A stretch of 64,000 nt of DNA from the NCBI GenBank assembly GCA_038888615.1, contig JAWAID010000001.1, positions 248,001 through 312,000 of the forward strand. Direction: 5' to 3'. Shown piece by piece: positions 1 to 64,000 of the stretch (position 1 is the stretch's first letter; the number at the start of each line of letters is the position of its first letter). Position numbers and translations under genes: made by a program. The DNA is from Candidatus Korarchaeum sp. (GTDB taxonomy: Archaea > Korarchaeota > Korarchaeia > Korarchaeales > Korarchaeaceae). A model generated the notes under the pieces. The model was not told the origin of the DNA. It saw only the letters and a program-made list of their open reading frames with translations, and searched no databases.

Positions 1-119
1 CATCTTGAAGGGAGGGTGATGGAAACCTCAGAAGAAGGCTTCTAGCCAGACAGCGGGGGAGTCAACTAAGTTTCTGTGAACTCCAATTAGGAGTAGATGT
101 GGAAGTATGGGAATAGGGT

Positions 120-1151
120 TCACTTCAATCTCCCCACCCAGATCCTCCTAGTTAAGGATTTGTGCTCTCTCAGGTCAAACCAGTTAACGATGAAAATTCC
201 GACCTCCTCGAAATCCCTGGGGCTGAGGAAATTGGAGGGTACGGATATCGTAAACCATCCGCCGCTCTTCAGGTATTCGGGGATCTTGTGGACGAACTCC
301 TTCGCTAGCTCCTTCGGTGTGTAACTACGAGAGCCGCTCATTCTCCCGTACGGAGGGTCTGTGACTATCCTATCAACTTTATCAGCAAGTTCAAGCTTGA
401 GAGCGTCCCCGACGTAGAGACGATAACCGTCCAAGAAACCGTACGAAATTATGTTGTTATTGGCTTGTATAACGATCTTTTCCTCTATATCAACACCGAT
501 GAGTTTCGCTCCTACGGAGAGGATCTCTAAAGCAATACCGCCTACCCCTAAGAAGGGGTCAAGTACCTCATCGCCCCTCCTAGTCCTAGCTAAGTTCACC
601 ATGGCTCTCGCTAGAGTAGGCCTCATCGAAGCTGGATGAACGTAGGGTCTAGCGGCCACCTCCTTGACCTTGAACATGGACCTGTCGACCTCACCCTCCT
701 TCAAGTAAACCACTATGTGGTCCGATGTGAGGACAGCAATCACCTCAATATCCGGATTCCTGAGGTCTACTTTAGCTCCTTCATTGACCTTTAAGATCCA
801 TTCCCCGAGCTTCGACTCAACCTCGTGTCTCTTGATATGCCCACAGTAACCTCCGATCCTAGTACTACTAACTCTGAACCTCCCAGTCAGATTTGGTGGC
901 TCGAGTCCGCTCAAGGCTCGGGGAAACTCCGAAGCGTGAATTATAGTGAGAACTCTGCCGAAGCTTCTAGTGAAGGCGAGCCTCCCGGATAGGTCCTTGA
1001 TAAGATCTCCAGATAGCTTCATATCCAATATTAAGCACGATACCATCTCCCTAACGGTTGAGTAAGGTGCACCTAGAGCTTCCAGCGTCGCCTTCACCTC
1101 TTCCTTTGGAATCTCCGGGTGCTCCCCAGATAGAAGGAACGCTACCTCCAT
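120..1151 (-). CDS. tRNA (guanine-N2-)-methyltransferase, Trm-G10 type
   Basis: A 343-residue class I SAM-dependent methyltransferase. The N-terminal half (about residues 60-155) looks like a THUMP RNA-binding region. It is followed by the RPYVHPASMRPTLAR segment (from about 168), the SAM loop DPFLGVGG (about 198-205) and the catalytic DPPYG (265-269), which is the N2-guanine amino-methylase signature. Archaeal proteins of this layout make m2G/m22G at position 10 of tRNA; assignment to G10 rests on family knowledge. Its start overlaps the 3' end of the upstream NOG1-like gene by 10 bp, so the two are probably co-transcribed. Length is typical for the family. Confidence 0.85.
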   Translation of the reverse strand: MEVAFLLSGEHPEIPKEEVKATLEALGAPYSTVREMVSCLILDMKLSGDLIKDLSGRLAFTRSFGRVLTIIHASEFPRALSGLEPPNLTGRFRVSSTRIGGYCGHIKRHEVESKLGEWILKVNEGAKVDLRNPDIEVIAVLTSDHIVVYLKEGEVDRSMFKVKEVAARPYVHPASMRPTLARAMVNLARTRRGDEVLDPFLGVGGIALEILSVGAKLIGVDIEEKIVIQANNNIISYGFLDGYRLYVGDALKLELADKVDRIVTDPPYGRMSGSRSYTPKELAKEFVHKIPEYLKSGGWFTISVPSNFLSPRDFEEVGIFIVNWFDLREHKSLTRRIWVGRLK

Positions 1152-2173
1152 CCGAACTCTCCCCTGAGGATCTCTTCTATATTTCTCATCAGTTCCTCCA
1201 AACCCTCGCCCCTCTCCGCTGATATCCTTAAGCTCTTGACTCCTATCCTCTCCAGCTCATCCTCAGCTCTCATGAAGTTCCCTCTGAAGTCCTCGGATAA
1301 ATCACACTTGTTCAGAACAGCGAGATACCGTTTCTCAAGAGTTTCGATCAGCTCCCTCAGTAAGGACAGCTGCTGAGTCAAGCTGTAGCCACAGGTCTCA
1401 GTCGGATCGAGGAGGTAAAGCACAGGACCTCTGAAATGTCTTAGAGCAGCTATTGCTTGTAACTCCATCTTATTCCTCTCCGTGAGAGGTCTATCAAGTA
1501 AACCGGGTGTATCGACGAACTGGACCGTGCCTAGAGAGTACATCTCCCTGTGACCTATAATTAGACCCTTCGTCGTGAAGGGGTACGGAGCTATCTCAGG
1601 CTTCTTAGTCGTCACCTTGGATAACAGCGTGCTCTTCCCGGTGTTCGGCATCCCGGCTATTATCACAGTAGGAGATGCCATATTGAGATCCGGGAGTTCC
1701 TTGAGCTTGGGGATCAATTCCCTCAGGAACTCGATCTCCTCTCTGATCCTCCTCAGGATAGAGACTGTTCTCCCTAGGAACTCCCTCCTAAGCTCGGCTA
1801 TCCTCTCAGGATCGTCCTCACTCCTTATCCTTGAGGAGTAAAGTCTAAGGAACCTTTTTACCATTCGAGAAGCCCAGAGTATGGCTCCTAAGGAATGCCT
1901 AACCTTATCAATCCCCCCTATTACCTCCAACAGTTCCCTGTAAAGGGGATCTAGTTCCTCTATTCTCGGAAAATTTTTTATTACTTCATCGAGTTTTGAT
2001 GAAATAGTATCTGATATTGACTGTATTCTAGAGATTTCCCTCTCCCTTATCTCCGATATCAAACTACCTCTCCTCCTCATGGCCTTAGGTTTTGAGAATG
2101 CCCTTCTGAAGGAGATATCGATCAGTTCCTCAAGTCCAAAGGGTTCAGGAACGGAGGAGAACGGATTTCTCAC
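1142..2173 (-). CDS. NOG1-type GTPase (ribosome biogenesis)
   Basis: A 343-residue Obg-related GTPase. A helical N-terminal domain (about 1-165) is followed by the G domain: G1 GMPNTGKST near 174-182, the conserved PYPFTTKG segment after it, G3 DTPGLLDRP and G4 NKCD near 288. This order (helical NOG1_N, then G domain, no TGS domain) matches archaeal NOG1, which acts in assembly of the large ribosomal subunit. It lies 6 bp downstream of the membrane protease gene and overlaps the tRNA methyltransferase gene, forming a minus-strand run with both. DRG-type GTPases were considered, but they carry a TGS domain that is absent here. Confidence 0.85.
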   Translation of the reverse strand: MRNPFSSVPEPFGLEELIDISFRRAFSKPKAMRRRGSLISEIREREISRIQSISDTISSKLDEVIKNFPRIEELDPLYRELLEVIGGIDKVRHSLGAILWASRMVKRFLRLYSSRIRSEDDPERIAELRREFLGRTVSILRRIREEIEFLRELIPKLKELPDLNMASPTVIIAGMPNTGKSTLLSKVTTKKPEIAPYPFTTKGLIIGHREMYSLGTVQFVDTPGLLDRPLTERNKMELQAIAALRHFRGPVLYLLDPTETCGYSLTQQLSLLRELIETLEKRYLAVLNKCDLSEDFRGNFMRAEDELERIGVKSLRISAERGEGLEELMRNIEEILRGEFGWR

Positions 2174-2179
2174 CTTAAA

Positions 2180-3319
2180 TCATCCCAAGAAGAATATTAA
2201 GGCATTGTATATTAACATGAGAGCGAAAGGCGCTGACACAGCCCAAGCTAGCTTCCTGGCTACGCTCTCATCAGCGTACTTCGTGAGTATCTCTGAGAGT
2301 ATCAGTCCTCCATCTAAAGGGAGTATCGGGAGTGAGTTTATCGCTGCTAAACCTAAGCTGAAGACCATGGTGAGCACTAGAAACTCGAGGATCTGGATAG
2401 CGAAGCTCGGGGGCATGCATATCGAGGGATCGAAGTAAGGGACCGGATGGAGCTGGACTCCTAAGTAGGGTATGCTCGGATCCTCCGGCCTTGAACCAAG
2501 CTTCACCGTGAAGTTCCCCCTATCGGTGATTACGATCACGGAGTCCCCGGGTTTAAATTTCCTGAGGGTCTCTGAGAGCGAGGCTAGGTCCTTGATTCTG
2601 TAACCCTCTATCCCCCTTATGACAACGCCCTCCGGGATCACGCCCCAAGACGGTCCGCTCTCGAAAACACTCTCCACGTAGACACCGGAGGGTTTAGCGG
2701 AACCTGAATCTATCGAAAAGCCGGGAAACATTGCTATCGTGATTATCAGGAATAGCAGAAAAGTTAGTAAGTTAGCGAAGACACCAGCTGAGTATATACT
2801 CATCTTCCTCAACCGCCCCACTCTTCTCAAGGGCTCCTCATCGGGTTCCACGAAAGCACCTAAGAGGAAGAGGAGTATGAAGAAGGCAATCTTCTTCACC
2901 GGAACTCCGAAGTAATAGCTGAGTGTAGCGTGTCCCAGGACCTCATGAGCCAAGAGGACAACGAATATCGAGAGGAGAGCCGGTAAAGTTATATCGAGAG
3001 TGACCCCGGGTATCACGGGAACTATTTGCGCTACTTTAGGACCTATCAGGGAGTCCACGGTTATCTTGATCAGGTACAATGAAGAGGAGATCGATAAAGC
3101 TACCGCTGAGATAACCGATACTCTATGCAGGGGGCCCACTACCTTAGATAGTGGGCCGATTAACCCTGAGAGCTTCCTAGGATCCGTGGATATCTCTAAG
3201 TAGAATAAACCTAACCTGAAGGACTCTAACCTCTTTAGCCTCTTGAGTATAATCCCTAGAGCATATAGAACGATCCAGAAGATCAATAGGTTCCTCAGGA
3301 AGGTCCCTAAGTCCATCAT
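2180..3319 (-). CDS. Site-2 protease-like (M50) membrane protein with PDZ domain
   Basis: A 379-residue multi-spanning protein. A hydrophobic N-terminus is followed by several membrane segments, and a first metal-site-like motif AHEVLGHA (about residue 125) lies in one of them. A soluble PDZ-like stretch (about 215-290, with GVVIRGIEGY and GVQL) leads to a second motif NSLPILPLDGG in a late membrane helix. This is the general plan of M50 intramembrane metalloproteases. The first motif reads H-E-x-x-x-H, one residue longer than the usual HExxH, so catalytic competence is uncertain. The gene is tightly packed between the M20 peptidase gene upstream and the NOG1-like gene downstream. Confidence 0.75.
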   Translation of the reverse strand: MMDLGTFLRNLLIFWIVLYALGIILKRLKRLESFRLGLFYLEISTDPRKLSGLIGPLSKVVGPLHRVSVISAVALSISSSLYLIKITVDSLIGPKVAQIVPVIPGVTLDITLPALLSIFVVLLAHEVLGHATLSYYFGVPVKKIAFFILLFLLGAFVEPDEEPLRRVGRLRKMSIYSAGVFANLLTFLLFLIITIAMFPGFSIDSGSAKPSGVYVESVFESGPSWGVIPEGVVIRGIEGYRIKDLASLSETLRKFKPGDSVIVITDRGNFTVKLGSRPEDPSIPYLGVQLHPVPYFDPSICMPPSFAIQILEFLVLTMVFSLGLAAINSLPILPLDGGLILSEILTKYADESVARKLAWAVSAPFALMLIYNALIFFLG

Positions 3320-3323
3320 CTGA

Positions 3324-4427
3324 CTAACCCTTTATAAGCTCGCTCAAGAGCTCAGCGAGAGCGTAGACCGATGGGAGGTAGACGTACTCATCCGGGGAGT
3401 GATGGTTACCTCCCTCAGGACCTATTATCACTGATTTTATGTTCCCGAGCTTACTTATGTAATTAGCATCGGATACCGTCCAATAGACGGACGTCTCCAT
3501 CCTCCTCCCGAGTACCCTGCTCGAGGCCCCTTGTATGTAATCTATGAACTCATCGTTCTCGGGGATCTCATAGGGTTCCATGAACGGAGTGGGTCTCTTC
3601 ATGAGTGAGATCGAGACCCTAGCCCTGAGCTCAGGAGTCTTCCTGATATAGTCCATGAACTTCTTCCTTATAACGCCGGGGTCCTGGCCCGGTGGGTAGT
3701 GCCTGTCCAACCTAACGAGACACTTATCGGGATGAGCTATTATGAGCTCAGGTGACTTTATGGTCAGAGGAGCTACGCTACCACCTATACCATCGACCTT
3801 GGGGAGATCTATCGCCCACATTATTATCTTCGCGGCTTCTACTATCGCATTGACTCCACTCTCCTCAGTTCCCGGTGAGGAGACACCAGTTATGTCAACG
3901 TCGAAGACGAACCTCCCATAAGCTCCTCTGAAGAGCTTCATATTTGTAGGACCCGCGACTATAGCGCCCCTGACCTTAGGGAGCAGACCGCTCCTGATCA
4001 GCTCGTATGTGCCTCTGCTGAACCCCTCAGCATCGCAAACAGCAGCTAGAACTACGCCCTTACCCTCATCTGATGAGCTCATCAGGGCCTCTATCATCGC
4101 TGCTAGGGTGCTCTTATCATCGTAAACACCTAGCCCGTAGAACTTATCCCCCTCTTCTTCCCCCCAGGGGTTCCTGGTCCAGTTAGAGTATATCTCGAAC
4201 GTATCTGTGTGAGCTAGAAGTAAGATGTTATCGGAGTCCCTCAGATTCTTGTAAGCTATTATGTTACCCGCGCAGTCCTTGACCGGTTGATGAATTACCT
4301 TATCAGCGTATCTAGCTAGTAAGTCTTGTAAGTAGTAAACGAGCTCTCCCTCCTTTCCCCTGAAGCTCTTTATACCCACTAGATCTATCAGTATATTCTT
4401 TAACCTGTCTGAGTTAATCCCTGTCAT
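3324..4427 (-). CDS. M20 family metallopeptidase/deacylase
   Basis: A 367-residue zinc-dependent hydrolase. Visible family motifs are HTDT (about residue 73), the metal-bridging YGLGVYDDKST (about 97-107), CDAEGF at the position of the general-base glutamate (usually EE), and a late HHSPDEY that supplies a C-terminal histidine ligand. A dimerisation lid domain fits between about residues 175 and 290. Family members remove N-acyl groups or cleave peptides; the substrate cannot be told from sequence. The gene sits 11 bp downstream of the proteasome beta gene, which hints at peptide turnover, but this is only context. YgeY-like or ArgE/DapE-like relatives are the closest description. Confidence 0.75.
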   Translation of the reverse strand: MTGINSDRLKNILIDLVGIKSFRGKEGELVYYLQDLLARYADKVIHQPVKDCAGNIIAYKNLRDSDNILLLAHTDTFEIYSNWTRNPWGEEEGDKFYGLGVYDDKSTLAAMIEALMSSSDEGKGVVLAAVCDAEGFSRGTYELIRSGLLPKVRGAIVAGPTNMKLFRGAYGRFVFDVDITGVSSPGTEESGVNAIVEAAKIIMWAIDLPKVDGIGGSVAPLTIKSPELIIAHPDKCLVRLDRHYPPGQDPGVIRKKFMDYIRKTPELRARVSISLMKRPTPFMEPYEIPENDEFIDYIQGASSRVLGRRMETSVYWTVSDANYISKLGNIKSVIIGPEGGNHHSPDEYVYLPSVYALAELLSELIKG

Positions 4428-4438
4428 TCAGGATCTCC

Positions 4439-5035
4439 TCAGGCTGTCCTCACCGGTATGAACTCCAGTCTGCTTCCTCCCTCAGTTATCACCAGGATAT
4501 CTATACCATCTCCCGAGAGGGCGTCCCTGGATATAGCCTCCCTCATAGACCTCTCAGCGAGCTCAACTGCCTCACCCTCACTCATACCATCCCTGAAGTT
4601 CCTCTCCAGTATTCCTGTCGCGATCTGAGCCCCCGTACCAACGGCTGCGAAGTTCTCCTCCATCAGTCCTCCTGCAGGATCTAGTACGAACACTCTAGGG
4701 CCTCCACCGTCAATGCCACCGACTATGATCTCCGCGTAGTATATGCCGCTGAACCTCCCTTGGTAGAGCAGTATGGAGAGGAGCCTAGCTACGTTAGTTG
4801 GAGTCGCGACCTTATCGTTCTCCAACTCGTACATTGTTATATTGTACCTAGCGATATCGACTAACTCCTGAAAGTCCCCTGGAAGACCAGCCGTAGATAT
4901 CCCTACCCTCTCGTTTATCAGGAAAACCTTCCTAGCTGACTTGCTGAGGATGAAGCTACTGTAAGAGACTCTCCTATCTGCTGCTAGGACCACGCCCTTG
5001 TCGAACTTAAGCCCCAGAGCTGTCGCTAGTACCAC
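4439..5035 (-). CDS. psmB: Proteasome beta subunit, apparently non-catalytic type
   Basis: A 198-residue Ntn-hydrolase fold protein. Aligned on VVLAADRR (Asp17 of the mature numbering) and SKSARK (Lys33), the expected catalytic Thr1 position is occupied by alanine: the protein starts M-V-L-A-T-A-L-G with no propeptide. SGDGID and the GTGAQ region are conserved. This matches the crenarchaeal PsmB1 class, which is thought to assemble with an active beta partner not present in this window. The GTG start has GGGGTG a few bases upstream and an in-frame TGA not far beyond, so an extended N-terminus can be excluded. It is far from psmA, which lies in the exosome superoperon. Confidence 0.9.
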   Translation of the reverse strand: MVLATALGLKFDKGVVLAADRRVSYSSFILSKSARKVFLINERVGISTAGLPGDFQELVDIARYNITMYELENDKVATPTNVARLLSILLYQGRFSGIYYAEIIVGGIDGGGPRVFVLDPAGGLMEENFAAVGTGAQIATGILERNFRDGMSEGEAVELAERSMREAISRDALSGDGIDILVITEGGSRLEFIPVRTA

Positions 5036-5063
5036 CTTAACACCCCATCAACTTCATCTCGTA

Positions 5064-5138
5064 AGCCCCGGGCGGGATTCGAACCCGCGCCCTCCGCCTT
5101 ACCAAGGCGGCGCTCCGACCGGGCTGAGCTACCGGGGC
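5064..5138 (-). tRNA. tRNA-Thr (GGT anticodon)
   Basis: A complete 75-nt cloverleaf on the minus strand. The acceptor GCCCCGG pairs with CCGGGGC, the D-stem is GCTC/GAGC, and the anticodon stem CCGCC/GGCGG has loop TTGGTAA. The T-arm is GCGGG-TTCGAAT-CCCGC. No intron and no encoded CCA are seen. Confidence 0.95.
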
Positions 5139-5173
5139 CATGTAGGTCATCGGTTACTCACTTATAAATGATG

Positions 5174-6826
5174 CTAACGGTGCCTTAGCATCGGGATCAG
5201 GCTAATCACCATCACCGATAAGATCAGGAAATATGGAAGTATGGATGCGGAGCCCTCTGATTTTCCCATCTTCACCTCAATCCTATCTCCTGCTTTGAAA
5301 TAACCGGCATAACTCGTAGAAAGTGTTGTGATGTATATGAACGTCCCCTCATCATCTCTATACCACTCAAAGTGAGGTTCGGGTACCTCAGATACGATGG
5401 ATGGATTTCCAACCTCCCGTAACATGAGGAACAGCGTTGGGGTTGTCTCTTCTACCTCGATGACGTACCTCCCACTGCCACCGGAGGTCTTGAAAGGGAG
5501 TCTCATACCTTGAATCCTGAGAGTTGGATCCCCTAGGAGGACCTCGCTAGCTGATTCGATTGTTTGACCCGCTGAGCTGCCTATCTTCAAGTTATTCACG
5601 ATTTTAACAGCCTCTCCCAAGCTATTCCCGCTCATCAGGAGCAAGATGAGGAGATCCGGATGAGAGGTACCGAACTCCGATTTCAAGCTGAACTCCGCCT
5701 TCGTCGATCCCACGTAAGCTAAGGCACCCGAGTCCAGGAATGAGTATGCTACTGAACTTTCAGGGCCGCTAATATCTGAAAATTTTAATGTATTACATGA
5801 CAATGTAATAATTATAGAGCCAAATACATCTAATTGTTTAACTGTATGCGCGGTCATTACAGGGTATCCGTCGTACCTCAGAGCCATTGTGTAAGGGTTA
5901 CCGTGCAAAGAGAGGTATATGAGGCTTCTTCTCACGTTCAATAAGGATTTCACGACCTCCTCAGTCAGGTTAGAGTAACTTAAATCGGGGTAGTACACCT
6001 TTGGATGGAGTCCGAGGATCGAGGAGATTCTCTCAACTTTCCTAGTTATCGGTAGGTCCTCGATGAGGGATATCCCCAAAAACGCCTGGAGCCCAGCACG
6101 TTCGAGGATCACATCCGATAGTAACATCATGAAAGGTGTTTCTAAATAATTTCCTGTTAAAAGGCCAAATGATACATCTAAATAGGGATCCTCGTCTAAC
6201 TTAGTAAAATAATTTATCAGTTTTGAGTACCTATCGGAGTTGCCTCTCCAAAGGGGGGTGGTCACCACGATCACATCCTCCACCCCCCTCAGGTAGGAGG
6301 GGTCAAAGCCCGCGTCCATATCTATGAGAGACGCTTCCTTGAGGATCGCTGTGTAGGCCGCCAAGAAGGCGTAATCACTGCCATCTGAGCTGAAGAACAC
6401 GACTGACACATTACTCTTACCTCTCAAGAGTTGGATCTCGAACTCCCTCACATGCTCAGATAGGAGCGGTAACTCCTCCACCCGGATCCCCCTTCCGAGT
6501 CTGGATGCGTAAAGGAGCGTGTAAGCTAGCTCATGAGGATTCATCCCCCTTATTATCTCGTCACCCCTACTTTTGTTTAAAATTTTAAACAATAATCCAT
6601 TATTTGATAATAAGTTAGCGATTCTCTCGGGATTATTTGTTAAAATGAACCTATATATGCCCTCCCTGACCTGGTGAATGTACTCTACTAAGCTAGCCGG
6701 ACTCTCAGCTACCAGAACTACCGTGTTACTATACCCATGGGAAATAAAAGTAGTGTCTAAGATCGGGAAGATTGCAATTAAAATTATCGTAATGAGGAAG
6801 AAAGGTTTTATTATATCCCTCAACAC
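5174..6826 (-). CDS. Secreted, membrane-anchored gingipain-like (C25 family) cysteine peptidase homologue
   Basis: A 550-residue extracytoplasmic protein with an N-terminal signal/anchor (about 8-25) and a C-terminal transmembrane helix (about 525-545) ending in RHR. The central part has the caspase/gingipain-type arrangement: YLSLHGNP with candidate catalytic His308, then IITLSCNT with Cys344 after a hydrophobic strand, and a closing LLGDPTLRI (about 430-438) that is typical of C25 domains. This suggests a surface-exposed cysteine protease tethered at its C-terminus. The substrate is unknown. The downstream neighbour is tRNA-Thr; the upstream neighbour is a small uncharacterised gene just 7 bp away, so the two may be co-expressed. 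Confidence 0.65.
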   Translation of the reverse strand: MLRDIIKPFFLITIILIAIFPILDTTFISHGYSNTVVLVAESPASLVEYIHQVREGIYRFILTNNPERIANLLSNNGLLFKILNKSRGDEIIRGMNPHELAYTLLYASRLGRGIRVEELPLLSEHVREFEIQLLRGKSNVSVVFFSSDGSDYAFLAAYTAILKEASLIDMDAGFDPSYLRGVEDVIVVTTPLWRGNSDRYSKLINYFTKLDEDPYLDVSFGLLTGNYLETPFMMLLSDVILERAGLQAFLGISLIEDLPITRKVERISSILGLHPKVYYPDLSYSNLTEEVVKSLLNVRRSLIYLSLHGNPYTMALRYDGYPVMTAHTVKQLDVFGSIIITLSCNTLKFSDISGPESSVAYSFLDSGALAYVGSTKAEFSLKSEFGTSHPDLLILLLMSGNSLGEAVKIVNNLKIGSSAGQTIESASEVLLGDPTLRIQGMRLPFKTSGGSGRYVIEVEETTPTLFLMLREVGNPSIVSEVPEPHFEWYRDDEGTFIYITTLSTSYAGYFKAGDRIEVKMGKSEGSASILPYFLILSVMVISLIPMLRHR

Positions 6827-7168
6827 TCATTTCTCCCCGCAGATCTTCTTAAGCATCAGTACGTAGTGAGAATCCCCGAACCCGTACTCTCTAACTACTC
6901 CTTCTAGGTCGTGAGATATGAAACAGGGGCTGCTACAGACAGGTGTTCTCTTCACGTAGAAGGCTATGGCCCTCCACTCCTCCTCATCCTTGATCGCTTC
7001 AGGAAGTTCCGAGAATTTCCTCTTAGAGGATAGCACTCCCCTCAGGAAAGCGAGCGTTAGGTCCGATATAAACCTTAGCGATCTCTCTGATGAGAAGCCG
7101 TATTGTTGAGCTAATCTGATAACGGCTGAGGAGATTTCCTCCTCCAAATCCTCAATACTGTTCTTCAT
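6827..7168 (-). CDS. Uncharacterised small protein
   Basis: I do not recognise this protein (113 residues from the chosen start). It opens with an acidic helical segment (MKNSIEDLEEEISSAV), continues as a mostly helical stretch, and has a cysteine pair (TPVCSSPCF) near the middle of the C-terminal half. The frame is open upstream to 7234, but a T-rich TATA-like element lies at about 7195-7208, 30 bp before the ATG at 7168, so the shorter, near-leaderless start is preferred. It ends 1 bp before the secreted gingipain-like gene, suggesting joint transcription. A regulatory or accessory role for that protease would be a guess. Confidence 0.5.
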   Translation of the reverse strand: MKNSIEDLEEEISSAVIRLAQQYGFSSERSLRFISDLTLAFLRGVLSSKRKFSELPEAIKDEEEWRAIAFYVKRTPVCSSPCFISHDLEGVVREYGFGDSHYVLMLKKICGEK

Positions 7169-7370
7169 AAGCCTTCTCTCAATCCGATATGAACCATTTA
7201 AAAAAACTAGGTGATGTCCCTCATAGCACCTCAATGCGTCGCTCGACCTAGTTCATTAAAGAAACTTCCATGTAAGGGACATTCAATGATTCATTTTTAC
7301 GTTCAGCTGGAGCATGAGGTATCTCATAGCTCCGATGCGTGACGTAACTGATCTCAAGCTCTACTGTCAA

Positions 7371-7410
7371 GTGCGGCCGCCGGGATTTGAACCCGGGTCT
7401 CCGGCTTGGA
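7371..7410 (-). repeat. Displaced 3' half of tRNA-Gly (attL-like core)
   Basis: These 40 bp are identical to 9351-9390, which is the 3' half of the intact tRNA-Gly gene from wobble base U34 to the discriminator plus one flanking base. Identity stops exactly at the wobble position of the anticodon. This is the expected scar of site-specific integration into a tRNA gene. Confidence 0.85.
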
Positions 7411-7564
7411 AGGCTCAAATGGGGTTTGTTTCATCCGTTTTAGGGATGATTTTTTAAGATATACTTCTGGTAAGTATAATCTTTGACTGTTAAGGGGATG
7501 CTGAGTTATCGAGTTTCTTGGCGATAGGCTTCTGAGAGGTCCTGAGGACTTTCGGGACTAAAAT

Positions 7565-8290
7565 TTGTGCTGGGAATTAATAAATCAAGGGATAAGGCGG
7601 TGTAGGAGAATCCCTGACATTAATGAGAGAATTGCACGTTTGAAGGGGTTATTTAGGGAGAAGCAAGATGAGATGGTTGCCTTAGCCCTCGGAGAAGAGC
7701 TTGAGACTTGTGGAGAGCTGGAAGAAGCGTTAAGATACTTTGAGGAGGCTGAGAGACTCTCTTCCCTACATACTTACAAAGAGAAGGAAAGAAGGGTTAC
7801 ATTAAGGGTAAGAGACAAAATTTTTGAGAAGCGAAAGAAGATTAAAGTGATCGAGGAGTCCCTATCACAGGGATAACAAAGATAAATCTTGATGAGTATG
7901 ATACACAAACGACGCTCATAGTTGCCGCTCATATGAAAACAAAAATATGGGATCTTGATGAGAACACGTCGAAATTCGTCCCGGCGGGAATGACGTACCA
8001 AGGAGATATCTTCCGGAAATTTTTGAGTGGGCAGAAAAGAGCGACTCAGAGCGAAAGGGTTTCAAGTGGATAGCTTTGGGCGCAAAGTGTGGTTATATTG
8101 AGCCGTGGCACACCTATAAGCAATTGTAATGTAACGTTTAGTGACGAAGTAACCGGGTCAATATCAGATGAAACGCTTTGTAGAGAGGTAATGTATTAAA
8201 CCAGGCGATCAGTGTCCCTCTAAAGAGCTTCGGGAGAATAATATGTTTTGGAAGCAGGGTCTACATCGACAAAGTTAGAAAAATCACTTA
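7565..8290 (+). pseudogene. Decayed gene: helical/TPR-like N-terminus followed by frameshifted DUF6884-like domain
   Basis: The first frame is open from a TTG at 7565 to 7876 (103 codons) and is helical, with a TPR-like LEEALRYFEEAERL repeat. After it, pieces of one protein can be read in shifted frames on the same strand. One piece covers about 7860-8070 and includes FVPAGMTYQGDIFRKFL. A second covers about 8058-8129, with FKWIALGAKCGYIEPWHTY. A third covers about 8122-8200, with NVTFSDEVTG. A fourth covers about 8197-8290, with GSRVYIDKVRK. The order resembles DUF6884/YaaA-like domains that follow an NTPase-like PA-YxG-FRK motif. At least three frameshifts or stops separate the pieces. The family assignment is from memory and only moderate; decay itself is clear. 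Confidence 0.55.
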
Positions 8291-8408
8291 GATCTTTAGC
8301 TATATGAGTAGCTGCGTTAGAATAATTTTGATATGGAAAAACCGTCACCTCATATAAATATATGTCGCCCATCCGCTCTACAAATCTACATTTTCTATTA
8401 GCCATTAA

Positions 8409-9263
8409 TTAAACTGACCATATCACCATATTATCTTTGAATATAACTCCCTTCGTTCTATTACATAGGTTTTCCACCGGGCATTGACCGCATTTTCTGT
8501 ATGCGCATAGTTTTGAGCCTATATTCCGTATAGGCTCATCGAGCTTCCATGGGGCTACACCAAGGGCTTTAGCAACCTCCCTCCAAGTATTCTGTATTAT
8601 GATTTTCAGTGGACCATCGTTCACGCACCCCTGAAACTTTCCGCTCTTAAGCCTTAACACGCCAGTATAGATTGTGAAGCGGGCTACCTGCTTATCAACC
8701 GGGATATCAAGCTCATCCAGGTCCTTAACTTTGAATAGGCCTGTCTCACTCATGGCCCTGATATAGAAGTTCGCAAGCTTATCGCCGCGCAGATATGGGA
8801 AATCTCTAAGCCTCTCTCTAATCTCCTCTATTGTTAGGGGTTGAGGTGTTATGTTCCTCGGGTCTCCACAATACTTATCCATTAAAATGGCGGAAATCTT
8901 CTTCCAAGTCCTAGCCGCGGAGGAACTAAACCTCGCCCCAAGCCTCCTTAGAAAAACCTCTAAAGTCCTCTCGTTAACAATCAGAATCTTCTCGGGTGTA
9001 AACCTCTCAGGATAAAGCTCGTATGCTTCTCGGACCCTGCTCCATAACTTCTCAGCATCAGTCATATAATCGATGGAGATAACGTAAGTTAAGTATAGCG
9101 CATGTTCACGTGTTCCAGCCATAAGATTACGGGGCAAACGATACTCTGGCATGGAGACAAGCCAGCTCCCACTCCTGATCAAATCAAACAGAACCTCAGC
9201 AATCCTAAAAGCCCTATCAAAATCAACCTCAAACTCAACGGGAAAACGCAGCAAGTCCTCCAT
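8409..9263 (-). CDS. HhH-GPD (endonuclease III superfamily) DNA glycosylase-like protein
   Basis: A 284-residue protein. The segment LRGDKLANF (about 172-180) aligns with the helix-hairpin-helix GRKTAN of endonuclease III, placing a lysine at the lyase position. IPVDKQVARF (about 199-208) aligns with AVDTHV, placing an aspartate at the catalytic position. The C-terminus carries a four-cysteine loop CAYRKCGQCPVENLC, like the iron-sulfur loop of the family, but with spacing C-x4-C-x2-C-x5-C where endonuclease III has C-x6. It probably removes a damaged or modified base from DNA and may nick the abasic site. It is the only intact gene in the tRNA-Gly element, so it may be cargo. Specificity is unknown. 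Confidence 0.65.
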   Translation of the reverse strand: MEDLLRFPVEFEVDFDRAFRIAEVLFDLIRSGSWLVSMPEYRLPRNLMAGTREHALYLTYVISIDYMTDAEKLWSRVREAYELYPERFTPEKILIVNERTLEVFLRRLGARFSSSAARTWKKISAILMDKYCGDPRNITPQPLTIEEIRERLRDFPYLRGDKLANFYIRAMSETGLFKVKDLDELDIPVDKQVARFTIYTGVLRLKSGKFQGCVNDGPLKIIIQNTWREVAKALGVAPWKLDEPIRNIGSKLCAYRKCGQCPVENLCNRTKGVIFKDNMVIWSV

Positions 9264-9351
9264 CTACCTAATTGATAATCCCTAGAAAAAACCTAAAAAG
9301 ATTACGTAAAAATTCACACTGAAGGAGGGCTTTAAGCAACAAGATTTTTGG

Positions 9352-9425
9352 TGCGGCCGCCGGGATTTGAACCCGGGTCTCCGGCTTGGAGGGCCGGCAT
9401 CCTGTCCAGGCTAGACTACGGCCGC
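9352..9425 (-). tRNA. tRNA-Gly (TCC anticodon)
   Basis: An intact 74-nt cloverleaf. The acceptor GCGGCCG pairs with CGGCCGC, and the anticodon stem CCGGC/GCCGG has loop CCTCCAA. The T-arm is CCGGG-TTCAAAT-CCCGG. Position 33 is C instead of the usual U. Its 3' half is duplicated at 7371-7410 and acts as the right attachment site of the integrated element. Confidence 0.95.
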
Positions 9426-9625
9426 CCTTAGCGGTTGGAGAGCGAAGACCTAAAAACTTTGGGGTCCCAACGGTCTCTAGAAGTTGCGATTTTTTATATA
9501 ATAACACTAATATTATAATAATAATTTTCTATAGAAGTGGATTGTTATAAAAATTTTATTGATAATTATATGTGTAACTTAAGTTATTTTACTTTATGAA
9601 TACTTCTAGAAAAGTTTCATAGAAA

Positions 9626-9638
9626 GCTTTATATATAG
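9626..9638 (+). promoter_or_regulatory. TATA box of the TFB gene
   Basis: A strong GCTTTATATATAG element lies about 55 bp before the proposed start, giving a predicted start of transcription near 9660 and a short leader carrying GGTGGTGA at 9673-9680. The 9426-9625 interval upstream is very A+T-rich and contains no gene I can support. Confidence 0.7.
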
Positions 9639-9685
9639 TTTCACTCGTTATTTTTCGGCAATCTACGAAGAGGGTGGTGAGTTAG

Positions 9686-10696
9686 CTGTCTGAAAATTTT
9701 AGGAGGCACCGGGTCCAAGAGAGCGGACCTGTCGATGAGGAAATTATCACCTGCCCCAGGTGCGGTAGCAAGAATGTGGTTGAGGATCCTAATACCGGAG
9801 ACCTTATCTGCCAGAACTGCGGGTTAATACTAGACTCCAGCGCTTTAGATTTCTCCAAAGACTGGAGAGCATTCGATTCCGATGAGTACATCGAGAGGGC
9901 CCATGCAGGAGCTCCGATAACCCCCCTCAGACCGAGCTTCGGTTTAGATACGGATATCGTGCTGACTAAGGGAGCGAGCAAGAAATCAGTGAACCAGTTA
10001 AAGAGAGCTCAGAAGCATGCTGCTGACTCCAAGGAGAAGACCATAGAACCGGCACTCAGGAAGATAAGGGATGCTGCTGACTCCCTGACCTTACCGCAGG
10101 AGACGATAGAGGACGCTGCTGCTCTCTACAGGATGGCAGCTAGAGCGGGTCTCGTCAAGGGTAGGAGCATGGACGCGATGGTTGCGGCAGTGATCTACGC
10201 CGCTTGTAGGAGAACGGATGTACCTAAGACCCTAGAGGAGATATCTAAGTTCTTCGCTTTAGAGGAGAAGGAAGTCGGAAGGAGTTTCAGATTCCTCTTC
10301 AGGAAGCTCAGGATAAGGATACCACCACCTAAGCCGGAGAACTTCGTCTACTTAATAGCGTCGAAGCTCTCCCTACCTGAGGAAGCTGCAACTCAAGCGA
10401 TAAGGATAATAAGGATAGCTAAGAGGAACGGAGCCACTATGGGGAGGGAGCCTGTGGGAGTTGCTGCAGCAGCTGTTTACATGGCTTGTCAGGAATTGGG
10501 TATCCACAGGACGCAGAGGGAGCTCGCTCAGGCTGCGAACGTTACCGAGGTCACCGTGAGGAACAGGTATAAGGAGTTGTTAGCTAAGGCTAAGGATGAC
10601 TGGTTAGTGGAGGTAGGGGAAGAGAAGTTAGAGGAGATAAAGAAGAGGGTCTCAGAGCATTTGAAGTCCTCTCAAGCCGTACAACCCGTTAAGTAA
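9686..10696 (+). CDS. tfb: Transcription initiation factor B (TFB), apparent CTG start
   Basis: A 336-residue TFB recruiting RNA polymerase to TBP-bound promoters. The zinc ribbon is CPRCGSKNV (first Cys about residue 23) and CQNCGLIL. The B-reader/linker follows, then two cyclin folds (about 130-215 and 225-315) with the recognition helix RELAQAANVTEVTVRNRY. The first ATG/GTG/TTG in frame (GTG at 9776) would cut the zinc ribbon in half, and an in-frame TAG lies at 9683-9685. The only NTG codon between is CTG at 9686, placed 5 bases after a strong GGTGGTGA. I therefore place the start there. rpoP follows with its own TATA box. Confidence 0.9.
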   Translation: MSENFRRHRVQESGPVDEEIITCPRCGSKNVVEDPNTGDLICQNCGLILDSSALDFSKDWRAFDSDEYIERAHAGAPITPLRPSFGLDTDIVLTKGASKKSVNQLKRAQKHAADSKEKTIEPALRKIRDAADSLTLPQETIEDAAALYRMAARAGLVKGRSMDAMVAAVIYAACRRTDVPKTLEEISKFFALEEKEVGRSFRFLFRKLRIRIPPPKPENFVYLIASKLSLPEEAATQAIRIIRIAKRNGATMGREPVGVAAAAVYMACQELGIHRTQRELAQAANVTEVTVRNRYKELLAKAKDDWLVEVGEEKLEEIKKRVSEHLKSSQAVQPVK

Positions 10697-10764
10697 CGCA
10701 CCGAAAGGTTAATATATTCTGCCGTAGGATCGCGTGTGTAAGGAGCTGTGAGAGGGGGGTCCCC

Positions 10765-10908
10765 TTGTATCAGTGCCTCAGGTGCGGGTACCTCTTCACT
10801 AAGGAGGAGATGGAGGAGTACTTCAAGGATTACAAGTGTCCGAGATGCGGCTATAGGATACTTAGGAAGGTGAGGAAGGAGGAACCTAAGGTTGTGAAGG
10901 CGATCTGA
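10765..10908 (+). CDS. rpoP: DNA-directed RNA polymerase subunit P (Rpo12)
   Basis: A 47-residue zinc-ribbon protein. It begins at TTG (LYQCLRCGYLF, preceded by a GAGGGGGG ribosome site) and continues with YKCPRCGYRILRKVR, giving two CxxC pairs and the RILRKVR tail typical of archaeal/eukaryotic Rpb12. It is a core subunit contacting the Rpo3/Rpo10 assembly platform. A TATA-like GGTTAATATATTC lies at about 10707-10719. In most archaea rpoP sits behind rpl37ae in the exosome superoperon. Here it lies between TFB and signal peptidase, whose ATG starts 2 bases after the rpoP stop. Confidence 0.9.
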   Translation: MYQCLRCGYLFTKEEMEEYFKDYKCPRCGYRILRKVRKEEPKVVKAI

Positions 10909-10910
10909 AA

Positions 10911-11429
10911 ATGAGCTCGCAGAGGATATTTAGGGAGATACTCTCCTTGTTAGTGATATTCATCGTCTTCCTGACGATATTTCAAGTTATAATCCCGCAG
11001 ATATCGGGAGTTCCAACACCATTCACCGTTGTAACTTCTGGGTCCATGAAGCCGACGTTGGAACCCGGTGATCTCGTGATCGTCGTTGGTTGTGACCCAT
11101 ACCAGCTCACAGAGGGAGATGTAATCGTCTTCAGAGTCCCATGGTCAAGTAACATGGTTGTCCATAGGATAGTGAGGGTAGAGAGAGGTCCTGATGGTCC
11201 CTTATTCTACACTAAAGGGGATAACAATGCGATCATCGATCCGGGCTACAGAAAGCCCTCCGATATATACGGTAAAGTCGTCTTCAGAGTACCCCTGATA
11301 GGTTCCATCCTAGAGTTTTTCCAATTACTTCCCGTTAAAGTAGCAATAGTTAGCTTAATAGTTGGATACCTAATATATGATTACTCTAAGGAGCTGAAAA
11401 GTAACAGAGATACTGATCTGTCAGCTTGA
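10911..11429 (+). CDS. Signal peptidase I (S26B, archaeal/Sec11 type)
   Basis: A 172-residue membrane protease removing signal peptides of secreted proteins. An N-terminal transmembrane helix (about 8-30) precedes the catalytic serine in TSGSMKPTLEPGD (about 43-55). Then VVHRIVRVE supplies the histidine that replaces the bacterial lysine, and YTKGDNNAIIDPG gives the conserved GDNN box with the aspartate. A second hydrophobic segment lies at the C-terminus (about 140-160). All signature elements of the Sec11 class are intact. The start ATG is 2 bases downstream of the rpoP stop, indicating co-transcription. Confidence 0.9.
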   Translation: MSSQRIFREILSLLVIFIVFLTIFQVIIPQISGVPTPFTVVTSGSMKPTLEPGDLVIVVGCDPYQLTEGDVIVFRVPWSSNMVVHRIVRVERGPDGPLFYTKGDNNAIIDPGYRKPSDIYGKVVFRVPLIGSILEFFQLLPVKVAIVSLIVGYLIYDYSKELKSNRDTDLSA

Positions 11430-11614
11430 CACGACCCGGCGTCGGAAACCCTAAAATGGGCTAAAGGGAAGCGTGAGGGGAGTCACATCAACTTCCAAAT
11501 TAAAAAATCAAATTCACAGAGGGACGAGTCCGGCTTCCATTAGAGTCCGTCTCACTAATTAACCGTAAGCATTTTAATAAAAAGGATCATCATACGGCAT
11601 TTTTGTAACACCAA

Positions 11615-11626
11615 TTTATATATATA
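11615..11626 (+). promoter_or_regulatory. TATA box of the TBP gene
   Basis: TTTATATATATA is the strongest TATA element in the 243-bp gap after the signal peptidase gene. Transcription should start near 11650, leaving a short leader with GGTGA at 11662-11666, 6 bases before the ATG. The rest of the gap shows no gene I can support. Confidence 0.7.
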
Positions 11627-11672
11627 GCGGCGAGACCACTTAAGTGATATAGCCGTGTATTGGTGAAAAATT

Positions 11673-12308
11673 ATGCCCCTCGAGAGCGATGAGAGGGAGG
11701 GCTCCTCTGAGACTTTGTTAGAGGATAGGAGGGTTCAGGAGATACTTAAGAGGATCAGGGAACCCGAGATCACTATACAGAATGTTGTTTCCTCTGCCGA
11801 TATCAGGCAGAGGTTGGATCTTCATGAGATATCCAGAAGGATAAAGAAGTCTAGATACGATCCTGATAAATTCCCAGGCCTAGTTCTGAAGTTAGATGAA
11901 CCCAAAGCAGCCTTATTATTGTTTAGCAGTGGAAAATTCGTTTGTACAGGAACGAAGTCTGTTGAGGAGTCAGCTCAAGCCATCAACACCGCTATAGATG
12001 TCCTGCAGAAGCATGGTATAGAGGTTAAAGGGAGGCCCTTAATAAAAGCTGAGAATATAGTCGCGTCCGCCAAGCTTCACGTAAAAGTAGACATAGAGAG
12101 ATTGGCTTTAGAGCTTGAAAATACACTCTATGAACCTGAGCAGTTCCCCGGCCTCATATTCAGGATGAGGGATCCTGATGTGGTCTTCCTGATATTCGCA
12201 TCAGGGAGTCTTGTTTGTACTGGAGCGAAGAAGGAATCCGATGTCAAGAGGGCAGTCTACAAGCTCAGGGAGATATTAGCTAGGAGGGGTTATCTAGTGA
12301 TCGAGTGA
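11673..12308 (+). CDS. tbp: TATA-box-binding protein (TBP)
   Basis: A 211-residue TBP with the two direct saddle repeats. Repeat 1 (about 33-120) includes IQNVVSSADI, YDPDKFPGLVLKL and SGKFVCTGTKS. Repeat 2 (about 125-210) includes AENIVASAKL, YEPEQFPGLIFRM and SGSLVCTGAKK. An acidic N-terminal extension of about 30 residues (rich in E, D, R) precedes the first repeat and makes the protein slightly longer than most archaeal TBPs. It lies close to TFB and rpoP, so three basal transcription genes cluster within 2.7 kb. GGTGA directly upstream supports the ATG start. Confidence 0.96.
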   Translation: MPLESDEREGSSETLLEDRRVQEILKRIREPEITIQNVVSSADIRQRLDLHEISRRIKKSRYDPDKFPGLVLKLDEPKAALLLFSSGKFVCTGTKSVEESAQAINTAIDVLQKHGIEVKGRPLIKAENIVASAKLHVKVDIERLALELENTLYEPEQFPGLIFRMRDPDVVFLIFASGSLVCTGAKKESDVKRAVYKLREILARRGYLVIE

Positions 12309-12363
12309 ATCCTCGGAAACAAAAACATTTTTATTTTGCTCGTGAGAACAGCTAGGGATTCCT

Positions 12364-13461
12364 ATGGTTAGAACCACTGTTTCCGTGATAAAAGCCGATA
12401 TTGGGAGCCTAGCGGGACATCACATCGTTCATCCTAAGTTGAAGGAAGCGGCTTCTCAGGAGTTAGCTGAGGCCAGATCCTCCAGGTTGATAGAGGACTT
12501 CTACGTGACAGCGGTGGGCGATGACCTACAGTTGATAATGACGCATAGGAAAGGTGTGGAGAGTTCAGAAGTTCACGAATTAGCTTGGAGGGCGTTCAAG
12601 AGATGCGCAGATATAGCTAAAGACATCGGCCTCTACGGAGCTGGTCAAGACCTCCTTAGGGAGGCCTTCTCCGGGAACCTAAGGGGAATGGGACCGGGTT
12701 TCGCTGAGATGGAGTTCGAGGAGAGACCTTCTGATCCCATAGTCGTTTTCATGGCAGATAAAACGGAACCAGGAGCTTTCAACTTACCTCTCTTCAAGAT
12801 ATTCGCTGATCCCTTCAATACAGCAGGTCTAGTGATAGATCCTAAGCTCCACTCGGGTTTCATATTCGAGATAATGGATGTGATCGAGAGCAAGATCGTC
12901 GAGTTATCGTCCCCAGAGGAGATGTACGATATACTCTCGATAATAGGAACTCCCTCTAGATACGTGATCAGGAGGGTCTTCAGGAAGGTCGATAGGGAGA
13001 TAGCTGCTTCAGTCAGCACAACTAGGCTCAGCTTGATAGCGGGGAAGTACGTAGGCAAGGATGATCCTGTAGCTATAGTAAGAGCCCAAGCAGGATTTCC
13101 TGCCGTGGGTGAGGTACTGGAGCCCTTCTCATTCCCTTTCCTAGTTGCTGGATGGATGAGAGGATCCCACGTAGGTCCTCTGATGCCTGTTAGCGAGAAG
13201 GATGCTAGACCAACTAGGTTCGATGGACCACCTAGGATCGTGGCTTTAGGGTTCCAGGTGAAGGACTCCAAGTTGATAGGACCGAGCGACCTCTTCTCAG
13301 ATGTAGCCTTCGATGAGGCGAGGAGGATGGCCAACATGATAGCTGACTACATGAGGAGGCATGGTCCCATGATGCCCCACAGACTCGGTCCTGAGGAGAT
13401 GGAATATACAACGCTCCCAGAGGTCCTGAGGAAGCTAGAAAGTAGGTTCAGGAGCGAATGA
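12364..13461 (+). CDS. fbp: Fructose-1,6-bisphosphate aldolase/phosphatase (bifunctional)
   Basis: A 365-residue archaeal type V FBPase, which condenses triose phosphates and dephosphorylates the product in gluconeogenesis. Visible signatures are VSVIKADIGSLAGHH at the N-terminus (metal and substrate ligands), the AVGDDLQLIMTH motif, YGAGQDLL, ADKTEPGAFNLP, and the conserved C-terminal PMMPHRLGPEEMEY. Length is normal for the family. Its last 27 bp overlap the convergent triosephosphate isomerase gene, so the two enzymes that supply and use triose phosphates are adjacent. A T-rich promoter-like element (ACATTTTTATTTTG) lies at about 12328-12341. Confidence 0.95.
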   Translation: MVRTTVSVIKADIGSLAGHHIVHPKLKEAASQELAEARSSRLIEDFYVTAVGDDLQLIMTHRKGVESSEVHELAWRAFKRCADIAKDIGLYGAGQDLLREAFSGNLRGMGPGFAEMEFEERPSDPIVVFMADKTEPGAFNLPLFKIFADPFNTAGLVIDPKLHSGFIFEIMDVIESKIVELSSPEEMYDILSIIGTPSRYVIRRVFRKVDREIAASVSTTRLSLIAGKYVGKDDPVAIVRAQAGFPAVGEVLEPFSFPFLVAGWMRGSHVGPLMPVSEKDARPTRFDGPPRIVALGFQVKDSKLIGPSDLFSDVAFDEARRMANMIADYMRRHGPMMPHRLGPEEMEYTTLPEVLRKLESRFRSE

Positions 13462-14127
13462 ACTCGCTGGTTCTGCTAACTCCCTTATTTTTCTGTAGGG
13501 GTCCGGGCTCTTCGTGATGGCTGAAGCTACCAAGACACCGTAACTCCCGAGCTCTAATGCCGCTCTAACGTCGTCCCCGCTAGATATACCGGCCCCGCAG
13601 AGCAAGGGAACTTCCTTATTCACGCTCCTAACAGCCTTCAGCGAGTTCAGTATCACTTCGGGTTTGGCTTTAGATACCGGGATCCCGCTTCCTATTAGCT
13701 CGGGCGGTTCCACGGCGATGGCATTAGGTGAGAGCGCCGCTATGACAGCTGACTCACTGGGAGTGGACGAGCATACTATCGAGAGAAGCCCGAGTTCCCT
13801 CATAATCGAGATAGCTTCTGCTATATGCCTCAAGGAGAGTTGCCTCTCTGAGTGATTGAGGAGCGAACCGCTAGCTCCAGCCTCCTTTACCAGGGCAGGG
13901 GGGACGTGACCCGTGAAGGGGCCTGGAGGGAGAGGATCCACGTGTTGAGCGAATACAGGTATCTCAACTGATGAGGAAACCGCTCTTAGATCCAGGAAGT
14001 TAGGAGCTACTCCTATGAGCACTCCGGTCTCCCTCCAAACTCTCTCAGCTAACTTCGATATCTCGATCGCTCGAGTCCCCGATGATTCAGGGTAGGCTTT
14101 CAGGTTCACCAGGAGTCTGGGTAGCAT
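13435..14127 (-). CDS. tpiA: Triosephosphate isomerase
   Basis: A 230-residue archaeal short-form TIM barrel interconverting DHAP and glyceraldehyde 3-phosphate. The substrate lysine is in LLVNLKAYP (about residue 10). The catalytic histidine region is LLNHSER (about 91-97) with the preceding AQHVDP, the catalytic glutamate is in AVEPPELIGSG (about 138-148), and the phosphate loops are LLCGAGISSGDD and GVLVASAI. It converges with and overlaps the FBP aldolase/phosphatase gene by 27 bp, a compact gluconeogenic pair. The divergent AMMECR1 gene begins 49 bp beyond its start. Confidence 0.95.
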   Translation of the reverse strand: MLPRLLVNLKAYPESSGTRAIEISKLAERVWRETGVLIGVAPNFLDLRAVSSSVEIPVFAQHVDPLPPGPFTGHVPPALVKEAGASGSLLNHSERQLSLRHIAEAISIMRELGLLSIVCSSTPSESAVIAALSPNAIAVEPPELIGSGIPVSKAKPEVILNSLKAVRSVNKEVPLLCGAGISSGDDVRAALELGSYGVLVASAITKSPDPYRKIRELAEPASSFAPEPTF

Positions 14128-14176
14128 ACCACAACGTCGAGGAAAGCAATTTATTAAGTAACGCTTAGATCCATCG

Positions 14177-14791
14177 ATGAATGAGCTAACCCTGGAGGAA
14201 GGCTCCTTCTTGGTCAGGCTAGCGAGAGCCTCTATAACCTCCTTCTTCGTGAGCAGAGGGATCTTGGATGTGAGACCACCCTACCCAAAGTTGGAGGAGA
14301 AGTCCGGTGCCTTCGTCACGCTGAGCACCTACCCCGAGGAGGAGCTTAGGGGATGCATAGGGTTTCCTGAGCCCATATATCCCCTTTACAAAGCTGTAAT
14401 AAGAGCAGCATTAGCTGCGGCCTTCGAGGATCCCAGGTTCCCACCTTTATCCGAGAGCGAGCTCAATAAGATCACGGTCGAGGTCTCCGTTCTGACACCC
14501 CCTGAGAGGATCGATACCGCCGTTGACCAGAGGGAGGACCTGCCTGAGCTCATAGAAGTAGGGAAGCATGGGATCATAGTGAGAAGAGGATCTCTCTCAG
14601 GTCTTCTCCTCCCACAGGTTGCCGTAGAGTATGAATGGGACTCCCGTGAGTTCCTGGAGCACACCTGCATCAAAGCGGGAATGCGTACGGGATGCTGGTT
14701 GGTTAATGGGACTGAGGTTTACAGGTTCTCAGCGATTATCTTCACGGAGAGGAGTCCCAACGGGGAAGTCTTGAGGAAAGAGCTAGGTTAG
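14177..14791 (+). CDS. AMMECR1 family protein
   Basis: A 204-residue protein with the hallmark AMMECR1 hexapeptide LRGCIG (about residues 57-62) after a CLTLSTYPEEE-like lead-in, followed by ALAAAFEDPRFPPLSESEL and IEVSVLTPPE-type segments and the KHGIIV box. The family is universal in archaea and eukaryotes; its biochemical role is unknown, with a nucleic-acid or radical-chemistry link only proposed from gene neighbourhoods. It is directly followed, 1 base later, by a glycosyltransferase-like gene, and the pair is probably one transcript divergent from tpiA. Confidence 0.9.
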   Translation: MNELTLEEGSFLVRLARASITSFFVSRGILDVRPPYPKLEEKSGAFVTLSTYPEEELRGCIGFPEPIYPLYKAVIRAALAAAFEDPRFPPLSESELNKITVEVSVLTPPERIDTAVDQREDLPELIEVGKHGIIVRRGSLSGLLLPQVAVEYEWDSREFLEHTCIKAGMRTGCWLVNGTEVYRFSAIIFTERSPNGEVLRKELG

Positions 14792-14792
14792 G

Positions 14793-15965
14793 ATGCCCAA
14801 AGCTTACATATCTCCATTGGGGATAGGATACGGTCACGCTTCAAGGTGCGTTAACCTAGCCAAGAGGCTAGTGAAGGAGGGGTTTTCTGTATACTTCTCA
14901 GCTAGGGGAGATGCTTTTACTTACCTAAAGGGGTCCCCTGAGGGATTCCCGTTGTTTGGGGAGGGTAAGGAAATCGTTTGGAAGCAGAGGGAGGACGGAT
15001 CACCTGACTTCTGGGGGACACTTAAGGAACCCGGGATACTCAGGGAGTTCGTAGCCCAAGTCTTAGAGGAGAGGGATTACCTGGAGGCTGTATCCCCCGA
15101 CGTGGTGATCTCCGATTCCAGACTGCAGACCCTAGTGGCATCCGAGTACCTCGGGCTTCCCAGCGTGTCCATACTGAACCAACCTAAGCTACTACTCCAT
15201 CCCTTGATCGTTAAGAAATCTACTTCTACTCTTCCTAGAGGACTATCTATAGCTAAGAGGTTAGAATCCGTAGTAAACTCAGCTATAACTAGGTTTTGGG
15301 CTCTATCACAGGCATCTTTAGTTGCCGATTTCCCTCCGCCGTTTAACATATCTAAGTATCAGACGTCAAACCTCCCCAAGGCCTTGATGGATCGTCTGGT
15401 CTTCACTGGACCTCTTCTAGAACCTGAGTGCGATGAAGTGAGGGATGAACTCGTTCTGATAATGATCTCAGGTCCGGAGTACGAGAGGAGATCTGTTTTA
15501 GGGGAGATAATAGCTCTCATGGAGAGGATTCCGGAGGAATTGAGGGAACTCGAGTTCGTCGTATCAATGGGAGAACCGGGTACCCTTAGGGTCGAGGAGC
15601 TCTCTAGCAATGTCAAGATCTTCAGTTGGCTCCCGAATAAGTGGGAGTTCCTATCTAGAGCCAGGGTGGTAGTTTCCAGAGCTGGGCACAACGTGATATC
15701 TGAATCCCTACTCTGTGGAAAGCCTCTACTCCTGATTCCAGTCCCCGGGCAGACAGAGAAAATGGAGAACGCGAAAAGTGTTCAAGAGCTCGGTCTGGGG
15801 TTGTACATGAATCAGGACGATCTTGAGAAGAGATTCTTCGATTACCTGCGAACGCTCCTAAAGAACAGTGGTTTCCATAAGAGGGCTAAGGAGTTCAGAG
15901 ATAAATTCTTAGACTGGGATTTCTTAGGGAGGGCTGTGGGTGCGATAGAAAGCGTGATTGCTTAG
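14793..15965 (+). CDS. Glycosyltransferase, MurG/UDP-glucuronosyltransferase-like (GT28 fold)
   Basis: A 390-residue GT-B fold protein. The N-terminal domain opens with the glycine-rich YISPLGIGYGHASRC (about 4-18), as in MJ1255-like archaeal proteins. The C-terminal domain contains FSWLPNKWEFLSRARVVVSRAGHNVISE (from about 274) and the PLLLIPVPGQTEKMENA nucleotide-sugar loop. These features indicate transfer of a sugar from a nucleotide donor, probably to lipid or protein in the envelope; the acceptor is unknown. The gene starts immediately after AMMECR1. It is the last gene with ordinary codon use before the atypical iron-sulfur pair. Confidence 0.75.
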   Translation: MPKAYISPLGIGYGHASRCVNLAKRLVKEGFSVYFSARGDAFTYLKGSPEGFPLFGEGKEIVWKQREDGSPDFWGTLKEPGILREFVAQVLEERDYLEAVSPDVVISDSRLQTLVASEYLGLPSVSILNQPKLLLHPLIVKKSTSTLPRGLSIAKRLESVVNSAITRFWALSQASLVADFPPPFNISKYQTSNLPKALMDRLVFTGPLLEPECDEVRDELVLIMISGPEYERRSVLGEIIALMERIPEELRELEFVVSMGEPGTLRVEELSSNVKIFSWLPNKWEFLSRARVVVSRAGHNVISESLLCGKPLLLIPVPGQTEKMENAKSVQELGLGLYMNQDDLEKRFFDYLRTLLKNSGFHKRAKEFRDKFLDWDFLGRAVGAIESVIA

Positions 15966-16064
15966 AGGATGGGTGAACTAACCACACCCCCAGTGATGTT
16001 AACATTATAGGTCATCTTGTCGACTGACCAGGTTATCCCTTGAAAGGAAAGGGGGCTTCGAGTC

Positions 16065-16934
16065 ATGTGCGAGTGGTGCATGAAGCATGGTGCAGGCGGG
16101 AAGTGGTATCTTAATGCGAGAAACTATTCAAATGAACTCGCGGAGTCGATGAACCTCCAAGCTTATTTAGAGGAGCAATGGAAAAATTTTGAGCAGGTAT
16201 ATATCAGGAGAATCATGGGGATTTCGTCGATAGGACTAGGCTATAAGCTCAGGATGCCGATCATCGGGAGGATATTACGCTGGAGCGTTGAAAGGATGAT
16301 CCACTCTGAAAGCCCGAGACGTAACCCTATAAGAGCTGATGGACATTTCGGACAGGTTATCCCAATAGAGGAGGCAAAGTTAATAATAATGAACTTAGCA
16401 GCCGAACCTATAATAAAAAATTATTGTATGTGCCGTATGATGCAAAAAGGTATAAAAGATGCATGTTGCATAAACTTCGGGCTTCTGTCAGGTGTAATCG
16501 AAAAGCTGCCGAGGTTCATTCCGGAAAACATGAAGGTCCGTATAACACGTGAAGAGGCTGTTGAAGCCCTTGAAGAACAAAATCGGAGAGGGCGTGTTTC
16601 AACTGTATGGTTCCAACCAGTGCCTTATATAAATGCGATATGCTCATGCGAGGTGCCCCAATGCGGTGGTCTCCGCCTGAGGATGGACTTCGGGCTTTAC
16701 ACCGTCTACAAGGCTGAGTATGTAGCGGAGGTCGATCCAGATATTTGCCAAGGGTGTAAAACATGTGTCTCCCGCTGTCAATTTGGGGCAATACGTTTCA
16801 GTCCAACACTGGGAAGAGTCATGATAGATGTGACTAAATGCTTCGGCTGTGGCCTCTGCAGGGACGTATGCCAATACAACGCAATCAAGCTCGTTCCGAG
16901 GGAGGAGGTTCCAGGAGTCAGAGGTAGATATTAG
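16065..16934 (+). CDS. Cysteine-rich protein with two C-terminal [4Fe-4S] ferredoxin motifs
   Basis: A 289-residue, probably cytoplasmic iron-sulfur protein. The N-terminal part has CEWC, then a conserved-looking CMCRMMQKGIKDACC (about 134-148) and CSCEVPQCGG (about 201-210), a cysteine array I do not recognise. The C-terminus holds two classical ferredoxin motifs, CQGCKTCVSRC and CFGCGLCRDVC, each followed by the usual hydrophobic AI segment. It is likely an electron-transfer subunit. Arginine codons CGT/CGC are much more frequent than in neighbours (which favour AGG/AGA), suggesting acquisition by transfer. It pairs with the small ferredoxin gene 21 bp downstream. Confidence 0.65.
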   Translation: MCEWCMKHGAGGKWYLNARNYSNELAESMNLQAYLEEQWKNFEQVYIRRIMGISSIGLGYKLRMPIIGRILRWSVERMIHSESPRRNPIRADGHFGQVIPIEEAKLIIMNLAAEPIIKNYCMCRMMQKGIKDACCINFGLLSGVIEKLPRFIPENMKVRITREEAVEALEEQNRRGRVSTVWFQPVPYINAICSCEVPQCGGLRLRMDFGLYTVYKAEYVAEVDPDICQGCKTCVSRCQFGAIRFSPTLGRVMIDVTKCFGCGLCRDVCQYNAIKLVPREEVPGVRGRY

Positions 16935-16955
16935 AATGTCGCGGAGGGAATCATC

Positions 16956-17213
16956 TTGGGGAAAACTAAAATAAGGATAGATTATTCAAAGTGCGGGAAT
17001 GCCACCGGTGGGATAGACCCCAGAACATGCAGCAAATGCTTACTAGTTTGTGATCCGGCTGTCTTCATTCGGCATCCAGCTATCGGTGTTAAAGAAAAGA
17101 ACCCATACGACCCTCAACACTGGCAAATCACTGCAGTTTGGCTGGACCTCTGTACTCGATGCGGTAAATGCATCCAGGCCTGCCCTCAAAAAGCTATAAC
17201 AATTTCATGGTAA
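16956..17213 (+). CDS. Small ferredoxin-like [4Fe-4S] protein
   Basis: An 85-residue protein starting at TTG. The N-terminus carries a relaxed cysteine set (YSKCGN, RTCSKCLLVCDP), and the C-terminus a standard ferredoxin motif CTRCGKCIQACPQKAI. The first set resembles a degenerate or non-classical cluster site. It sits 21 bp after the larger iron-sulfur gene and shares its atypical codon choice, so both probably came together and act together as a redox pair. The electron donor and acceptor cannot be inferred because no dehydrogenase is adjacent. The 280 bp downstream, up to tRNA-Leu, show no gene I can support. Confidence 0.65.
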   Translation: MGKTKIRIDYSKCGNATGGIDPRTCSKCLLVCDPAVFIRHPAIGVKEKNPYDPQHWQITAVWLDLCTRCGKCIQACPQKAITISW

Positions 17214-17493
17214 TGTCCGCTCACAAACCGCTCGTAGAAAGCTGATGCCCGAATCATATGGTTGTGTTCAAATAGCGATGGATATTTGGACTTATACAGA
17301 GAAATTACCGTAGTACAAGGGGGAAGCTTTAAGACGGATGGGGGCTGTACAGTAGCTAAGTAGGGGATATCAGACTCTCCTCCGCTAGTTTCGGTACCAT
17401 CTGTCATAAAATCATGACTGTAAATATCATTATTATGGTATAAGATTTCCATGAATTAAAACATAGAAGTTAAATTTTATAGCCAATAGATAA

Positions 17494-17580
17494 TGCGGGG
17501 GGTGGGATTTGAACCCACGAGGGCCTGACGCCCAACGGATCTTGAGTCCGTCGCCTTGGACCTGGCTCGGCCACCCCCGC
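17494..17580 (-). tRNA. tRNA-Leu (CAA anticodon)
   Basis: An 87-nt class II tRNA. The acceptor GCGGGGG pairs with CCCCCGC, and the anticodon stem ACGGA/TCCGT has loop CTCAAGA. A long variable arm (GGGCGTCAGGCCCT) is present, and the T-arm is GTGGG-TTCAAAT-CCCAC. No intron is seen. Its 3' end faces the atypical iron-sulfur gene pair, but I found no duplicated tRNA fragment at the far side of that pair. Confidence 0.95.
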
Positions 17581-17619
17581 ACCGCTCTGAGTTACTCACT
17601 CGGAATTTAAAGTTTTTTA

Positions 17620-18459
17620 TCATAGCTTGAGCTTAGGATACTGCAGTATACCAGTTAGTGTCTTTGGGAGCATCCTTCTGACTAATCTCCTGTAGAAATC
17701 AGTTGGATCACGAGATTTTCTTATGAAAACAGCTTTTCTCTCGGATTCAGAAATCCTGATGGGAGGTCTTACTCTGATAGGTGAGAGCCCGTCTGCTATA
17801 ACGTAAAGGTAGGGCGATGCTGACCAGACCTCGATCACCGATGATGAGGGTATCACTAGGGACCTGAGGGAGGGCATTAGGCTGGGGGGCCACGGAGCTA
17901 CGTAAGACACAACAATGCCGTCGCACCTAGGATCGAGCACAGGGCCCCCTGCTGCTAGTGAGTAAGCGTAGGACCCCGTTGGTGTAGCTATTATTATACC
18001 ATCGCATATACACTCGCTTACAGGTGCGTAATCCACGGCCAGTCCGAGTCTAGATGATTTGCCAAGTTTCCCGCTCCTTATCAAGAACTCGTTCAGGGCT
18101 ATGAGATGCGGCTCGGGTTCCCTCACCTCTAAAGTCTTAGTGTACTCTAACCAGAAATCCCCGCAGCTCAGAATCTCCGGTACTCTGTTCAGCTCATCCT
18201 GATCAATCTCGAGCATTGTGCCGAAAGTACCGTCCTTTATCCCAAGTATCGGAAGACTCCCCAATTGATGGAAAGCTCTGAGGATGGTCCCATCTCCTCC
18301 TATCACTATCGCTACCTCAGCTTCCCTGTGATCCTCGACGACACTGATGCCGCTAGAGGTGAGCATTGATCTCAGTCTCTCATAGATCCTCAGCGCTCTT
18401 CTTCTATCCATGTTAGGAATTATAGCTACTCTCTTAACGGGAAACCCTTTCTCATACAT
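17620..18459 (-). CDS. nadK: NAD kinase
   Basis: A 279-residue kinase that phosphorylates NAD(H) to NADP(H). The signature GGDGTILRAF (about 54-63) gives the conserved GGDG triad. It is followed by GTFGTM, by CICDGIIIATPTGSYAYSLAAGGP (substrate and catalytic loop, starting near 150), and by the C-terminal VIADG box with the region that binds the second substrate. Length and order are typical for archaeal NadK. It is transcribed divergently from the GINS-MCM genes. Its start near 18459 lies just before the TATA element that serves GINS at about 18481-18492. Confidence 0.92.
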   Translation of the reverse strand: MYEKGFPVKRVAIIPNMDRRRALRIYERLRSMLTSSGISVVEDHREAEVAIVIGGDGTILRAFHQLGSLPILGIKDGTFGTMLEIDQDELNRVPEILSCGDFWLEYTKTLEVREPEPHLIALNEFLIRSGKLGKSSRLGLAVDYAPVSECICDGIIIATPTGSYAYSLAAGGPVLDPRCDGIVVSYVAPWPPSLMPSLRSLVIPSSSVIEVWSASPYLYVIADGLSPIRVRPPIRISESERKAVFIRKSRDPTDFYRRLVRRMLPKTLTGILQYPKLKL

Positions 18460-18529
18460 ACCGAGTTGATCCCTGAGCCAAAGTATTTAATGTTCGTACG
18501 GATGATCCTACGTGTTGATCTCGAGAAGG

Positions 18530-19033
18530 ATGGCTGAATGTCTCCAAGATATTCAGAACGTTAAGATCGTAGCTAAGGAAGATCTCTCATTTGAGAGATT
18601 AGGTATAAAAATTTACAAAGGTGTGGAGACAGAAGTACCTAGATGGCTCGCTGAAATACTGGATGAGGAGGGTCTCTGCGATACCGTAACTGAGAACCCG
18701 GAGGTCCTAAGTGAGAGGCTCTACAGGGAGAAGGTCTCCCTCATCCTCTCCGAGCTCCCCCAGGAGACCTTCTACATCATCAGGGAGGTCCTCAAGAAGA
18801 GTCCTGAGAACTCTCTAATCAGGAGAGATGCCATAGATCTCGTTAACAGGAGGTTGAGTAAGTTGATGGACTATCTCAAGGCATCGATCCTCTTAACGTC
18901 TAGGAGACCACCGAAGAACCTGTTAATTGAGGAATTAATACTTTATAACGCCTTGAAGCTCGTGATAAGTGAGTGGTTGCGTTCGTTCCTAGGGATGAGG
19001 GATGATGAAGGATGGTTGAGAGAGCCCCGCTGA
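18530..19033 (+). CDS. GINS complex subunit (Gins23-type)
   Basis: A protein of 167 residues from the ATG at 18530 (an in-frame TTG at 18512 is also possible). The N-terminal 40 residues form a short beta-rich block (VKIVAKEDL, IKIYKGVETEVPRWLAEILDEEGL). The rest is alpha-helical, which is the B-then-A domain order of Psf2/Psf3-like archaeal Gins23. The C-terminal part (RPPKNLLIEELILYNAL) fits the A-domain helices. GINS bridges MCM with other replisome parts and stimulates the helicase. The gene overlaps the mcm start by 22 bp, the classical archaeal gins-mcm pairing. Confidence 0.8.
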   Translation: MAECLQDIQNVKIVAKEDLSFERLGIKIYKGVETEVPRWLAEILDEEGLCDTVTENPEVLSERLYREKVSLILSELPQETFYIIREVLKKSPENSLIRRDAIDLVNRRLSKLMDYLKASILLTSRRPPKNLLIEELILYNALKLVISEWLRSFLGMRDDEGWLREPR

Positions 19034-21126
19034 TGAGTACGGAGGAGCTCGCGGAGAAGTATAAGTACTTCCTGAGGTACTACAGAGATGAGGGCGGTGA
19101 ACTCGTTTACAGTAAGGAGTTAGCTCGCATTATAGAGGAGCAGAGGAGATCCCTCAGCGTGAATTGGTATCATATATACAACTTCAACCCTGAGTTCAGG
19201 GAGATAGCCGAGGACGTAGTGATGCACCCCTCCATACACCTTTCCGCTGGTTCCCTAGCCCTCAGGGAGTTGGTGATGGAGCTCATCCCATCCTTAGCGG
19301 AGGAGATGAAGATATACGGTGAGGGAGACTTCCACCTGAGGTTCTACAACGTACCAACGAAGGCTTCCTTCAGGGATCTCACTAAGCTCTCGATAGGGAG
19401 GCTCATAGAGGTCGAGGGCATAATCACCAGGGTATCTGATATCTACGATAAACTCGTCAGAGCGTCCTTCATATGCGTTAGCTGCGGGAGGGTTGAGGAA
19501 GTAGACTTGATGGGAGAGAAGCTCAGGGTGATCGAGAGATGTCCTGATTGCGGGTCCCCCATGAAGCTAGACCACGAAGTGAGTAAGTTCATCAGCTGGA
19601 GGTCCGTGAGGATACAGGAGAGGCCTGAGGACCTCCCCCCTGGCATGATGCCTGAGCATATAGATGGTATAATGACGGACGATATAGTGGACGACGTCAA
19701 GCCGGGGGATAGGGTTAGGGTAACCGGCATAATAAGGATAAAGCCCGCTAGGAGGGATGAGGGAAGAGAAGGGCCGATATACAAGAGGTATCTTGAGGTA
19801 GTTCATGTAGAGGTCCCGAACAGGGTTTACGAGAAGCTTGAGATAACCCCTGAGGATGAGATAGAGATACTCAAGCTAGCTGAGAGGAAGGATGTGGAGG
19901 ACCTGATCGTTAGATCCATAGCACCCTCAGTCTTCGGCTGGACGGAGGTGAAGAGAGCTATAGCTTACGCTCTCTTCGGAGGTAGCACCAAGGTATTGGC
20001 GGATGGCTCTAAGGTTAGAGGAGAGATAAACGTCCTCTTAGTGGGAGATCCAGGCGTTGCAAAGAGTCAGTTGCTGAAGTACACCGCTCAATTGGCGCCC
20101 AGAGGGCTCTACACTACCGGCAAGGGGTCTACTGCCGCCGGTCTAACTGCCGCCGTCGTCAGGGATTCAGCTACCGGCGGTTGGACGCTTGAGGCAGGAG
20201 CCCTTGTGCTCGCCGACATGGGAGTAGCGTGCATAGATGAATTCGATAAGATGAGTGAGGACGATAGGAGATCTATTCATGAGGCCATGGAGCAGCAAAC
20301 TATCTCGATAGCCAAGGCCGGTATCGTTGCAACCCTTAATGCGAGAACCACGATAATAGCGGCTGCGAACCCGAAGAAGGGGAAGTACGATGATTACGTG
20401 ACGGTAGCTGAGAACATCAACCTCCCGCCTACCGTGCTCTCTAGGTTCGACCTAGTCTTCATAATGAAGGATAGGCCAAGAGTGGAAGCTGATAGCATGG
20501 TCGCTGAGCACATACTGATAACGAGGATGGGGAGGAACCCCGAAGCCAAGCCCCCGATAGACCCTACTCTCCTGAAGAAGTACATAGCTTACGCTAGGCA
20601 GAACATAGACCCCTTACTCACAGATGAGGCCGCGGAGAGGATAAAGAGCTACTACGTCGAGGTTAGGAAGAGAGGTATCAAGGAAGGGGAGGAGGAGATC
20701 ATGCAGGACTTCATATCGATCACTCCGAGGCAGCTTGAAGCTCTGATAAGGCTGAGTGAAGCTAGGGCGAGGATGCACTTAAGGAGGGAGGTGACAGCTG
20801 AGGACGCTGACATGGCGATAAACTTAATGGAGGTTACGCTGAAGGGAGCTGCTTACGATATAATCTCGGGTTACTTCGATATAACTGGATGGATGACTGG
20901 TATCTCCTTCCCGGAGGTAAAGAGGAGGGAAGTCGTCTTTCAAATAATAAAGCAGTTGACCGAGGAGAGCGAGGACGGGACTGTAGATAGAGACGTTGTG
21001 GTCAGGATCTCGGCTGAAAGGCTAAACTTAAAGGGTAAGGAATACGTTGTAGAGGACATACTGAGGAAACTGAACGAGGATGGCCTGATAATATTCCCAC
21101 CGGGCGGTAAGATAAAGCTCATCTGA
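19012..21126 (+). CDS. mcm: Replicative DNA helicase MCM
   Basis: A 704-residue hexameric 3'-5' replicative helicase. The N-terminal domain contains the zinc site CVSCGRVEEVD and CPDCGSPM (from about residue 155). The AAA+ core has Walker A GDPGVAKSQLL (about 346-356), the presensor helix-2 insert, Walker B CIDEFDKM (about 406-413), sensor 1 AAANPKKG, and the arginine finger in LSRFDL. A winged helix ends the protein (about 640-704). Nothing is missing. It overlaps the GINS gene upstream and is followed after 10 bp by hel308, making a replication/repair operon. Confidence 0.97.
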   Translation: MVERAPLMSTEELAEKYKYFLRYYRDEGGELVYSKELARIIEEQRRSLSVNWYHIYNFNPEFREIAEDVVMHPSIHLSAGSLALRELVMELIPSLAEEMKIYGEGDFHLRFYNVPTKASFRDLTKLSIGRLIEVEGIITRVSDIYDKLVRASFICVSCGRVEEVDLMGEKLRVIERCPDCGSPMKLDHEVSKFISWRSVRIQERPEDLPPGMMPEHIDGIMTDDIVDDVKPGDRVRVTGIIRIKPARRDEGREGPIYKRYLEVVHVEVPNRVYEKLEITPEDEIEILKLAERKDVEDLIVRSIAPSVFGWTEVKRAIAYALFGGSTKVLADGSKVRGEINVLLVGDPGVAKSQLLKYTAQLAPRGLYTTGKGSTAAGLTAAVVRDSATGGWTLEAGALVLADMGVACIDEFDKMSEDDRRSIHEAMEQQTISIAKAGIVATLNARTTIIAAANPKKGKYDDYVTVAENINLPPTVLSRFDLVFIMKDRPRVEADSMVAEHILITRMGRNPEAKPPIDPTLLKKYIAYARQNIDPLLTDEAAERIKSYYVEVRKRGIKEGEEEIMQDFISITPRQLEALIRLSEARARMHLRREVTAEDADMAINLMEVTLKGAAYDIISGYFDITGWMTGISFPEVKRREVVFQIIKQLTEESEDGTVDRDVVVRISAERLNLKGKEYVVEDILRKLNEDGLIIFPPGGKIKLI

Positions 21127-21136
21127 AGGTTCGAGA

Positions 21137-23254
21137 ATGGATCTTGAGGTACTCCTGAGTAGGTTGAGAGTAAGGGAACTCTACCCAACGCAGCAGGAAG
21201 TCATCAGAAGGGGTTTAGTAAGTGAGGGTAACTTCGTCCTAGCTGCTCCTACGGCATCAGGTAAGACGCTGGCTGCCGAGATCGTGATGTATGAGGAGCT
21301 TGAGAAGGGAGGAAAGGTCCTTTACTTAGTTCCCCTGAGGTCCATCGCTTACGAGAAGTACGAAGAGTTCTCCGAACTATTCGATAGGTGGAGCGTGAGA
21401 GTCTCAACGGGCGACTACGATTCCTCGGATGAGCCCCTGGGGAGGAACGATGTTATAGTGATGACTTACGAGAAGTTCGATTCTGTCCAGAGGCACAGGA
21501 GCTCTTGGTTAAGTCATGTGAGTTTACTCGTGCTCGATGAGGTGCATTACGTCGGTGACCCAAGCAGGGGACCCACTCTGGAAATGGCCATATCCAAGTT
21601 TACTTATGAGAACGAGTTCTGCAGGAGAATAGCACTCAGTGCGACCATAACGAACCTGAATGAGGTAGCTGACTGGCTATCGGCCATTCCAATAAGGGTT
21701 GACTGGAGGCCGGTCCCACTCAAGGTCGGGATCTATGCCGGGGGGAAGTTGGTCTACTCGGATGGTACTTCCGAGGGACTGGAGGGAGATGGATTGTTCC
21801 CCCTGCTTAAGAGGTGTCTGGAGAGCGGGGGTCAGGCCTTGATCTTCTACAACAAGAGGAGTGATGCCGTATCATGGGCTGAGAAGATAGCCTCTAACTT
21901 GAAGATCGAGGGAGCTCCCAGAGAGGAGGTCTTTGAGGGAGTGAATATGCCCTCCTATGGGTCATCGAAACTCTTGGAGAGGCTCTCCGGTGTGGTAGAG
22001 AGGGGCGTGGGCTTCCACCATGCCGGCCTTCCGTTTGAGCTGAGGAAGGCTGTTGAGAGCGCTTTCAGGAGAGGGCTCATTAAGGTACTGACAGCGACGC
22101 CAACGTTAGCAGCTGGCGTTAACTTACCAGCTAGGACTGTGATAATAAGCTCCTACATGAGGTACAACAATAAGCTAGGTAGGATGAGCCCCATCTCCAT
22201 AATGGAATTCTGGCAGATGGCAGGAAGGGCCGGAAGGCCAAGGTATGATCCGTATGGGGAAGCGTACATAGTAGTTAGGAGTCAGGGCGAAGCTAAGAGG
22301 GTCCTCGATAACTACGTTAAATCCGAGCCCGAACCAGTCCAATCGCATCTACACGATACTTCGCTACTTAGAAACCATTTGCTCGCTTTAGTAGCCAGTA
22401 AAGAAAGCATCAGTTCGAGCGAGATACTCGATGTCTTCAGAAGGACTCTGTTCTATTCTCAAGGGGGCGGGAGGTTCCTAGAGAGGACCATCCCCTACTT
22501 ACTTGAGTCATTGAAGGAGGAGGGTTTCCTTCAAGAGGTAGGAGGGAATTACAGGGCTACTTCGCTAGGTAAGAGGGTATCTGAACTCTACATAGATACT
22601 TACTCAGCCCACATGATGGTGGAGTCCCTCGAGGAACTTTCTAGGAGGTTTAGGAGATTTGAGGACCTAGAGCTTCCGGTTCTCCACTTCATCTGCATGC
22701 TCCCTGATATGCCGAGGGTTTACGGAAGTAAGAGGAACGAGCTTCTAGAGAGAACTCTTGAGGAGCTTGATCCTCTCATCCCGCTGGAGGAAGCCCCGCT
22801 TTCCTCCTACTCAGAGTTGCTCCAGGTGGTTAGGGGGGCCCTCTCCCTGAAGATGTGGATCTCCGGGCTAAGCGACGGTGAGGTGGAGGAGAAGCTGGGT
22901 GTCGAGCCGGGAGACCTTAGAAGTCTAGCTGAGAATGCTGAATGGCTTTGTTACTCATTCTCTGAAATAGCAAAGCTCTTAGGTGAGAGAAGAGTATCAG
23001 AATGGCTCAGAATCCTTTACCTTAGAGTAAAGCACGGCGTACCTGAGGAGCTCCTATCCTTAGTCACGCTCAGAGGGGTGGGGAGGTTCAGAGCTAAGCT
23101 ACTTTACGAAGCTGGCTACAGGACCGTTAGGGATATAGCTGATGCCGAACCCCGGGATCTCGAGGATATCCCGGGTATAGGGAGAAAGTTATCCAAGGAG
23201 TTGGTGGAACAAGCGAGGTCGTTGGTCTATGTGGGTTCACCCGATAGAGAGTAG
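21137..23254 (+). CDS. hel308: Hel308/Hjm-type superfamily 2 DNA helicase
   Basis: A 705-residue Ski2-like helicase acting at stalled forks. Motifs in order: Q motif YPTQQEVI, motif I APTASGKTLAAEI, motif Ia VPLRSIAYEKY, motif II DEVHYVGD, motif III LSATITN, motif IV ALIFYNKRSDA, motif V TPTLAAGVNLPA, and motif VI QMAGRAGRPRYDPYGEA. The ratchet domain follows, then a C-terminal helix-hairpin-helix pair (LVTLRGVGRFRAKLLYEAG and LEDIPGIGRKLSKEL). Length is typical of archaeal Hel308. It lies 10 bp behind mcm and its end overlaps purB by 26 bp. Confidence 0.93.
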   Translation: MDLEVLLSRLRVRELYPTQQEVIRRGLVSEGNFVLAAPTASGKTLAAEIVMYEELEKGGKVLYLVPLRSIAYEKYEEFSELFDRWSVRVSTGDYDSSDEPLGRNDVIVMTYEKFDSVQRHRSSWLSHVSLLVLDEVHYVGDPSRGPTLEMAISKFTYENEFCRRIALSATITNLNEVADWLSAIPIRVDWRPVPLKVGIYAGGKLVYSDGTSEGLEGDGLFPLLKRCLESGGQALIFYNKRSDAVSWAEKIASNLKIEGAPREEVFEGVNMPSYGSSKLLERLSGVVERGVGFHHAGLPFELRKAVESAFRRGLIKVLTATPTLAAGVNLPARTVIISSYMRYNNKLGRMSPISIMEFWQMAGRAGRPRYDPYGEAYIVVRSQGEAKRVLDNYVKSEPEPVQSHLHDTSLLRNHLLALVASKESISSSEILDVFRRTLFYSQGGGRFLERTIPYLLESLKEEGFLQEVGGNYRATSLGKRVSELYIDTYSAHMMVESLEELSRRFRRFEDLELPVLHFICMLPDMPRVYGSKRNELLERTLEELDPLIPLEEAPLSSYSELLQVVRGALSLKMWISGLSDGEVEEKLGVEPGDLRSLAENAEWLCYSFSEIAKLLGERRVSEWLRILYLRVKHGVPEELLSLVTLRGVGRFRAKLLYEAGYRTVRDIADAEPRDLEDIPGIGRKLSKELVEQARSLVYVGSPDRE

Positions 23255-24599
23255 ATACGGATCCGAGAGAATGAGATCCATATTCAGGCAGGAGAGCAGA
23301 GTGAGGAGGATGGCTGAGGTAGAAGCCCTCTACGCGAGAGCTCTCGCGAGGAGAGGGATAATACCAGTGGAAGCTGCTGATGCCATTGAGAGGGCCTCTA
23401 AGGAAGTGACTGTCGATGACGTGCTAGAGGAAGAGAGGTTGGTGAAGCATGAGACGATGGCTTTGGTCAGAGCCCTCTCGAGGAGGGCTGGAAGGCACGG
23501 TGAGTATCTGCACTTAGGCCTCACTTCCAACGACGTCCTAGATACCGTGATGGGCGTTCAGATAAAGGAGGCAGGAAGGCTCATAGTGAGCAAGACGGCC
23601 TCCCTTTTGGAGAGCATAATCAGGAGAGGGGAGGAATCTCTTGATGTCGTTTGCTTAGGAAGGACGCACGGTGTTGCAGCCGATCCCATACCCCTCTCTA
23701 TGAAGTTCGCTTACTGGTCCTACTTAGTCAGGAGCTCCCTGAGGAGGTTCATCTCAGCCCTTGATGAGGCCTGTGTGGGAAAGCTCAGGGGAGCCGTCGG
23801 TACTCTAGCGGCCTCTGTCGAACTGGGTATCCAGGATCCCCTTGCTGTGGAGTCTGAGGTCCTCAACTCTTTAGGATTGAGACCCCCCGAGATAACCACT
23901 CAGATAGTCCCGAGGGATAGGCTAGCCTTTCTCATAGTCTCGATGTCCCTCTTCTCATCGGCCCTTGATATCATAGCTAACGAAATAAGGAACCTGCATA
24001 GGACGGAGATAGGGGAGATCAGGGAGCACTTCGAGGAGAGTCAAGTGGGTTCCAGTACGATGCCCCATAAGATGAATCCCATCAACAGCGAGAAGGTCTG
24101 CGGATTAGCTAGGTTGATGAGGTCATTAGCACTCGCTGCTCTCGAGAACATCGTTTTAGAGCATGAGAGAGACCTCACAAATAGCTCTGTCGAGAGAGTG
24201 ATCATACCTGAGGCCTTCTTGATCCTCGAGGAGCAGATAAGCACCCTGACTAGGGTGATCGGGAGCTTGGATATCGAGAGGGGTAGGATAGAGGAGAACC
24301 TGAGGAAGTACGCTGACCTAGCTCTCAGCGAGAGGTTAATGATATCCCTCGTTAAGAAGGGCTTAGGAAGACAGGAGGCTCATGAGATTGTCAGAAGGAT
24401 ATCCTTGAGATCTAAGAGAAGCGGTATGAGGTTCTTAGATGAGGTGATGCGTGACGAGGAGATCTCAAGAGTGCTAACTCGTGAGGAGATGGAGGATATA
24501 TTCAGGCCCGAGGGCTACCTGGGGTTAGGTAAGGAATTATCGATCAAGGAGTTTGAGATCGCTAAGGAGTTCCTGAAGGAGGTGCTTTCACACGAGTGA
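23229..24599 (+). CDS. purB: Adenylosuccinate lyase
   Basis: A 456-residue fumarase/aspartase-superfamily enzyme acting twice in purine synthesis (SAICAR to AICAR, adenylosuccinate to AMP). The N-terminus HPIESRYGSERM is typical for PurB. LGLTSNDVLDT, GRTHGVAADPIP (with the catalytic His) and the superfamily signature GSSTMPHKMNPINSEK (about 275-290) are all present. The start overlaps the hel308 3' end by 26 bp, so PurB is translated from the replication/repair transcript. The downstream beta-CASP nuclease gene begins 4 bp after its stop. Confidence 0.96.
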   Translation: MWVHPIESRYGSERMRSIFRQESRVRRMAEVEALYARALARRGIIPVEAADAIERASKEVTVDDVLEEERLVKHETMALVRALSRRAGRHGEYLHLGLTSNDVLDTVMGVQIKEAGRLIVSKTASLLESIIRRGEESLDVVCLGRTHGVAADPIPLSMKFAYWSYLVRSSLRRFISALDEACVGKLRGAVGTLAASVELGIQDPLAVESEVLNSLGLRPPEITTQIVPRDRLAFLIVSMSLFSSALDIIANEIRNLHRTEIGEIREHFEESQVGSSTMPHKMNPINSEKVCGLARLMRSLALAALENIVLEHERDLTNSSVERVIIPEAFLILEEQISTLTRVIGSLDIERGRIEENLRKYADLALSERLMISLVKKGLGRQEAHEIVRRISLRSKRSGMRFLDEVMRDEEISRVLTREEMEDIFRPEGYLGLGKELSIKEFEIAKEFLKEVLSHE

Positions 24600-24603
24600 G
24601 CTG

Positions 24604-25920
24604 ATGCTCAGGTTCTTAGGAGGAGCTAGGTGCGTAGGAAGATCTGGTGTAGAGGTAACTGGGAGGAGCTCACTTATCTTAGACTACGGTATCGATCTAG
24701 GAGCTGCTAGCTCAAAGCTAACACCTTTGGACCCTAGGACCTCTCCAGAAGCTCTGATTCTTACTCATGCTCACTTGGATCACTACGGAGCCAGTCCACT
24801 GATACTTAAACAGTGGGATTGCGATGTTTACGTGACCCCTCCTACCGTCGATGTGGGGGAGATACTGCTTAAGGACTTCCTGAGTCTCTCATCCGAATAC
24901 ACGGATAAGCCATACTCCTTCCAAGACGTTCAGCTCTTGAGGAGGAGGGAGAGGTCCATTAGGCTCAATGACATCCTCTACTTGGACGGATGGGAGCTTA
25001 GGACCTTCAACGCCGGCCACGTCTTAGGTTCTGTGATGATACACCTCACTTCGAGTGACGGTAAGAGTTTACTTTACACGGGGGACTTGAACACCTCGGG
25101 GACCAGAACCCTAAGGGGTGCGGAGACAGAGCTCCCGAAAGTGGATTACCTGATAATGGAGGCTACCTACGGTGGTGACGCGGACGTACATCCCTCCAGG
25201 AAGAAGGTAGAGAGACAGTTCGTAGAGGACATAAAGAGCGTTATAGCTAGAGGAGGGGTTACCATAATTCCTACGTTCGCTTTAGGTAGAGCGCAGGAAG
25301 TTCTCCTAACGTTAATACATTATATGGAATCCGGAGTTTTGCAAGAGGTACCTATATTCGTCGATGGCATGATAAGGGAGATCTCGAAGTACTACAACGC
25401 TTACTGGTCTTGGCTGAGACCTGAGATACAGAGGGTGATAAGGGAGAGTAAGAGAGGCCTCTTCGATCACAGGGCTATAGAGGAGGTTAGGAATAGGGAG
25501 GAACTACTCGAGCTGAGTGAACCCTTCATCGTGCTAACGACTTCCGGGATGCTCCAAGGGGGACCCGTCATCACTTACCTCAGGCATTTTGGAACGAGAA
25601 GCGGGAACTTAATTTACCTCACGGGTTATCAGGTTAAGGGGACCAGGGGGAGGATGTTGCTAGACGGGATCAGGCAGATCCCGATGCCAGATGGTACCCT
25701 GATAGAAGTGAAGAGCGAAGTGAAGTTCGCAGACTTCTCAGCGCATGCTGATCAACCTAATCTGATCAACTTCGTAACTAAGATAGCGAGCAAGGGTTTA
25801 AAGGAGGTCTTCCTAGTTCATGGAGAGTCTGAGAAACTTGTTCAATTGAGGAGGAAGCTCGAAGGGAGGAACATAAGGACTTACATACCGCATGAGGGGG
25901 AAGTTATAGTGCTAAGGTGA
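24604..25920 (+). CDS. Beta-CASP metallo-beta-lactamase ribonuclease (aCPSF2-like)
   Basis: A 438-residue RNA-cleaving metallo-hydrolase without an N-terminal KH region. The metallo-beta-lactamase motif 2 is HAHLDHYG (about 55-62). Motif 3 is NAGHVLGS (His near 138), motif 4 is YTGDLN, and the motif A-type ligand is in EATYGG. The beta-CASP part has the conserved TTSGMLQGGP segment and ends with FSAHADQ (motif B) and VHGE (motif C). The lack of KH domains sets it apart from aCPSF1/FttA and fits aCPSF2; RNase J-like 5' exonuclease activity is also possible. It is the last gene of the gins-mcm-hel308-purB run. Confidence 0.85.
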   Translation: MLRFLGGARCVGRSGVEVTGRSSLILDYGIDLGAASSKLTPLDPRTSPEALILTHAHLDHYGASPLILKQWDCDVYVTPPTVDVGEILLKDFLSLSSEYTDKPYSFQDVQLLRRRERSIRLNDILYLDGWELRTFNAGHVLGSVMIHLTSSDGKSLLYTGDLNTSGTRTLRGAETELPKVDYLIMEATYGGDADVHPSRKKVERQFVEDIKSVIARGGVTIIPTFALGRAQEVLLTLIHYMESGVLQEVPIFVDGMIREISKYYNAYWSWLRPEIQRVIRESKRGLFDHRAIEEVRNREELLELSEPFIVLTTSGMLQGGPVITYLRHFGTRSGNLIYLTGYQVKGTRGRMLLDGIRQIPMPDGTLIEVKSEVKFADFSAHADQPNLINFVTKIASKGLKEVFLVHGESEKLVQLRRKLEGRNIRTYIPHEGEVIVLR

Positions 25921-26001
25921 TGTATTAGTTCCTTATCTCTCGCGTATTACATCCGCTATCCCCTCTTTTTTAGCTAAGCATGTAGGGCCTCCTGATAAGG
26001 A

Positions 26002-26652
26002 ATGCAAGCTAGCCAAGAGGTGGGACATCAGGAGAGTCTGCTATCTCGGCTCTTCTCGGGGATCTTCAGTAGGAATAAGAAGATAGCGTTAGGCATTTAC
26101 GGGCCAGTTAACTCAGGGAAGACAACGCTGGCTAACAGGATATGCATGGACTTCACTGGTAAGAGGGCAGGGACTGTGAGCAGGATACCTCATGAGACGA
26201 GGTCTGTTAATATTGTTGAGAACGTCTCACTGAAGCTGAGGAACGGATCTATACTGATGGACGTGATCGACACTCCGGGGATAGCTACCAGGATAAGTTA
26301 CAGGAGCTTCCTCAGGTACGGCTTCAAGAAGGAGGAAGCTATGGAGAGGGCTGCTGAGGCAGCTAGAGGAGTTGTTGAAGCAATAAGAAGTATGGAGAGG
26401 GTAGATTTAGCTTTGCTAGTCCTAGATTCAACTAAGGATCCTACATCGCAGGTAAACTGGGTTATCGCTGGCAATCTCAAGGCGAGACACGTACCCTACA
26501 TAGTGGTCGCGAACAAGATAGATCTACCGTATGCTAGGCCTAAAATTGTTGAAAAGGTCTTTTCTGAAGAAAAAGTTGTTCAAATATCCGCGCTTCGCGG
26601 TGATAACGTTACCTCACTGTACGAAGCGATTGTAGAACTAACTAAGTCCTAG
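26002..26652 (+). CDS. Era/Obg-like small GTPase, archaeal family
   Basis: A 216-residue stand-alone GTP-binding protein. G1 is GIYGPVNSGKTTLANRI (about 34-50), G3 is DTPGIATR, G4 is NKIDLP, and a G5-like SALRG follows. An insertion between G3 and G4 contains a helical RAAEAARGVVEAIR segment. No membrane or RNA-binding domain is visible. The family is widespread in archaea, often next to a small zinc-ribbon protein, as here (7 bp downstream). A role in ribosome or RNA metabolism is plausible but not shown by sequence. Confidence 0.75.
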   Translation: MQASQEVGHQESLLSRLFSGIFSRNKKIALGIYGPVNSGKTTLANRICMDFTGKRAGTVSRIPHETRSVNIVENVSLKLRNGSILMDVIDTPGIATRISYRSFLRYGFKKEEAMERAAEAARGVVEAIRSMERVDLALLVLDSTKDPTSQVNWVIAGNLKARHVPYIVVANKIDLPYARPKIVEKVFSEEKVVQISALRGDNVTSLYEAIVELTKS

Positions 26653-26659
26653 TGAGAGG

Positions 26660-27007
26660 ATGCCCGTCAGGATCTCCCTTAAATGTAAGAGTTGTGGCCT
26701 GGAGATAGATGCGCGAAGCTCGGATGGCCCCATTCCAAGGTCCTGCCCTTCCTGCGGTAGCAGGGAAATGGAGTTCTCAGTGAGCCTAATGGCTGACGGC
26801 AAGAGGGATATTGAGGAGTGTTCGCATGTCCCCCTGAAACCTTTGATAGAAGACTCTTTCGTGAAGCAAGTATCACCTGGGGAATACTTGATAGACCTCT
26901 CACCACCTAGGGAGGTCGCCATAGCTGAACTCGAGCCCGGGGTTTATGAGATCTTGATCACTGGCTTTCCTATAAGGAATCACTCGAAGGCTCACAGATC
27001 TTTATGA
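26660..27007 (+). CDS. Zinc-ribbon protein of unknown function
   Basis: A 115-residue protein with an N-terminal zinc ribbon (CKSCGLEI at about 9-16 and CPSCGSREM at about 31-39) and a C-terminal, probably beta-rich domain (LIDLSPPREVAIAELEPGVYEILITGF). It is co-directional with and 7 bp behind the Era-like GTPase gene, so it is a likely partner in the same transcript. I do not recognise the C-terminal domain. Its last 16 bp overlap the convergent trmI gene. Confidence 0.65.
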   Translation: MPVRISLKCKSCGLEIDARSSDGPIPRSCPSCGSREMEFSVSLMADGKRDIEECSHVPLKPLIEDSFVKQVSPGEYLIDLSPPREVAIAELEPGVYEILITGFPIRNHSKAHRSL

Positions 27008-27804
27008 GTTTCCGATACACCTTTTGAAATTTTTCTTCCGATTATTATGAAGCCGGTATGTCCTACCATCATGGGAAAAGGTCGTGTCCTCCTCTCATCG
27101 CTCTCGTACTCTCTATCCAGTATCTCATGGATTTCTATAAGCCCGAATCCGACCTCCCTAGCTCTGCTGACTGTCTTGCTTATTTGCTCACACGAGGGGA
27201 CGAAGGCGATGAAGCTACCGTTCGGTTTAAGCTTCTCGTGAACCTGGGGGAGCAGCTCCCACGGGTCAGGTATGTCTAAGAACACAGCATCCACGTTAGA
27301 TTCCTCTATACCTTCTTTGGCATCCTTATGTCTCAGCACCACGTTATTCAGCCCTAGAAGCTTAATGTTCCTCTCCGCAACCTCTATGGACTCTTTCCTA
27401 ACCTCATAACTGTAAAGCCTCCCCTCAGGCCCCAGGAAAGTAGAGAGAGCTATCGTGAATGCTCCTGAACCCGTGCCTATCTCGACGACGGTATCCCCGG
27501 GCTTCACTCCGGACTTGAGAATCATGAAACCAGCGTCCTTCGGGTATATTATCTGAGTAACTCTTCCTATCTTCTCGATATGGTCCACTATCGTGGGTCT
27601 ATGAACCTCAACTCTCTCACCCTTACTCGTCTCTACTACGCATCCCCACTCCCTCCCGATTAAGCTAGAGAGATCTATCGATCCTCTGTGCGTATGAAGG
27701 ACCTTTCCCCTCTTCACTCTGACTAGGAACTTCTTTGGTCTCCCCTTCTTCCCGTAAATCACTAGAAGAGCGATGTCATCCTCTGAGACGAGCAAGTCCG
27801 GCAT
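26992..27804 (-). CDS. trmI: tRNA (adenine58-N1)-methyltransferase TrmI
   Basis: A 270-residue SAM-dependent enzyme making m1A58 (in archaea also m1A57) in the T-loop of tRNA. An N-terminal beta domain (about 1-70) precedes the Rossmann domain with VVEIGTGSGAFTIALS (SAM loop), YSYEVRKESIEVAERN (ribose-binding Glu), and AVFLDIPDPWELLPQVH (the DxPxPW catalytic signature). I choose the ATG at 27804 because an A/T-rich TATA element at about 27830-27843 lies just upstream, leaving the frame-open GTG at 27825 too close to it. It converges on the zinc-ribbon gene. Confidence 0.92.
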   Translation of the reverse strand: MPDLLVSEDDIALLVIYGKKGRPKKFLVRVKRGKVLHTHRGSIDLSSLIGREWGCVVETSKGERVEVHRPTIVDHIEKIGRVTQIIYPKDAGFMILKSGVKPGDTVVEIGTGSGAFTIALSTFLGPEGRLYSYEVRKESIEVAERNIKLLGLNNVVLRHKDAKEGIEESNVDAVFLDIPDPWELLPQVHEKLKPNGSFIAFVPSCEQISKTVSRAREVGFGLIEIHEILDREYESDERRTRPFPMMVGHTGFIIIGRKISKGVSETHKDL

Positions 27805-27825
27805 CCGCTTGCCCTGGATGCTCAC

Positions 27826-28329
27826 CTCTATTTATTTTTATTCCTCCCCGTTCAGGAGTTTCCACTTCTCCCATGTGGATCTGAGCATTTGCGTGGATTC
27901 ATGGTTAGTGAAGCCGGATGAAAAGGCACAGGGGAGCCTGTCTTGAGGTAAGGTCCTCGCAAAGCTCTGAGTAACTCAGACCAGAGATCTATCAACGCAT
28001 AAGGCCTTAAGCACGAGATTTATGCAACATCCCACGTCGTAACAGCAGTTTCGAGTAGATATAACTAAGCGGACGTAAGCGTATGACTCCGGTGGAGGAA
28101 GCTTCCGGACATTAAGGGATCCAAGGATGCTCCGGAGAGATGTCAATGTCCGAGAGGAGCATGAAGTACCTTCGGGTAGATCCTCCATACTTTCCTCTAA
28201 ATCAGTGAAGGGCTGAAAAGGAATTCCTCGTATCTTCTCATCATGTCTCTTAAATTTTTAATGTTAAGCACCCGAATCATTATGAGTTCATGAACGTTTG
28301 AGCGTGAGAAAATTAAGAGGGGGAACAGT
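27826..28329. other. 504-bp gene-free region with RNA-like structure
   Basis: No protein gene is convincing here. The sequence is rich in compact inverted repeats: CGGACATT/AATGTCCG around 28106-28150, TACC-TTCG-GGTA (a cTTCGg tetraloop on the plus strand) near 28168-28180, ACAGG-GGAG-CCTGT near 27931-27944, and TCTGAGTAACTCAGA near 27964-27978. A TATA-like AAAAATTTAAGAG on the minus strand lies at about 28250-28262. The region could encode a structured non-coding RNA of about 300 nt, or hold terminators and leaders of the flanking minus-strand genes. Confidence 0.4.
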
Positions 28330-29475
28330 CTAGAGAAGAGCTCTAGCCACTTTTGAAGCTAGTAAAGGGTGCTTCATCAACTTCATAGCGACCTTCGCTA
28401 CCTCTATACCGTTAGCTAAATTCACCACGTCCTCATAATCCAGGACATCGGCTAACTGATTCAGATCTTCATCGCTAAGCCTCTCGAAAACACGCATAGC
28501 TCTCAGACTATCTCTTATCCTCTTGATCCAACCTTCATACTCTTTCTCGAAAGCAATGAGGCTACGCTTAGATACATCTCCCTTCCTTATCGCGGATTCT
28601 ATCACTCTGCTCGCGGCCTTGCCCGCGGCTATGGACGAGTGGATACCGGCGCCCGTGAACGGTATGACAGTACCGGCCGCATCCCCTATCAGTATGACAC
28701 CATCGCTGATGTACTCCCTAGCCATTCCACCTATAGGAACGACGTAGCCACCGAAGCCTATTATCTTCGCTCTTCTGAAGATCTCTGGATTTTCCTTGAT
28801 GAACTTATCGAGGTAAGGTTTTGGAGAACCTCCTCTAACTCCTATTCCCACATTAGCTACTTGCTCGTCCTTTGGGAATATCCAAGCATAACCTCCCGGA
28901 GCCAGAGACCCCACGTAGATACGGCCTGTCGTGTAGGAGTCTAGTTCCAAGCCCACCATCTTGTACTGGTAGGTGGGTATGGGCTCTGTGCTGTTATCTA
29001 AGCCGGAGGACTTAGCTATAATGGAGTTGTAACCATCCGCTCCTATCACTACCTTCCCTCTAACAGATACTCCCTTCAAGGTTCTGACCCCGATGACCTT
29101 ACCACCTTCCTTGAGTACTCCCTCTACCCTCTCACCTACCTTTATCTCGGCTCCTGCAAGCACAGCTTTCTTCGCGAGTTCTTGAAGAAATAAATCTTTG
29201 TTTATCGCGTAGCCATGCATGGGGATCTCTACGTATTTACCAGAAGGAGCGTAGACTCTCATATTGAGTTCATTAGTAACTATGCCCGGTTTCGGCTCTA
29301 TACCAGCTGTCTCAAATGTCGATTTACTCGTTCCTTCACCGCAGGGCTTCCAGGCCCTTACATCAGAGTGAGATTCGAATAGCACGACTTTAAGACCAAG
29401 TTCTGCGGAGAACTTAGCTGCTGAGAGTCCTGCTGGACCTCCTCCGACGACTATAACGTCCCATTCCTCCTCCAT
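28330..29475 (-). CDS. Geranylgeranyl reductase family FAD-dependent oxidoreductase
   Basis: A 381-residue flavoprotein expected to saturate the isoprenoid chains of archaeal ether lipids. The N-terminal dinucleotide-binding motif is VVGGGPAGLSAAKFSAELG (about 8-26). The archaeal GGR box around KPCGEGTSKSTFE follows, and GVILIGDAAGTVIPFTGAGIH forms the second FAD contact. A basic C-terminal helical tail ends the protein. Length is typical. It stands alone on the minus strand, 135 bp from the small winged-helix gene on the other strand. The lipid pathway gene for GGGP synthase is 28 kb away in this window. Confidence 0.85.
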   Translation of the reverse strand: MEEEWDVIVVGGGPAGLSAAKFSAELGLKVVLFESHSDVRAWKPCGEGTSKSTFETAGIEPKPGIVTNELNMRVYAPSGKYVEIPMHGYAINKDLFLQELAKKAVLAGAEIKVGERVEGVLKEGGKVIGVRTLKGVSVRGKVVIGADGYNSIIAKSSGLDNSTEPIPTYQYKMVGLELDSYTTGRIYVGSLAPGGYAWIFPKDEQVANVGIGVRGGSPKPYLDKFIKENPEIFRRAKIIGFGGYVVPIGGMAREYISDGVILIGDAAGTVIPFTGAGIHSSIAAGKAASRVIESAIRKGDVSKRSLIAFEKEYEGWIKRIRDSLRAMRVFERLSDEDLNQLADVLDYEDVVNLANGIEVAKVAMKLMKHPLLASKVARALL

Positions 29476-29610
29476 ACTCGCACCCCATTAAGTCACTGCT
29501 GACCTATTTCAGCGTTACCGATCGGTCCATGTTCGTTGATAAACGAAAAAAATAGCAGAATGCTCGACAGATGGTAAAAGTTTTATAGAGATGAATGCTC
29601 AGGATTAGTA

Positions 29611-29904
29611 ATGAAAGGGGCGCGACCCCATCCCTCGGCCGAACTCACGGGAGTGAAAGGTGAAGGTGACTTGAGCGTCCTGATGGATGCGCATTTGAGG
29701 ATCCTGAGGAGGTTGGAAAAAGCTGGTCCTGAGGGAGTGGTTGCATCAGAGCTAATTCCCGATAGATTCGCTAGGGAGTTCGTCCTCAAGTACCTCGCGA
29801 GTAAGGGTCTTATCGTGAGGAGGAGGAAGTTTAGGGGGGAGAGGGTCTTCATAACGACCAAGGGGCTAGTTATTCTCAAGGACTACGGTAACGGTATCAC
29901 GTGA
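29611..29904 (+). CDS. Small winged-helix DNA-binding protein
   Basis: A 97-residue protein. After a flexible 20-residue start, the segment LMDAHLRILRRLEKAGPEG forms helix 1, VASELIPDRFAREFVLKYLASKGLI resembles helices 2-3 of a winged helix, and RRRKFRGERVFITTKGLVIL forms the wing. It is likely a transcriptional regulator of unknown target. A TATA-like AAAAGTTTTATAGAG at about 29576-29590 places the transcription start close to the ATG. The next gene, tgtA, has its own A/T-rich promoter, so they need not be one operon. Confidence 0.6.
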   Translation: MKGARPHPSAELTGVKGEGDLSVLMDAHLRILRRLEKAGPEGVVASELIPDRFAREFVLKYLASKGLIVRRRKFRGERVFITTKGLVILKDYGNGIT

Positions 29905-29949
29905 ACTACATCTTAAAATTTAAAAATTTTATTTATTTTGAGGTTGGGC

Positions 29950-31707
29950 ATGTCACTCTACTTCAGGGTCAGGAAATTCGATGCATCAGCTAGGCTCTCC
30001 GAACTCAGGACTAAATCTGGAACAATAACGCTACCCGAGTTCTTCCCCGTGTACAATCCCAACAAGCCGACAGTGAGTGCTAAGGAGATGACTGAAATGG
30101 GAGTTAGGGCTCTTATAACGAATTCTTATGTGATATATAGGGATCCGAAGCTCAGGCAAGCTGCTCTTGAGAGAGGTATTCATTCATTGCTCGATTTCAG
30201 TGGAGTTATCATGACGGATTCCGGAGCTTATCAGGTCTATAGGTACGGGGATATTGAGGTGACTAACAGCGAGATACTCGAATTTCAGCATGCGATAGGT
30301 TCGGACATAGGATCCATACTGGATGTACCGATGTCATCGGAGATAAGCAGGGAGGAATCACAGGCTGGCGTAGAGAGAACAATAAAACACGCTGAGGAAT
30401 GGGCATCCATGAGGGATGATCTTTCAGGAACACTCTGGATAGGGACCCCCCAGGGCTCTAAATATCAAGATCTCGTAGCTAAGTGTTCAAAGAGAATCAG
30501 AGAACTCGATTTTGAGTATAATGGTGTTGGCTCCATAAAGGTCGCTTTAGAGAGTTACGATTTCGCTACCCAAGTGGATCACTTCATGTTAGTCAGGTCC
30601 CTGCTTCAAGCAGGTAAGCCCTTCCACTTCTGGGGCATAGGGCATCCATCGACGTTCGCCTTATTCGCTGCTATGGGGGCTGATTCTTTCGATTCGGCTT
30701 CCTATTCGCTCTACGCTGAGCAGGACAGGTACATGACCCCTAGCGGAACCCTCCTACTCAGTGAGATAGAGGAGTTCCCATGCGTATGTCCGATCTGCTC
30801 GAAGTATACCCCTAATGAGATGAGAGAGTTAGATAGAAAGGAGAGGACGCATTTAATAGCGAAGCATAATCTTTACGTTTGTTTAAGCGAGATAAGGAAG
30901 GTGAGGGAAGCTATAAGGGGAGATTGGTTATGGGAGCTTGTCCAAGAGAGGTCCAGATTCCACCCCAACCTTTACTTCGCTCTGATGATGCTCCTAAGGA
31001 GGTACGATAAGCTATTAGAAATGAGAGAGCCTCTCTTCAAGTCATCAGGACTTCAATACTCGGGACCTGAGACCTTCCTGAGACCTGAGGTCATGAGAGC
31101 TAGGGAGAGAGTCAGAAAAGCTGAATCTGAGAGGAAGTTCAGGAGGTTACTTTATGGGGAGGTCCCAATAGGGCTCAAGTATACTTACCCATTTGGGCAG
31201 ACGGTATGTCCCTACGATGAAGAACTCCTGGAGGAACCGAGTGATAGTGAGGTGCTCTCAGCTGTCCTATCTTACCAATTCGGAGTTCCCTTCCCGAAGA
31301 TCGATGACGTCAGCATAAGGAGATCCAGGAGTACTGGTACGCTGAGGGAAGTCAAGTTAAGAGGGATTACGATAGGACACTTCAGACCGAGTGACGGTGC
31401 CTTCATCCCAACCCTGGAGGGAGCTTCACTCCTTCTGAGGCACTTACCTTATCCAATAGGCCGAGTCGTCGTTAACGATCCCTTCGCTGATGTCGTAGCT
31501 AGAGGTACTACGGTCTTCGTGAAGTTCGTGAAGGAGGCGGATCCTAACATAAGACCGAGGAGCGAAGTAATCATCGTTAACGAGAATGATGAGCTCTTAG
31601 CGACGGGCAGGGCTTTGCTTTCAGGCGCTGAGTACGAAGAGTACCACCGGGATCATCCTTTCATCTTAATCAGGAGGCATTCTAAGGATCGGCTACTGAA
31701 GAGTTAA
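29950..31707 (+). CDS. tgtA: Archaeosine tRNA-guanine transglycosylase (TgtA)
   Basis: An enzyme of about 585 residues that exchanges guanine-15 in the D-loop of tRNA for preQ0 on the way to archaeosine. MTDSGAYQV carries the catalytic nucleophile/base region. The zinc site is CVCPICS with a following histidine (LIAKHN). The C-terminal quarter (about 500-580) is a PUA domain with VVNDPFADVVARGTTVFVKFV. The frame is open to 29938, but the ATG at 29950 (MSLYFRVRKFDASARLSE) is preferred because a run of A/T with TTTTATTTA ends about 16 bp before it, suggesting leaderless translation. Its end overlaps the convergent dephospho-CoA kinase gene by 26 bp. Confidence 0.93.
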   Translation: MSLYFRVRKFDASARLSELRTKSGTITLPEFFPVYNPNKPTVSAKEMTEMGVRALITNSYVIYRDPKLRQAALERGIHSLLDFSGVIMTDSGAYQVYRYGDIEVTNSEILEFQHAIGSDIGSILDVPMSSEISREESQAGVERTIKHAEEWASMRDDLSGTLWIGTPQGSKYQDLVAKCSKRIRELDFEYNGVGSIKVALESYDFATQVDHFMLVRSLLQAGKPFHFWGIGHPSTFALFAAMGADSFDSASYSLYAEQDRYMTPSGTLLLSEIEEFPCVCPICSKYTPNEMRELDRKERTHLIAKHNLYVCLSEIRKVREAIRGDWLWELVQERSRFHPNLYFALMMLLRRYDKLLEMREPLFKSSGLQYSGPETFLRPEVMRARERVRKAESERKFRRLLYGEVPIGLKYTYPFGQTVCPYDEELLEEPSDSEVLSAVLSYQFGVPFPKIDDVSIRRSRSTGTLREVKLRGITIGHFRPSDGAFIPTLEGASLLLRHLPYPIGRVVVNDPFADVVARGTTVFVKFVKEADPNIRPRSEVIIVNENDELLATGRALLSGAEYEEYHRDHPFILIRRHSKDRLLKS

Positions 31708-32239
31708 CCGAAGTGAACGCATCCTCAAGGAGCTCAATGGCCTCCCTCTTAGAGTTCTCGGTCACTCTGACCATCACCATGCCAACATCGGGCTGCCCGT
31801 AGACGAATATCCAATCATTAGGGGAGAGTATCATCGCAGGAAATCCAAGGAGGTCCTCTTCTCCATCTATCAGCACTGCTACGTTTACCTTCGAGGAAAC
31901 CTCCACTGCCCTAGCGAACTTCATCCAAGCTTCCCTAGTCAGTCTCCCCGGAGGGTTCCTAGCGGTCAATATGAGGAATCCGTCCAGGAGGTACGCTGCG
32001 GAGGGGTTCACCTCTCTCTTCTCCTTCAAGTCTATCACAACAACCCTAGGCCTCATTCCCGCTTCTAGGAGTACCCTAGTCACCCTATCGCCGACACAAA
32101 CGACATCCTTACTAATCAGGACATCGGGATCGTATATTAAATCTCCTCTTATTTCTGAAACTTTCTTCCTCTTCTCTGGAATTAGGACTAGGTCCTCAAG
32201 TAGCTCGAGGTCATCCGATAGGAACCTTTTATCTCCCAT
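31682..32239 (-). CDS. GTP-dependent dephospho-CoA kinase (DUF359)
   Basis: A protein of 185 residues from the ATG at 32239, completing coenzyme A synthesis in archaea. Family motifs are VCVGDRVTRVLLEAG (about 46-60), VVIDLKEKREV (about 65-75), TARNPPGRLT, VLIDGEEDLL and VYGQPDVGMV. This set matches the archaeal GTP-dependent enzyme (DUF359) that replaces bacterial CoaE. The frame is open to 32311 and would overlap the divergent radical SAM gene. The start at 32239, about 27 bp after an AATATTAGG element, avoids this. It overlaps tgtA at its 3' end. Confidence 0.88.
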   Translation of the reverse strand: MGDKRFLSDDLELLEDLVLIPEKRKKVSEIRGDLIYDPDVLISKDVVCVGDRVTRVLLEAGMRPRVVVIDLKEKREVNPSAAYLLDGFLILTARNPPGRLTREAWMKFARAVEVSSKVNVAVLIDGEEDLLGFPAMILSPNDWIFVYGQPDVGMVMVRVTENSKREAIELLEDAFTSVNSSVADP

Positions 32240-32256
32240 GACAGGGAGTACCCCCG

Positions 32257-33795
32257 ATGTTCCTAATATTGGATGCGCTCGCATCCGGTAAGGGGAGGAG
32301 ACTATCCTCACTAGATGTGATAGGCGCTGGCCCTAGGCTGATAGCCGGTATCCTGGAGAGATTTTGTTTGGATTACGAGATAATGAGGATTGAGGATTTT
32401 CTAAGAAAGGAAAGGCCATTCAGAGGAGTTTCTCTAGTTAGCGCAATGAGTATGGATGAAGCTGCTGTTAGTAAAGCTTCTAAATTACTGAGGGGTGTGA
32501 AGATAATTGGAGGGCCCATAACCTCGGACTTAAGTGTCGTTAGAAGACTAAGATTCGATCTGGGAGTTTGGGGAGAGGGTGAGTTATCAATCAAGCTCCT
32601 TCTACAGAGAGGGCTTGTAGATGGCTTCCTACCAGATACTCGTGGAGTTCCGAATTTAGTATTCCCAGACGGAACTGCTAGTGAGCTTAGGTACTTATCT
32701 AGAGAGGAGTTCACGATGTTCAAACCCTCGGTGAATGCTGTGAAGTTCTACACGACGATCCCTCATTATAAGTGCTCTAGAATCTACGTTGAAGTCGTTA
32801 GAGGATGCTCAAATTTCAATAGACCGAAGCTCCTCGCGGAAGAGAGTATATGTAAGTTATGCTCTTCCTGCTACTCCGAGGATCTCGGTGCTCTAAGGTG
32901 TCCTCAAGGCATACCTCCCGGTTGTGGTTACTGCTCCATCCCGCTCCTTTACGGCCCCCCTAAGTCGAGGGATGAGGCGGCACTGCTAGAGGAGATCAAG
33001 GGGTTAGCCGAAGCGGGAGTTAGGAGGATCGTCTTGAGCGGCGCTGATTTCTTGGAGTATGGTAGAGACCTCCTATCGGAATCCCCTAGGAACCCGACGG
33101 ATCCTGGGCCTAATCTAGAGGCGATAGATTCTCTCCTATCCAAGGTGAAGGAGCTTTCATTTAAGCACGGCTTCTTCTTCGAAGTGGAGAACGTTAAACC
33201 ATGCCTCGTTAATGAGGATGTAGCGATGGTCCTGGGAAAGCATTTAAGCGGTACTCCGATACATATAGGTGTGGAAACAGGAGATCCTGAACACTCGAGA
33301 ATGATAGGGAGACCTTGTAGCCCAATCGATTCATTAAGAGCTATTAAACTCCTCAAGAAATATGGCTTGAGACCCTATGCTTACTTCATACATAGCTTAC
33401 CCGGTCAGAACAGGACCACTGTGATCAAGACGATCGAGTTGATGAGACGAGTTTTTCATTCAGGTGCGGAGAAGATAACTGTATATAGATTTAAACCCCT
33501 TCCGGGAACCGCTTTTCAAAGCTTCAAAGTGAATGTTGATAGTGATTCTAAGAAGGTAATCGATCTCGCGATTCGACTGAATAGAAAGAGGAAAGAGGAG
33601 TTGATAGGGAAGTTGATTAAGGCAGTAGTAGCGCCCAAGATAGGGAGACATTGGTACGCTTATCCTCTCAAGGGCGGCCCTACAATCAGATTGACCTCAG
33701 AGAAGGAGCTCAAAGTTGGTAAAATTATTAACATAATAGTAAATAATGTGATATCTGATAAGATAATTGAAGGATTTATTTTAGATAATAATTGA
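32257..33795 (+). CDS. Radical SAM protein with B12-binding-like N-terminus and TRAM-like C-terminus
   Basis: A 512-residue protein. The first 150 residues resemble the Rossmann-like domain that precedes the core in many radical SAM methylases (VIGAGPRLIAGIL, LGVWGEGELSIKLLL). The cluster loop reads C-P-Q-G-I-P-P-G-C-G-Y-C, i.e. C-x7-C-x2-C, longer than the common C-x3-C-x2-C, and is preceded by a cysteine group (CKLCSSC). HIGVETGDPEHSRMIGRP and YFIHSLPGQNRTTV follow the usual core. The end (about 440-505) looks like a TRAM RNA-binding domain, so RNA modification is plausible. A TATA-like CTTTTATCTC at 32227-32236 lies inside the divergent kinase gene. Confidence 0.75.
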   Translation: MFLILDALASGKGRRLSSLDVIGAGPRLIAGILERFCLDYEIMRIEDFLRKERPFRGVSLVSAMSMDEAAVSKASKLLRGVKIIGGPITSDLSVVRRLRFDLGVWGEGELSIKLLLQRGLVDGFLPDTRGVPNLVFPDGTASELRYLSREEFTMFKPSVNAVKFYTTIPHYKCSRIYVEVVRGCSNFNRPKLLAEESICKLCSSCYSEDLGALRCPQGIPPGCGYCSIPLLYGPPKSRDEAALLEEIKGLAEAGVRRIVLSGADFLEYGRDLLSESPRNPTDPGPNLEAIDSLLSKVKELSFKHGFFFEVENVKPCLVNEDVAMVLGKHLSGTPIHIGVETGDPEHSRMIGRPCSPIDSLRAIKLLKKYGLRPYAYFIHSLPGQNRTTVIKTIELMRRVFHSGAEKITVYRFKPLPGTAFQSFKVNVDSDSKKVIDLAIRLNRKRKEELIGKLIKAVVAPKIGRHWYAYPLKGGPTIRLTSEKELKVGKIINIIVNNVISDKIIEGFILDNN

Positions 33796-33885
33796 TATTT
33801 CCAGAATAACTAAATATTTTTAATTATTTTATTTATAATTCTAATTTGAGATAAATTTCTTGATTGAGTTCGGAAAATTAACATA

Positions 33886-33985
33886 AAGTTTATAAAGACT
33901 CACTCCCCGAGAATAGGGCTATACATAGCTTAGCATAGCAATTTTGCTTGGCGAACTGCTAAAGTTAAGGTATGTATAAGCTAAG
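33886..33985 (+). promoter_or_regulatory. Promoter and structured leader of the secreted repeat protein gene
   Basis: A TATA-like AAGTTTATAAAG (33886-33897) is followed by nested inverted repeats: TATACATA (33920-33927) with TATGTATA (33971-33978), TTAGCA (33930-33935) with TGCTAA (33957-33962), and AGCA/TGCT (33937-33948). An alternative pairing CTTAGC (33929-33934) with GCTAAG (33980-33985) excludes part of the first. The predicted transcript starts near 33917, so the structure forms at its 5' end. Confidence 0.45.
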
Positions 33986-34001
33986 TGAAAAGGATGAGAA
34001 A

Positions 34002-36029
34002 ATGAGTGGAAGAAAATCCTTGTTCGCGTCAGCAGTAGTTTTATTGTTGACGCTCTCGTTTCTAGCGGTATCAACGCTCTTGGTAGGAGCCGATGGAGAT
34101 TCTGAGAACATCGGAGATGAAGTAAAAAGTTTTATGAATAATTCTAATAGTGAAGTGAATTTAGATCAAATAAACCTGATTGGCAGCTGGAAAGAAGTAA
34201 AGGTTACAACAACAAAGGGAGGAACTGTGTACTGCGTTGTAACGAAAATAGATTACTACCATACTTACTGGATTGGAGAAGATGATAGTGATATCTTTTG
34301 GGCGCCAGCGGGAAGTAAACTAACCTGTGAACCTTATCCTAAGTCAGGTTACGAATTCGATGGATGGACGGGAACACCCGGAGACCTGCAGGGGAATAAA
34401 TACGTCAAGAATGTAAACAATGGCATAGATATTACAGCTCATTTTACGAAGAAGAAAGTAAAAATAACTTTCACATACACGGGCTCGGGGGTAGCCCCCG
34501 AAGTGTCTTATCAAGTCGAAGGTGGCCCTCAGGAGACCGATACCGCTCCCCTCACGATTCAGGTTGATAGGGGGAGGAAAGTATCCTTTAGTTATGAGAC
34601 CATTATAGAGGATGGGGGTTCCCGCTATATACTGGAGTCAGTGTCTCATTCTTCACCGGTGACTGCCAATGGAGATATTACGATAACAGCCAAATATAAG
34701 ACTGAATATTACCTCAAGGTTAGCTCAGCTTACGATACTCCTACGCCTTCCAGCGGATGGTTCGAGAAGGGTACCGAGATAACTGCTAAGGTCAGCTCCC
34801 CTGTGTTGAATGGTGGGTCTAGATACACTTGCACGGGATGGGTAGGTACTGGAAGTGTCCCTAGCTCAGGTTCTAGTAGTAGTTTCACTTTCACGATCAA
34901 TGAACCCTCAAGCATAACTTGGAAATGGAGAGCGCAATATCTTGTCACTTTTAGACAGATGGGTTTGGAAAGTGATTCTTACGGTGATGTGGTCACTGTA
35001 GATAGTGTGACCAAGGGCTTAGTTGGTCTTCCATACTCCATCTGGGTGAATGAGGGGGATAGCATCGAGTACCACTATGAGACATCCGTGAGTGGAGGAT
35101 CGGGAAACAGATATTGGCTCCAAAGGGTCATTGGACCAAGCTCGCCGATAAAAGTGAAAGGACCAGAAACAGTAACGGGAGTCTACGTGAAGTTCTCGCC
35201 TGATGATAGTATGAACGTTATTGGGGAGGGATTCCGCCTCATCTACACGGAGAACACATGGAATCCGTTGACCTATAAGCTAACCACGACTAAATCAAGT
35301 AGTTTCCAGTATAATGTCTTCTACCTAGGATCCCCTGGCGAGAACATCGATATAGAGGTGAGCATCCCCTATCCGTTCGTAACGGTAGGAGAAACTCCTG
35401 TGAGGGTATATGGGTACGTTGATGTACTCGGAAAAGGAATATTTGAACCATCCCAGGAACTTAAGAACTTCAGGGTAACTGGAACGGAGACTCACACCTC
35501 CTCAGGATCACTTGGTATAGCCCTCTCCGATTATGAGGCGAATCCAAGAACTGCAAATAGCATGATTAGAATAAATGCGAACGGTATTGTGCCGGAGACT
35601 GGCTTAGTATTCCTCACCGTACAACTGAGTTATGGTTTAAAGGGAAGCTCTGGCTATACTTCCGATGCAGGTAACAACGCTATGATAGGGTTCAGCGAGA
35701 AAATAAGGAATCAGGAGGATTACACTTTCTCCTACGTCGCAGGCGAGGACTCAGGTAATACCACAATGCGTAATGAGAATGTGTTCAAGAGAAACAACGG
35801 GTTTGCTGGAATAGTGACCGATGAGAATGGTGAGGTAGTGGAAGGCGCTCTCGTCTATCTTTACGGTCCATCAGGGAATCTAATAGGCAGTACGCTTACT
35901 GACTCAGATGGATGGTACGGCTTCTCTTACCGGCACAGCGGGGGAGTAGTCACGTACACTCTGAAGTGTAACGGCGTTACTAAGAGTATAATCGTTTACT
36001 CAGAGCAGAGAGTAGTGGTGAATTTTTAA
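34002..36029 (+). CDS. Secreted repeat protein (InlB-B-repeat-like domains, C-terminal Cna-B-like domain)
   Basis: An extracytoplasmic protein of about 675 residues. The ATG at 34002 gives a clean signal peptide (SGRKSLFASAVVLLLTLSFL, cleavage near residue 31). An in-frame ATG at 33972 would add 10 charged residues. The body has at least three modules of about 75-85 residues of the InlB-B/Flg_new type (KSGYEFDGWTGTPG; GSRYILESVSHSSP; GSRYTCTGWVGTG; GNRYWLQRVIGPS), many beginning with a SYE or KGT lead-in. The last 75 residues (GFAGIVTDENGEVVEGALVYLYG) form a carboxypeptidase-regulatory/Cna-B-like beta sandwich. No C-terminal membrane anchor or sorting signal is seen. It is probably a surface or adhesion protein. 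Confidence 0.75.
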   Translation: MSGRKSLFASAVVLLLTLSFLAVSTLLVGADGDSENIGDEVKSFMNNSNSEVNLDQINLIGSWKEVKVTTTKGGTVYCVVTKIDYYHTYWIGEDDSDIFWAPAGSKLTCEPYPKSGYEFDGWTGTPGDLQGNKYVKNVNNGIDITAHFTKKKVKITFTYTGSGVAPEVSYQVEGGPQETDTAPLTIQVDRGRKVSFSYETIIEDGGSRYILESVSHSSPVTANGDITITAKYKTEYYLKVSSAYDTPTPSSGWFEKGTEITAKVSSPVLNGGSRYTCTGWVGTGSVPSSGSSSSFTFTINEPSSITWKWRAQYLVTFRQMGLESDSYGDVVTVDSVTKGLVGLPYSIWVNEGDSIEYHYETSVSGGSGNRYWLQRVIGPSSPIKVKGPETVTGVYVKFSPDDSMNVIGEGFRLIYTENTWNPLTYKLTTTKSSSFQYNVFYLGSPGENIDIEVSIPYPFVTVGETPVRVYGYVDVLGKGIFEPSQELKNFRVTGTETHTSSGSLGIALSDYEANPRTANSMIRINANGIVPETGLVFLTVQLSYGLKGSSGYTSDAGNNAMIGFSEKIRNQEDYTFSYVAGEDSGNTTMRNENVFKRNNGFAGIVTDENGEVVEGALVYLYGPSGNLIGSTLTDSDGWYGFSYRHSGGVVTYTLKCNGVTKSIIVYSEQRVVVNF

Positions 36030-36298
36030 CACCACACTCCATATTTCTATAACTACTTTTATCAGATTTATTGGTGATAACTTCACCGATGAAAAGTACT
36101 ATGAGGACTCTCAAGGGGGTCTTGAACCTTCGCCTATGATTAAGAGGACGAGTTCGAAAACGTGAGTATGAGTAGAGGAGCTTTAGCTTAGAGGAAGTTT
36201 TCTATTATTGAGGTCATCTAAGGAGAAGCAATTTTTCATTTCTTCGAGGTAAACGAGATTAAATTTCCTGATGGATATTTTATGGGTAATAGATTTGA

Positions 36299-36372
36299 TG
36301 GGGCCGCCGGGATTTGAACCCGGGACCACCAGCGCCCCAGGCTGGCATCCTACCTAGCTAGACCACGGCCCC
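36299..36372 (-). tRNA. tRNA-Pro (GGG anticodon)
   Basis: A 74-nt cloverleaf. The acceptor GGGGCCG pairs with CGGCCCC, and the anticodon stem CCAGC/GCTGG has loop CTGGGGC. The T-arm is CCGGG-TTCAAAT-CCCGG. No intron is present. The 269 bp between the secreted protein and this tRNA hold a GGTGA-TAACT-TCACC hairpin near 36073-36087 and no gene I can support. Confidence 0.95.
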
Positions 36373-36428
36373 CTAATAACACCTCCTCAATTTTTAAACG
36401 ATTATCATCAGTTAGCCTCAGGTTATAA

Positions 36429-37229
36429 ATGTCCTCCGAGGGGATCATAACCTTAGCGAGCTTCGTATCGATCTTCGTCGTTGGATCGATCGGCTATAGT
36501 AGGGGCACGGTGGATAGGGGCGGCTTAATCGCTGGCATCATAGTGGGCTCCCTCTTCGTACTCACGGGAGGGTACGCTGCTGTTACGATGCTCCTCACGT
36601 TCTTCCTGATTGGGAGCATCTTCACGAAGTACAAGTATTCATACAAGGAAGGGATGAAAGCTGCTGAGCCAAGGGGCGGAGCTAGAGGTTGGAGAAACGT
36701 CTTCTCGAACCTCTTCTTTCCCTCATTAGCGCTCCTACTCTACTACATTAACGCTAATCGCATTTACCTAATCGCCTTCCTCTCATCAATCTCATGTTCC
36801 CTCGCTGATACGCTAGCTAGCGAGCTAGGGCCCCTAGATAGGAGAGGGCCTTGGATGATAACCAACCTCAGGAAGGTGCCTCATGGTACTTCAGGCGCCA
36901 TCTCTATAGTTGGTACTCTCTCCAGCTTCCTAGGGGCCTTTGTAATACCCCTAGAGGCCTTATCCTTCGGTATGGTAGATTTGACTACCTTCGTACTATC
37001 ATCTACCTTGGGTTTCCTCTCATCCCTTTTTGATTCCTTCTTAGGGGCTACTTTGCAAGCCAGGTTCCTCTGTGAACGGGACGGATCCGTAGTTGAGGAC
37101 CCTTCTTCCTGCCAAGATCGAGTTATTCGCTTAAGCGGTCTTCCATGGATTAATAATCACTCAGTCAACCTTATCTCAACGGGTTTCGGCTTTTTAATAG
37201 CCATAATGCTGGGAGAGGAGATGTTGTGA
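36429..37229 (+). CDS. DUF92 family membrane protein (phytyl-phosphate-kinase-like)
   Basis: A 266-residue integral membrane protein with about six hydrophobic segments. The family box VDRGGLIAGIIVGSL near the N-terminus, the loop AAEPRGGARGWRNVFSN (about 79-95) and SCSLADTLASELGPL (about 122-136) are characteristic of DUF92. Plant VTE6 and relatives in this family phosphorylate polyprenyl monophosphates; archaeal members may do the same in isoprenoid salvage, but that is inference. Its stop overlaps the start of the glycosyltransferase gene by 4 bp, so they are translationally coupled. Confidence 0.8.
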   Translation: MSSEGIITLASFVSIFVVGSIGYSRGTVDRGGLIAGIIVGSLFVLTGGYAAVTMLLTFFLIGSIFTKYKYSYKEGMKAAEPRGGARGWRNVFSNLFFPSLALLLYYINANRIYLIAFLSSISCSLADTLASELGPLDRRGPWMITNLRKVPHGTSGAISIVGTLSSFLGAFVIPLEALSFGMVDLTTFVLSSTLGFLSSLFDSFLGATLQARFLCERDGSVVEDPSSCQDRVIRLSGLPWINNHSVNLISTGFGFLIAIMLGEEML

Positions 37230-37951
37230 GGGTCTCTGTCATTGTACCTACTTACAATGAGGAGAGGTTCATAGAGAGGACGCTCAAGGCTCTGAGGAAC
37301 GTAAGAGCTCATGAAATAGTTGTAGTCGATGGTGGAAGCGAGGATAAGACTTTGGAGATAGCTAGGAGGTACGCTGATATAGTAGAGAGCTCCGTATCCT
37401 TGGATTCCCCTGCGAAAGCCAGGAACGCTGGAATAAGGCTTTCCACAGGGGATATTGTCGCGTTCATCGATGCCGATACCGTAGTGTCTACTAGTTGGCT
37501 CGACGCTATACTGAGGTGCTTCTCCGAGAGTAGAGATGTTATAGGCGCAACTGGACCCGCTTATCCTCTGGAGAGGGAGGGCCTGCTGACTGCTCCTTAC
37601 ATATTCTCCTACGAGATCTTGGTGAGACTCACGTTGATCGTAGGGAGGCCTCACTTCCTGGGGTTCAACTGCGCTTACAGGAGGGAATTTTTAGAAGCCG
37701 TCTCAGGGTTTGATGAGAGAATCAGAGTATCTGAAGACGCTCTTCTCTCCATGAAAGCCCCTGTCTACGGTAAGCTTAAGTTTCTTGAGAACATGGTGGT
37801 CTACACGTCAGCGAGGAGGCTGAAATCTAGGGGGATAACTGAAAGCCTCTTCTACCTATTCTACAATGGCCCCTCTGTAATCTTCCTAGAGAAGCCCTTT
37901 AACTATTACCCTAGGTCCTCAGGAGATCCGAGATCCCCTCGAAGAGGTTAA
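37226..37951 (+). CDS. Family 2 glycosyltransferase
   Basis: A 241-residue GT-A fold enzyme. VSVIVPTYNEERFIERTL opens the nucleotide-sugar domain, IVVVDGGSEDKTLEIA follows, and IDADT (about 79-83) is the metal-binding DxD variant. NCAYRREFLEAVSGFDE and VSEDALLSMK match the acceptor and catalytic-base region. A hydrophobic C-terminal stretch (LFYLFYNGPSVIFL) could attach it to the membrane. Coupling to the DUF92 gene suggests transfer to a polyprenyl carrier. Its final 41 bp overlap the convergent pcc1 gene. Confidence 0.85.
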   Translation: MRVSVIVPTYNEERFIERTLKALRNVRAHEIVVVDGGSEDKTLEIARRYADIVESSVSLDSPAKARNAGIRLSTGDIVAFIDADTVVSTSWLDAILRCFSESRDVIGATGPAYPLEREGLLTAPYIFSYEILVRLTLIVGRPHFLGFNCAYRREFLEAVSGFDERIRVSEDALLSMKAPVYGKLKFLENMVVYTSARRLKSRGITESLFYLFYNGPSVIFLEKPFNYYPRSSGDPRSPRRG

Positions 37952-38138
37952 CAACCCTCAGGACGCTGTTAACTATCGCCCTCACCCTAGCGGGTCTCCC
38001 CTCCAACTCGATCACAACGCCTTTCCCGCCTAGCTCCGGTTTAAGATCGCTGAAATCGGGAGAGAAAGATCTGAAGAACTCCTCTGCTTCTACTTCGCTC
38101 TCAAATTCTACCCTCAGGATTATCGATACCTTCGCCAT
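37911..38138 (-). CDS. pcc1: KEOPS complex subunit Pcc1
   Basis: A 75-residue protein that forms the dimerisation core of KEOPS, the complex installing t6A37 in tRNA. It begins KVSIILRVEFESEVEAEEFFRSFSPD and continues with a beta segment GVVIELEGRPARVRAIVNSVLRVVNLFE, which is the beta-alpha-alpha pattern of Pcc1. It is the last gene of the exosome/proteasome superoperon, overlapping the Brix gene by 38 bp. It also overlaps the glycosyltransferase gene on the other strand. Confidence 0.8.
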   Translation of the reverse strand: MAKVSIILRVEFESEVEAEEFFRSFSPDFSDLKPELGGKGVVIELEGRPARVRAIVNSVLRVVNLFEGISDLLRT

Positions 38139-38676
38139 ACTCCCTTATCTCCGATATCCTCATCCTAGGTCCGATCTCCTCAGTAGGCCTCACCCTGTAG
38201 AAGGTACCCCTTACCCCGCTGTCTGAGCTCAGGAGAAAAGCGACCTCACAGCTCTCAGTTCCAGATCGGAGTTCCTCTAACCCCTGGATCAGGATAGGAG
38301 TCTTAAATGATTTCGCTAAGATCCTCGCCTTGTCCTTAAGTTCCTCACGTGAGTAAACGATCCCAAGCCTTCGTGCATGAGGAGCTCTCCTATTAGTTAT
38401 TTCCCTTCTAAGGGATACTCCGTCAAGCCCTATGAGGGATATTGGCTTTAGATATGAGGGAGATGGTTCGTAGAATGCTAGAAACGATGGGTTTCCCCTC
38501 CGAGTCCCCACTATTATTACCCTCTCCGCTCCCTCCCTGATCGCTAGCTCATTCAGATCCTCCATCGACATCTTTCCCCTATTCCTCCTCCTAGAGGTAG
38601 GTATCACGTGATACAGGTCTCTAACGAAGGACCTAGTCCTTCTGGAGGGCCTTCTTGTTGTCGTTATGAGTATCAA
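38101..38676 (-). CDS. Brix/Imp4-like ribosome biogenesis protein
   Basis: A 191-residue archaeal Brix-domain protein related to eukaryotic Imp4/Rpf factors of rRNA processing. ILITTTRRPSRRTRSFVRDL and VIPTSRRRNRGKMSMEDL at the N-terminus, then the VIIVGTRRGNPSFLAFYE block, are typical. It overlaps rpl37ae by 4 bp and pcc1 by 38 bp in the minus-strand superoperon, a conserved archaeal placement between L37Ae and Pcc1. Confidence 0.88.
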   Translation of the reverse strand: MILITTTRRPSRRTRSFVRDLYHVIPTSRRRNRGKMSMEDLNELAIREGAERVIIVGTRRGNPSFLAFYEPSPSYLKPISLIGLDGVSLRREITNRRAPHARRLGIVYSREELKDKARILAKSFKTPILIQGLEELRSGTESCEVAFLLSSDSGVRGTFYRVRPTEEIGPRMRISEIREYGEGIDNPEGRI

Positions 38677-38921
38677 CTGCCCTCCCTTGTCAGTTCAGCA
38701 CTCCTAGCTACTGCCGTTGACGGCTCCCATGCGCCGCCAGTGAATTCCTTTCCGCACTTCTCACACCTCCAGATTCCCAGCCTAACCCTTTTAACGGCGA
38801 TAGCACCGCAATATGGACATTTGTAGATGCTCTTACTCTTCTGTAAGATACTCTCAACTCTCTTCCTTATCTTCAGACCGTACCTAGGTGTCCTGAGCTT
38901 ACTTCTAGGCGCTCTCACCAT
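38673..38921 (-). CDS. rpl37ae: Ribosomal protein L37Ae (eL43)
   Basis: An 82-residue zinc-ribbon ribosomal protein. RYGLKIRKRVESI forms the basic N-terminal helix, and CPYCGAIAVKRVRLGIWRCEKC supplies the four zinc cysteines, followed by the conserved KEFTGGAWEP. The start immediately follows rrp42 in the exosome superoperon. In many archaea rpoP comes next, but here the Brix gene follows directly. Confidence 0.95.
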   Translation of the reverse strand: MVRAPRSKLRTPRYGLKIRKRVESILQKSKSIYKCPYCGAIAVKRVRLGIWRCEKCGKEFTGGAWEPSTAVARSAELTREGS

Positions 38922-39728
38922 TCATATCGCCTCTCTCACTATCTCAGCGAGTTCAGGCCACTTACCCTTGGCTACGCTCACCATATTTAAAATCTCATCG
39001 ACCTTGAAGGTGCCGTGCTTCTTCTGTATTGAGCATACCTTACCTTCCTTGTTTATCGCTATCGTGATTGAGGCATCACAAACACCTTCTTCCTCTATCG
39101 TTGGGTCTAGGAGCATCTTATTACCTATCTTGACGAATGTGAAGTTTATCGGTATGTCCTTGAGCTCAAGCCTCCTCTTGCGCTCCTTCACCTCAACCTC
39201 CCCGTTCTCCTTGAGAACGACCTCTGGTACCTCGGTCCTTCCCAATGCTATCAAGCTCGCCAGCGTCAGGGAGTCCTCTAAGTTACCGTCGTAATCGAGC
39301 ACGTACATGTCCAGGAAAAGCATGTAAACTAACTTTCCTGGGGAGATCACCAAGGAGCTTAAGTCTATAGCATCAGCGCTCCTTATTGCTCTATCCACTA
39401 TCCTAGCTAGCTCTATAGCTCCCTCATCCGGAGGGCCTGGCTCGAACGTCGGTGAAGCGACTGGAAGGAGCTCTACATTCGATACGAAAACACCCTTGTC
39501 CGGGGTATCGGGGAACGGTTCTCCGAGGTCAGCTTTGACCCCAACGAGCACCTGTGTCTCTCCTAACTTCAACCAGGACTCACCCTCAGCCTTAGTGAAA
39601 GTGCCGCTCAGCACATCTATGGGCCTGTAATCGTACAGACCTCTGCCATCTAACCTCTGTCCCCTCTCAACGAGATCCCTTATGTAATCCTTCATCAGGT
39701 TGTGGGTCAGGATCTCCTGATCGAACAT
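38922..39728 (-). CDS. rrp42: Exosome subunit Rrp42
   Basis: A 268-residue RNase PH-fold protein, the non-catalytic partner in the Rrp41-Rrp42 hexamer of the archaeal exosome. It shows GQRLDGRGLYDYRPI at the start, LGETQVLVGVKAD, the FEPGPPDEGAIELARIVDRAIR block and the late LLDPTIEEEGVCDA motif typical of Rrp42. It abuts rrp41 and rpl37ae with no spacing, consistent with a single transcript. Confidence 0.95.
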   Translation of the reverse strand: MFDQEILTHNLMKDYIRDLVERGQRLDGRGLYDYRPIDVLSGTFTKAEGESWLKLGETQVLVGVKADLGEPFPDTPDKGVFVSNVELLPVASPTFEPGPPDEGAIELARIVDRAIRSADAIDLSSLVISPGKLVYMLFLDMYVLDYDGNLEDSLTLASLIALGRTEVPEVVLKENGEVEVKERKRRLELKDIPINFTFVKIGNKMLLDPTIEEEGVCDASITIAINKEGKVCSIQKKHGTFKVDEILNMVSVAKGKWPELAEIVREAI

Positions 39729-40493
39729 TCACACCAACCTCCCGATCCCCCTCTCAATCAGATGGTAAGGTCTCTTGAGAGCCTCCTTCTGGACCTCATA
39801 AACGAACCTTATGGCCTTCCTTCCCAATTCGAGGGCTTGCTTTAACTGATCCTCGCTGAGAGTGCCGTCAGCTTGGAGGAGAGTCACTTCCTCAGATTCC
39901 ATCGTCATCGCCAGCGGCATATCGGAGTCACCCCACATGTCCTCATCGTGGTTCGGATCAACCACTATGAAATCACCTATCCTACCGATTGAACATGCAG
40001 CCACGAGCCCCCTCATCGCGACACCAGCGCTAGCTAAGGCAAGGGATGCCGCATTTATCCCGGCTACTCTGGTACCTGCATCCGACCTCAAGACCTCCAC
40101 AAATATATCTATTACAGCACCAGGATAATTTTCAACGAATATAGCGGGCTTTAAAGCTTCTCTTATAACTTTAGAGAGCTCTATGCTCCTCCTATCAGGT
40201 CCTGGCCTCCTCCTCTCCGGGGTCGAGAAGGGGGCCATGTTGTACCTCGCCCTTATGAGAGCCCTATCGGGAAGGATCATGTGCTTTGGATGAATCTCCC
40301 TGGGCCCGAAGACGGCCGCTAGAATCCTATTCCCTCCCCATTCGACGAAAGCAGATCCATCAGCTCTCTCTAGAACTCCTACCATCATCTTGATGGGCCT
40401 CATCTCGTAAGGGAGCCTTCCATCGGTCCTAACTCCTTCCTCCGTTATCAATCTCTCAGGTTTCCTCTCAACGTAGAGGGGCATGACCATCAC
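39729..40493 (-). CDS. rrp41: Exosome catalytic subunit Rrp41
   Basis: A 254-residue RNase PH-fold 3'-5' exoribonuclease using phosphate. R-T-D-G-R-L-P opens the fold. RARYNMAPFSTPERRRPGPDRRSIELSKVI contains the RNA- and phosphate-binding arginines, VLRSDAGTRVAGINAASLALA gives the conserved core, and DPNHDEDMWGDSDMPLAM carries the catalytic aspartates. All key residues of active Rrp41 are present. It sits between rrp4 and rrp42 without intergenic space. Confidence 0.96.
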   Translation of the reverse strand: MMVMPLYVERKPERLITEEGVRTDGRLPYEMRPIKMMVGVLERADGSAFVEWGGNRILAAVFGPREIHPKHMILPDRALIRARYNMAPFSTPERRRPGPDRRSIELSKVIREALKPAIFVENYPGAVIDIFVEVLRSDAGTRVAGINAASLALASAGVAMRGLVAACSIGRIGDFIVVDPNHDEDMWGDSDMPLAMTMESEEVTLLQADGTLSEDQLKQALELGRKAIRFVYEVQKEALKRPYHLIERGIGRLV

Positions 40494-41183
40494 CTACATG
40501 AGTTCTTGGGAGAGAAGGGAGATCACCCTATCGCTTAACCCTGAAACGTGAGATTCCTCCTCTATCTTCCTCAGGGCCTTCTCAAGGGCTATCAACTCCC
40601 TTACTGAAGGAGGCTTCACCCAGATCCTCCCGTTATTGGCTACTATTATCTCACTCCTCGTCTTCTCCTTGAGTATGGAAAGCATTGACTGCCTCTTCCC
40701 TATCACTCTAGGTACCTTAGCCGGATCGACCTCAAGGATGTAACCTCCCTCAAGCTTCCCCAAGCCTTCGAAATCTATTGTGAGTATCAGGGAAGAGGCA
40801 CCGTCGAAGGACTTCACCTTCGCGAGTATCACATCACCTACCTTCAGGTCATACTTCCTGAGATCCACCCTCTCAGCGACCCTGCTCCTGGGGATCGGTA
40901 TGGCTCCCTGGTAAGGGGACCTTATGTCCACCAGTATCGTATTACCGCTCACCTTAGCGATGATGCCTATCACTATATCCTCCTCCTTGGGCATGTAAGC
41001 TCCAGCTAGCGGTACTACGGAAACCTCCTCATCTTTTAAATCAGCTAATCCTAACTTCTTAGATCTTATTATCCCGATCTCATCTACATAAACATCCCTT
41101 CCTAGCTTGAACTTCCCCTTAGCGAGGGGTTGTCCGGGTACGACTACTTCCCTATCCCTCACATACAACAGCTTCTCACTCAA
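40494..41183 (-). CDS. rrp4: Exosome RNA-binding cap subunit Rrp4
   Basis: A protein of about 229 residues with an N-terminal domain ([18 protein letters not shown]), an S1 domain (about 60-140, [13 protein letters not shown]) and a KH domain (about 150-215, [21 protein letters not shown]). The frame is open to a GTG at 41207. The TTG at 41183, which overlaps the SBDS stop in TTGAGTGA, gives the usual short Rrp4 N-terminus and follows GGGAGG, so I use it. It binds substrate RNA at the exosome entry pore. Confidence 0.93.
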
Positions 41184-41853
41184 CTTTAGCCTGACCTCCC
41201 ATCTCACCTATCCTCTCGAAGAGGAGCATCTGAGCCCCGATCGGTACCTCTGCGACAAAAGTCACCTTCTCTCCATCCTCTGACCACTTTTCAGATATCA
41301 CGTTCCCCTGACCGATGAGTAGAGACCTAGCCTTTGCCCAAGCTGAAGACGGGACCGTTACAACCATTCTTACCTGTCCGGTCTTCAGAGGAAGAACTTT
41401 CCTAAGCTGATCAACTACATCCTTCACTTGCTGCTCAGGTTCCTTCATAGGGTCTATCCTCACCTTGGCCTCCCTCATCGCTTTTTCTATCCTAGAGGGA
41501 GGGTGGGGTAGGTTCGTCTGAGGATCGACGAAGTTCTTATGCACATAATTTACTATCCACCTCATCTTCTCCTCCTGCAGTTTCTTCCTGTACTCAGCGG
41601 TCAGCTGCACCTCACCCTCCTTCAGTATGATCTCCGCTATACTGTACACATCAGTCGTCCCGAAGGCCTTCTTCAGGTCAGAGGTAGGAGCTATCTCGGA
41701 TTTTCTAGCATCAGTGAAAACATTTTCCACAGCGAGTATGCTCCTTACATCCACCTGCTTCCCCTCTCTGAACTGGTAGGCTTTCTCAGGATACACATAT
41801 ATTTCAAACCTCTTCCCAGCCCGTGTTATCCTAGCTATAACGGGCTCAGGCAC
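41176..41853 (-). CDS. sdo1: Ribosome maturation protein SBDS (Sdo1)
   Basis: A 225-residue homologue of the Shwachman-Bodian-Diamond protein. It has the FYSH domain (about 1-90, with [14 protein letters not shown]), a helical middle domain (about 95-160) and a C-terminal ferredoxin-like domain (about 165-225). In eukaryotes it helps release eIF6 from the 60S subunit; archaeal function is likely similar. It lies between psmA (4 bp upstream) and rrp4 (overlapping), the conserved superoperon position. Confidence 0.94.
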
Positions 41854-41857
41854 AAAA

Positions 41858-42571
41858 TCACCCTTCTCTCGCTTTCCTAGTGTAATTCGCTATCTCCTCC
41901 CTCGATAGCTCCCTGAACTTCCTAGTAGTTAGATCTATGACAGCTATCTCCAAGTAATTCTCGTTGACCTCTTCCTCCTCTGATTCCATAGCGACCCTGA
42001 CGGCGTATGTTAAGCATTCATCGAGGGAGAACTCCTGCTTGAAGGTCTGCCTGAATGTCTCGTTCACTTTGTCCGAGTTCTTACCCACAGCGAATGCCAT
42101 GTAGTCATAGTAAGCACCCCCAGGATGAGTGACGTAAAGCTCAGGCCCCTCATCTATTCCCCCCAATATTATCATGACACCGAAGGGCCTTAGGCCAGCG
42201 TATTGGGTGAATTGCTGTTTGTAGAGAGCGAGTCTCTTAGCTAGGTTCTTCACCGTTATCGGTTCCCCATAAACTAGCCTATTGTACTGAGCCTCTATCC
42301 TACCCCTCTCTATCAGGACCAAACCATCACCGACGAGCCCAGCCGCTATAGCCCCTATGTGCTCGTCTATCTTGTATATCTTCTCAGGTGGTGTGGCTAG
42401 AGGGGAGATGTACTTCCTTATCGCTAGGAGGACGACTCCATCCTTACATTTCATTCCTACCGCTAAAGGAGTCCTCTTGGTAGCTGAAAGAGCGTACTCT
42501 ACCTGTAAGAGCCTCCCATCTGGACTGAATACCGTTATGGCTCTATCATATCCGGTGACCTGAGGGAACAT
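41858..42571 (-). CDS. psmA: Proteasome alpha subunit
   Basis: A 237-residue subunit of the outer 20S rings. The N-terminus YDRAITVFSPDGRLLQVEYALSA is the alpha-type signature helix that gates the pore. LAVGMKCKDGVVLLA, the VGDGLVLIERGRIEAQ segment and the GPELYVTHPGGAYYDYMAFAVG core follow. A TATA-like GAAATATAATG on the minus strand at about 42613-42623 indicates a promoter directly before it, so expression need not depend on the upstream Rpp30-Pop5 genes. The HbYX-motif ATPase partner is not in the window. Confidence 0.96.
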   Translation of the reverse strand: MFPQVTGYDRAITVFSPDGRLLQVEYALSATKRTPLAVGMKCKDGVVLLAIRKYISPLATPPEKIYKIDEHIGAIAAGLVGDGLVLIERGRIEAQYNRLVYGEPITVKNLAKRLALYKQQFTQYAGLRPFGVMIILGGIDEGPELYVTHPGGAYYDYMAFAVGKNSDKVNETFRQTFKQEFSLDECLTYAVRVAMESEEEEVNENYLEIAVIDLTTRKFRELSREEIANYTRKAREG

Positions 42572-43006
42572 CGTTCAACACCTCTACCGCTCACTCAACT
42601 CCAACATCACGACATTATATTTCTATCTATTCTCGGGACTAGTCACCCAGGATGGAAGCGAGTGCGTCCAAAAACCCGAAGTGAGAGATCCTGGAGATCT
42701 CCCTTCATATGTTAATTGTCCCTTTCTCAAAGGGAGTTTCCCTCCTCTACCGCCGAGAGCTCTCTCTCGAGCGTCTCAGTATGATTTACGAATAATCCTC
42801 TCTCCGCTTACATCTTCCGTTAGGGTAAGGGTCTACCGTTCGGGACGCAGGATTTATGATGAGATCTCTGGCTAAACACGAGGAATTAGCTCGGGACAGA
42901 CGATTCGAGAAGCTATCGCTAAGATCTCCCATCTGAACTCTAACAGTAGACTAGTTCGCTTTATCATACCCCACACAATATCTGAACTCAAAACTGAGAA
43001 CTCATG
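42572..43006. other. 435-bp gene-free gap inside the superoperon
   Basis: No convincing coding sequence is present between pop5 and psmA. I see the psmA promoter near 42613-42623 and several hairpins: GAGATC-CTGGA-GATCTC around 42689-42705, and TCCCTTT-CTC-AAAGGGA around 42719-42736. An isolated ATGATGA (box C-like) lies near 42857. The hairpins may terminate the pop5 transcript. A small RNA is possible but not supported by a recognised consensus. Confidence 0.4.
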
Positions 43007-43327
43007 CTATACTCCGTCCTTCCGGCAGATCTCCTTGGCCTTCCTCATATTCCCGGAGATCCCCATCACTTCGATCTCACTGTGATCTAAGTACTTGAGG
43101 ATCAGTAGAGCCGTGAGTAGTGTGGCCACGGATCTCTCTTCAGTCCTTACTAATGAGAAATCCCTACTCATGCTTACAACGGAAAACCTAGTGAGATAGA
43201 GGCATTTGATCCCGCCCATCCTCATAAGAGTCTCCTTAATCCTATTAGAGAGCTGATAACCCCCAGGGTGTTTGATACAAATGTATCTCCTCCTCTCCTT
43301 AAGATCTATCGGTACTCTGAACTTCAG
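43007..43327 (-). CDS. rnp2: Ribonuclease P protein subunit Pop5 (Rnp2), apparent CTG start
   Basis: The frame open from ATG 43225 lacks the N-terminus. Reading back to CTG at 43325-43327 adds KFRVPIDLKERRRYICIK, a normal Pop5 beginning, and gives 106 residues. MRMGGIKCLYLTRFSVVS and IEVMGISGNMRKAKEIC match the conserved core and end (GI-RC and V-G-SGT-KKA in other archaea). No ATG, GTG or TTG exists in frame between the upstream TGA and 43225. The CTG follows GGGGAGGGAGG by three bases. Pop5 with Rpp30 activates the RNase P RNA. The start overlaps the rpp30 end. Confidence 0.82.
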   Translation of the reverse strand: MKFRVPIDLKERRRYICIKHPGGYQLSNRIKETLMRMGGIKCLYLTRFSVVSMSRDFSLVRTEERSVATLLTALLILKYLDHSEIEVMGISGNMRKAKEICRKDGV

Positions 43328-43949
43328 AAACCTCCCTCCCCTTGAGCTTCAGTTTCCTCTCCTTACTCAGCATGTACTCCGGGAAGTCCTTGACCATCCT
43401 CTTAGCTTCCTCTCTCTTGAGGTCAAAGAAGAACTCAGCAAATGATATCATGAGTCTAGGTGGGACCTGCTCACCTACATAGGATGCGAAACTACAGATC
43501 AATGGGTACACACCGGACCTAATGGCCATCTTGAGCTCCAAGCTCACCGACCTTAAGATCCTCGGGTTCGCGTCGATAGCTCTCACTAAATAAGTTAGGG
43601 GAATTATGAGAGCTCCTTCATTCCTCTTGAGCTGTTTCAAACTTGTGTAGTCTACCCTAGGCTTATCTGAATCGTAAGTCGTCATGACCCCGTCCACCAC
43701 CGAACTGAGGGTGAGCTTCCTAGCGTCCTCGAGAGACCTAGGTCTGATTAGCAGGAGGTCAGTCTCTTCTCTAATCTTCCCCTTGAGCTTAGGATCTAAT
43801 CTCTCCATCACAGCTACCCTGAAGCTCCTGACCGAATGCACCCTTACATCTCCCAGTATCCCTAAGGTCCCGTAGCCTAGTGACTTGGCCCTCTCAACCA
43901 TCCTCTTAGCTTCTTCCTCAGATCTAGGGGCTATTATGTCTGAGTACAA
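43299..43949 (-). CDS. rnp3: Ribonuclease P protein subunit Rpp30 (Rnp3)
   Basis: A 216-residue TIM-barrel-like subunit of archaeal RNase P that works in a heterodimer with Pop5. YSDIIAPRSEEEAKRMVERAKSLG opens strand 1. LIRPRSLEDARKL, VDYTSLKQLKRNEGALIIPLTYLV and ANPRILRSVSLELKMAIRSG are the conserved blocks, including the RNA-binding basic residues near the end. It overlaps the COG1325 gene upstream by 16 bp and pop5 downstream by 29 bp, so the three are translated from one message. Confidence 0.9.
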   Translation of the reverse strand: MYSDIIAPRSEEEAKRMVERAKSLGYGTLGILGDVRVHSVRSFRVAVMERLDPKLKGKIREETDLLLIRPRSLEDARKLTLSSVVDGVMTTYDSDKPRVDYTSLKQLKRNEGALIIPLTYLVRAIDANPRILRSVSLELKMAIRSGVYPLICSFASYVGEQVPPRLMISFAEFFFDLKREEAKRMVKDFPEYMLSKERKLKLKGREVSEVQSTDRS

Positions 43950-44380
43950 TCTCTCCCAACCTTTATCAAAGCATCTCTCACGTCCTCGAGAACGGCCTTG
44001 TCGAATGAGAACTTCAACCTGAGATAACCACCTGGATCACCCTTGTAGAGCCTGAATGTCCCCATAGCTAGGTCTTGTTTTGAGAGCCTGATGTAGAGGT
44101 TCCTTCCCTCTAACCTGGTGTCCAGGGTCTCCATGAGGCTCATGAGATCGAACCTGTCCAGGGAGCAGATAACTCTCTTGAGTAGCTCAACGGTTAACTC
44201 AGGAGTTACCTCACAGGTGAGGACCTTAAACGAATATCCGTAGTGACTGGAGAACCTCTCCTCCCTTATGCTGCAATCCTCCCCACAGAGCGAGTGTAGT
44301 AGCTCTCTCACCTTCCCCTCTACCTCAGTCGGATATACCATGGTCGATATCTCGGCCGTTAGCGAAGCCATCCTCTTCAA
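43934..44380 (-). CDS. COG1325-type predicted RNA-binding protein
   Basis: A 148-residue protein found in the archaeal exosome superoperon and sometimes listed as an exosome-associated factor. The sequence has a beta-alpha pattern with YPTEVEGKVRELLHSL at the start, RLEGRNLYIRLSKQDLAMGTFRL in the middle (the most conserved-looking part), and GGYLRLKFSFD near the end. No catalytic motif is visible. It lies 5 bp after rpl15e and overlaps rpp30. Placement supports a role with RNase P or rRNA processing, but the function is not known. Confidence 0.7.
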   Translation of the reverse strand: MKRMASLTAEISTMVYPTEVEGKVRELLHSLCGEDCSIREERFSSHYGYSFKVLTCEVTPELTVELLKRVICSLDRFDLMSLMETLDTRLEGRNLYIRLSKQDLAMGTFRLYKGDPGGYLRLKFSFDKAVLEDVRDALIKVGRDCTQT

Positions 44381-44385
44381 CTAGT

Positions 44386-44970
44386 TCAGGCTCCCGACTT
44401 CCTCTTGAACCTCCTGACTACCTCAGGTATTCCTCTTGATGACCTCAATCCTCTAGCTTTCTTTCCAGCGCTCGTAAGCCCTCTGAACACTCTCCTCTTG
44501 TTAGCTGGGTTAAGTACCCAGTTTACCCTGGGATCCGAAGCTACCACGGGATGGTGGGGATCCACCATTACGACCTCGTACCAGTAGTACTTCCCGTCCT
44601 CCGCTACGTAGTAAGAGTTGAGGACCTCTAAGTTCGGGAACTTCCTAGCTGCCCTCTCCTCAGCTATCCACCTTATGCTCTTCTTAGGGGTTAGCTTAAG
44701 TACTCCCAAGCCTGCAGGCTTCCTCCCACTCCTGGGCCTCCCCTTCCTCCTACCACCCTTCCTAACCCTCACCCTAACTACTATGAACCCCTGCTTAGCC
44801 CTGTACCCGAGGGATCTAGCCCTATCCGGTCTCGTTGGTTTATCCACCCTGACTACAGCGGGCTCTCTCCTCCAGAGGATCAGCCTTTCCCTCCAGAGCT
44901 TCAGTAGTTCCGGGTCCTCCTTTCTCCTCCTCCAGACGAGCTTCTCCATGTACCTGCCGGCGATCACCAA
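44386..44970 (-). CDS. rpl15e: Ribosomal protein L15e (eL15)
   Basis: A 194-residue basic ribosomal protein of the large subunit. [43 protein letters not shown] is preserved in blocks. [27 protein letters not shown] and [18 protein letters not shown] are the other signatures. The start is TTG at 44970 (GTG at 44967 and ATG at 44949 are alternatives). It heads the minus-strand superoperon and shares the A/T-rich promoter at 45000-45012 with the divergent GTPase gene. Confidence 0.93.
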
Positions 44971-44999
44971 AGTTTGGCACCCATGAGGGTCGCTACCTC

Positions 45000-45012
45000 C
45001 CTCATTTTAAAG
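45000..45012. promoter_or_regulatory. Shared TATA element of divergent rpl15e and YchF-like genes
   Basis: CATTTTAAAG reads as a TATA-like element on both strands (TTTTAAA / TTTAAAA). It lies about 30 bp from each translation start (44970 minus, 45034 plus), so one site may serve two divergent core promoters. Confidence 0.45.
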
Positions 45013-45033
45013 CTTGACATTCGGGACCGGAGG

Positions 45034-46227
45034 ATGCTCATAGGGGTGGTCGGTAAGACCAACGTGGGGAAGACGACCTTCTTCTCTGCAGCAACTCTAG
45101 TAGACGCCGCTAGGGAGGATAGGCCCTTCGTGACGATAGAACCGAATGAAGGTGTGGGCTACGTTAGGGTAGCCTCTGTCTGCACCGAGTTCGGGTTGAG
45201 GTGTCAACCCAAGCACGGTTGGTGCAACGGAAGGCACAGGTATGTCCCAGTGAAACTCCTAGATGTAGCGGGATTGGTCAGAGGGGCGTATAAAGGTAGA
45301 GGACTTGGGAATAAGTTCTTAGATGATCTGAGAAGAGCTAACGTGAACATACTGGTCGTGGACGCATCAGGCTCGACGGATTCCGAGGGGAACCCTGTCC
45401 CTCCCCTCACCCACGATCCCTTAGAGGATGTGAGTATAGTGAAGGAGGAGTTCTCTCAGTGGGTAGCATCCATAATCGAGAGATCCAGGAGCAAGATCAG
45501 GGGAAAACTGCTTAGCGGAGCCCCTCCTGATGAAGCCCTTCATGAGGTCCTAACGGGCCTCGAGATCAGAAGGGAAGTCTTGAGGGAGACCCTCGAATCC
45601 CTATCCATCAGGGGATCCCCATTGGACTGGGGAGCCGCTGAGCTTCGCAAGTTCTGCGATGAGGTGCTCAGGAGAGGGAAGCCGTTCGTCATAGCTGCGA
45701 ATAAGATAGATGTCCCTGGTTCTGAGAGGAATCTGGAGAGGCTTAGGAGTTCCTTAGATGAACCGGTCATTCCTATCTCAGCTGAGGCTGAGCTCATACT
45801 GAAGAAGGCCTCTAAGTCGGGCCTAGTGAGGTACGAACCGGGTGACAGGGACTTCGACATAGTTGATGAGAGCAAGCTCACGCAACCCCAGTTGAGGGTC
45901 CTGAGGATGATAAGGGAGAGGGTCTTCGATAGGTTCGGGGGAACTGGAGTACAGGATACTCTGGAAACGGCCTTGTTCGATGTCCTAAAGATGAAAGTAG
46001 TCTTTCCGGTTGAGAACGAAACTAAGCTTTCGGATAAGGATGGGAACGTTCTCCCTGATGCGATGATCCTCCCGATGAATGGGACTGTGCTTGATTTGGC
46101 TGAGAAGATCCACAGTGAGATAGCTAAGAAGGCCCTTTACGGGATAGATGTGAGGAACAAGATGAGGATCTCCCTTGATTACGTACTCAAGCATAGGGAT
46201 ATCGTTAAAATAGTTGCCGCTAGATGA
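45034..46227 (+). CDS. YchF/Ola1-related GTPase (archaeal)
   Basis: A GTPase of about 397 residues. G1 is GVVGKTNVGKTTFFSA (about 4-19). The nickel-like cysteine/histidine segment TEFGLRCQPKHGWCNGRHRYVP follows in blocks, then G3 LLDVAGLVRGAYKGRGLGNKFLDDLR, the A-N-K-I-D G4, and a C-terminal TGS domain (about 320-397, FPVENETKLSDKDGNVLPDA). The Cys/His insertion is usual for archaeal members. I set the start at ATG 45034 because a TATA element lies at 45000-45012. The frame extends to 44974, but that start would precede the expected transcription start. Role: ribosome- or translation-linked. Confidence 0.85.
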   Translation: MLIGVVGKTNVGKTTFFSAATLVDAAREDRPFVTIEPNEGVGYVRVASVCTEFGLRCQPKHGWCNGRHRYVPVKLLDVAGLVRGAYKGRGLGNKFLDDLRRANVNILVVDASGSTDSEGNPVPPLTHDPLEDVSIVKEEFSQWVASIIERSRSKIRGKLLSGAPPDEALHEVLTGLEIRREVLRETLESLSIRGSPLDWGAAELRKFCDEVLRRGKPFVIAANKIDVPGSERNLERLRSSLDEPVIPISAEAELILKKASKSGLVRYEPGDRDFDIVDESKLTQPQLRVLRMIRERVFDRFGGTGVQDTLETALFDVLKMKVVFPVENETKLSDKDGNVLPDAMILPMNGTVLDLAEKIHSEIAKKALYGIDVRNKMRISLDYVLKHRDIVKIVAAR

Positions 46228-46246
46228 CACCATCTAGCAGCTCCCC

Positions 46247-47278
46247 TCAAGTTGAGAAATCGAATCTCGAGTTCCTCAATTCGATAGCTGATGGGGTTAT
46301 TGAGTTAATCACCACAGAGTTCAAGATCCTCGCATCACCCGAGACTATGGATGAGAGGACCTCTGAACTCTCTATTAGGGAACCCGTCATGACCACAGAG
46401 TCCCTCACTTTAGATCTTATGACCACAGAGTCCCTTTGTAGGTAAACGTTGGGTCCTATTGTAGAGTTCTCGACTCTAGCGTTTATGCAGGAGGGTCCTA
46501 AAAAAGTAGATTCCAATGCTGAGGCATCTCCCCCTACTACTAAGGAACCCTCTACCCTGAAACCCTCCGGGACCCTCCTGTATCCCGAGAGCAAGTCTCT
46601 CAAGAGGAGCTCCTGAGCCCTTAGGAAGTCCTCCCTCCTACCAGCATCCACCCAAGGATGTACTTCCACTAAGCCGACCCTCTCCCCTCTTCTCGCTACC
46701 TCCGTCAGTGCTGAAGTGAGCTCTATCTCTCCCCTAGGGGAAGGGCCTAACCGCGCTAATACGTCGAATATAGACTGTGAGAGCAAGAAGGCTCCCGCTA
46801 CTACAAGGTTAGACGGCTCCTCACCCCTCCTAGGTTTTTCAACTATCCTCTTAAGCAGGGAACCCTCCTTCTCAATGACCCCGAACTCCCAAGGCCTCTC
46901 GACAGGGGCTACAGCGACTAGATGATCGTATTTATCCTTCTTAGCTAACATATCGTTGAGAAAACCCGGAGGGAGGTATATGTCTGAGTAAACGAGTAGT
47001 AGGTCATCCCTTACGAAATCAGCGAGCTTCAGGACAGCATGTCCGGTGCCTAACGGCTCACCCTGATCGATCAGCTTCAATCCGTATTTCCTCTCGTATT
47101 CCCTGAAGAGTTCCCTCATGTAGCAAACCACTACGTATATATCCTGGAACTGGGTGAGCTGGAGCAAGTTATGTCCTAAAAGTGTCGAGCAGGCTATTGG
47201 AAGTAGGGGTTTTGGGATGAGGTCCGTAGCGGGCCTTAACCTATTCCCCTTACCCGCTGCTAGTAGGGCGGCCTTCAA
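46247..47278 (-). CDS. Sugar-1-phosphate nucleotidylyltransferase with left-handed beta-helix
   Basis: A 343-residue enzyme making an NDP-sugar from NTP and sugar 1-phosphate. KAALLAAGKGNRLRPATDLIPKPLLPI (G-x-G-x-R and KP motifs) and LVYSDIYLPP (metal DxD variant) define the catalytic domain. VVEVHPWVDAGRREDFLRAQELLL ends it. Residues about 245-343 contain hexapeptide repeats of a left-handed beta-helix (INARVENSTIGPNVYL, VVIRSKVRDSVVMTG), which may carry acetyltransferase or regulatory activity. The start overlaps rps3ae by 29 bp. It likely supplies activated sugar for envelope glycans. Its substrate is uncertain (glucose, GlcNAc or mannose). Confidence 0.8.
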   Translation of the reverse strand: MKAALLAAGKGNRLRPATDLIPKPLLPIACSTLLGHNLLQLTQFQDIYVVVCYMRELFREYERKYGLKLIDQGEPLGTGHAVLKLADFVRDDLLLVYSDIYLPPGFLNDMLAKKDKYDHLVAVAPVERPWEFGVIEKEGSLLKRIVEKPRRGEEPSNLVVAGAFLLSQSIFDVLARLGPSPRGEIELTSALTEVARRGERVGLVEVHPWVDAGRREDFLRAQELLLRDLLSGYRRVPEGFRVEGSLVVGGDASALESTFLGPSCINARVENSTIGPNVYLQRDSVVIRSKVRDSVVMTGSLIESSEVLSSIVSGDARILNSVVINSITPSAIELRNSRFDFST

Positions 47279-47885
47279 TCTCCTCCTCAGCCTCTCTCAT
47301 CTCAGCCGGTTTGAGTAAAACCATCTTCCTGAGCTCTACGTACTTCACCGGAGCTACCTTGGATGCTATCCTCTGCATCTCAGATGTTATGGGTAAGGGG
47401 TTCCCGAATATGAACGACCTCACTAACTCCTCCACTGTGTAGTTGGGAATTACGCTCCTGATGTAGTTATCTATATCCTTCCTTATAGCATGCTTCTGGC
47501 TACTCCTTATTCTGGTGAGCGTTATTACCAGTGTGAATACCCTCACGTAACTCCCGTCCTTCGTCAACTCCTCTGACTGGACATCTATCCTCGAGCTCCT
47601 CCTCTGGACTATGGATCTCAGGTAATCCTTGTTGAGCATCTCCCTGATGAATCTGGCGTAAGCCCTGTTACCATCTACCTTGAATATCTTGAACCAGAGC
47701 TTGTACTTCTCATGCATGAAGTCCCCTGTGATGTCCCTCACCACCACCTCAACGTTCCTTCCGATCAAGTTCTCAGGGTCATCGGCTAAGGTTTCGCCTA
47801 TCCACTGGTTCGGGAATATGTCCACTGCGTAAACGTTGTACCAGGTCTTAGCTCCCGCTTTCCTACGCGCTCTCCTACTCGACAT
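47250..47885 (-). CDS. rps3ae: Ribosomal protein S3Ae (eS1)
   Basis: A 211-residue small-subunit ribosomal protein. KAGAKTWYNVYAVDIFPNQWIGETLADDPENLIGR appears in blocks at the N-terminus, RAYARFIREMLNKDYLRSIVQRRSSRIDV in the middle, and the C-terminal part carries the conserved LRKMVLLKPAEM-like region. A TATA-like run ATTATAATC on the minus strand precedes it near 47913-47923. It overlaps the nucleotidyltransferase gene downstream. Confidence 0.93.
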   Translation of the reverse strand: MSSRRARRKAGAKTWYNVYAVDIFPNQWIGETLADDPENLIGRNVEVVVRDITGDFMHEKYKLWFKIFKVDGNRAYARFIREMLNKDYLRSIVQRRSSRIDVQSEELTKDGSYVRVFTLVITLTRIRSSQKHAIRKDIDNYIRSVIPNYTVEELVRSFIFGNPLPITSEMQRIASKVAPVKYVELRKMVLLKPAEMREAEEEIEGRPTSSG

Positions 47886-47945
47886 TCGATCCCCGAGGTC
47901 AGCTGGGTACGATGTTATTATAATCTTTTTTGACGAATCACTCCC

Positions 47946-48767
47946 GTGAGCATGGTAGTGAGATTCGATGAGGTTAGCTTCAGGTATGAGGGGAGTGAGT
48001 CCTACGCCATCAGGGATGTTAACTTGGAAATTAGGAAGGGTGATTTCGTTCTTATAGCTGGAATGAGCGGCTCCGGGAAGTCTACGCTACTCAGAATGAT
48101 GAACGGGCTCATACCTCACTTCTACAGAGGGGAGATGAGGGGGAGAGTCCTGGTCGATGGTGTCGACACTAGGGAGGCTAGCGTGGCCCAGCTGGCCAGG
48201 AAGGTGGGGATAGTATTCCAGAACCCGGATAATCAGATAGTCACCCTGAGGGTCGATAGGGAGGTGGCCTTCGGCCTCGAGAACCTGGGGGTGGCGAGGG
48301 AGGAGATTGTTGAGAGAGTGAACTACGCCCTTTCCAAGTTAAGGATAGAGCACCTCAGGAACAGATCCACCTATGAGTTGAGCGGTGGTGAGAAGCAGCT
48401 AGTAGCGATAGCTTCCTTAATCGCCATGAAGCCGGAGTTGATAGTTTTAGATGAACCAACTAGTGAGTTGGATCCTTACAGCGCTGCTAGGATAGTTAGG
48501 GTCCTAAGGGAGTTGAACAGGGAGGGAGTTACTATCGTAGTAGCCGAGCATAGGCTCGATCTCTTTGCACCCGCATCCAACAGGTTCTTAGTGATCCATA
48601 ACGGCAGAGTAGTGCTCGAGAGCCAACCGAGGGATGCTCTCTACGGGAGTGACCTTTACCAGTTCGGAGTGAGATCACCAAGTGTGGTGAGACTTGCTAA
48701 GAGCTGGGGAGCTTGTGCAGGAAAGCCTCTAACGGTAGGTGAGCTTCTTAGGACTATGATGGGGTGA
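47946..48767 (+). CDS. ECF transporter ATPase subunit EcfA (first copy)
   Basis: A 273-residue ABC ATPase that energises uptake of a vitamin or metal through an energy-coupling-factor transporter. Walker A is GMSGSGKSTLLRM (about 39-51), the Q-loop is VFQNPDNQIV, the signature is LSGGEKQLVAIA (about 138-149), Walker B is LIVLDEPTSELDP, and the H-loop is VVAEHRL. The C-terminal extension matches the EcfA family. From 48068 to 48229 it is identical in nucleotide sequence to the second ATPase gene. It starts the operon ecfA-ecfA-ecfT; no substrate-binding S component is visible nearby. Confidence 0.9.
   Translation: MSMVVRFDEVSFRYEGSESYAIRDVNLEIRKGDFVLIAGMSGSGKSTLLRMMNGLIPHFYRGEMRGRVLVDGVDTREASVAQLARKVGIVFQNPDNQIVTLRVDREVAFGLENLGVAREEIVERVNYALSKLRIEHLRNRSTYELSGGEKQLVAIASLIAMKPELIVLDEPTSELDPYSAARIVRVLRELNREGVTIVVAEHRLDLFAPASNRFLVIHNGRVVLESQPRDALYGSDLYQFGVRSPSVVRLAKSWGACAGKPLTVGELLRTMMG
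48068..48229 (+). repeat. 162-bp perfect direct repeat, copy 1 (in first EcfA gene)
   Basis: Every base from 48068 to 48229 is identical to 48885-49046, an offset of 817 bp. The repeat spans Walker A through the Q-loop. Outside the block the two genes diverge immediately. Confidence 0.95.
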
Positions 48768-48771
48768 TCCT

Positions 48772-49569
48772 TTGATAGAGATGAGGGAAGTTAGCTTCAG
48801 GTACGAGGGAAGCGATCGTCTTGCGCTTAGGGAGGTATCTACTGAGTTCGCCTTAGGTAGGATATATGGGATAGTGGGGCCTAACGGCTCCGGGAAGTCT
48901 ACGCTACTCAGAATGATGAACGGGCTCATACCTCACTTCTACAGAGGGGAGATGAGGGGGAGAGTCCTGGTCGATGGTGTCGACACTAGGGAGGCTAGCG
49001 TGGCCCAGCTGGCCAGGAAGGTGGGGATAGTATTCCAGAACCCGGAGCACATGTTCTTCTCTGAGACCGTTGAGGAGGAGGTCTCCTTCGGACCTAAATC
49101 CATCGGTATGAATGAGGATGAGGTAATTGAGACCGTTAAGCTGAGTTTAGAGGAGGTAGGGCTTTGGGAACTTAGGAGAAGGAGCCCCTGGTCCTTGAGT
49201 GGTGGGGAGATGAAGAGACTCTCGATAGCATGTATACTAGCGATGAGACCTTCCTTCCTAGCTCTAGATGAGCCTACCGTTGGGCAGGATGCTCTCTCCA
49301 AGGATTCCCTGATTGGAATAATCCGGGGCTTGAGGAGGGAGGGGAGATGCGTGATCGTGGTGACGCATGACTTAGAGTGGTTGAACGACTTGCACCCGGA
49401 TGAGGTCCTACTTCTCAATAAGGGATCTATCTACAGTAGGGGCGCCCCGGAAGATGTTTTCTCCGATCTCAGGAGGCTAGCTATGAGTCAACTGATGCCC
49501 CCAGCCTCCTATTTGGTTGAGCAGTTGTATAGGAGGTGCCTTAATGTTCGACCCATTAGGGATGTTTGA
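48772..49569 (+). CDS. ECF transporter ATPase subunit EcfA (second copy)
   Basis: A 265-residue ABC ATPase paralogous to its neighbour. Walker A is GPNGSGKSTLLRM (about 37-49). The Q-loop reads VFQNPEHMFFSE, the signature is LSGGEMKRLSIA, Walker B is FLALDEPTVGQDA, and the H-loop is VVTHDLEW. EcfA proteins work as a heterodimer, so two different copies are expected, but the 162 bp from 48885 to 49046 are identical in both. It starts 4 bp after the first ATPase gene (a TTG start) and overlaps the ecfT gene. Confidence 0.9.
   Translation: MIEMREVSFRYEGSDRLALREVSTEFALGRIYGIVGPNGSGKSTLLRMMNGLIPHFYRGEMRGRVLVDGVDTREASVAQLARKVGIVFQNPEHMFFSETVEEEVSFGPKSIGMNEDEVIETVKLSLEEVGLWELRRRSPWSLSGGEMKRLSIACILAMRPSFLALDEPTVGQDALSKDSLIGIIRGLRREGRCVIVVTHDLEWLNDLHPDEVLLLNKGSIYSRGAPEDVFSDLRRLAMSQLMPPASYLVEQLYRRCLNVRPIRDV
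48885..49046 (+). repeat. 162-bp perfect direct repeat, copy 2 (in second EcfA gene)
   Basis: This is the second copy of the block at 48068-48229. Complete nucleotide identity, in otherwise diverged paralogues, indicates recent gene conversion or an assembly artefact. Confidence 0.95.
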
Positions 49570-50308
49570 GATATTCAGGACTTACATCGGAGAAACTCCT
49601 TACTCTAGATTGAATCCCATCTCTAAGTTCCTGTTATTCTTAACCTTCCTCATTCTTCCTCTGATCTCCCCGAGTATCTTTCTTCAAATACTCTCGATAG
49701 CCGCTCAAGTACCCTTGATAGTCATCTCTAGATCTGGGAGGAGGGTCCTAAGGTCTCTCAGGGCATCTACTTTCTTCATAATCCTCCTGGTGATATTGAA
49801 CTATGTGACCACGGGCAACGTGATATTCAGTCTCTCCATGGTTATGAGGCTCATAGCTATGATAATCGCTTCAGCCATATTCATGAATGGATCGAGTCCC
49901 TCTGAGGTAGGGGATCTCCTATCAAAACTGAGGGTACCGCCTTCTATATCGTTCTCATTCATAATAGCACTGAGGTTCATCCCCGTTCTAGCAGATGACT
50001 TCATGAACATATTGTCATCGCAAGCGAGTAGGGGGTATGAAGTGGAGAAGGGTGGTCTACTGAGGAAAGCCAAGAGCTTGATACCTATATTGATCCCGTT
50101 GATAGTGATAGCTATTAGAAGAGCCCAGCAACTGGCTGAAGCTTTAGAAAGTAGGTGCTTCGGCTCGGGTTTGAAAAGGACGAGTTACATAGTTTATGGT
50201 GTGGGGGGGAAAGATCTCTTAGCGATTACTTACTGTATCCTCCTATTGGTCATGGGTGCGTACCTATCCACACTCCCCCTGGTAATTCCACTCCTTCAAC
50301 TCCGCTGA
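49544..50308 (+). CDS. ECF transporter transmembrane subunit EcfT
   Basis: A membrane protein of about 254 residues coupling the EcfA ATPases to a substrate-binding subunit. It has about five hydrophobic segments (for example ISKFLLFLTFLILPLISPSIF near the start). Coupling-helix-like motifs ALESRCFGSG and the QLAEALESRC region are typical of EcfT. The ATG at 49544 is preceded by AGGAGGTG at an ideal distance, so I use it over the TTG at 49517. The gene overlaps the second ATPase gene by 26 bp. The substrate is unknown. Its last codons overlap an inverted repeat that forms part of the putative origin. Confidence 0.85.
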   Translation: MFDPLGMFEIFRTYIGETPYSRLNPISKFLLFLTFLILPLISPSIFLQILSIAAQVPLIVISRSGRRVLRSLRASTFFIILLVILNYVTTGNVIFSLSMVMRLIAMIIASAIFMNGSSPSEVGDLLSKLRVPPSISFSFIIALRFIPVLADDFMNILSSQASRGYEVEKGGLLRKAKSLIPILIPLIVIAIRRAQQLAEALESRCFGSGLKRTSYIVYGVGGKDLLAITYCILLLVMGAYLSTLPLVIPLLQLR

Positions 50309-50514
50309 ACCATTGTTGGAGTTGAAGGGGTTCTCCTTCAGCTGGAGGATTTTGGGATTGGATCTGAAGGAGTGGAAAACTAGCGCTCTGGGGGTAACTC
50401 GGAGGTGATGGAGTTGAAGTGTATCACCCACCGCTATCATAAACATAGATAATTTTATGAGGATAATATAATACTCTCATGACCTATTCTTTAAAAGGAC
50501 ATCAAGTTTAAAGG
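50275..50514. other. Candidate replication origin with ORB-like repeats upstream of cdc6
   Basis: Two inverted copies of a G(G/A)-rich box ending in TGAAGGAGTGGAA are each followed by GGGGG. The first is on the minus strand at 50275-50303 (13-bp core 50286-50298) and the second on the plus strand at 50360-50395 (core 50365-50377). The related decamer GGAGTTGAAG occurs at 50294-50303 (minus), 50318-50327 and 50410-50419 (plus). An A/T-rich stretch follows at about 50440-50500. The TGGAA plus G-string layout resembles origin recognition boxes, and the cluster lies directly before orc1/cdc6. No binding has been tested; terminator hairpins of ecfT are an alternative for part of it. Confidence 0.5.
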
Positions 50515-50564
50515 TGGAGTGGATACTAGGGATATTCAGGTCGGGGTGGAGGGGAAGCGATAGA

Positions 50565-51755
50565 ATGCCAATAAATAATAGTGTCTTTTACGATGCCTCC
50601 TACGTAACCTTCTCAATAATAAAGGATAAGCGTGTCCTCAGGGACTCGTTCATACCTGACACACTTCCCGGGAGGGAGGAGCAGATATTCCAATTCACCA
50701 GGGCTCTCTCCGATCTACTTGCCGATCAACCACCTAATGATATAGCGTTCATAGGCAAACCCGGAACCGGAAAGACAGCCGTAGTTAAGAACGTCACTGC
50801 AAAATACAGGCAGGAGTATCCGAACTTAAGGGCTAAATTTGTCTATGTAAACTGCAGCCAGGCCACAACATCATACAGGGTGATGTACCAACTCAACAGG
50901 GCCCTAGGTGTGCTCGTCCCCCCCTCAGGATATCCCTTCGATGTCCTCTGGGACAAGTTCATCGAAGCTTACTCATCATCTAACTCCCGCTTGGTCGTGG
51001 TACTGGATGAGGTCGACTTACTGGTGAGGAGGGACGGGGGGAGGATACTCTACTCACTCTCCAGATTGAACTACGAGCTGAGGAAGGACCTCAGCATAAG
51101 CATGGTGGTGATAAGCAACACGCTTGACTTCTTAGAGAGGTTGGATCCTAGGGAGAGGAGTAGCTTCGAGCCCATCAGGATACACTTCCCTCCATACACC
51201 CAGCCTCAACTTTACAGTATACTGAGGCAGAGGGCTGATCTAGGCCTGAAGTTAGGTACTTGGGACGATGAGGCTCTACACTTCATCGCCTCAAGAGTAG
51301 CTCAGGAATCAGGGGATGCTAGAAGGGCTATAGATGTTTTAAGAATGGCTGCTGAGCTGGTGGAGGATGATAGAGCTGAGAAGTTGACCGTAGAATACGC
51401 TGAGAGAGCTCTAGGTTGTGTTAATGAGGAGGAGATCTCAGTCACGATAAGGACCCTTCCGCTACATCACAGGCTCATAATAGCGGCTATAACGGACATA
51501 CTTGAGAAACCGAACCTGAGGCCGGGTACGGGTGCGATATACATGAGCTACACTAAGAAAGCGTCGAATTACGGTGTTAAGCCCCTCACCATGAGGAGGG
51601 TCTCAGGTATCCTGAGGGAGCTCGAGTCGCTGGGCTTAATAGAGGTGAAGATGGACTACGGGGGGGCTAGGGGGAACACTAAGGTGGTTGAGAGGATGGC
51701 CCTACCCCCCAGGCAGATGAAGTCCCTACTCGGCCAAATGGGTATTAAGGTCTAA
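50565..51755 (+). CDS. cdc6: Orc1/Cdc6 replication initiator
   Basis: An AAA+ protein of about 396 residues. LPGREEQIFQFTRAL opens the ATPase domain. Walker A is GKPGTGKTAVV (about 63-73), Walker B is VVLDEVDLL, sensor 1 is VISNTLDF, and the sensor 2 region is GDARRAIDVLRMAAEL. The C-terminal winged helix (about 300-396) includes TMRRVSGILRELESLGLIE. The start is set at ATG 50565; the frame is open to 50514. It probably binds the ORB-like repeats just upstream, loads MCM, and regulates its own promoter. It converges with DP1. Confidence 0.93.
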   Translation: MPINNSVFYDASYVTFSIIKDKRVLRDSFIPDTLPGREEQIFQFTRALSDLLADQPPNDIAFIGKPGTGKTAVVKNVTAKYRQEYPNLRAKFVYVNCSQATTSYRVMYQLNRALGVLVPPSGYPFDVLWDKFIEAYSSSNSRLVVVLDEVDLLVRRDGGRILYSLSRLNYELRKDLSISMVVISNTLDFLERLDPRERSSFEPIRIHFPPYTQPQLYSILRQRADLGLKLGTWDDEALHFIASRVAQESGDARRAIDVLRMAAELVEDDRAEKLTVEYAERALGCVNEEEISVTIRTLPLHHRLIIAAITDILEKPNLRPGTGAIYMSYTKKASNYGVKPLTMRRVSGILRELESLGLIEVKMDYGGARGNTKVVERMALPPRQMKSLLGQMGIKV

Positions 51756-53164
51756 GAGAAATTCATCACCTCTACGCTCAAATTTTTTAAATCTAAAACG
51801 GGGACCCTTCCAACTGTCACCTCTATTCCCAAGCTCCTTATATAAGGTGTCTCGTTCTCAAATGTGCCTGAGTTGATCAACTTAACCCCCCTATGCTCAC
51901 CTACCCCGTAAACATGGATGTGGCCAGTGTGGAGGACGCTCGGGACCTCCAGCAGGACCAACCAGTCCCTCTCCTCAGGAGAGATGGGGTGTTCCCCGTA
52001 GATAGGCGCTAGGCTCCTGAGCCTGAGCATCCAGGACATGGCCTCAACTACGGTGTTAGGGGTTACCGGTTGTAGGCCTGGGATGTGCTTCATTATGGCG
52101 TTGAGGCTCCTACCATGATATAGCATGATCCTCACACCTCCAATGCTCACCATCGCAGGGTTCGGAAGGTGTATCATATCGGGCTTTGCCTCCCTCAGGA
52201 TCTCCAAGTAGTCCTCAGGGACCTCGGGCTGAGGCTCAGCTTGTCTAACGGGTTCATGATTTCCAGGTACGTATATCAACTTGACGTGATTCGGGACCCT
52301 CGAGAGGATAGCGCCAGCGTACTCAAACTGCTTATAAACATCGGTTATCCTCAATTCCTCCTCCTGATTCGGATAAACACCAATACCATCAACAAGATCT
52401 CCGCATATCACTAAATACCTCACATCCCTAGCTCCCTCGCTTCCGAGCCACCTGATGAACTTCTCGAAAGCCCTTTCATTGAAGTACTTACTTCCGATAT
52501 GCACGTCGCTTACGAGAGCTACCTTACCCTCATGAAACCCGCTCTTCACCTCCTCCTCACTCACCTCAGGAAGTATCAAGCTCTCCGCGAAGATCTTACC
52601 ATTCATGTAAGTGCCCCTGACCGCTATCACGCTATCTACAGGGATTTTATCAGCGATCTCCCAATATCTACTCTCTTTCTTAAATAGAACGCTTATAGAA
52701 CCCGTTTCATCCTCTAGAGTGATCCTGATGGACCTATCTCTCATAGTCGCTTTATCCAGAACCATCCCTATGACGAGTAAGTTGTCCCCGTTCCTAGTAG
52801 CTGAAGCCCTGAGCTCGGCTATGGGTATGGGCTCCAGATCAATCCTCCGGAGGAGCAAAGATCTCAACCCCTCGAACCTGGACCTGATGAATCTCACGAA
52901 CTCATCGGGAGCGCCCGAAACTCCCAGATCAACTGGCCTCAGTAGGACGGACAGGTCGCTCTCGATAACTCCCTTAGGGATGCCCTCCGCTCTCTCGACC
53001 AGGGGCATCAGGTCCCTCAGATCCACGACGACCTTATCTCGCAACAGGTCAAGTAATTCATCTAAATCCTCTCCTTTCAAGCTCAATAGGAAGCTCAAGG
53101 CCTCTGGAGATAGGTTAACTCCCTTCTTAAGTGCCTTTCTCAGCACTTCCAACTCGGCGCTCAT
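51752..53164 (-). CDS. DNA polymerase D small subunit (DP1)
   Basis: A 470-residue exonuclease subunit of archaeal PolD. After a helical N-terminal region comes an OB domain (about 115-205, TLEDETGSISVLF and VIAVRGTYMNGKI). Then comes a calcineurin-like phosphoesterase domain with VALVSDVHIGSKYF, VICGDLVDGIG, YVPGNHEPVR, LYHGRS and a HTGHIHVYGV end, so the metal ligands for proofreading are complete. PolD outside Euryarchaeota is characteristic of several deep lineages including Korarchaeota. It meets cdc6 tail to tail with 4 bp overlap, next to the putative origin. The large subunit is not in this window. Confidence 0.93.
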   Translation of the reverse strand: MSAELEVLRKALKKGVNLSPEALSFLLSLKGEDLDELLDLLRDKVVVDLRDLMPLVERAEGIPKGVIESDLSVLLRPVDLGVSGAPDEFVRFIRSRFEGLRSLLLRRIDLEPIPIAELRASATRNGDNLLVIGMVLDKATMRDRSIRITLEDETGSISVLFKKESRYWEIADKIPVDSVIAVRGTYMNGKIFAESLILPEVSEEEVKSGFHEGKVALVSDVHIGSKYFNERAFEKFIRWLGSEGARDVRYLVICGDLVDGIGVYPNQEEELRITDVYKQFEYAGAILSRVPNHVKLIYVPGNHEPVRQAEPQPEVPEDYLEILREAKPDMIHLPNPAMVSIGGVRIMLYHGRSLNAIMKHIPGLQPVTPNTVVEAMSWMLRLRSLAPIYGEHPISPEERDWLVLLEVPSVLHTGHIHVYGVGEHRGVKLINSGTFENETPYIRSLGIEVTVGRVPVLDLKNLSVEVMNFS

Positions 53165-53199
53165 CCCGAGCTACATCTGGGCTTTACTAAAAACGATTC

Positions 53200-53742
53200 T
53201 CATGGCCTGGAGGAGGGAAGGGGGAGGAGGAACTTACCCCCAGAGCCCTCGACAACTTCGGTAAGACCTCTCACATGGAGCAAACCTACGGCTAGGCATG
53301 TGAGGGCATCTACATCATCCTTGCTTTTGGGATTCGAGCAGAAGGAGTACTTGGACATGGCTTCAACGAGCTCAGCCTCGCCGACGCCCATTATGATCCT
53401 AGCTGTCCTGGGGTGGGTCTCGTAGACGGCTACCCCAAGACCCTCTAGCGCCTCCCTGAGCTCACATCCAAGATCAGCTAGTCTTACCATTGAACTCAAG
53501 CTGAGGGGTAAGAGCTTGAACCCTCTAGCTATGAGGACCCTCTCAAAATCCCTGAAGGCCCCGCTTCTAGGTTTAGAGAGAGGAGCGTCTATCACAACGA
53601 TCTCGAAGGGGGAGAGGAACTCAGCTAGCTGATCGCTGGAGACCCTCTCGAACTTAACGCATCTATCGATGAAAGCGATGGAGGATTTCCTGACGACGGA
53701 GAGGTCGGCGCCAGCTATGTGAGATCTCCGCAAGAACACCAC
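53200..53742 (-). CDS. DUF429 family (RNase H-like) protein
   Basis: A 180-residue protein. AGADLSVVRKSSIAFID (about 11-27) resembles the first strand with the acidic residue of the RNase H fold, VVIDAPLSKPRSGAFRDFER (about 50-70) is the second conserved block, and YETHPRTARIIMG and SKDDVDALTCLAVG follow, each bearing an acidic residue. This pattern matches DUF429, predicted to be a nuclease but not characterised. Its start overlaps the GPN-loop GTPase by 28 bp, hinting at coupled translation. Confidence 0.7.
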   Translation of the reverse strand: MVFLRRSHIAGADLSVVRKSSIAFIDRCVKFERVSSDQLAEFLSPFEIVVIDAPLSKPRSGAFRDFERVLIARGFKLLPLSLSSMVRLADLGCELREALEGLGVAVYETHPRTARIIMGVGEAELVEAMSKYSFCSNPKSKDDVDALTCLAVGLLHVRGLTEVVEGSGGKFLLPLPSSRP

Positions 53743-54464
53743 ACCTCGTTCATCAGATCAAAGACCTCCTCAAACCCACTGCCGTACTTGGCGGAGGTAG
53801 CTATGACCCTCGTCGGGGATCTGAAGGAGGAGATAGCCCTGAGGAGCTCATGGAGGACATCCGAGTAAGTGCCACTTCCCTCGATAGTTACTTCCCCGCT
53901 AAGGGCAGCGTTCCACAAGTTCTCAATATCTCTACCCTCCCAGAGGTCTGATTTGTTCAAGAGGGGGATCACCTTGACTCCTAGCTTGAGCTCCAGTATC
54001 TTAGCGAGCAGCGCTGACGATAAGAGGTCCTCTATCTCCCTACTCGGATCGTAATCCCCCAAGTATATCGACAGGATCCTCAACTTCCTTGCTAGTTTCT
54101 CGCAGAGAACCCTCCCAGTCGGCCTGAAGGCGAATATCTCCATCTGGCCTGGTGTGTCGACTATCAAGTACTCGCAGTCTAGGGAGAGCAGAGATGAGGC
54201 TATCTCATCTGAGAGCTCGACCATAAGCTCAGCAGCCCTCACCATAGCTCCGTTAGGACCTAAGCGCTCCTCAATCATCAGGTGATCGATGCTGATGAGC
54301 TCCCTGATATCGTATGAGGGGTCAAAGGGTAAAAAGGAGGCTCCCGGATCTAAGTTAACTGAACATACTCTCAGAGGGACCCTATCGGATAACCACCTCG
54401 AGAAGTTAGCGGTGAAAGTCGTCTTTCCCGAACCAGCTGTCCCGAGCACAATTAAAGCCTGCAT
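53715..54464 (-). CDS. GPN-loop GTPase
   Basis: A 249-residue GTPase. Walker A is GTAGSGKTTFTANFS (about 8-22). The family-defining GPN is in RLGPNGAMVRAAELM (about 67-81). G3 is YLIVDTPGQMEIF, and G4 is LLNKSDLW. Eukaryotic homologues (Gpn1/Npa3) assist assembly and nuclear import of RNA polymerase; archaeal members form dimers and have a probable chaperone role. It is followed by the overlapping DUF429 gene. Confidence 0.9.
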   Translation of the reverse strand: MQALIVLGTAGSGKTTFTANFSRWLSDRVPLRVCSVNLDPGASFLPFDPSYDIRELISIDHLMIEERLGPNGAMVRAAELMVELSDEIASSLLSLDCEYLIVDTPGQMEIFAFRPTGRVLCEKLARKLRILSIYLGDYDPSREIEDLLSSALLAKILELKLGVKVIPLLNKSDLWEGRDIENLWNAALSGEVTIEGSGTYSDVLHELLRAISSFRSPTRVIATSAKYGSGFEEVFDLMNEVWCSCGDLT

Positions 54465-54511
54465 ATAACATCACCAAAGATTTATAGGGGTTGAGGGTTG
54501 ATTTAACTGGT

Positions 54512-54613
54512 GCCGGGGTACCCTAGCCAGAGGGCCGAGCCCGGCTAAGAAAGGGGCCGGACTCGAGATCCGGTGGCCTCCGGGCCTCGTGGGTTCAAAT
54601 CCCACCCCCGGCG
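54512..54613 (+). tRNA. tRNA-Ser (CGA anticodon), oversized D-arm
   Basis: A class II tRNA followed by an encoded CCA (54614-54616). The acceptor GCCGGGG pairs with CCCCGGC and the anticodon stem CCGGA/TCCGG has loop CTCGAGA. The variable arm is GGCC/GGCC and the T-arm is GTGGG-TTCAAAT-CCCAC. The stretch between positions 9 and 27 has 36 nt where about 18-20 are expected. It contains AGCC-AGA-GGGC-CGA-GCCC-GGCT, which can pair in a bulge-like fold. A D-arm intron or a partial duplication is likely. No other tRNA in the window has this. Confidence 0.85.
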
Positions 54614-54626
54614 CCATCATAATAAC

Positions 54627-56963
54627 TCAACTGACTATCTTGTGCAGTCTTACGAGATCTGCCCTGAAGGGAGAGAGCTCCTCAGGTATATCCACTGTTA
54701 TGGGCTCCTTCATGCTCAAATTCCTCTCCTTCCTCATCTTCCATACGTTACTGTTGAACTCCATCAAGGCATCCCCTAGTTTCGCGTACTCAGTCTCGTA
54801 CTCGGTCATGACCTCGGGTAAGCTCTGAAGATGTACCGAGCCCCCATAAATCCGTCTCCATATGTAATCCGTTATGTGCGGTGTTATAGGCGCAGCTAGC
54901 CTCAGCACTGTCTTGAGGACATGATGCAGGGTCCACCTAGCAGAATCCCTCTCTGCATCACTGAACTCAATTCCATAAGCCCTCTCCTTCACCATTTCTA
55001 TGTAATGGGGCGCGAAAACCTCCCAGACGAATGTCCTAACTTCGTTGGCTGGGTCGAAGAAGTCGAAGTTCCTATAACCATTTAGGGATCTCTCTATAGC
55101 CCTGTTCAACCTCCCAAGTATCCAGAGGTCTGAGGGTTGAAGCTCAACCTTGTCTCTTGGCTCATCGAAGTGGGAGACGAACCTAGCAACGTTCCAAAGC
55201 TTCTGAAGGAACTTATAGGCCCCCTCTATCTTCCTCTCGGATATCCTCAAGTCGGATCCGTGATGAGCCTCTGCTGCCCCGAAGAACCTCACCGCATCAG
55301 CACCGTACTTCTCGAAGAGGGGCCATGGGTAGATGACGTTCCCTAAACTCTTATGCATCGCCCTCCCCTGAGCATCCAGTCCCATCCCCGAGAGCCAGAC
55401 GTGCTTGAAAGCCTGCTTTCCTAGTATCTGGTGGACCCTCAGGAACGTGTAGTGAAGCCAGGTCCTCACGATATCCTTACCCTGAGGTCTCAGATCGCTC
55501 GGACCAAGCTTCCTGAACATCTCCTCGTTCCAGAGGTACCCGTTGTAGACCAAGGGTGATATCGAGGAATCGAACCATGTATCGAAGACCCTAGTCTCCC
55601 CCTCGAAGCCCTCTGAGGAGCCACAGTGTGGGCACTTATCGAACGGGGGGTCTTCCCTCCAGGGCCTGTAGTACTTCCCTGGTTGAGGTAACGCGGGCTT
55701 ACCGCAGCTCCTGCAGTACCAGATTGGTATCTCCGTGGCGTAGTACCTCCTCCTCGATATGGGCCAATCGGAGCTTATTGACCTGAGCCAGTCCCTCCAG
55801 TAGTTAGCTGACCAGTCAGGGTAGAACTTGACAGTCTCGAGGTAACCCTCTAGCTCCCTCAGGAACTCCATCTGCTTGAGGTAGTACTCCCTCATCGGTA
55901 TTATCTCGAGGGGGGTCTTGCACCTCCAGCAGACGGGGGTCCTATGGGATATCTCCTCCACCCTCTCCAATGCCCCCTCATCCCTCAGATCCTCCAATAT
56001 CCTTCCTCTAACCTCTCCTATGGTGAGACCAGCGTACTTGCCAGCGGACTCGTTCAAAGTACCGTCCTCCTTAACCACTACCTTCGGCTCTAACCCGAGT
56101 TCCCTGAATAACTGCACATCTACCTTGTCACCGTAGGAGCAAACCATCACGAGACCCGTTCCGAAATCGGGATCTGCGTAAGGGTGCTCGAATACCGGGA
56201 CGGAGTCGCCCAGTGGGGTCACTAACCTCTTCCCCCTGAGCCAGCGGTACCTCGAGTCGGCGGGGTTATATATCACGGCCCTGCAGGCTGGGAGGAGCTC
56301 AGGTCTAGTAGTGGCTATCGTGACCTGATCACCACTTCCCTCAACTCTGAACTTGAGATAGACGAGTTGGGTCCTAAGCTCTTTGTACTCGACTTCAGCA
56401 TCGGCTAATGTGGTCCTACATCTCGGACAGTAGACGTTAGGTCTGTAATCCTCGTAAACGTATCCCTTATTCCAGACGTCTATGAAGGTGGCCTGAGTCA
56501 CGGCCCTCCAGAGGTCGCTGTCGGTCTGGAAGTACTCCTCCGTGGTGAAGCTGATACCCAACCTCCTGCATATGGAGACTATGTCCTGCTCAGCCTCATC
56601 CAAGAACTCCCTGCAGAGCCTTATGAACTCCTCCCTGGGATACTCAAACATCCTTATTCCGTACCTCTTCTCGGTCTCCACCTCCACGGGTAGCCCGTTC
56701 CTATCTATGCCCAGGGGGAAGTAGACCTCGTAGCCCATCATCCTCATGCTCCTAGCTATCATGTCTATCTGTGAGTAGTGTATAGCGGCAGCGATATGCC
56801 ACTTACCGCTGGCGTAGGGAGGTGGGGTGTCTATTGAGAACTTCGGCTTATCGGAATTTAGATCTAACTTGTAGAGGCCCTCCTTGCTCCAGATACTTTG
56901 GATCTCCAGTTCCATCTCAGGGGACCAATGCTTCTCCCTGAGCTTAGGCTCCCTCTCTGGCAA
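54627..56963 (-). CDS. valS: Valyl-tRNA synthetase, divergent signature motifs
   Basis: A 778-residue class I synthetase, slightly short for an archaeal ValRS. The HIGH region reads PPPYASGKWHIAAAIHY (about 48-64) and the KMSKS region GRAMHKSLGNVI (about 548-559), both altered from the consensus. The editing domain has TIATTRPELLPAC and DFGTGLVMVCSYGD, which identify ValRS over IleRS. Zinc-type cysteine pairs (CPRCRTTLAD, CWRCKTPL, CRSCGKP, CPHCGSS) are present. The anticodon-binding domain lies at about 640-760. It stands between tRNA-Ser and DUF99. Confidence 0.9.
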   Translation of the reverse strand: MPEREPKLREKHWSPEMELEIQSIWSKEGLYKLDLNSDKPKFSIDTPPPYASGKWHIAAAIHYSQIDMIARSMRMMGYEVYFPLGIDRNGLPVEVETEKRYGIRMFEYPREEFIRLCREFLDEAEQDIVSICRRLGISFTTEEYFQTDSDLWRAVTQATFIDVWNKGYVYEDYRPNVYCPRCRTTLADAEVEYKELRTQLVYLKFRVEGSGDQVTIATTRPELLPACRAVIYNPADSRYRWLRGKRLVTPLGDSVPVFEHPYADPDFGTGLVMVCSYGDKVDVQLFRELGLEPKVVVKEDGTLNESAGKYAGLTIGEVRGRILEDLRDEGALERVEEISHRTPVCWRCKTPLEIIPMREYYLKQMEFLRELEGYLETVKFYPDWSANYWRDWLRSISSDWPISRRRYYATEIPIWYCRSCGKPALPQPGKYYRPWREDPPFDKCPHCGSSEGFEGETRVFDTWFDSSISPLVYNGYLWNEEMFRKLGPSDLRPQGKDIVRTWLHYTFLRVHQILGKQAFKHVWLSGMGLDAQGRAMHKSLGNVIYPWPLFEKYGADAVRFFGAAEAHHGSDLRISERKIEGAYKFLQKLWNVARFVSHFDEPRDKVELQPSDLWILGRLNRAIERSLNGYRNFDFFDPANEVRTFVWEVFAPHYIEMVKERAYGIEFSDAERDSARWTLHHVLKTVLRLAAPITPHITDYIWRRIYGGSVHLQSLPEVMTEYETEYAKLGDALMEFNSNVWKMRKERNLSMKEPITVDIPEELSPFRADLVRLHKIVS

Positions 56964-57076
56964 GCTTTCTTCCCTCCGGCCCCAGGGAACAGCAGGCAGA
57001 AATAAAAATTTTCAGCTGGGGGGACTCGCCAAACCTTGGAGAGCAGCCCTCGAATCACTCCAGCATACCCAGAGAG

Positions 57077-57628
57077 TCAATAGAGCCCTTGAAAGAGTTT
57101 AGCAATTATATCTGCTACCCTAAGCTGCTCGGGTACCTTAGATTCCGAGGAGTACCTAAGGATGATCCTCTCAGCCTCCCTATCGCTCAATCCGATTTTA
57201 GAGTAGTAACAGAGGCCCTTAGGAGTCCTGAGAGGGCTGTAAGGAGGATTCTTCCTGACTAAAATCAGCTTCTCATGTAGGCCAGCTGATTCGATGGCCT
57301 TCTCTATCTCGCTAGTCGGCATCCTCGAGGTAACAGCTATGAGAGGGACTCCTGTCTCCTCGTGGAACTTGAGCACGTCGAGCACGTTGAGACCGGCGAA
57401 AGTGGTACCGTGGGTCATCACCAACCTGACCTCCTCCCTGACCTTAGGATCCATCACCATCCTTATCAGAGCTTCAGTAGAGTCGTCTCCATCTACTTCC
57501 ACGCTCTCCTTGACAGCGTACTCCAACACGAGCCCCCTGAACATGAGACCTATCAGGAAAGCCCTCGAACTTCTCCTCCTCTCGAACGGAGTATCGTCGA
57601 CAGCGAGCACTCTTATACTGCCCTTCAA
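57077..57628 (-). CDS. DUF99 family protein
   Basis: A 183-residue protein of the DUF99 family, which shares a fold with endonuclease V. RVLAVDDTPF (first acidic residue, about 6-15), LIGLMFRGL, VRLVMTHGTTFAGLNVLDVLKFHEETGVPLIAVTSR in blocks and the ALKFHEETG region are the characteristic segments. A nuclease or nucleotide-repair role is proposed for the family but not demonstrated. It is divergent from the GGGP synthase gene with 56 bp between the starts. Confidence 0.75.
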   Translation of the reverse strand: MKGSIRVLAVDDTPFERRRSSRAFLIGLMFRGLVLEYAVKESVEVDGDDSTEALIRMVMDPKVREEVRLVMTHGTTFAGLNVLDVLKFHEETGVPLIAVTSRMPTSEIEKAIESAGLHEKLILVRKNPPYSPLRTPKGLCYYSKIGLSDREAERIILRYSSESKVPEQLRVADIIAKLFQGLY

Positions 57629-57684
57629 GGTCGGTCATACCTTGGTCAGCTTCGATTTATATCTTTCCCGAGTAAGTACCTGGG

Positions 57685-58437
57685 ATGAGCCTAGAGGAAC
57701 ACATGAGAAATGAGTCAGCTAAGAGATCCTTGCTCGCTGTACTCCTAGATCCAGCTAAGGTGAGCAGTGAGGAGGCGAGTAGATTCGCTAGAGCTTCTGC
57801 CGAAGGAGGAGCCGATCTAATATTCGTTGGGGGATCTATAGGAGCCGGTATGGGACTTAATGAGGTCGTTATGAGGGCGAAGGAGGAGTCAAATCTCCCA
57901 GTTATCCTGTTTCCGGGAAACGTAGACGGGGTATCGCCTTACGCAGATGCAATACTCTTCATGTCCCTCCTCAATTCAACGAACCCCTACTGGATAATCC
58001 AAGCTCAAGCTTTAGCATCGATACCGATAAGGAGGATGGGTTTGGAGACGATACCAACAGCCTACTTGATAGTGGAGCCAGGTCAGAGGAGTGCGGCTGG
58101 ATGGGTGGGCTCAGCTAACCCAATACCCAGGGATAAGCCTGAGATAGCCCTGGCCTACGCTTTAGCAGCTGAGATGCTGGGGATGAGGTGGGTCTACTTG
58201 GAGGCTGGTAGTGGCGCCGAGGCACCCGTGCCCCCCGAGATGGTGAGGTTGGTGAGGGAGAGGACGGAGCTAGGCATCATAGTAGGGGGCGGGATAAGAT
58301 CTCCTGAGCTAGCGAGGGAGAGAGCATTAGCTGGGGCCAATATCATAGTTGTCGGGACGCACTTCGAGGAAGGCGGAGATCTGATAGTTAAGATAAGGGA
58401 GATGAGATCGGCTCTCTCCGTTAAGCCAACTCACTGA
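57685..58437 (+). CDS. Geranylgeranylglyceryl phosphate synthase
   Basis: A 250-residue TIM-barrel prenyltransferase that forms the first ether bond of archaeal lipids from glycerol 1-phosphate and GGPP. LLDPAKVSSEEASRFARAS (metal/phosphate region), FVGGSIGAG, LPVILFPGNVDGVSPYADAILFMSLLNS in blocks, YLEAGSGAEAPVP and VGGGIRSPE (glycerol-phosphate binding) are all present. A short A/T-rich promoter precedes it. Together with the geranylgeranyl reductase at 28.3-29.5 kb it marks the archaeal lipid pathway. Confidence 0.95.
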   Translation: MSLEEHMRNESAKRSLLAVLLDPAKVSSEEASRFARASAEGGADLIFVGGSIGAGMGLNEVVMRAKEESNLPVILFPGNVDGVSPYADAILFMSLLNSTNPYWIIQAQALASIPIRRMGLETIPTAYLIVEPGQRSAAGWVGSANPIPRDKPEIALAYALAAEMLGMRWVYLEAGSGAEAPVPPEMVRLVRERTELGIIVGGGIRSPELARERALAGANIIVVGTHFEEGGDLIVKIREMRSALSVKPTH

Positions 58438-58502
58438 GTTCTACCGAACTCTCCCCATCACGGGGAAAATTTATAATTGGTAAGCGCAGCCACATAGCCG
58501 GA

Positions 58503-58575
58503 AGCCCCGTGGTGTAGCGGCCAAGCACGCCGGGCTCTGGACCCGGAGACCCCGGTTCGAATCCGGGCGGGGCTA
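58503..58575 (+). tRNA. tRNA-Gln (CTG anticodon)
   Basis: A 73-nt cloverleaf. The acceptor AGCCCCG pairs with CGGGGCT, the anticodon stem CCGGG/CCCGG has loop CTCTGGA, and the T-arm is CCCGG-TTCGAAT-CCGGG. The 260 bp downstream to tRNA-Lys hold no protein gene I can support, and only a weak C/D-box-like pattern at about 58735-58790. Confidence 0.95.
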
Positions 58576-58835
58576 TCATACCCCTTCCCAAGGGATCATC
58601 AAAACGGACCTTTGAAGGGACGGGTCCAGGGCTAAGTTGCCGAAAGAAAGACCCTTCCTAAATTTGACCCTTAGCTCACTCATGCATACGAATCACGGTA
58701 TGATAGGCGAGTGAGTGGGCATTCGGAGCTACAGTTCGATGAAACACAACCTCAGTTTCCAGATGAAAGGCAGAAATCTGAATTTGAGCAACAGCGTGGA
58801 GGCGAATTGGACAAAGGATCTTTACCGAGCTGAGA

Positions 58836-58910
58836 GCGGGCCCGGGGGGCTTCGAACCCCCGACCCCCCGGTTAAGAGCCGGGTGCTCTACCATTCTGAG
58901 CTACGGGCCC
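58836..58910 (-). tRNA. tRNA-Lys (CTT anticodon)
   Basis: A 75-nt cloverleaf. The acceptor GGGCCCG pairs with CGGGCCC, the D-stem is GCTC/GAGC, and the anticodon stem CCCGG/CCGGG has loop CTCTTAA. The T-arm is GGGGG-TTCGAAG-CCCCC. No intron is seen. Confidence 0.95.
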
Positions 58911-58941
58911 CCGTTAGTACTTGAGCTATGATTAAAAAATC

Positions 58942-60078
58942 TTACGCCCCACTGGCCAGCTTCACAGCGTACTTGACAGCCTCCTCAGCGGATTCCGTGG
59001 CCTTTATTCCTACCTCCTCAAGAACCCTCTTCCCCTCATCAGCCTGATTTCCACTCATCCTAACTACTACTGGTACGTTAAGGATCCCCTTATCCTTCAC
59101 GGATTTAACGCCTATAGCTACATCTAGAGCGCTTGTGATACCACAGAGCGTGTTTATGAGAACCACATTGACCTTGGGGTTCGATATTATTATCTCGAGG
59201 GCGCTAGCAACCCTTTCCGCCGAGGCCCCTCCTCCGACATCGCAGAAGTTAGCGGGCCTCCCTCCGAACGCCTGCACTAAGTCCATGGTAGCCATAGCTA
59301 AGCCTGCTCCGTTAGCCATCGTCCCTAAGTTACCATCGAGCTCAACGTAAGCTATGTCCTTCCTCCTAGCTTCGTTCTCCCTTGGGTTCTCCGACGAGTA
59401 GTACCTCTTCTCAAATTCCCTATGTCTGAAGAGGGCGTTATCATCGACCTCTATCCTAGCGTCCAAGGCCAGCAACCTCCCGTCCTTCGTCAAGGCCAAG
59501 GGATTTATCTCAAGCATCACAGCATCGTACTCAATAGCTACGTCCCACATCGCAAGTACAATCCTCTGTATTTCGTTTATTTTATCAGGAATGTTCTTTG
59601 AAGCGTTCTTAGCCAAAGCTCTAGCGACGTGACTCCTCATCCCTATGAGAGGATTCACGGTCCTCCTCTCTATGGACTCCGGGTGCTTAGCAGCCACTTC
59701 CTCGACATCCATACCCCCGTAAGGCGTTGATAGGAACGTCATCCCCCTCGCGTTTCTGTCAATTATTGCTCCAATATAGATCTCCGTTGCTACATCTATC
59801 GGCTCCTCTACCAACAATGAACTGACTTCGTATCCGTAAAAAGTCCTTGAGAAGAGCTCTTCTGCTATCTTTCTAGCTTCCTCCGGTGAGTTAGCTAATC
59901 TTATTCCTCCAGCTTTTCCTCTTTGGCCGTGAGGTATCTGTATCTTGAGAACTCCCCTCCCTCCCAAGCTCTTGACAGCTAAAGAGGCCTCTTCAGGGTT
60001 TCTCACGAGAATTCCCTTAGGAATTGGAATCCCCTTAGAGTGAAAAGCCTCTTTAGACTCGTACTCTAGGAGCCTCAT
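58942..60078 (-). CDS. sucC: Succinyl-CoA ligase beta subunit
   Basis: A 378-residue ATP-grasp subunit of the citric-acid-cycle enzyme converting succinyl-CoA and NDP to succinate and NTP. LLEYESKEAFHSKGIPIPKG opens the ATP-grasp domain, GGRGVLKIQIPHGQRGKAGG and AIEYDAVMLEINPLALTKDGRLLALDARIEVDD in blocks give the nucleotide and metal sites, and the C-terminal FCDVGGGASAERVASAL and LINTLCGITSALDVA match the CoA-ligase domain. It is transcribed away from sucD across a 68-bp spacer instead of the usual tandem arrangement. Confidence 0.95.
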   Translation of the reverse strand: MRLLEYESKEAFHSKGIPIPKGILVRNPEEASLAVKSLGGRGVLKIQIPHGQRGKAGGIRLANSPEEARKIAEELFSRTFYGYEVSSLLVEEPIDVATEIYIGAIIDRNARGMTFLSTPYGGMDVEEVAAKHPESIERRTVNPLIGMRSHVARALAKNASKNIPDKINEIQRIVLAMWDVAIEYDAVMLEINPLALTKDGRLLALDARIEVDDNALFRHREFEKRYYSSENPRENEARRKDIAYVELDGNLGTMANGAGLAMATMDLVQAFGGRPANFCDVGGGASAERVASALEIIISNPKVNVVLINTLCGITSALDVAIGVKSVKDKGILNVPVVVRMSGNQADEGKRVLEEVGIKATESAEEAVKYAVKLASGA

Positions 60079-60106
60079 GATGCATCAGCGATGTGGATCA
60101 ATGAAC

Positions 60107-60118
60107 CTTTTAATATTT
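60107..60118. promoter_or_regulatory. Shared A/T-rich promoter between sucC and sucD
   Basis: CTTTTAATATTTTTG within the 68-bp spacer reads as a TATA-like element on both strands. It lies about 30 bp from the sucC start (60078) and the sucD start (60147), so divergent transcription of the two subunits could be balanced from one site. GAGGTGA before sucD serves as its ribosome-binding site. Confidence 0.45.
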
Positions 60119-60146
60119 TTGATACCGCTCAACGCGAGGTGAAGAC

Positions 60147-61031
60147 ATGGCGATACTAGTTCGGGAGGGGATGAGGGTACTCGTTCAGGGGATAACTGGA
60201 AGACAGGGAACAATACACACGAAGCTCATGCTGGAGTACGGCACTAGGATAGTAGCAGGAGTCACCCCTGGGAGGTCTGGCTCTAAGGTCTACGACATCC
60301 CCGTCTTCGATTCCGTTGAGGAGGCCATGAGGGAGAGGGGCCCCATAGATGCCTCTATAGTATTCGTACCAGCTCCCTTCGCGATGGATGCTGTAATAGA
60401 GGCTGTCGACAACGGGATCCCGCTTGTCGTGGTGATAACAGAAGGCATACCAGTTCATGACACTGCGAAGTTTGTGAATTACGCTAAGAGCATGGGTACC
60501 GTGGTTATAGGACCAAACTGCCCTGGGATAATAGCCCCTGGAAAGGTGAAGATAGGCATCATGCCCGCTGACTCCTTCTCACCCGGCAACATAGGCATAG
60601 TCTCCAGGAGCGGTACTCTGACGTATGAGATCTCGGTATCCCTGAAGGAATCTGGATACGGATCAAGCACGACGATAGGGATAGGAGGAGATCCCATAAC
60701 GGGGCTCAACTTCATCGAAACCCTAGAGCTCTTTAGAGAGGACCCCGAGACGAAAGCCGTGGTGATAGTAGGTGAGATAGGGGGAGATGCTGAGGAGAGA
60801 GCAGCCAGGTACATAGTTGAGAGCGAGTACCCGAAGCCGGTTGTAGCTTACGTAGCCGGCAGAACGGCCCCTCCCGGTAAGAAGATGGGTCATGCGGGGG
60901 CTATAATAACAGCTGGTCAAGGAACCGTTGAGAGCAAGGAGAGAGCATTCGCTGAGGCAGGAGTACCCGTAGCTAAGACGCCTTTCGAGGTAGCTCCTCT
61001 CGTGGAGAGGGTTTTGAGGAAGATGTCTTGA
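60147..61031 (+). CDS. sucD: Succinyl-CoA ligase alpha subunit
   Basis: A 294-residue CoA-binding subunit. LVQGITGRQGTIHTKLMLEYG (CoA site) opens the protein, and PNCPGIIAPGKVKIGIMP and GIVSRSGTLTYEIS are typical. The phosphohistidine loop is in KKMGHAGAI (about 245-253) with the active-site histidine. It pairs with SucC from the opposite strand. Length and motifs are normal. Confidence 0.96.
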   Translation: MAILVREGMRVLVQGITGRQGTIHTKLMLEYGTRIVAGVTPGRSGSKVYDIPVFDSVEEAMRERGPIDASIVFVPAPFAMDAVIEAVDNGIPLVVVITEGIPVHDTAKFVNYAKSMGTVVIGPNCPGIIAPGKVKIGIMPADSFSPGNIGIVSRSGTLTYEISVSLKESGYGSSTTIGIGGDPITGLNFIETLELFREDPETKAVVIVGEIGGDAEERAARYIVESEYPKPVVAYVAGRTAPPGKKMGHAGAIITAGQGTVESKERAFAEAGVPVAKTPFEVAPLVERVLRKMS

Positions 61032-61093
61032 GCTCCCATTCCAAATTGATGCTCTTACTGTTTTTGTAATCTTAAAATGATCCGTCAGAGGGC

Positions 61094-61369
61094 CTATACA
61101 CCTGCATCTGAAGGTCCACTATCCGAAGCAGCTTCCTCCTGAGCTCCTGATCTCTCTCTAATGAGGTAGCTCTTTCCCTCAGCAGTTATACGGTAGAATG
61201 TGTAACCGCCGTGAGAGAACCTCTCTAAGAGACCCTCCTCAACCATCTCGTTCAGCACATGCTTTAAGGTAGAGACGGAAGCATTGATCCTGTTGACTAT
61301 CTCCCTCATATGAAGTACCTCTTCTCTGCTTAGCTCCCTGAGCACCCTCTCCTTGAGTTCAGAGTTCAT
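61094..61369 (-). CDS. Small winged-helix protein
   Basis: A 91-residue protein with an intact winged-helix fold: LKERVLRELSREEVLHMREIVNRINASVSTLKHVLNEMVEEGLL in blocks forms helices 1-3 and the wing RFSHGGYTFYRITAEGKSYL follows. A short acidic tail (EEAASDSGPSDAG) ends it. It is likely an ArsR/PadR-like DNA-binding regulator; the target is unknown. It is divergent from rpl40e. Confidence 0.65.
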   Translation of the reverse strand: MNSELKERVLRELSREEVLHMREIVNRINASVSTLKHVLNEMVEEGLLERFSHGGYTFYRITAEGKSYLIRERSGAQEEAASDSGPSDAGV

Positions 61370-61429
61370 CCCGACACCGAGTAGTGAAGCTTTATTTACC
61401 TTTAACGTTTCCTGATCGGGGGACTGGGA

Positions 61430-61594
61430 ATGCCCATAGAGGATCCCTTCAAGAGGAGCGTCGCGGCTAAGGCCCTCCTGAACTTCAAGATATGCAGGAA
61501 GTGCGGAGCTAGGAATCCCGTATCAGCCACTAAGTGCAGGAGGTGCAGGAGCACGAACCTAAGGATGAAGAAATCGAAGTTAGTGAGGAAGTGA
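61430..61594 (+). CDS. rpl40e: Ribosomal protein L40e (eL40)
   Basis: A 54-residue basic zinc-ribbon ribosomal protein. It reads MPIEDPFKRSVAAKALLNFK, then ICRKCGARNPVSATKCRRC with two CxxC pairs, and a basic RMKKSKLVRK tail, all typical of archaeal L40e. The ATG at 61430 is preceded by a GGGGGACTGGGA stretch. A T-rich promoter-like TTTATTTACCTTTAA lies near 61391-61405. tRNA-Arg follows 43 bp downstream. Confidence 0.93.
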   Translation: MPIEDPFKRSVAAKALLNFKICRKCGARNPVSATKCRRCRSTNLRMKKSKLVRK

Positions 61595-61637
61595 AGCAGG
61601 ACGATCACTTTATTAATTGGGAGGGTCCATGTTGAGC

Positions 61638-61713
61638 GGGCCCGTAGCTCAGCAAGGATCAGAGCGTCGGCCTGCGGAGCCGAAGGTCGCGGGTTCGAGT
61701 CCCGCCGGGCCCG
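61638..61713 (+). tRNA. tRNA-Arg (GCG anticodon)
   Basis: A 76-nt cloverleaf. The acceptor GGGCCCG pairs with CGGGCCC, the D-stem is GCTC/GAGC, and the anticodon stem TCGGC/GCCGA has loop CTGCGGA. The T-arm is GCGGG-TTCGAGT-CCCGC. It ends 11 bp before the start of the membrane-bound regulator gene. Confidence 0.95.
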
Positions 61714-61724
61714 CTTCCCTTTTG

Positions 61725-62702
61725 ATGTTCTTGTTCCTACTCTCCTCAATGACGCTTCAAGTGATCTGCGATCCCTCCTTCGATGCTGTGATCGTGAGGG
61801 GGGATATATACACGGACTGGATAATAGCGATGTCGTACGGGATGACCCACGGATCTTGGATAGTCCAGCTCACCCCTACTAACGAGGATGAGGTACTGAG
61901 ATTAGTGGCCGGACTGTCCAGCTTCAGGAGGGGCATCTCGATACTCATAGTAGGAGCTCCTAATGCCGTCCCCAGCGAGTTCGAGGAGAAGTTGGAGGGG
62001 ATGGGCATAACTGTTAAAAGAGTAGGAGGAGCTACTAGGCTGGATACGTCCTTATACTTAGTGATAAATTACTGGAGGGATTGTGAATCATTAGTACTCG
62101 TCGACGGATTCAACTCATCCTACTACTTAGCTGCACTCAGCGTTGCCGTGGAGAGAGGTGCGCCTGTAATATACACGAAGGGAGGAAAGCCTCCGGAGGG
62201 CTTCTACGAATCGCTGAGGGATCAGCTCAAGGAGGTGAAGTCTTTAGTGGTAGTAGGAGATAGTTTGAGTCCTGAAGACGCGAACTCTCTCAGATCAAGT
62301 GGCTACTCAGTTGAGTTCATCTCTGAACACAACATCAGCTCCGGACCCAACATTTCCCCTCACTACTGGGTCTCATCGGTCCTCAAGGAGCTATCGAGTC
62401 CGATACCCATGTTGATGGGGTTCGCATTGGGTTCGCTAACCGCCCTCCTAACGGTCAGGTTGAGGAGAAAGGAGGAGAAAGGGGGATTCACGGATTTCCT
62501 AACGCTAGATGAGAGGAAACTAGTTGACGTTATAAGGGAGAAGGGGGAGGTGTTTCAGGAGGAGCTCCCGGAACTCACCGGATTCTCAAAACCTAAGATA
62601 AGCAGAATGGTAGCCGAGCTCTCAGATAGGAAGGTAATAATCAGGGAGAAGTACGGGAAGACCTACATAATAAAGTTGAGCGATAGAGCTAGGAATCTTT
62701 AA
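61725..62702 (+). CDS. Membrane-anchored winged-helix regulator with CWB2-like sensor domain
   Basis: A 325-residue protein with an unusual domain order. The N-terminus (MFLFLLSSMTLQVICDPS) looks like a signal sequence. About residues 15-220 match cell-wall-binding repeat 2 (VKRVGGATRLDTSLYLVINYW; ESLVLVDGFNSSYYLAALSVA; VIYTKGGKPPEGFYE; SLVVVGDSLS). A transmembrane helix (about 230-250) precedes a cytoplasmic winged helix (about 265-325, EELPELTGFSKPKISRMVAELSDRKVI). It may sense envelope state and regulate genes directly. The start follows tRNA-Arg by 11 bp; the frame is open further upstream only through the tRNA. Confidence 0.7.
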   Translation: MFLFLLSSMTLQVICDPSFDAVIVRGDIYTDWIIAMSYGMTHGSWIVQLTPTNEDEVLRLVAGLSSFRRGISILIVGAPNAVPSEFEEKLEGMGITVKRVGGATRLDTSLYLVINYWRDCESLVLVDGFNSSYYLAALSVAVERGAPVIYTKGGKPPEGFYESLRDQLKEVKSLVVVGDSLSPEDANSLRSSGYSVEFISEHNISSGPNISPHYWVSSVLKELSSPIPMLMGFALGSLTALLTVRLRRKEEKGGFTDFLTLDERKLVDVIREKGEVFQEELPELTGFSKPKISRMVAELSDRKVIIREKYGKTYIIKLSDRARNL

Positions 62703-62734
62703 ATTGGCCAGCTTCAGGTCGGGGAGGTGATGCC

Positions 62735-62941
62735 TTGTCCAAGGAAAGACTGGTGTTCACACTACTACCACTAGATAGGGAGATATTCTGTACGTCTTGC
62801 GGTAGAAAGGTCACTTACGAGAGAGGGGTGGTGGCTTTCAAGTGCCCGAACTGCGGTGAGGCAGTGATAATAAGGTGCAACGTCTGCAGGAAGCAATCCA
62901 ATGAGTACACATGCCCTAACTGCGGGTTCGTAGGCCCATGA
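62735..62941 (+). CDS. Small zinc-ribbon RNA-binding protein (COG2888-like)
   Basis: A 68-residue protein with three CxxC zinc pairs plus another: CTSCGRKVTYERG, CPNCGEAV, CNVCRKQSNEYTCPNCGF. Such proteins precede aEF1B in many archaea and are predicted to bind RNA, perhaps at the ribosome. It starts at TTG 62735 with GGGGAGGTGA upstream. It is followed by aEF1B after 10 bp. Confidence 0.8.
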   Translation: MSKERLVFTLLPLDREIFCTSCGRKVTYERGVVAFKCPNCGEAVIIRCNVCRKQSNEYTCPNCGFVGP

Positions 62942-62951
62942 GGTGATTCCC

Positions 62952-63221
62952 ATGGCCAGGATACTAGCGGTGTACAGGGTACTCCTCGATGGGACGTTGG
63001 GGGAGGACGAGGTCTTAGGGAACATGAGAAGCGAGCTCGAGGCTAAGGGGTTCAGGCTCGAGAGTTATGAAGTTAACCCGATAGGCTTTGGGATAGTGGC
63101 AGTTACTGTGAGGGTGACGGCTCCAGAGGAGGACGGAGTGACGGATGAGATCTCCAATATCTTGGAGGGACTGGAAGGGGTGAGCAGTGTTGAGCTTGAT
63201 ATAGTGAGTAGGGTGAGCTGA
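62952..63221 (+). CDS. ef1b: Elongation factor 1-beta (aEF1B)
   Basis: An 89-residue guanine-nucleotide exchange factor for EF-1alpha. The ferredoxin-like fold is visible in ILAVYRVLLDG, EAKGFRLESYEVNPIGFGIVAVTVRV and the C-terminal GVSSVELDIVSRVS. The ATG at 62952 is chosen; a GTG at 62943 would add three residues. It sits behind the zinc-ribbon gene, the usual archaeal pairing. The next gene starts immediately after its stop. Confidence 0.9.
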   Translation: MARILAVYRVLLDGTLGEDEVLGNMRSELEAKGFRLESYEVNPIGFGIVAVTVRVTAPEEDGVTDEISNILEGLEGVSSVELDIVSRVS

Positions 63222-63470
63222 TTGCCGAAGAACCTCCCATTGACGCACCTAATATATGAGATACTGAAGGAAAGAACTCAAATAGATGACCAGGAGCTAT
63301 ATGAAATCCTTTCATCTAAAGTGCAGGACATCTCACTTTCGGAAGTTGAGAAAGCCCTTTTGAAGCTCGAGGTCATGGGGAAAATAGTCGCATCTAGCAG
63401 TGGGAAGAAGGGAGGGCTTCTGATAGAGATAGCAGCTGAGAGGAAGTACATGACGCCTGACGAGGAGTAA
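63222..63470 (+). CDS. Small winged-helix-like protein
   Basis: An 82-residue protein starting at TTG directly after the aEF1B stop. LPLTHLIYEILKERTQIDDQELYEILSSK and SLSEVEKALLKLEVMGKIVASSS form helices compatible with a winged helix, and GGLLIEIAAERKY forms the wing. It is probably co-translated with aEF1B. The function is not known; a nucleic-acid-binding role is a guess from fold. Confidence 0.55.
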   Translation: MPKNLPLTHLIYEILKERTQIDDQELYEILSSKVQDISLSEVEKALLKLEVMGKIVASSSGKKGGLLIEIAAERKYMTPDEE

Positions 63471-64000
63471 CTAGAACCAGGACTCTAGACCTCCACCTGC
63501 AAGCATCCTGTAAGCTTCCTCTACCTCAGCTATGACCTTCCTCACCCTTTCCTCAGAGAACTCATGTTCTTCGACCATGAACTTGAGGAGCTCGTCGCTC
63601 CTCGGCTTGTTGATTGATAGCTCATAATCATCGCTCTTGGGAGGATTCAGGAAGAACTCGTAAATAGATACGGGATCGAACTCGAAGTCCCAAGGAACTT
63701 TGGAGAAGAGCTCTTCAGGTTTCCTGTACTTCCTCACGAGCTCAAGGGCTCTCTTAACCCCTATTCCCTTAACGCCCCCCAGGTTGTAGTCGGTGCCAAC
63801 TAGGATTCCCACCATTATGAGCTGCTCCCTGTTTATCCCATTGCTCCTCAGCACGTCTTCGAGTTCTATGAGCTCCGGGTTCACATCAACGTAAACATCC
63901 TTCCCCGGGAGCTTCCTCTTTCCCGTTATCGTGAGATTCCTAACGAGTCTCGGGGAACCGAACAAAAGGGAATCATAATCTTGAGAGGCTGCAGCCCAGA
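63471..64000 (-). CDS. fen: Flap endonuclease 1 (FEN1), 5'-truncated at window edge
   Basis: The C-terminal half of the structure-specific nuclease that removes 5' flaps and RNA primers. The frame runs through the window end. Just before 63965 it reads WAAASQDYDSLLFGSPRLVRN (the QDYDSLLFG block carries two active-site aspartates), then VGILVGTDYN (another catalytic Asp) and the helix-hairpin-helix GVKGIGVKRALELVRKY. The last residues GGLESWF form a PCNA-interacting tail in which the usual glutamine is not conserved. The N-terminus lies beyond 64000. Confidence 0.92.
   Translation of the reverse strand, partial: WAAASQDYDSLLFGSPRLVRNLTITGKRKLPGKDVYVDVNPELIELEDVLRSNGINREQLIMVGILVGTDYNLGGVKGIGVKRALELVRKYRKPEELFSKVPWDFEFDPVSIYEFFLNPPKSDDYELSINKPRSDELLKFMVEEHEFSEERVRKVIAEVEEAYRMLAGGGLESWF

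Follow-up and report, generated by a model that had tools for sequence, protein, structure and literature searches.

A candidate chromosomal replication origin with divergent ORB-like boxes upstream of orc1-1 in the genus Korarchaeum

Do the repeats that precede the orc1/cdc6 gene of a heat-loving Korarchaeum-genus archaeon mark its chromosomal replication origin, and, if so, by what rules would the initiator recognize them? No Korarchaeota origin was found described in the open-licence literature searched. The window analysed here is a stretch of 64,000 nucleotides (contig C1, positions 248,001-312,000) from a genome of 1.67 Mb in two contigs. The features discussed below are listed with their coordinates in the window:

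49517-50308, plus strand: ecfT/cbiQ-like transporter gene (PF02361, 2.4e-25), the 3' end of which carries box A
50286-50303, minus strand: box A, GGAGTTGAAGGAGTGGAA, within the last ecfT codons, with a 3' G-run GGGGG (50275-50279)
50318-50327, plus strand: half-box B, GGAGTTGAAG (direct sequence)
50331-50343, minus strand: weak half-box C, AGCTGAAGGAGAA (read from the sequence; D3 repeat at 50333-50343)
50360-50377, plus strand: box D, GGATCTGAAGGAGTGGAA, its G-run GGGGG displaced to 50390-50394
50401-50418, plus strand: box E, GGAGGTGATGGAGTTGAA, without a G-run (sequence, PWM)
50437-50496, no strand: AT-rich stretch, candidate DNA-unwinding element, 78% AT, overlapping the orc1-1 promoter region
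50490-50498, plus strand: TATA-like element TTTAAAAGG, conserved in the genus (sequence comparison)
50565-51755, plus strand: orc1-1, Orc1/Cdc6 initiator (Pfam AAA, Cdc6_lid and Cdc6_C)
51752-53164, minus strand: DP1-like small subunit of DNA polymerase D (PF04042, 9.6e-16, and Metallophos), convergent with orc1-1

Boxes upstream of orc1-1

The first-pass annotation had described TGAAGGAGTGGAA followed by GGGGG, in inverted orientation, and three copies of GGAGTTGAAG. Both sets of elements were found, the former at 50275-50298 (minus strand) and 50365-50394 (plus strand), with gaps of 6 and 12 nt, and the latter at 50294-50303 (minus strand), 50318-50327 (plus strand) and 50410-50419 (plus strand). 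However, comparison of 14 genus upstream regions identified a repeat unit of two 9-mers arranged head to tail, and the true unit is therefore a tandem box of 18-19 bp rather than TGAAGGAGTGGAA alone. Its generalised consensus is GGAGnTGAwGGArTkGAA (18 bp), the 18-19-bp form ending in GAA(A). The array consists of three strong boxes, A (minus strand), D and E (both plus strand), with PWM scores of 28.7 bits (no consensus mismatches), 23.6 bits and 25.9 bits, respectively, and of the weaker half copies B (plus strand) and C (minus strand) between A and D. A weak or half box also occupies the B position in several relatives; half-box C is weakly conserved, though L009 and some other relatives have a better copy.

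Only three sites in the 64-kb window match the consensus with no more than one mismatch, all of them in the array, and each of 100 dinucleotide shuffles of the window yielded no match. The genome-wide motif search that had been proposed as a check returned A, D and E as the only sites with 0-1 mismatches in 1.67 Mb. The locus thus carries a cluster of repeated polar boxes that is unique in the genome, as in oriC1-type origins. The array lies at 298,286-298,418 on contig C1 and at 1,378,642-1,378,771 in a single-contig congener (G010; 1,590,757 bases, orc1-1 at 1,379 kb).

The order, orientation and spacing of A, D and E are kept in all 14 genus genomes with sequence at the locus, with start-to-start distances of about 67-80 bp from A to D and 38-42 bp from D to E. 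Box E is present at all 14 of these loci, although weak in L015. The same three boxes, spaced 79 and 40 bp, were found in a member of another genus of the family (L022), the Orc1-1 of which is 55% identical; elsewhere in the family, loci had one or two boxes that exceeded the shuffled level, and no clear box was present in L021 and L023. A PWM built with the two closest genomes omitted from training ranked the array boxes first to third in the congener, and first, second and fourth in the window genome (1.27 Mb scanned). Exact matches to a relaxed box lay upstream of orc1-1 in 22 of 25 cases, in 16 genus genomes. In the genus, a G-run stands 5 nt after the box in roughly half of all D boxes and in several of the A boxes, and where a G-run is recognizable in relatives it mostly stands at this distance. 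The differing gaps to which attention had been drawn (6 nt for A and 12 nt for D) do occur in the window species, but they are not general: they are restricted to this species and its nearest relative, in which they measure 7 and 14 nt. Between D and E (50377-50401), several relatives (L006-L011 and L015) have a near-palindrome, GGGGAGACTCTCCCC, which is degraded to GGGGGTAACTC in the window species. In oriC1 of Haloarcula hispanica, a G-rich inverted repeat near the ORBs is an enhancer (PMC5333045, PMC4010727).

Box A lies within coding sequence. We compared the ecfT reading frames and C-termini across the genus. The leucine codons CTC CTT inside box A are identical in 13 of 13 genus genomes, and a third leucine codon, over the G-run, is 92% identical, whereas the modal codon accounts for 21-64% at 19 other ecfT leucine columns, away from the origin. 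The constraint on box A therefore acts at the level of the DNA. Upstream of ecfT, two tandem ECF ABC-ATPase genes (47946-48767 and 48772-49569) share 162 bp at 100% DNA identity (48068-48229 and 48885-49046). These identical stretches, embedded in otherwise diverged genes some 1.6 kb from orc1 on its upstream side, point to recent gene conversion. The orc1 contig begins at this repeat in several relatives, possibly because of the duplication.

The A/T-rich stretch reported to follow the boxes was confirmed, and its composition is reached by 0.16% of the 60-nt windows of contig C1. Mean AT content in the genus (30-nt windows) is 67-73% in this stretch, versus about 50-55% over the boxes. The stretch is thus present and conserved, but it is flanked by strong boxes on just one side, and a probable promoter overlaps it. 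Its putative unwinding role is not separable from transcription, because it also holds the probable orc1-1 promoter, of which TTTAAAAGG would be an element. The 5' leader of orc1-1 (50535-50564, ATTCAGGTCSGGGYGGAGGGGAAG) is strongly conserved in the genus, more than a plain ribosome-binding site. A single half-box, GGAGTGGAT, lies at 50516-50524, near the expected orc1 transcription start, in one subclade (L001, L003, L004 and L005, as a variant in some), and is absent from other relatives; it may possibly serve autoregulation of orc1.

The orc1-1 coding sequence probably starts at ATG 50565, behind GGAGGGG. The GTG at 50514 was rejected as a start, because an in-frame TAG separates the two candidates in the closest relative. 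The closest solved chain to the encoded protein is Cdc6-1 of 2qby (E 7e-70), Cdc6-3 of the same structure giving 4e-40. By sequence, the protein is an Orc1-1-type initiator, and the array thus adjoins an Orc1-1-type gene, as in oriC1-type origins. The DP1 gene noted as a neighbour of orc1 was confirmed as DP1-like (PF04042). A second Orc1 gene, considered as an alternative origin marker, has a short intergenic region, and no such box array was seen beside it in the two genomes searched (G000, the window genome, and G010).

Strand-corrected skew at the locus

Skew was calculated from the third positions of four-fold degenerate codons, with control for the coding strand, taking crude longest ORFs as genes, in the congener and on contig C1 of the window genome. 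In the congener, the difference between leading and lagging strands was maximal with the origin placed at 1,380,000, at +0.041 for GC (SE 0.007) and +0.057 for AT. A free two-point fit to GC and AT combined gave 1,380,000 for the origin and an antipodal terminus at 585,000, and a fit to AT alone gave 1,310,000 and 660,000; none of 1000 permutations reached the observed value, for GC or for AT, each considered separately. On contig C1, the change point was estimated at 299,111 (GC+AT), 293,565 (GC alone) or 274,822 (AT alone), and the observed value was reached in 0 of 2000 permutations. Bootstrap intervals were wide: 272-364 kb on contig C1 and, for the combined index in the congener, -79 to +1 kb relative to the locus. 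The pattern is in line with one bidirectional origin, and we infer that this locus is the sole origin.

The strand-corrected skew thus switches at the box locus in two genomes, as in oriC1-type origins, but the raw GC skew does not. Raw GC, AT, RY and keto skews were rejected as origin locators, their extremes tracking gene orientation. A raw GC-skew minimum at the locus, which the first-pass annotation had put forward as a check, was not obtained: in the congener, the minimum of the cumulative curve lies at 762,451 (maximum at 1,579 kb), about 616 kb away, and follows gene orientation.

Competing readings of the array

We consider the stretch to be very probably a chromosomal replication origin of the oriC1 type, because the corrected skew switches here in two genomes, the boxes are unique genome-wide, the layout is conserved, the box-A codons are constrained and the neighbouring gene encodes an Orc1-1-type protein. 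The first four of these observations likewise support the earlier proposal of a candidate origin before cdc6, based on a layout resembling that of archaeal origins. Orc1-1 from the adjacent gene, the presumed reader of the boxes, would bind A, D and E, with the polarity of A opposed to that of D and E. Duplex opening might then occur in the AT-rich stretch 3' of E or in the DNA between A and D; MCM would be loaded after unwinding, and two forks would leave and run to a terminus about opposite.

The boxes might instead be operators for orc1 transcription, bound by Orc1-1 or another regulator, with the origin elsewhere. They do lie upstream of the orc1 promoter, one subclade has a lone half-box, GGAGTGGAT, close to where transcription is expected to begin (50516), and Orc1 homologues can regulate transcription (Sulfolobus Orc1-2, PMC9738581). 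Nevertheless, the boxes extend as far as about 230-280 bp upstream, entering the neighbouring gene and exceeding the range of usual archaeal operators, and this reading conflicts with the switch of the strand-corrected skew at the locus in two genomes; we regard it as unlikely, although a dual role of the boxes, as origin and operator, is possible. Very unlikely, in our judgement, is a main origin near the minimum of raw GC skew and gene orientation in the congener (about 762-775 kb), with the orc1 array minor or dormant. The raw skew minimum at 762,451 is matched there by the optimum for gene co-direction, at 775,000, but this orientation signal does not exceed that of permuted directons (p 0.25), the corrected skew takes the opposite sign when the origin is placed there (-0.021 for GC, -0.037 for AT), and that place has no box cluster.

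The inverted repeats could also be attributed to RNA structure where ecfT ends, either a hairpin or a terminator, their similarity to ORBs being incidental. RNA pairing between A and B around the stop codon is indeed predicted in the window species (-24.8 kcal/mol, z -2.6), but it is lost in most relatives (z -1 to +0.5 in several) even though the boxes are kept. Moreover, box E repeats D in direct orientation, and the motif occurs nowhere else in the genome, unlike a terminator family; neither compensatory A-B pairing across species nor the motif behind many genes was seen. We therefore consider a hairpin to be an extremely improbable explanation, and retain the interpretation of the locus as a candidate origin.

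A precise candidate origin can thus now be offered for Korarchaeota. The divergence of the boxes and the skew results together explain how it would escape detection by published ORB motifs as well as by raw GC skew. As this case shows, four-fold-site skew with control for the coding strand can serve to place an origin on a near-complete archaeal MAG contig.

Comparison with known ORBs and origins

The boxes were compared with the 'common' ORB motif TCCA[CG]T[TG]GAAA[TC][GA]AAGGGGT (Ori-Finder 2, PMC4164010). The right half, ASTKGAAA, is in register, with 57-100% of sites matching per position in A, D and E, and G occupies the G-string positions in 36-93% of A and D boxes. In contrast, the CC of TCCA is matched in 0 of 14 A boxes, 0 of 14 D boxes and at most 1 of 14 E boxes, and the inverted left half is replaced by the head-to-tail 9-mer GGAGnTGAw. 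Of the canonical dyad TCCA-n-TGGAA/TTGAAA, the right half is thus present, but the left TCC is absent in practically all boxes. On this comparison, the boxes are a divergent, lineage-specific ORB variant that retains the right half, in many cases followed 5 nt later by a G-string, and has lost the left TCC.

The best match to the common ORB in the array scored 15/20 and was equalled at three other places in the window, and no ORB site of at least 17/20 was found in the scanned sequence of the two species. Published ORB motifs were consequently rejected as array finders, as they did not single out the array; their sole match in a genus array was box D of G012 (17/20). The scan itself works as a method: in a control set of 76 loci of other archaea and four korarchaeal loci, 72 non-korarchaeal loci offered 600 bp or more of upstream sequence, and 43 of these had a site of at least 16/20 upstream of orc1; none of the korarchaeal loci had one, and the reversed motif gave a site at 1 of 76 loci. 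An alternative register, with the box centre as the ORB G-string (15/20 at 50290), was rejected, its upstream part not being conserved among relatives. The korarchaeal boxes share the TTGAAA core with the ORB/mini-ORB of Methanobacteriaceae (TTWCACTTGAAAT..., PMC4164010), which, like box E, has no G-string, but they lack the TTWCAC half; the best match to this motif in the array was 12/19, and about 410 other places in the window were as good.

Archaeal Orc1 contacts the ORB asymmetrically and as a monomer, through both its ATPase and its winged-helix domains (PMC6742236), and four winged-helix arginines are reported to contact ORBs in initiators (PMC9738581). The recognition helix of korarchaeal Orc1-1, TMRRVS, retains RR. 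The wing reads GARGNT in the window species and GxxGNT in the family, whereas nearly all of the 76 other archaeal Orc1 proteins have GR[YH]GRT or close forms; the wing typical of ORB-binding Orc1-1 is thus missing, and the changed positions would correspond to ORB-contacting arginines. Further wing variants were seen in Orc1 of other classes of the phylum (ARGRTKK, GRGRTKK and EGGGSAF, in L030, L031 and L024), and the initiator wing may therefore vary widely within the phylum.

The loss of the wing signature coincides with that of the left half-dyad in one lineage, a correlation that amounts to one independent event. We tentatively suggest that korarchaeal Orc1-1 may have switched its reading of the origin, basic residues of the wing and the left half-dyad of the DNA having been lost together, such that a head-to-tail pair of 9-mers would now be read; we give this somewhat less than even credence. 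The new initiator recognition envisaged in the first-pass annotation accordingly stands in part: the missing left half-dyad and the changed wing speak for it, but the spacing on which it was based is not a general difference. If such a switch took place, it would constitute a natural change of specificity of initiator and replicator in one lineage, at an unchanged ancestral locus and neighbourhood. This apparent joint change of initiator and replicator makes recognition rules drawn from the few Orc1-DNA crystal structures testable.

At the level of the whole locus, the array differs from oriC1 of Pyrococcus (oriC), Sulfolobus and haloarchaea in the sequence of its boxes, in the location of box A within coding sequence and in the position of the AT-rich stretch, which has the three strong boxes all to the same side of it instead of being enclosed by inverted ones. 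It resembles these origins in that an Orc1-1-type gene is immediately preceded by repeated polar boxes, some of them inverted, with an AT-rich stretch nearby, a skew pattern compatible with one bidirectional origin, and DP1 beside cdc6, a neighbourhood also present in Pyrococcus.
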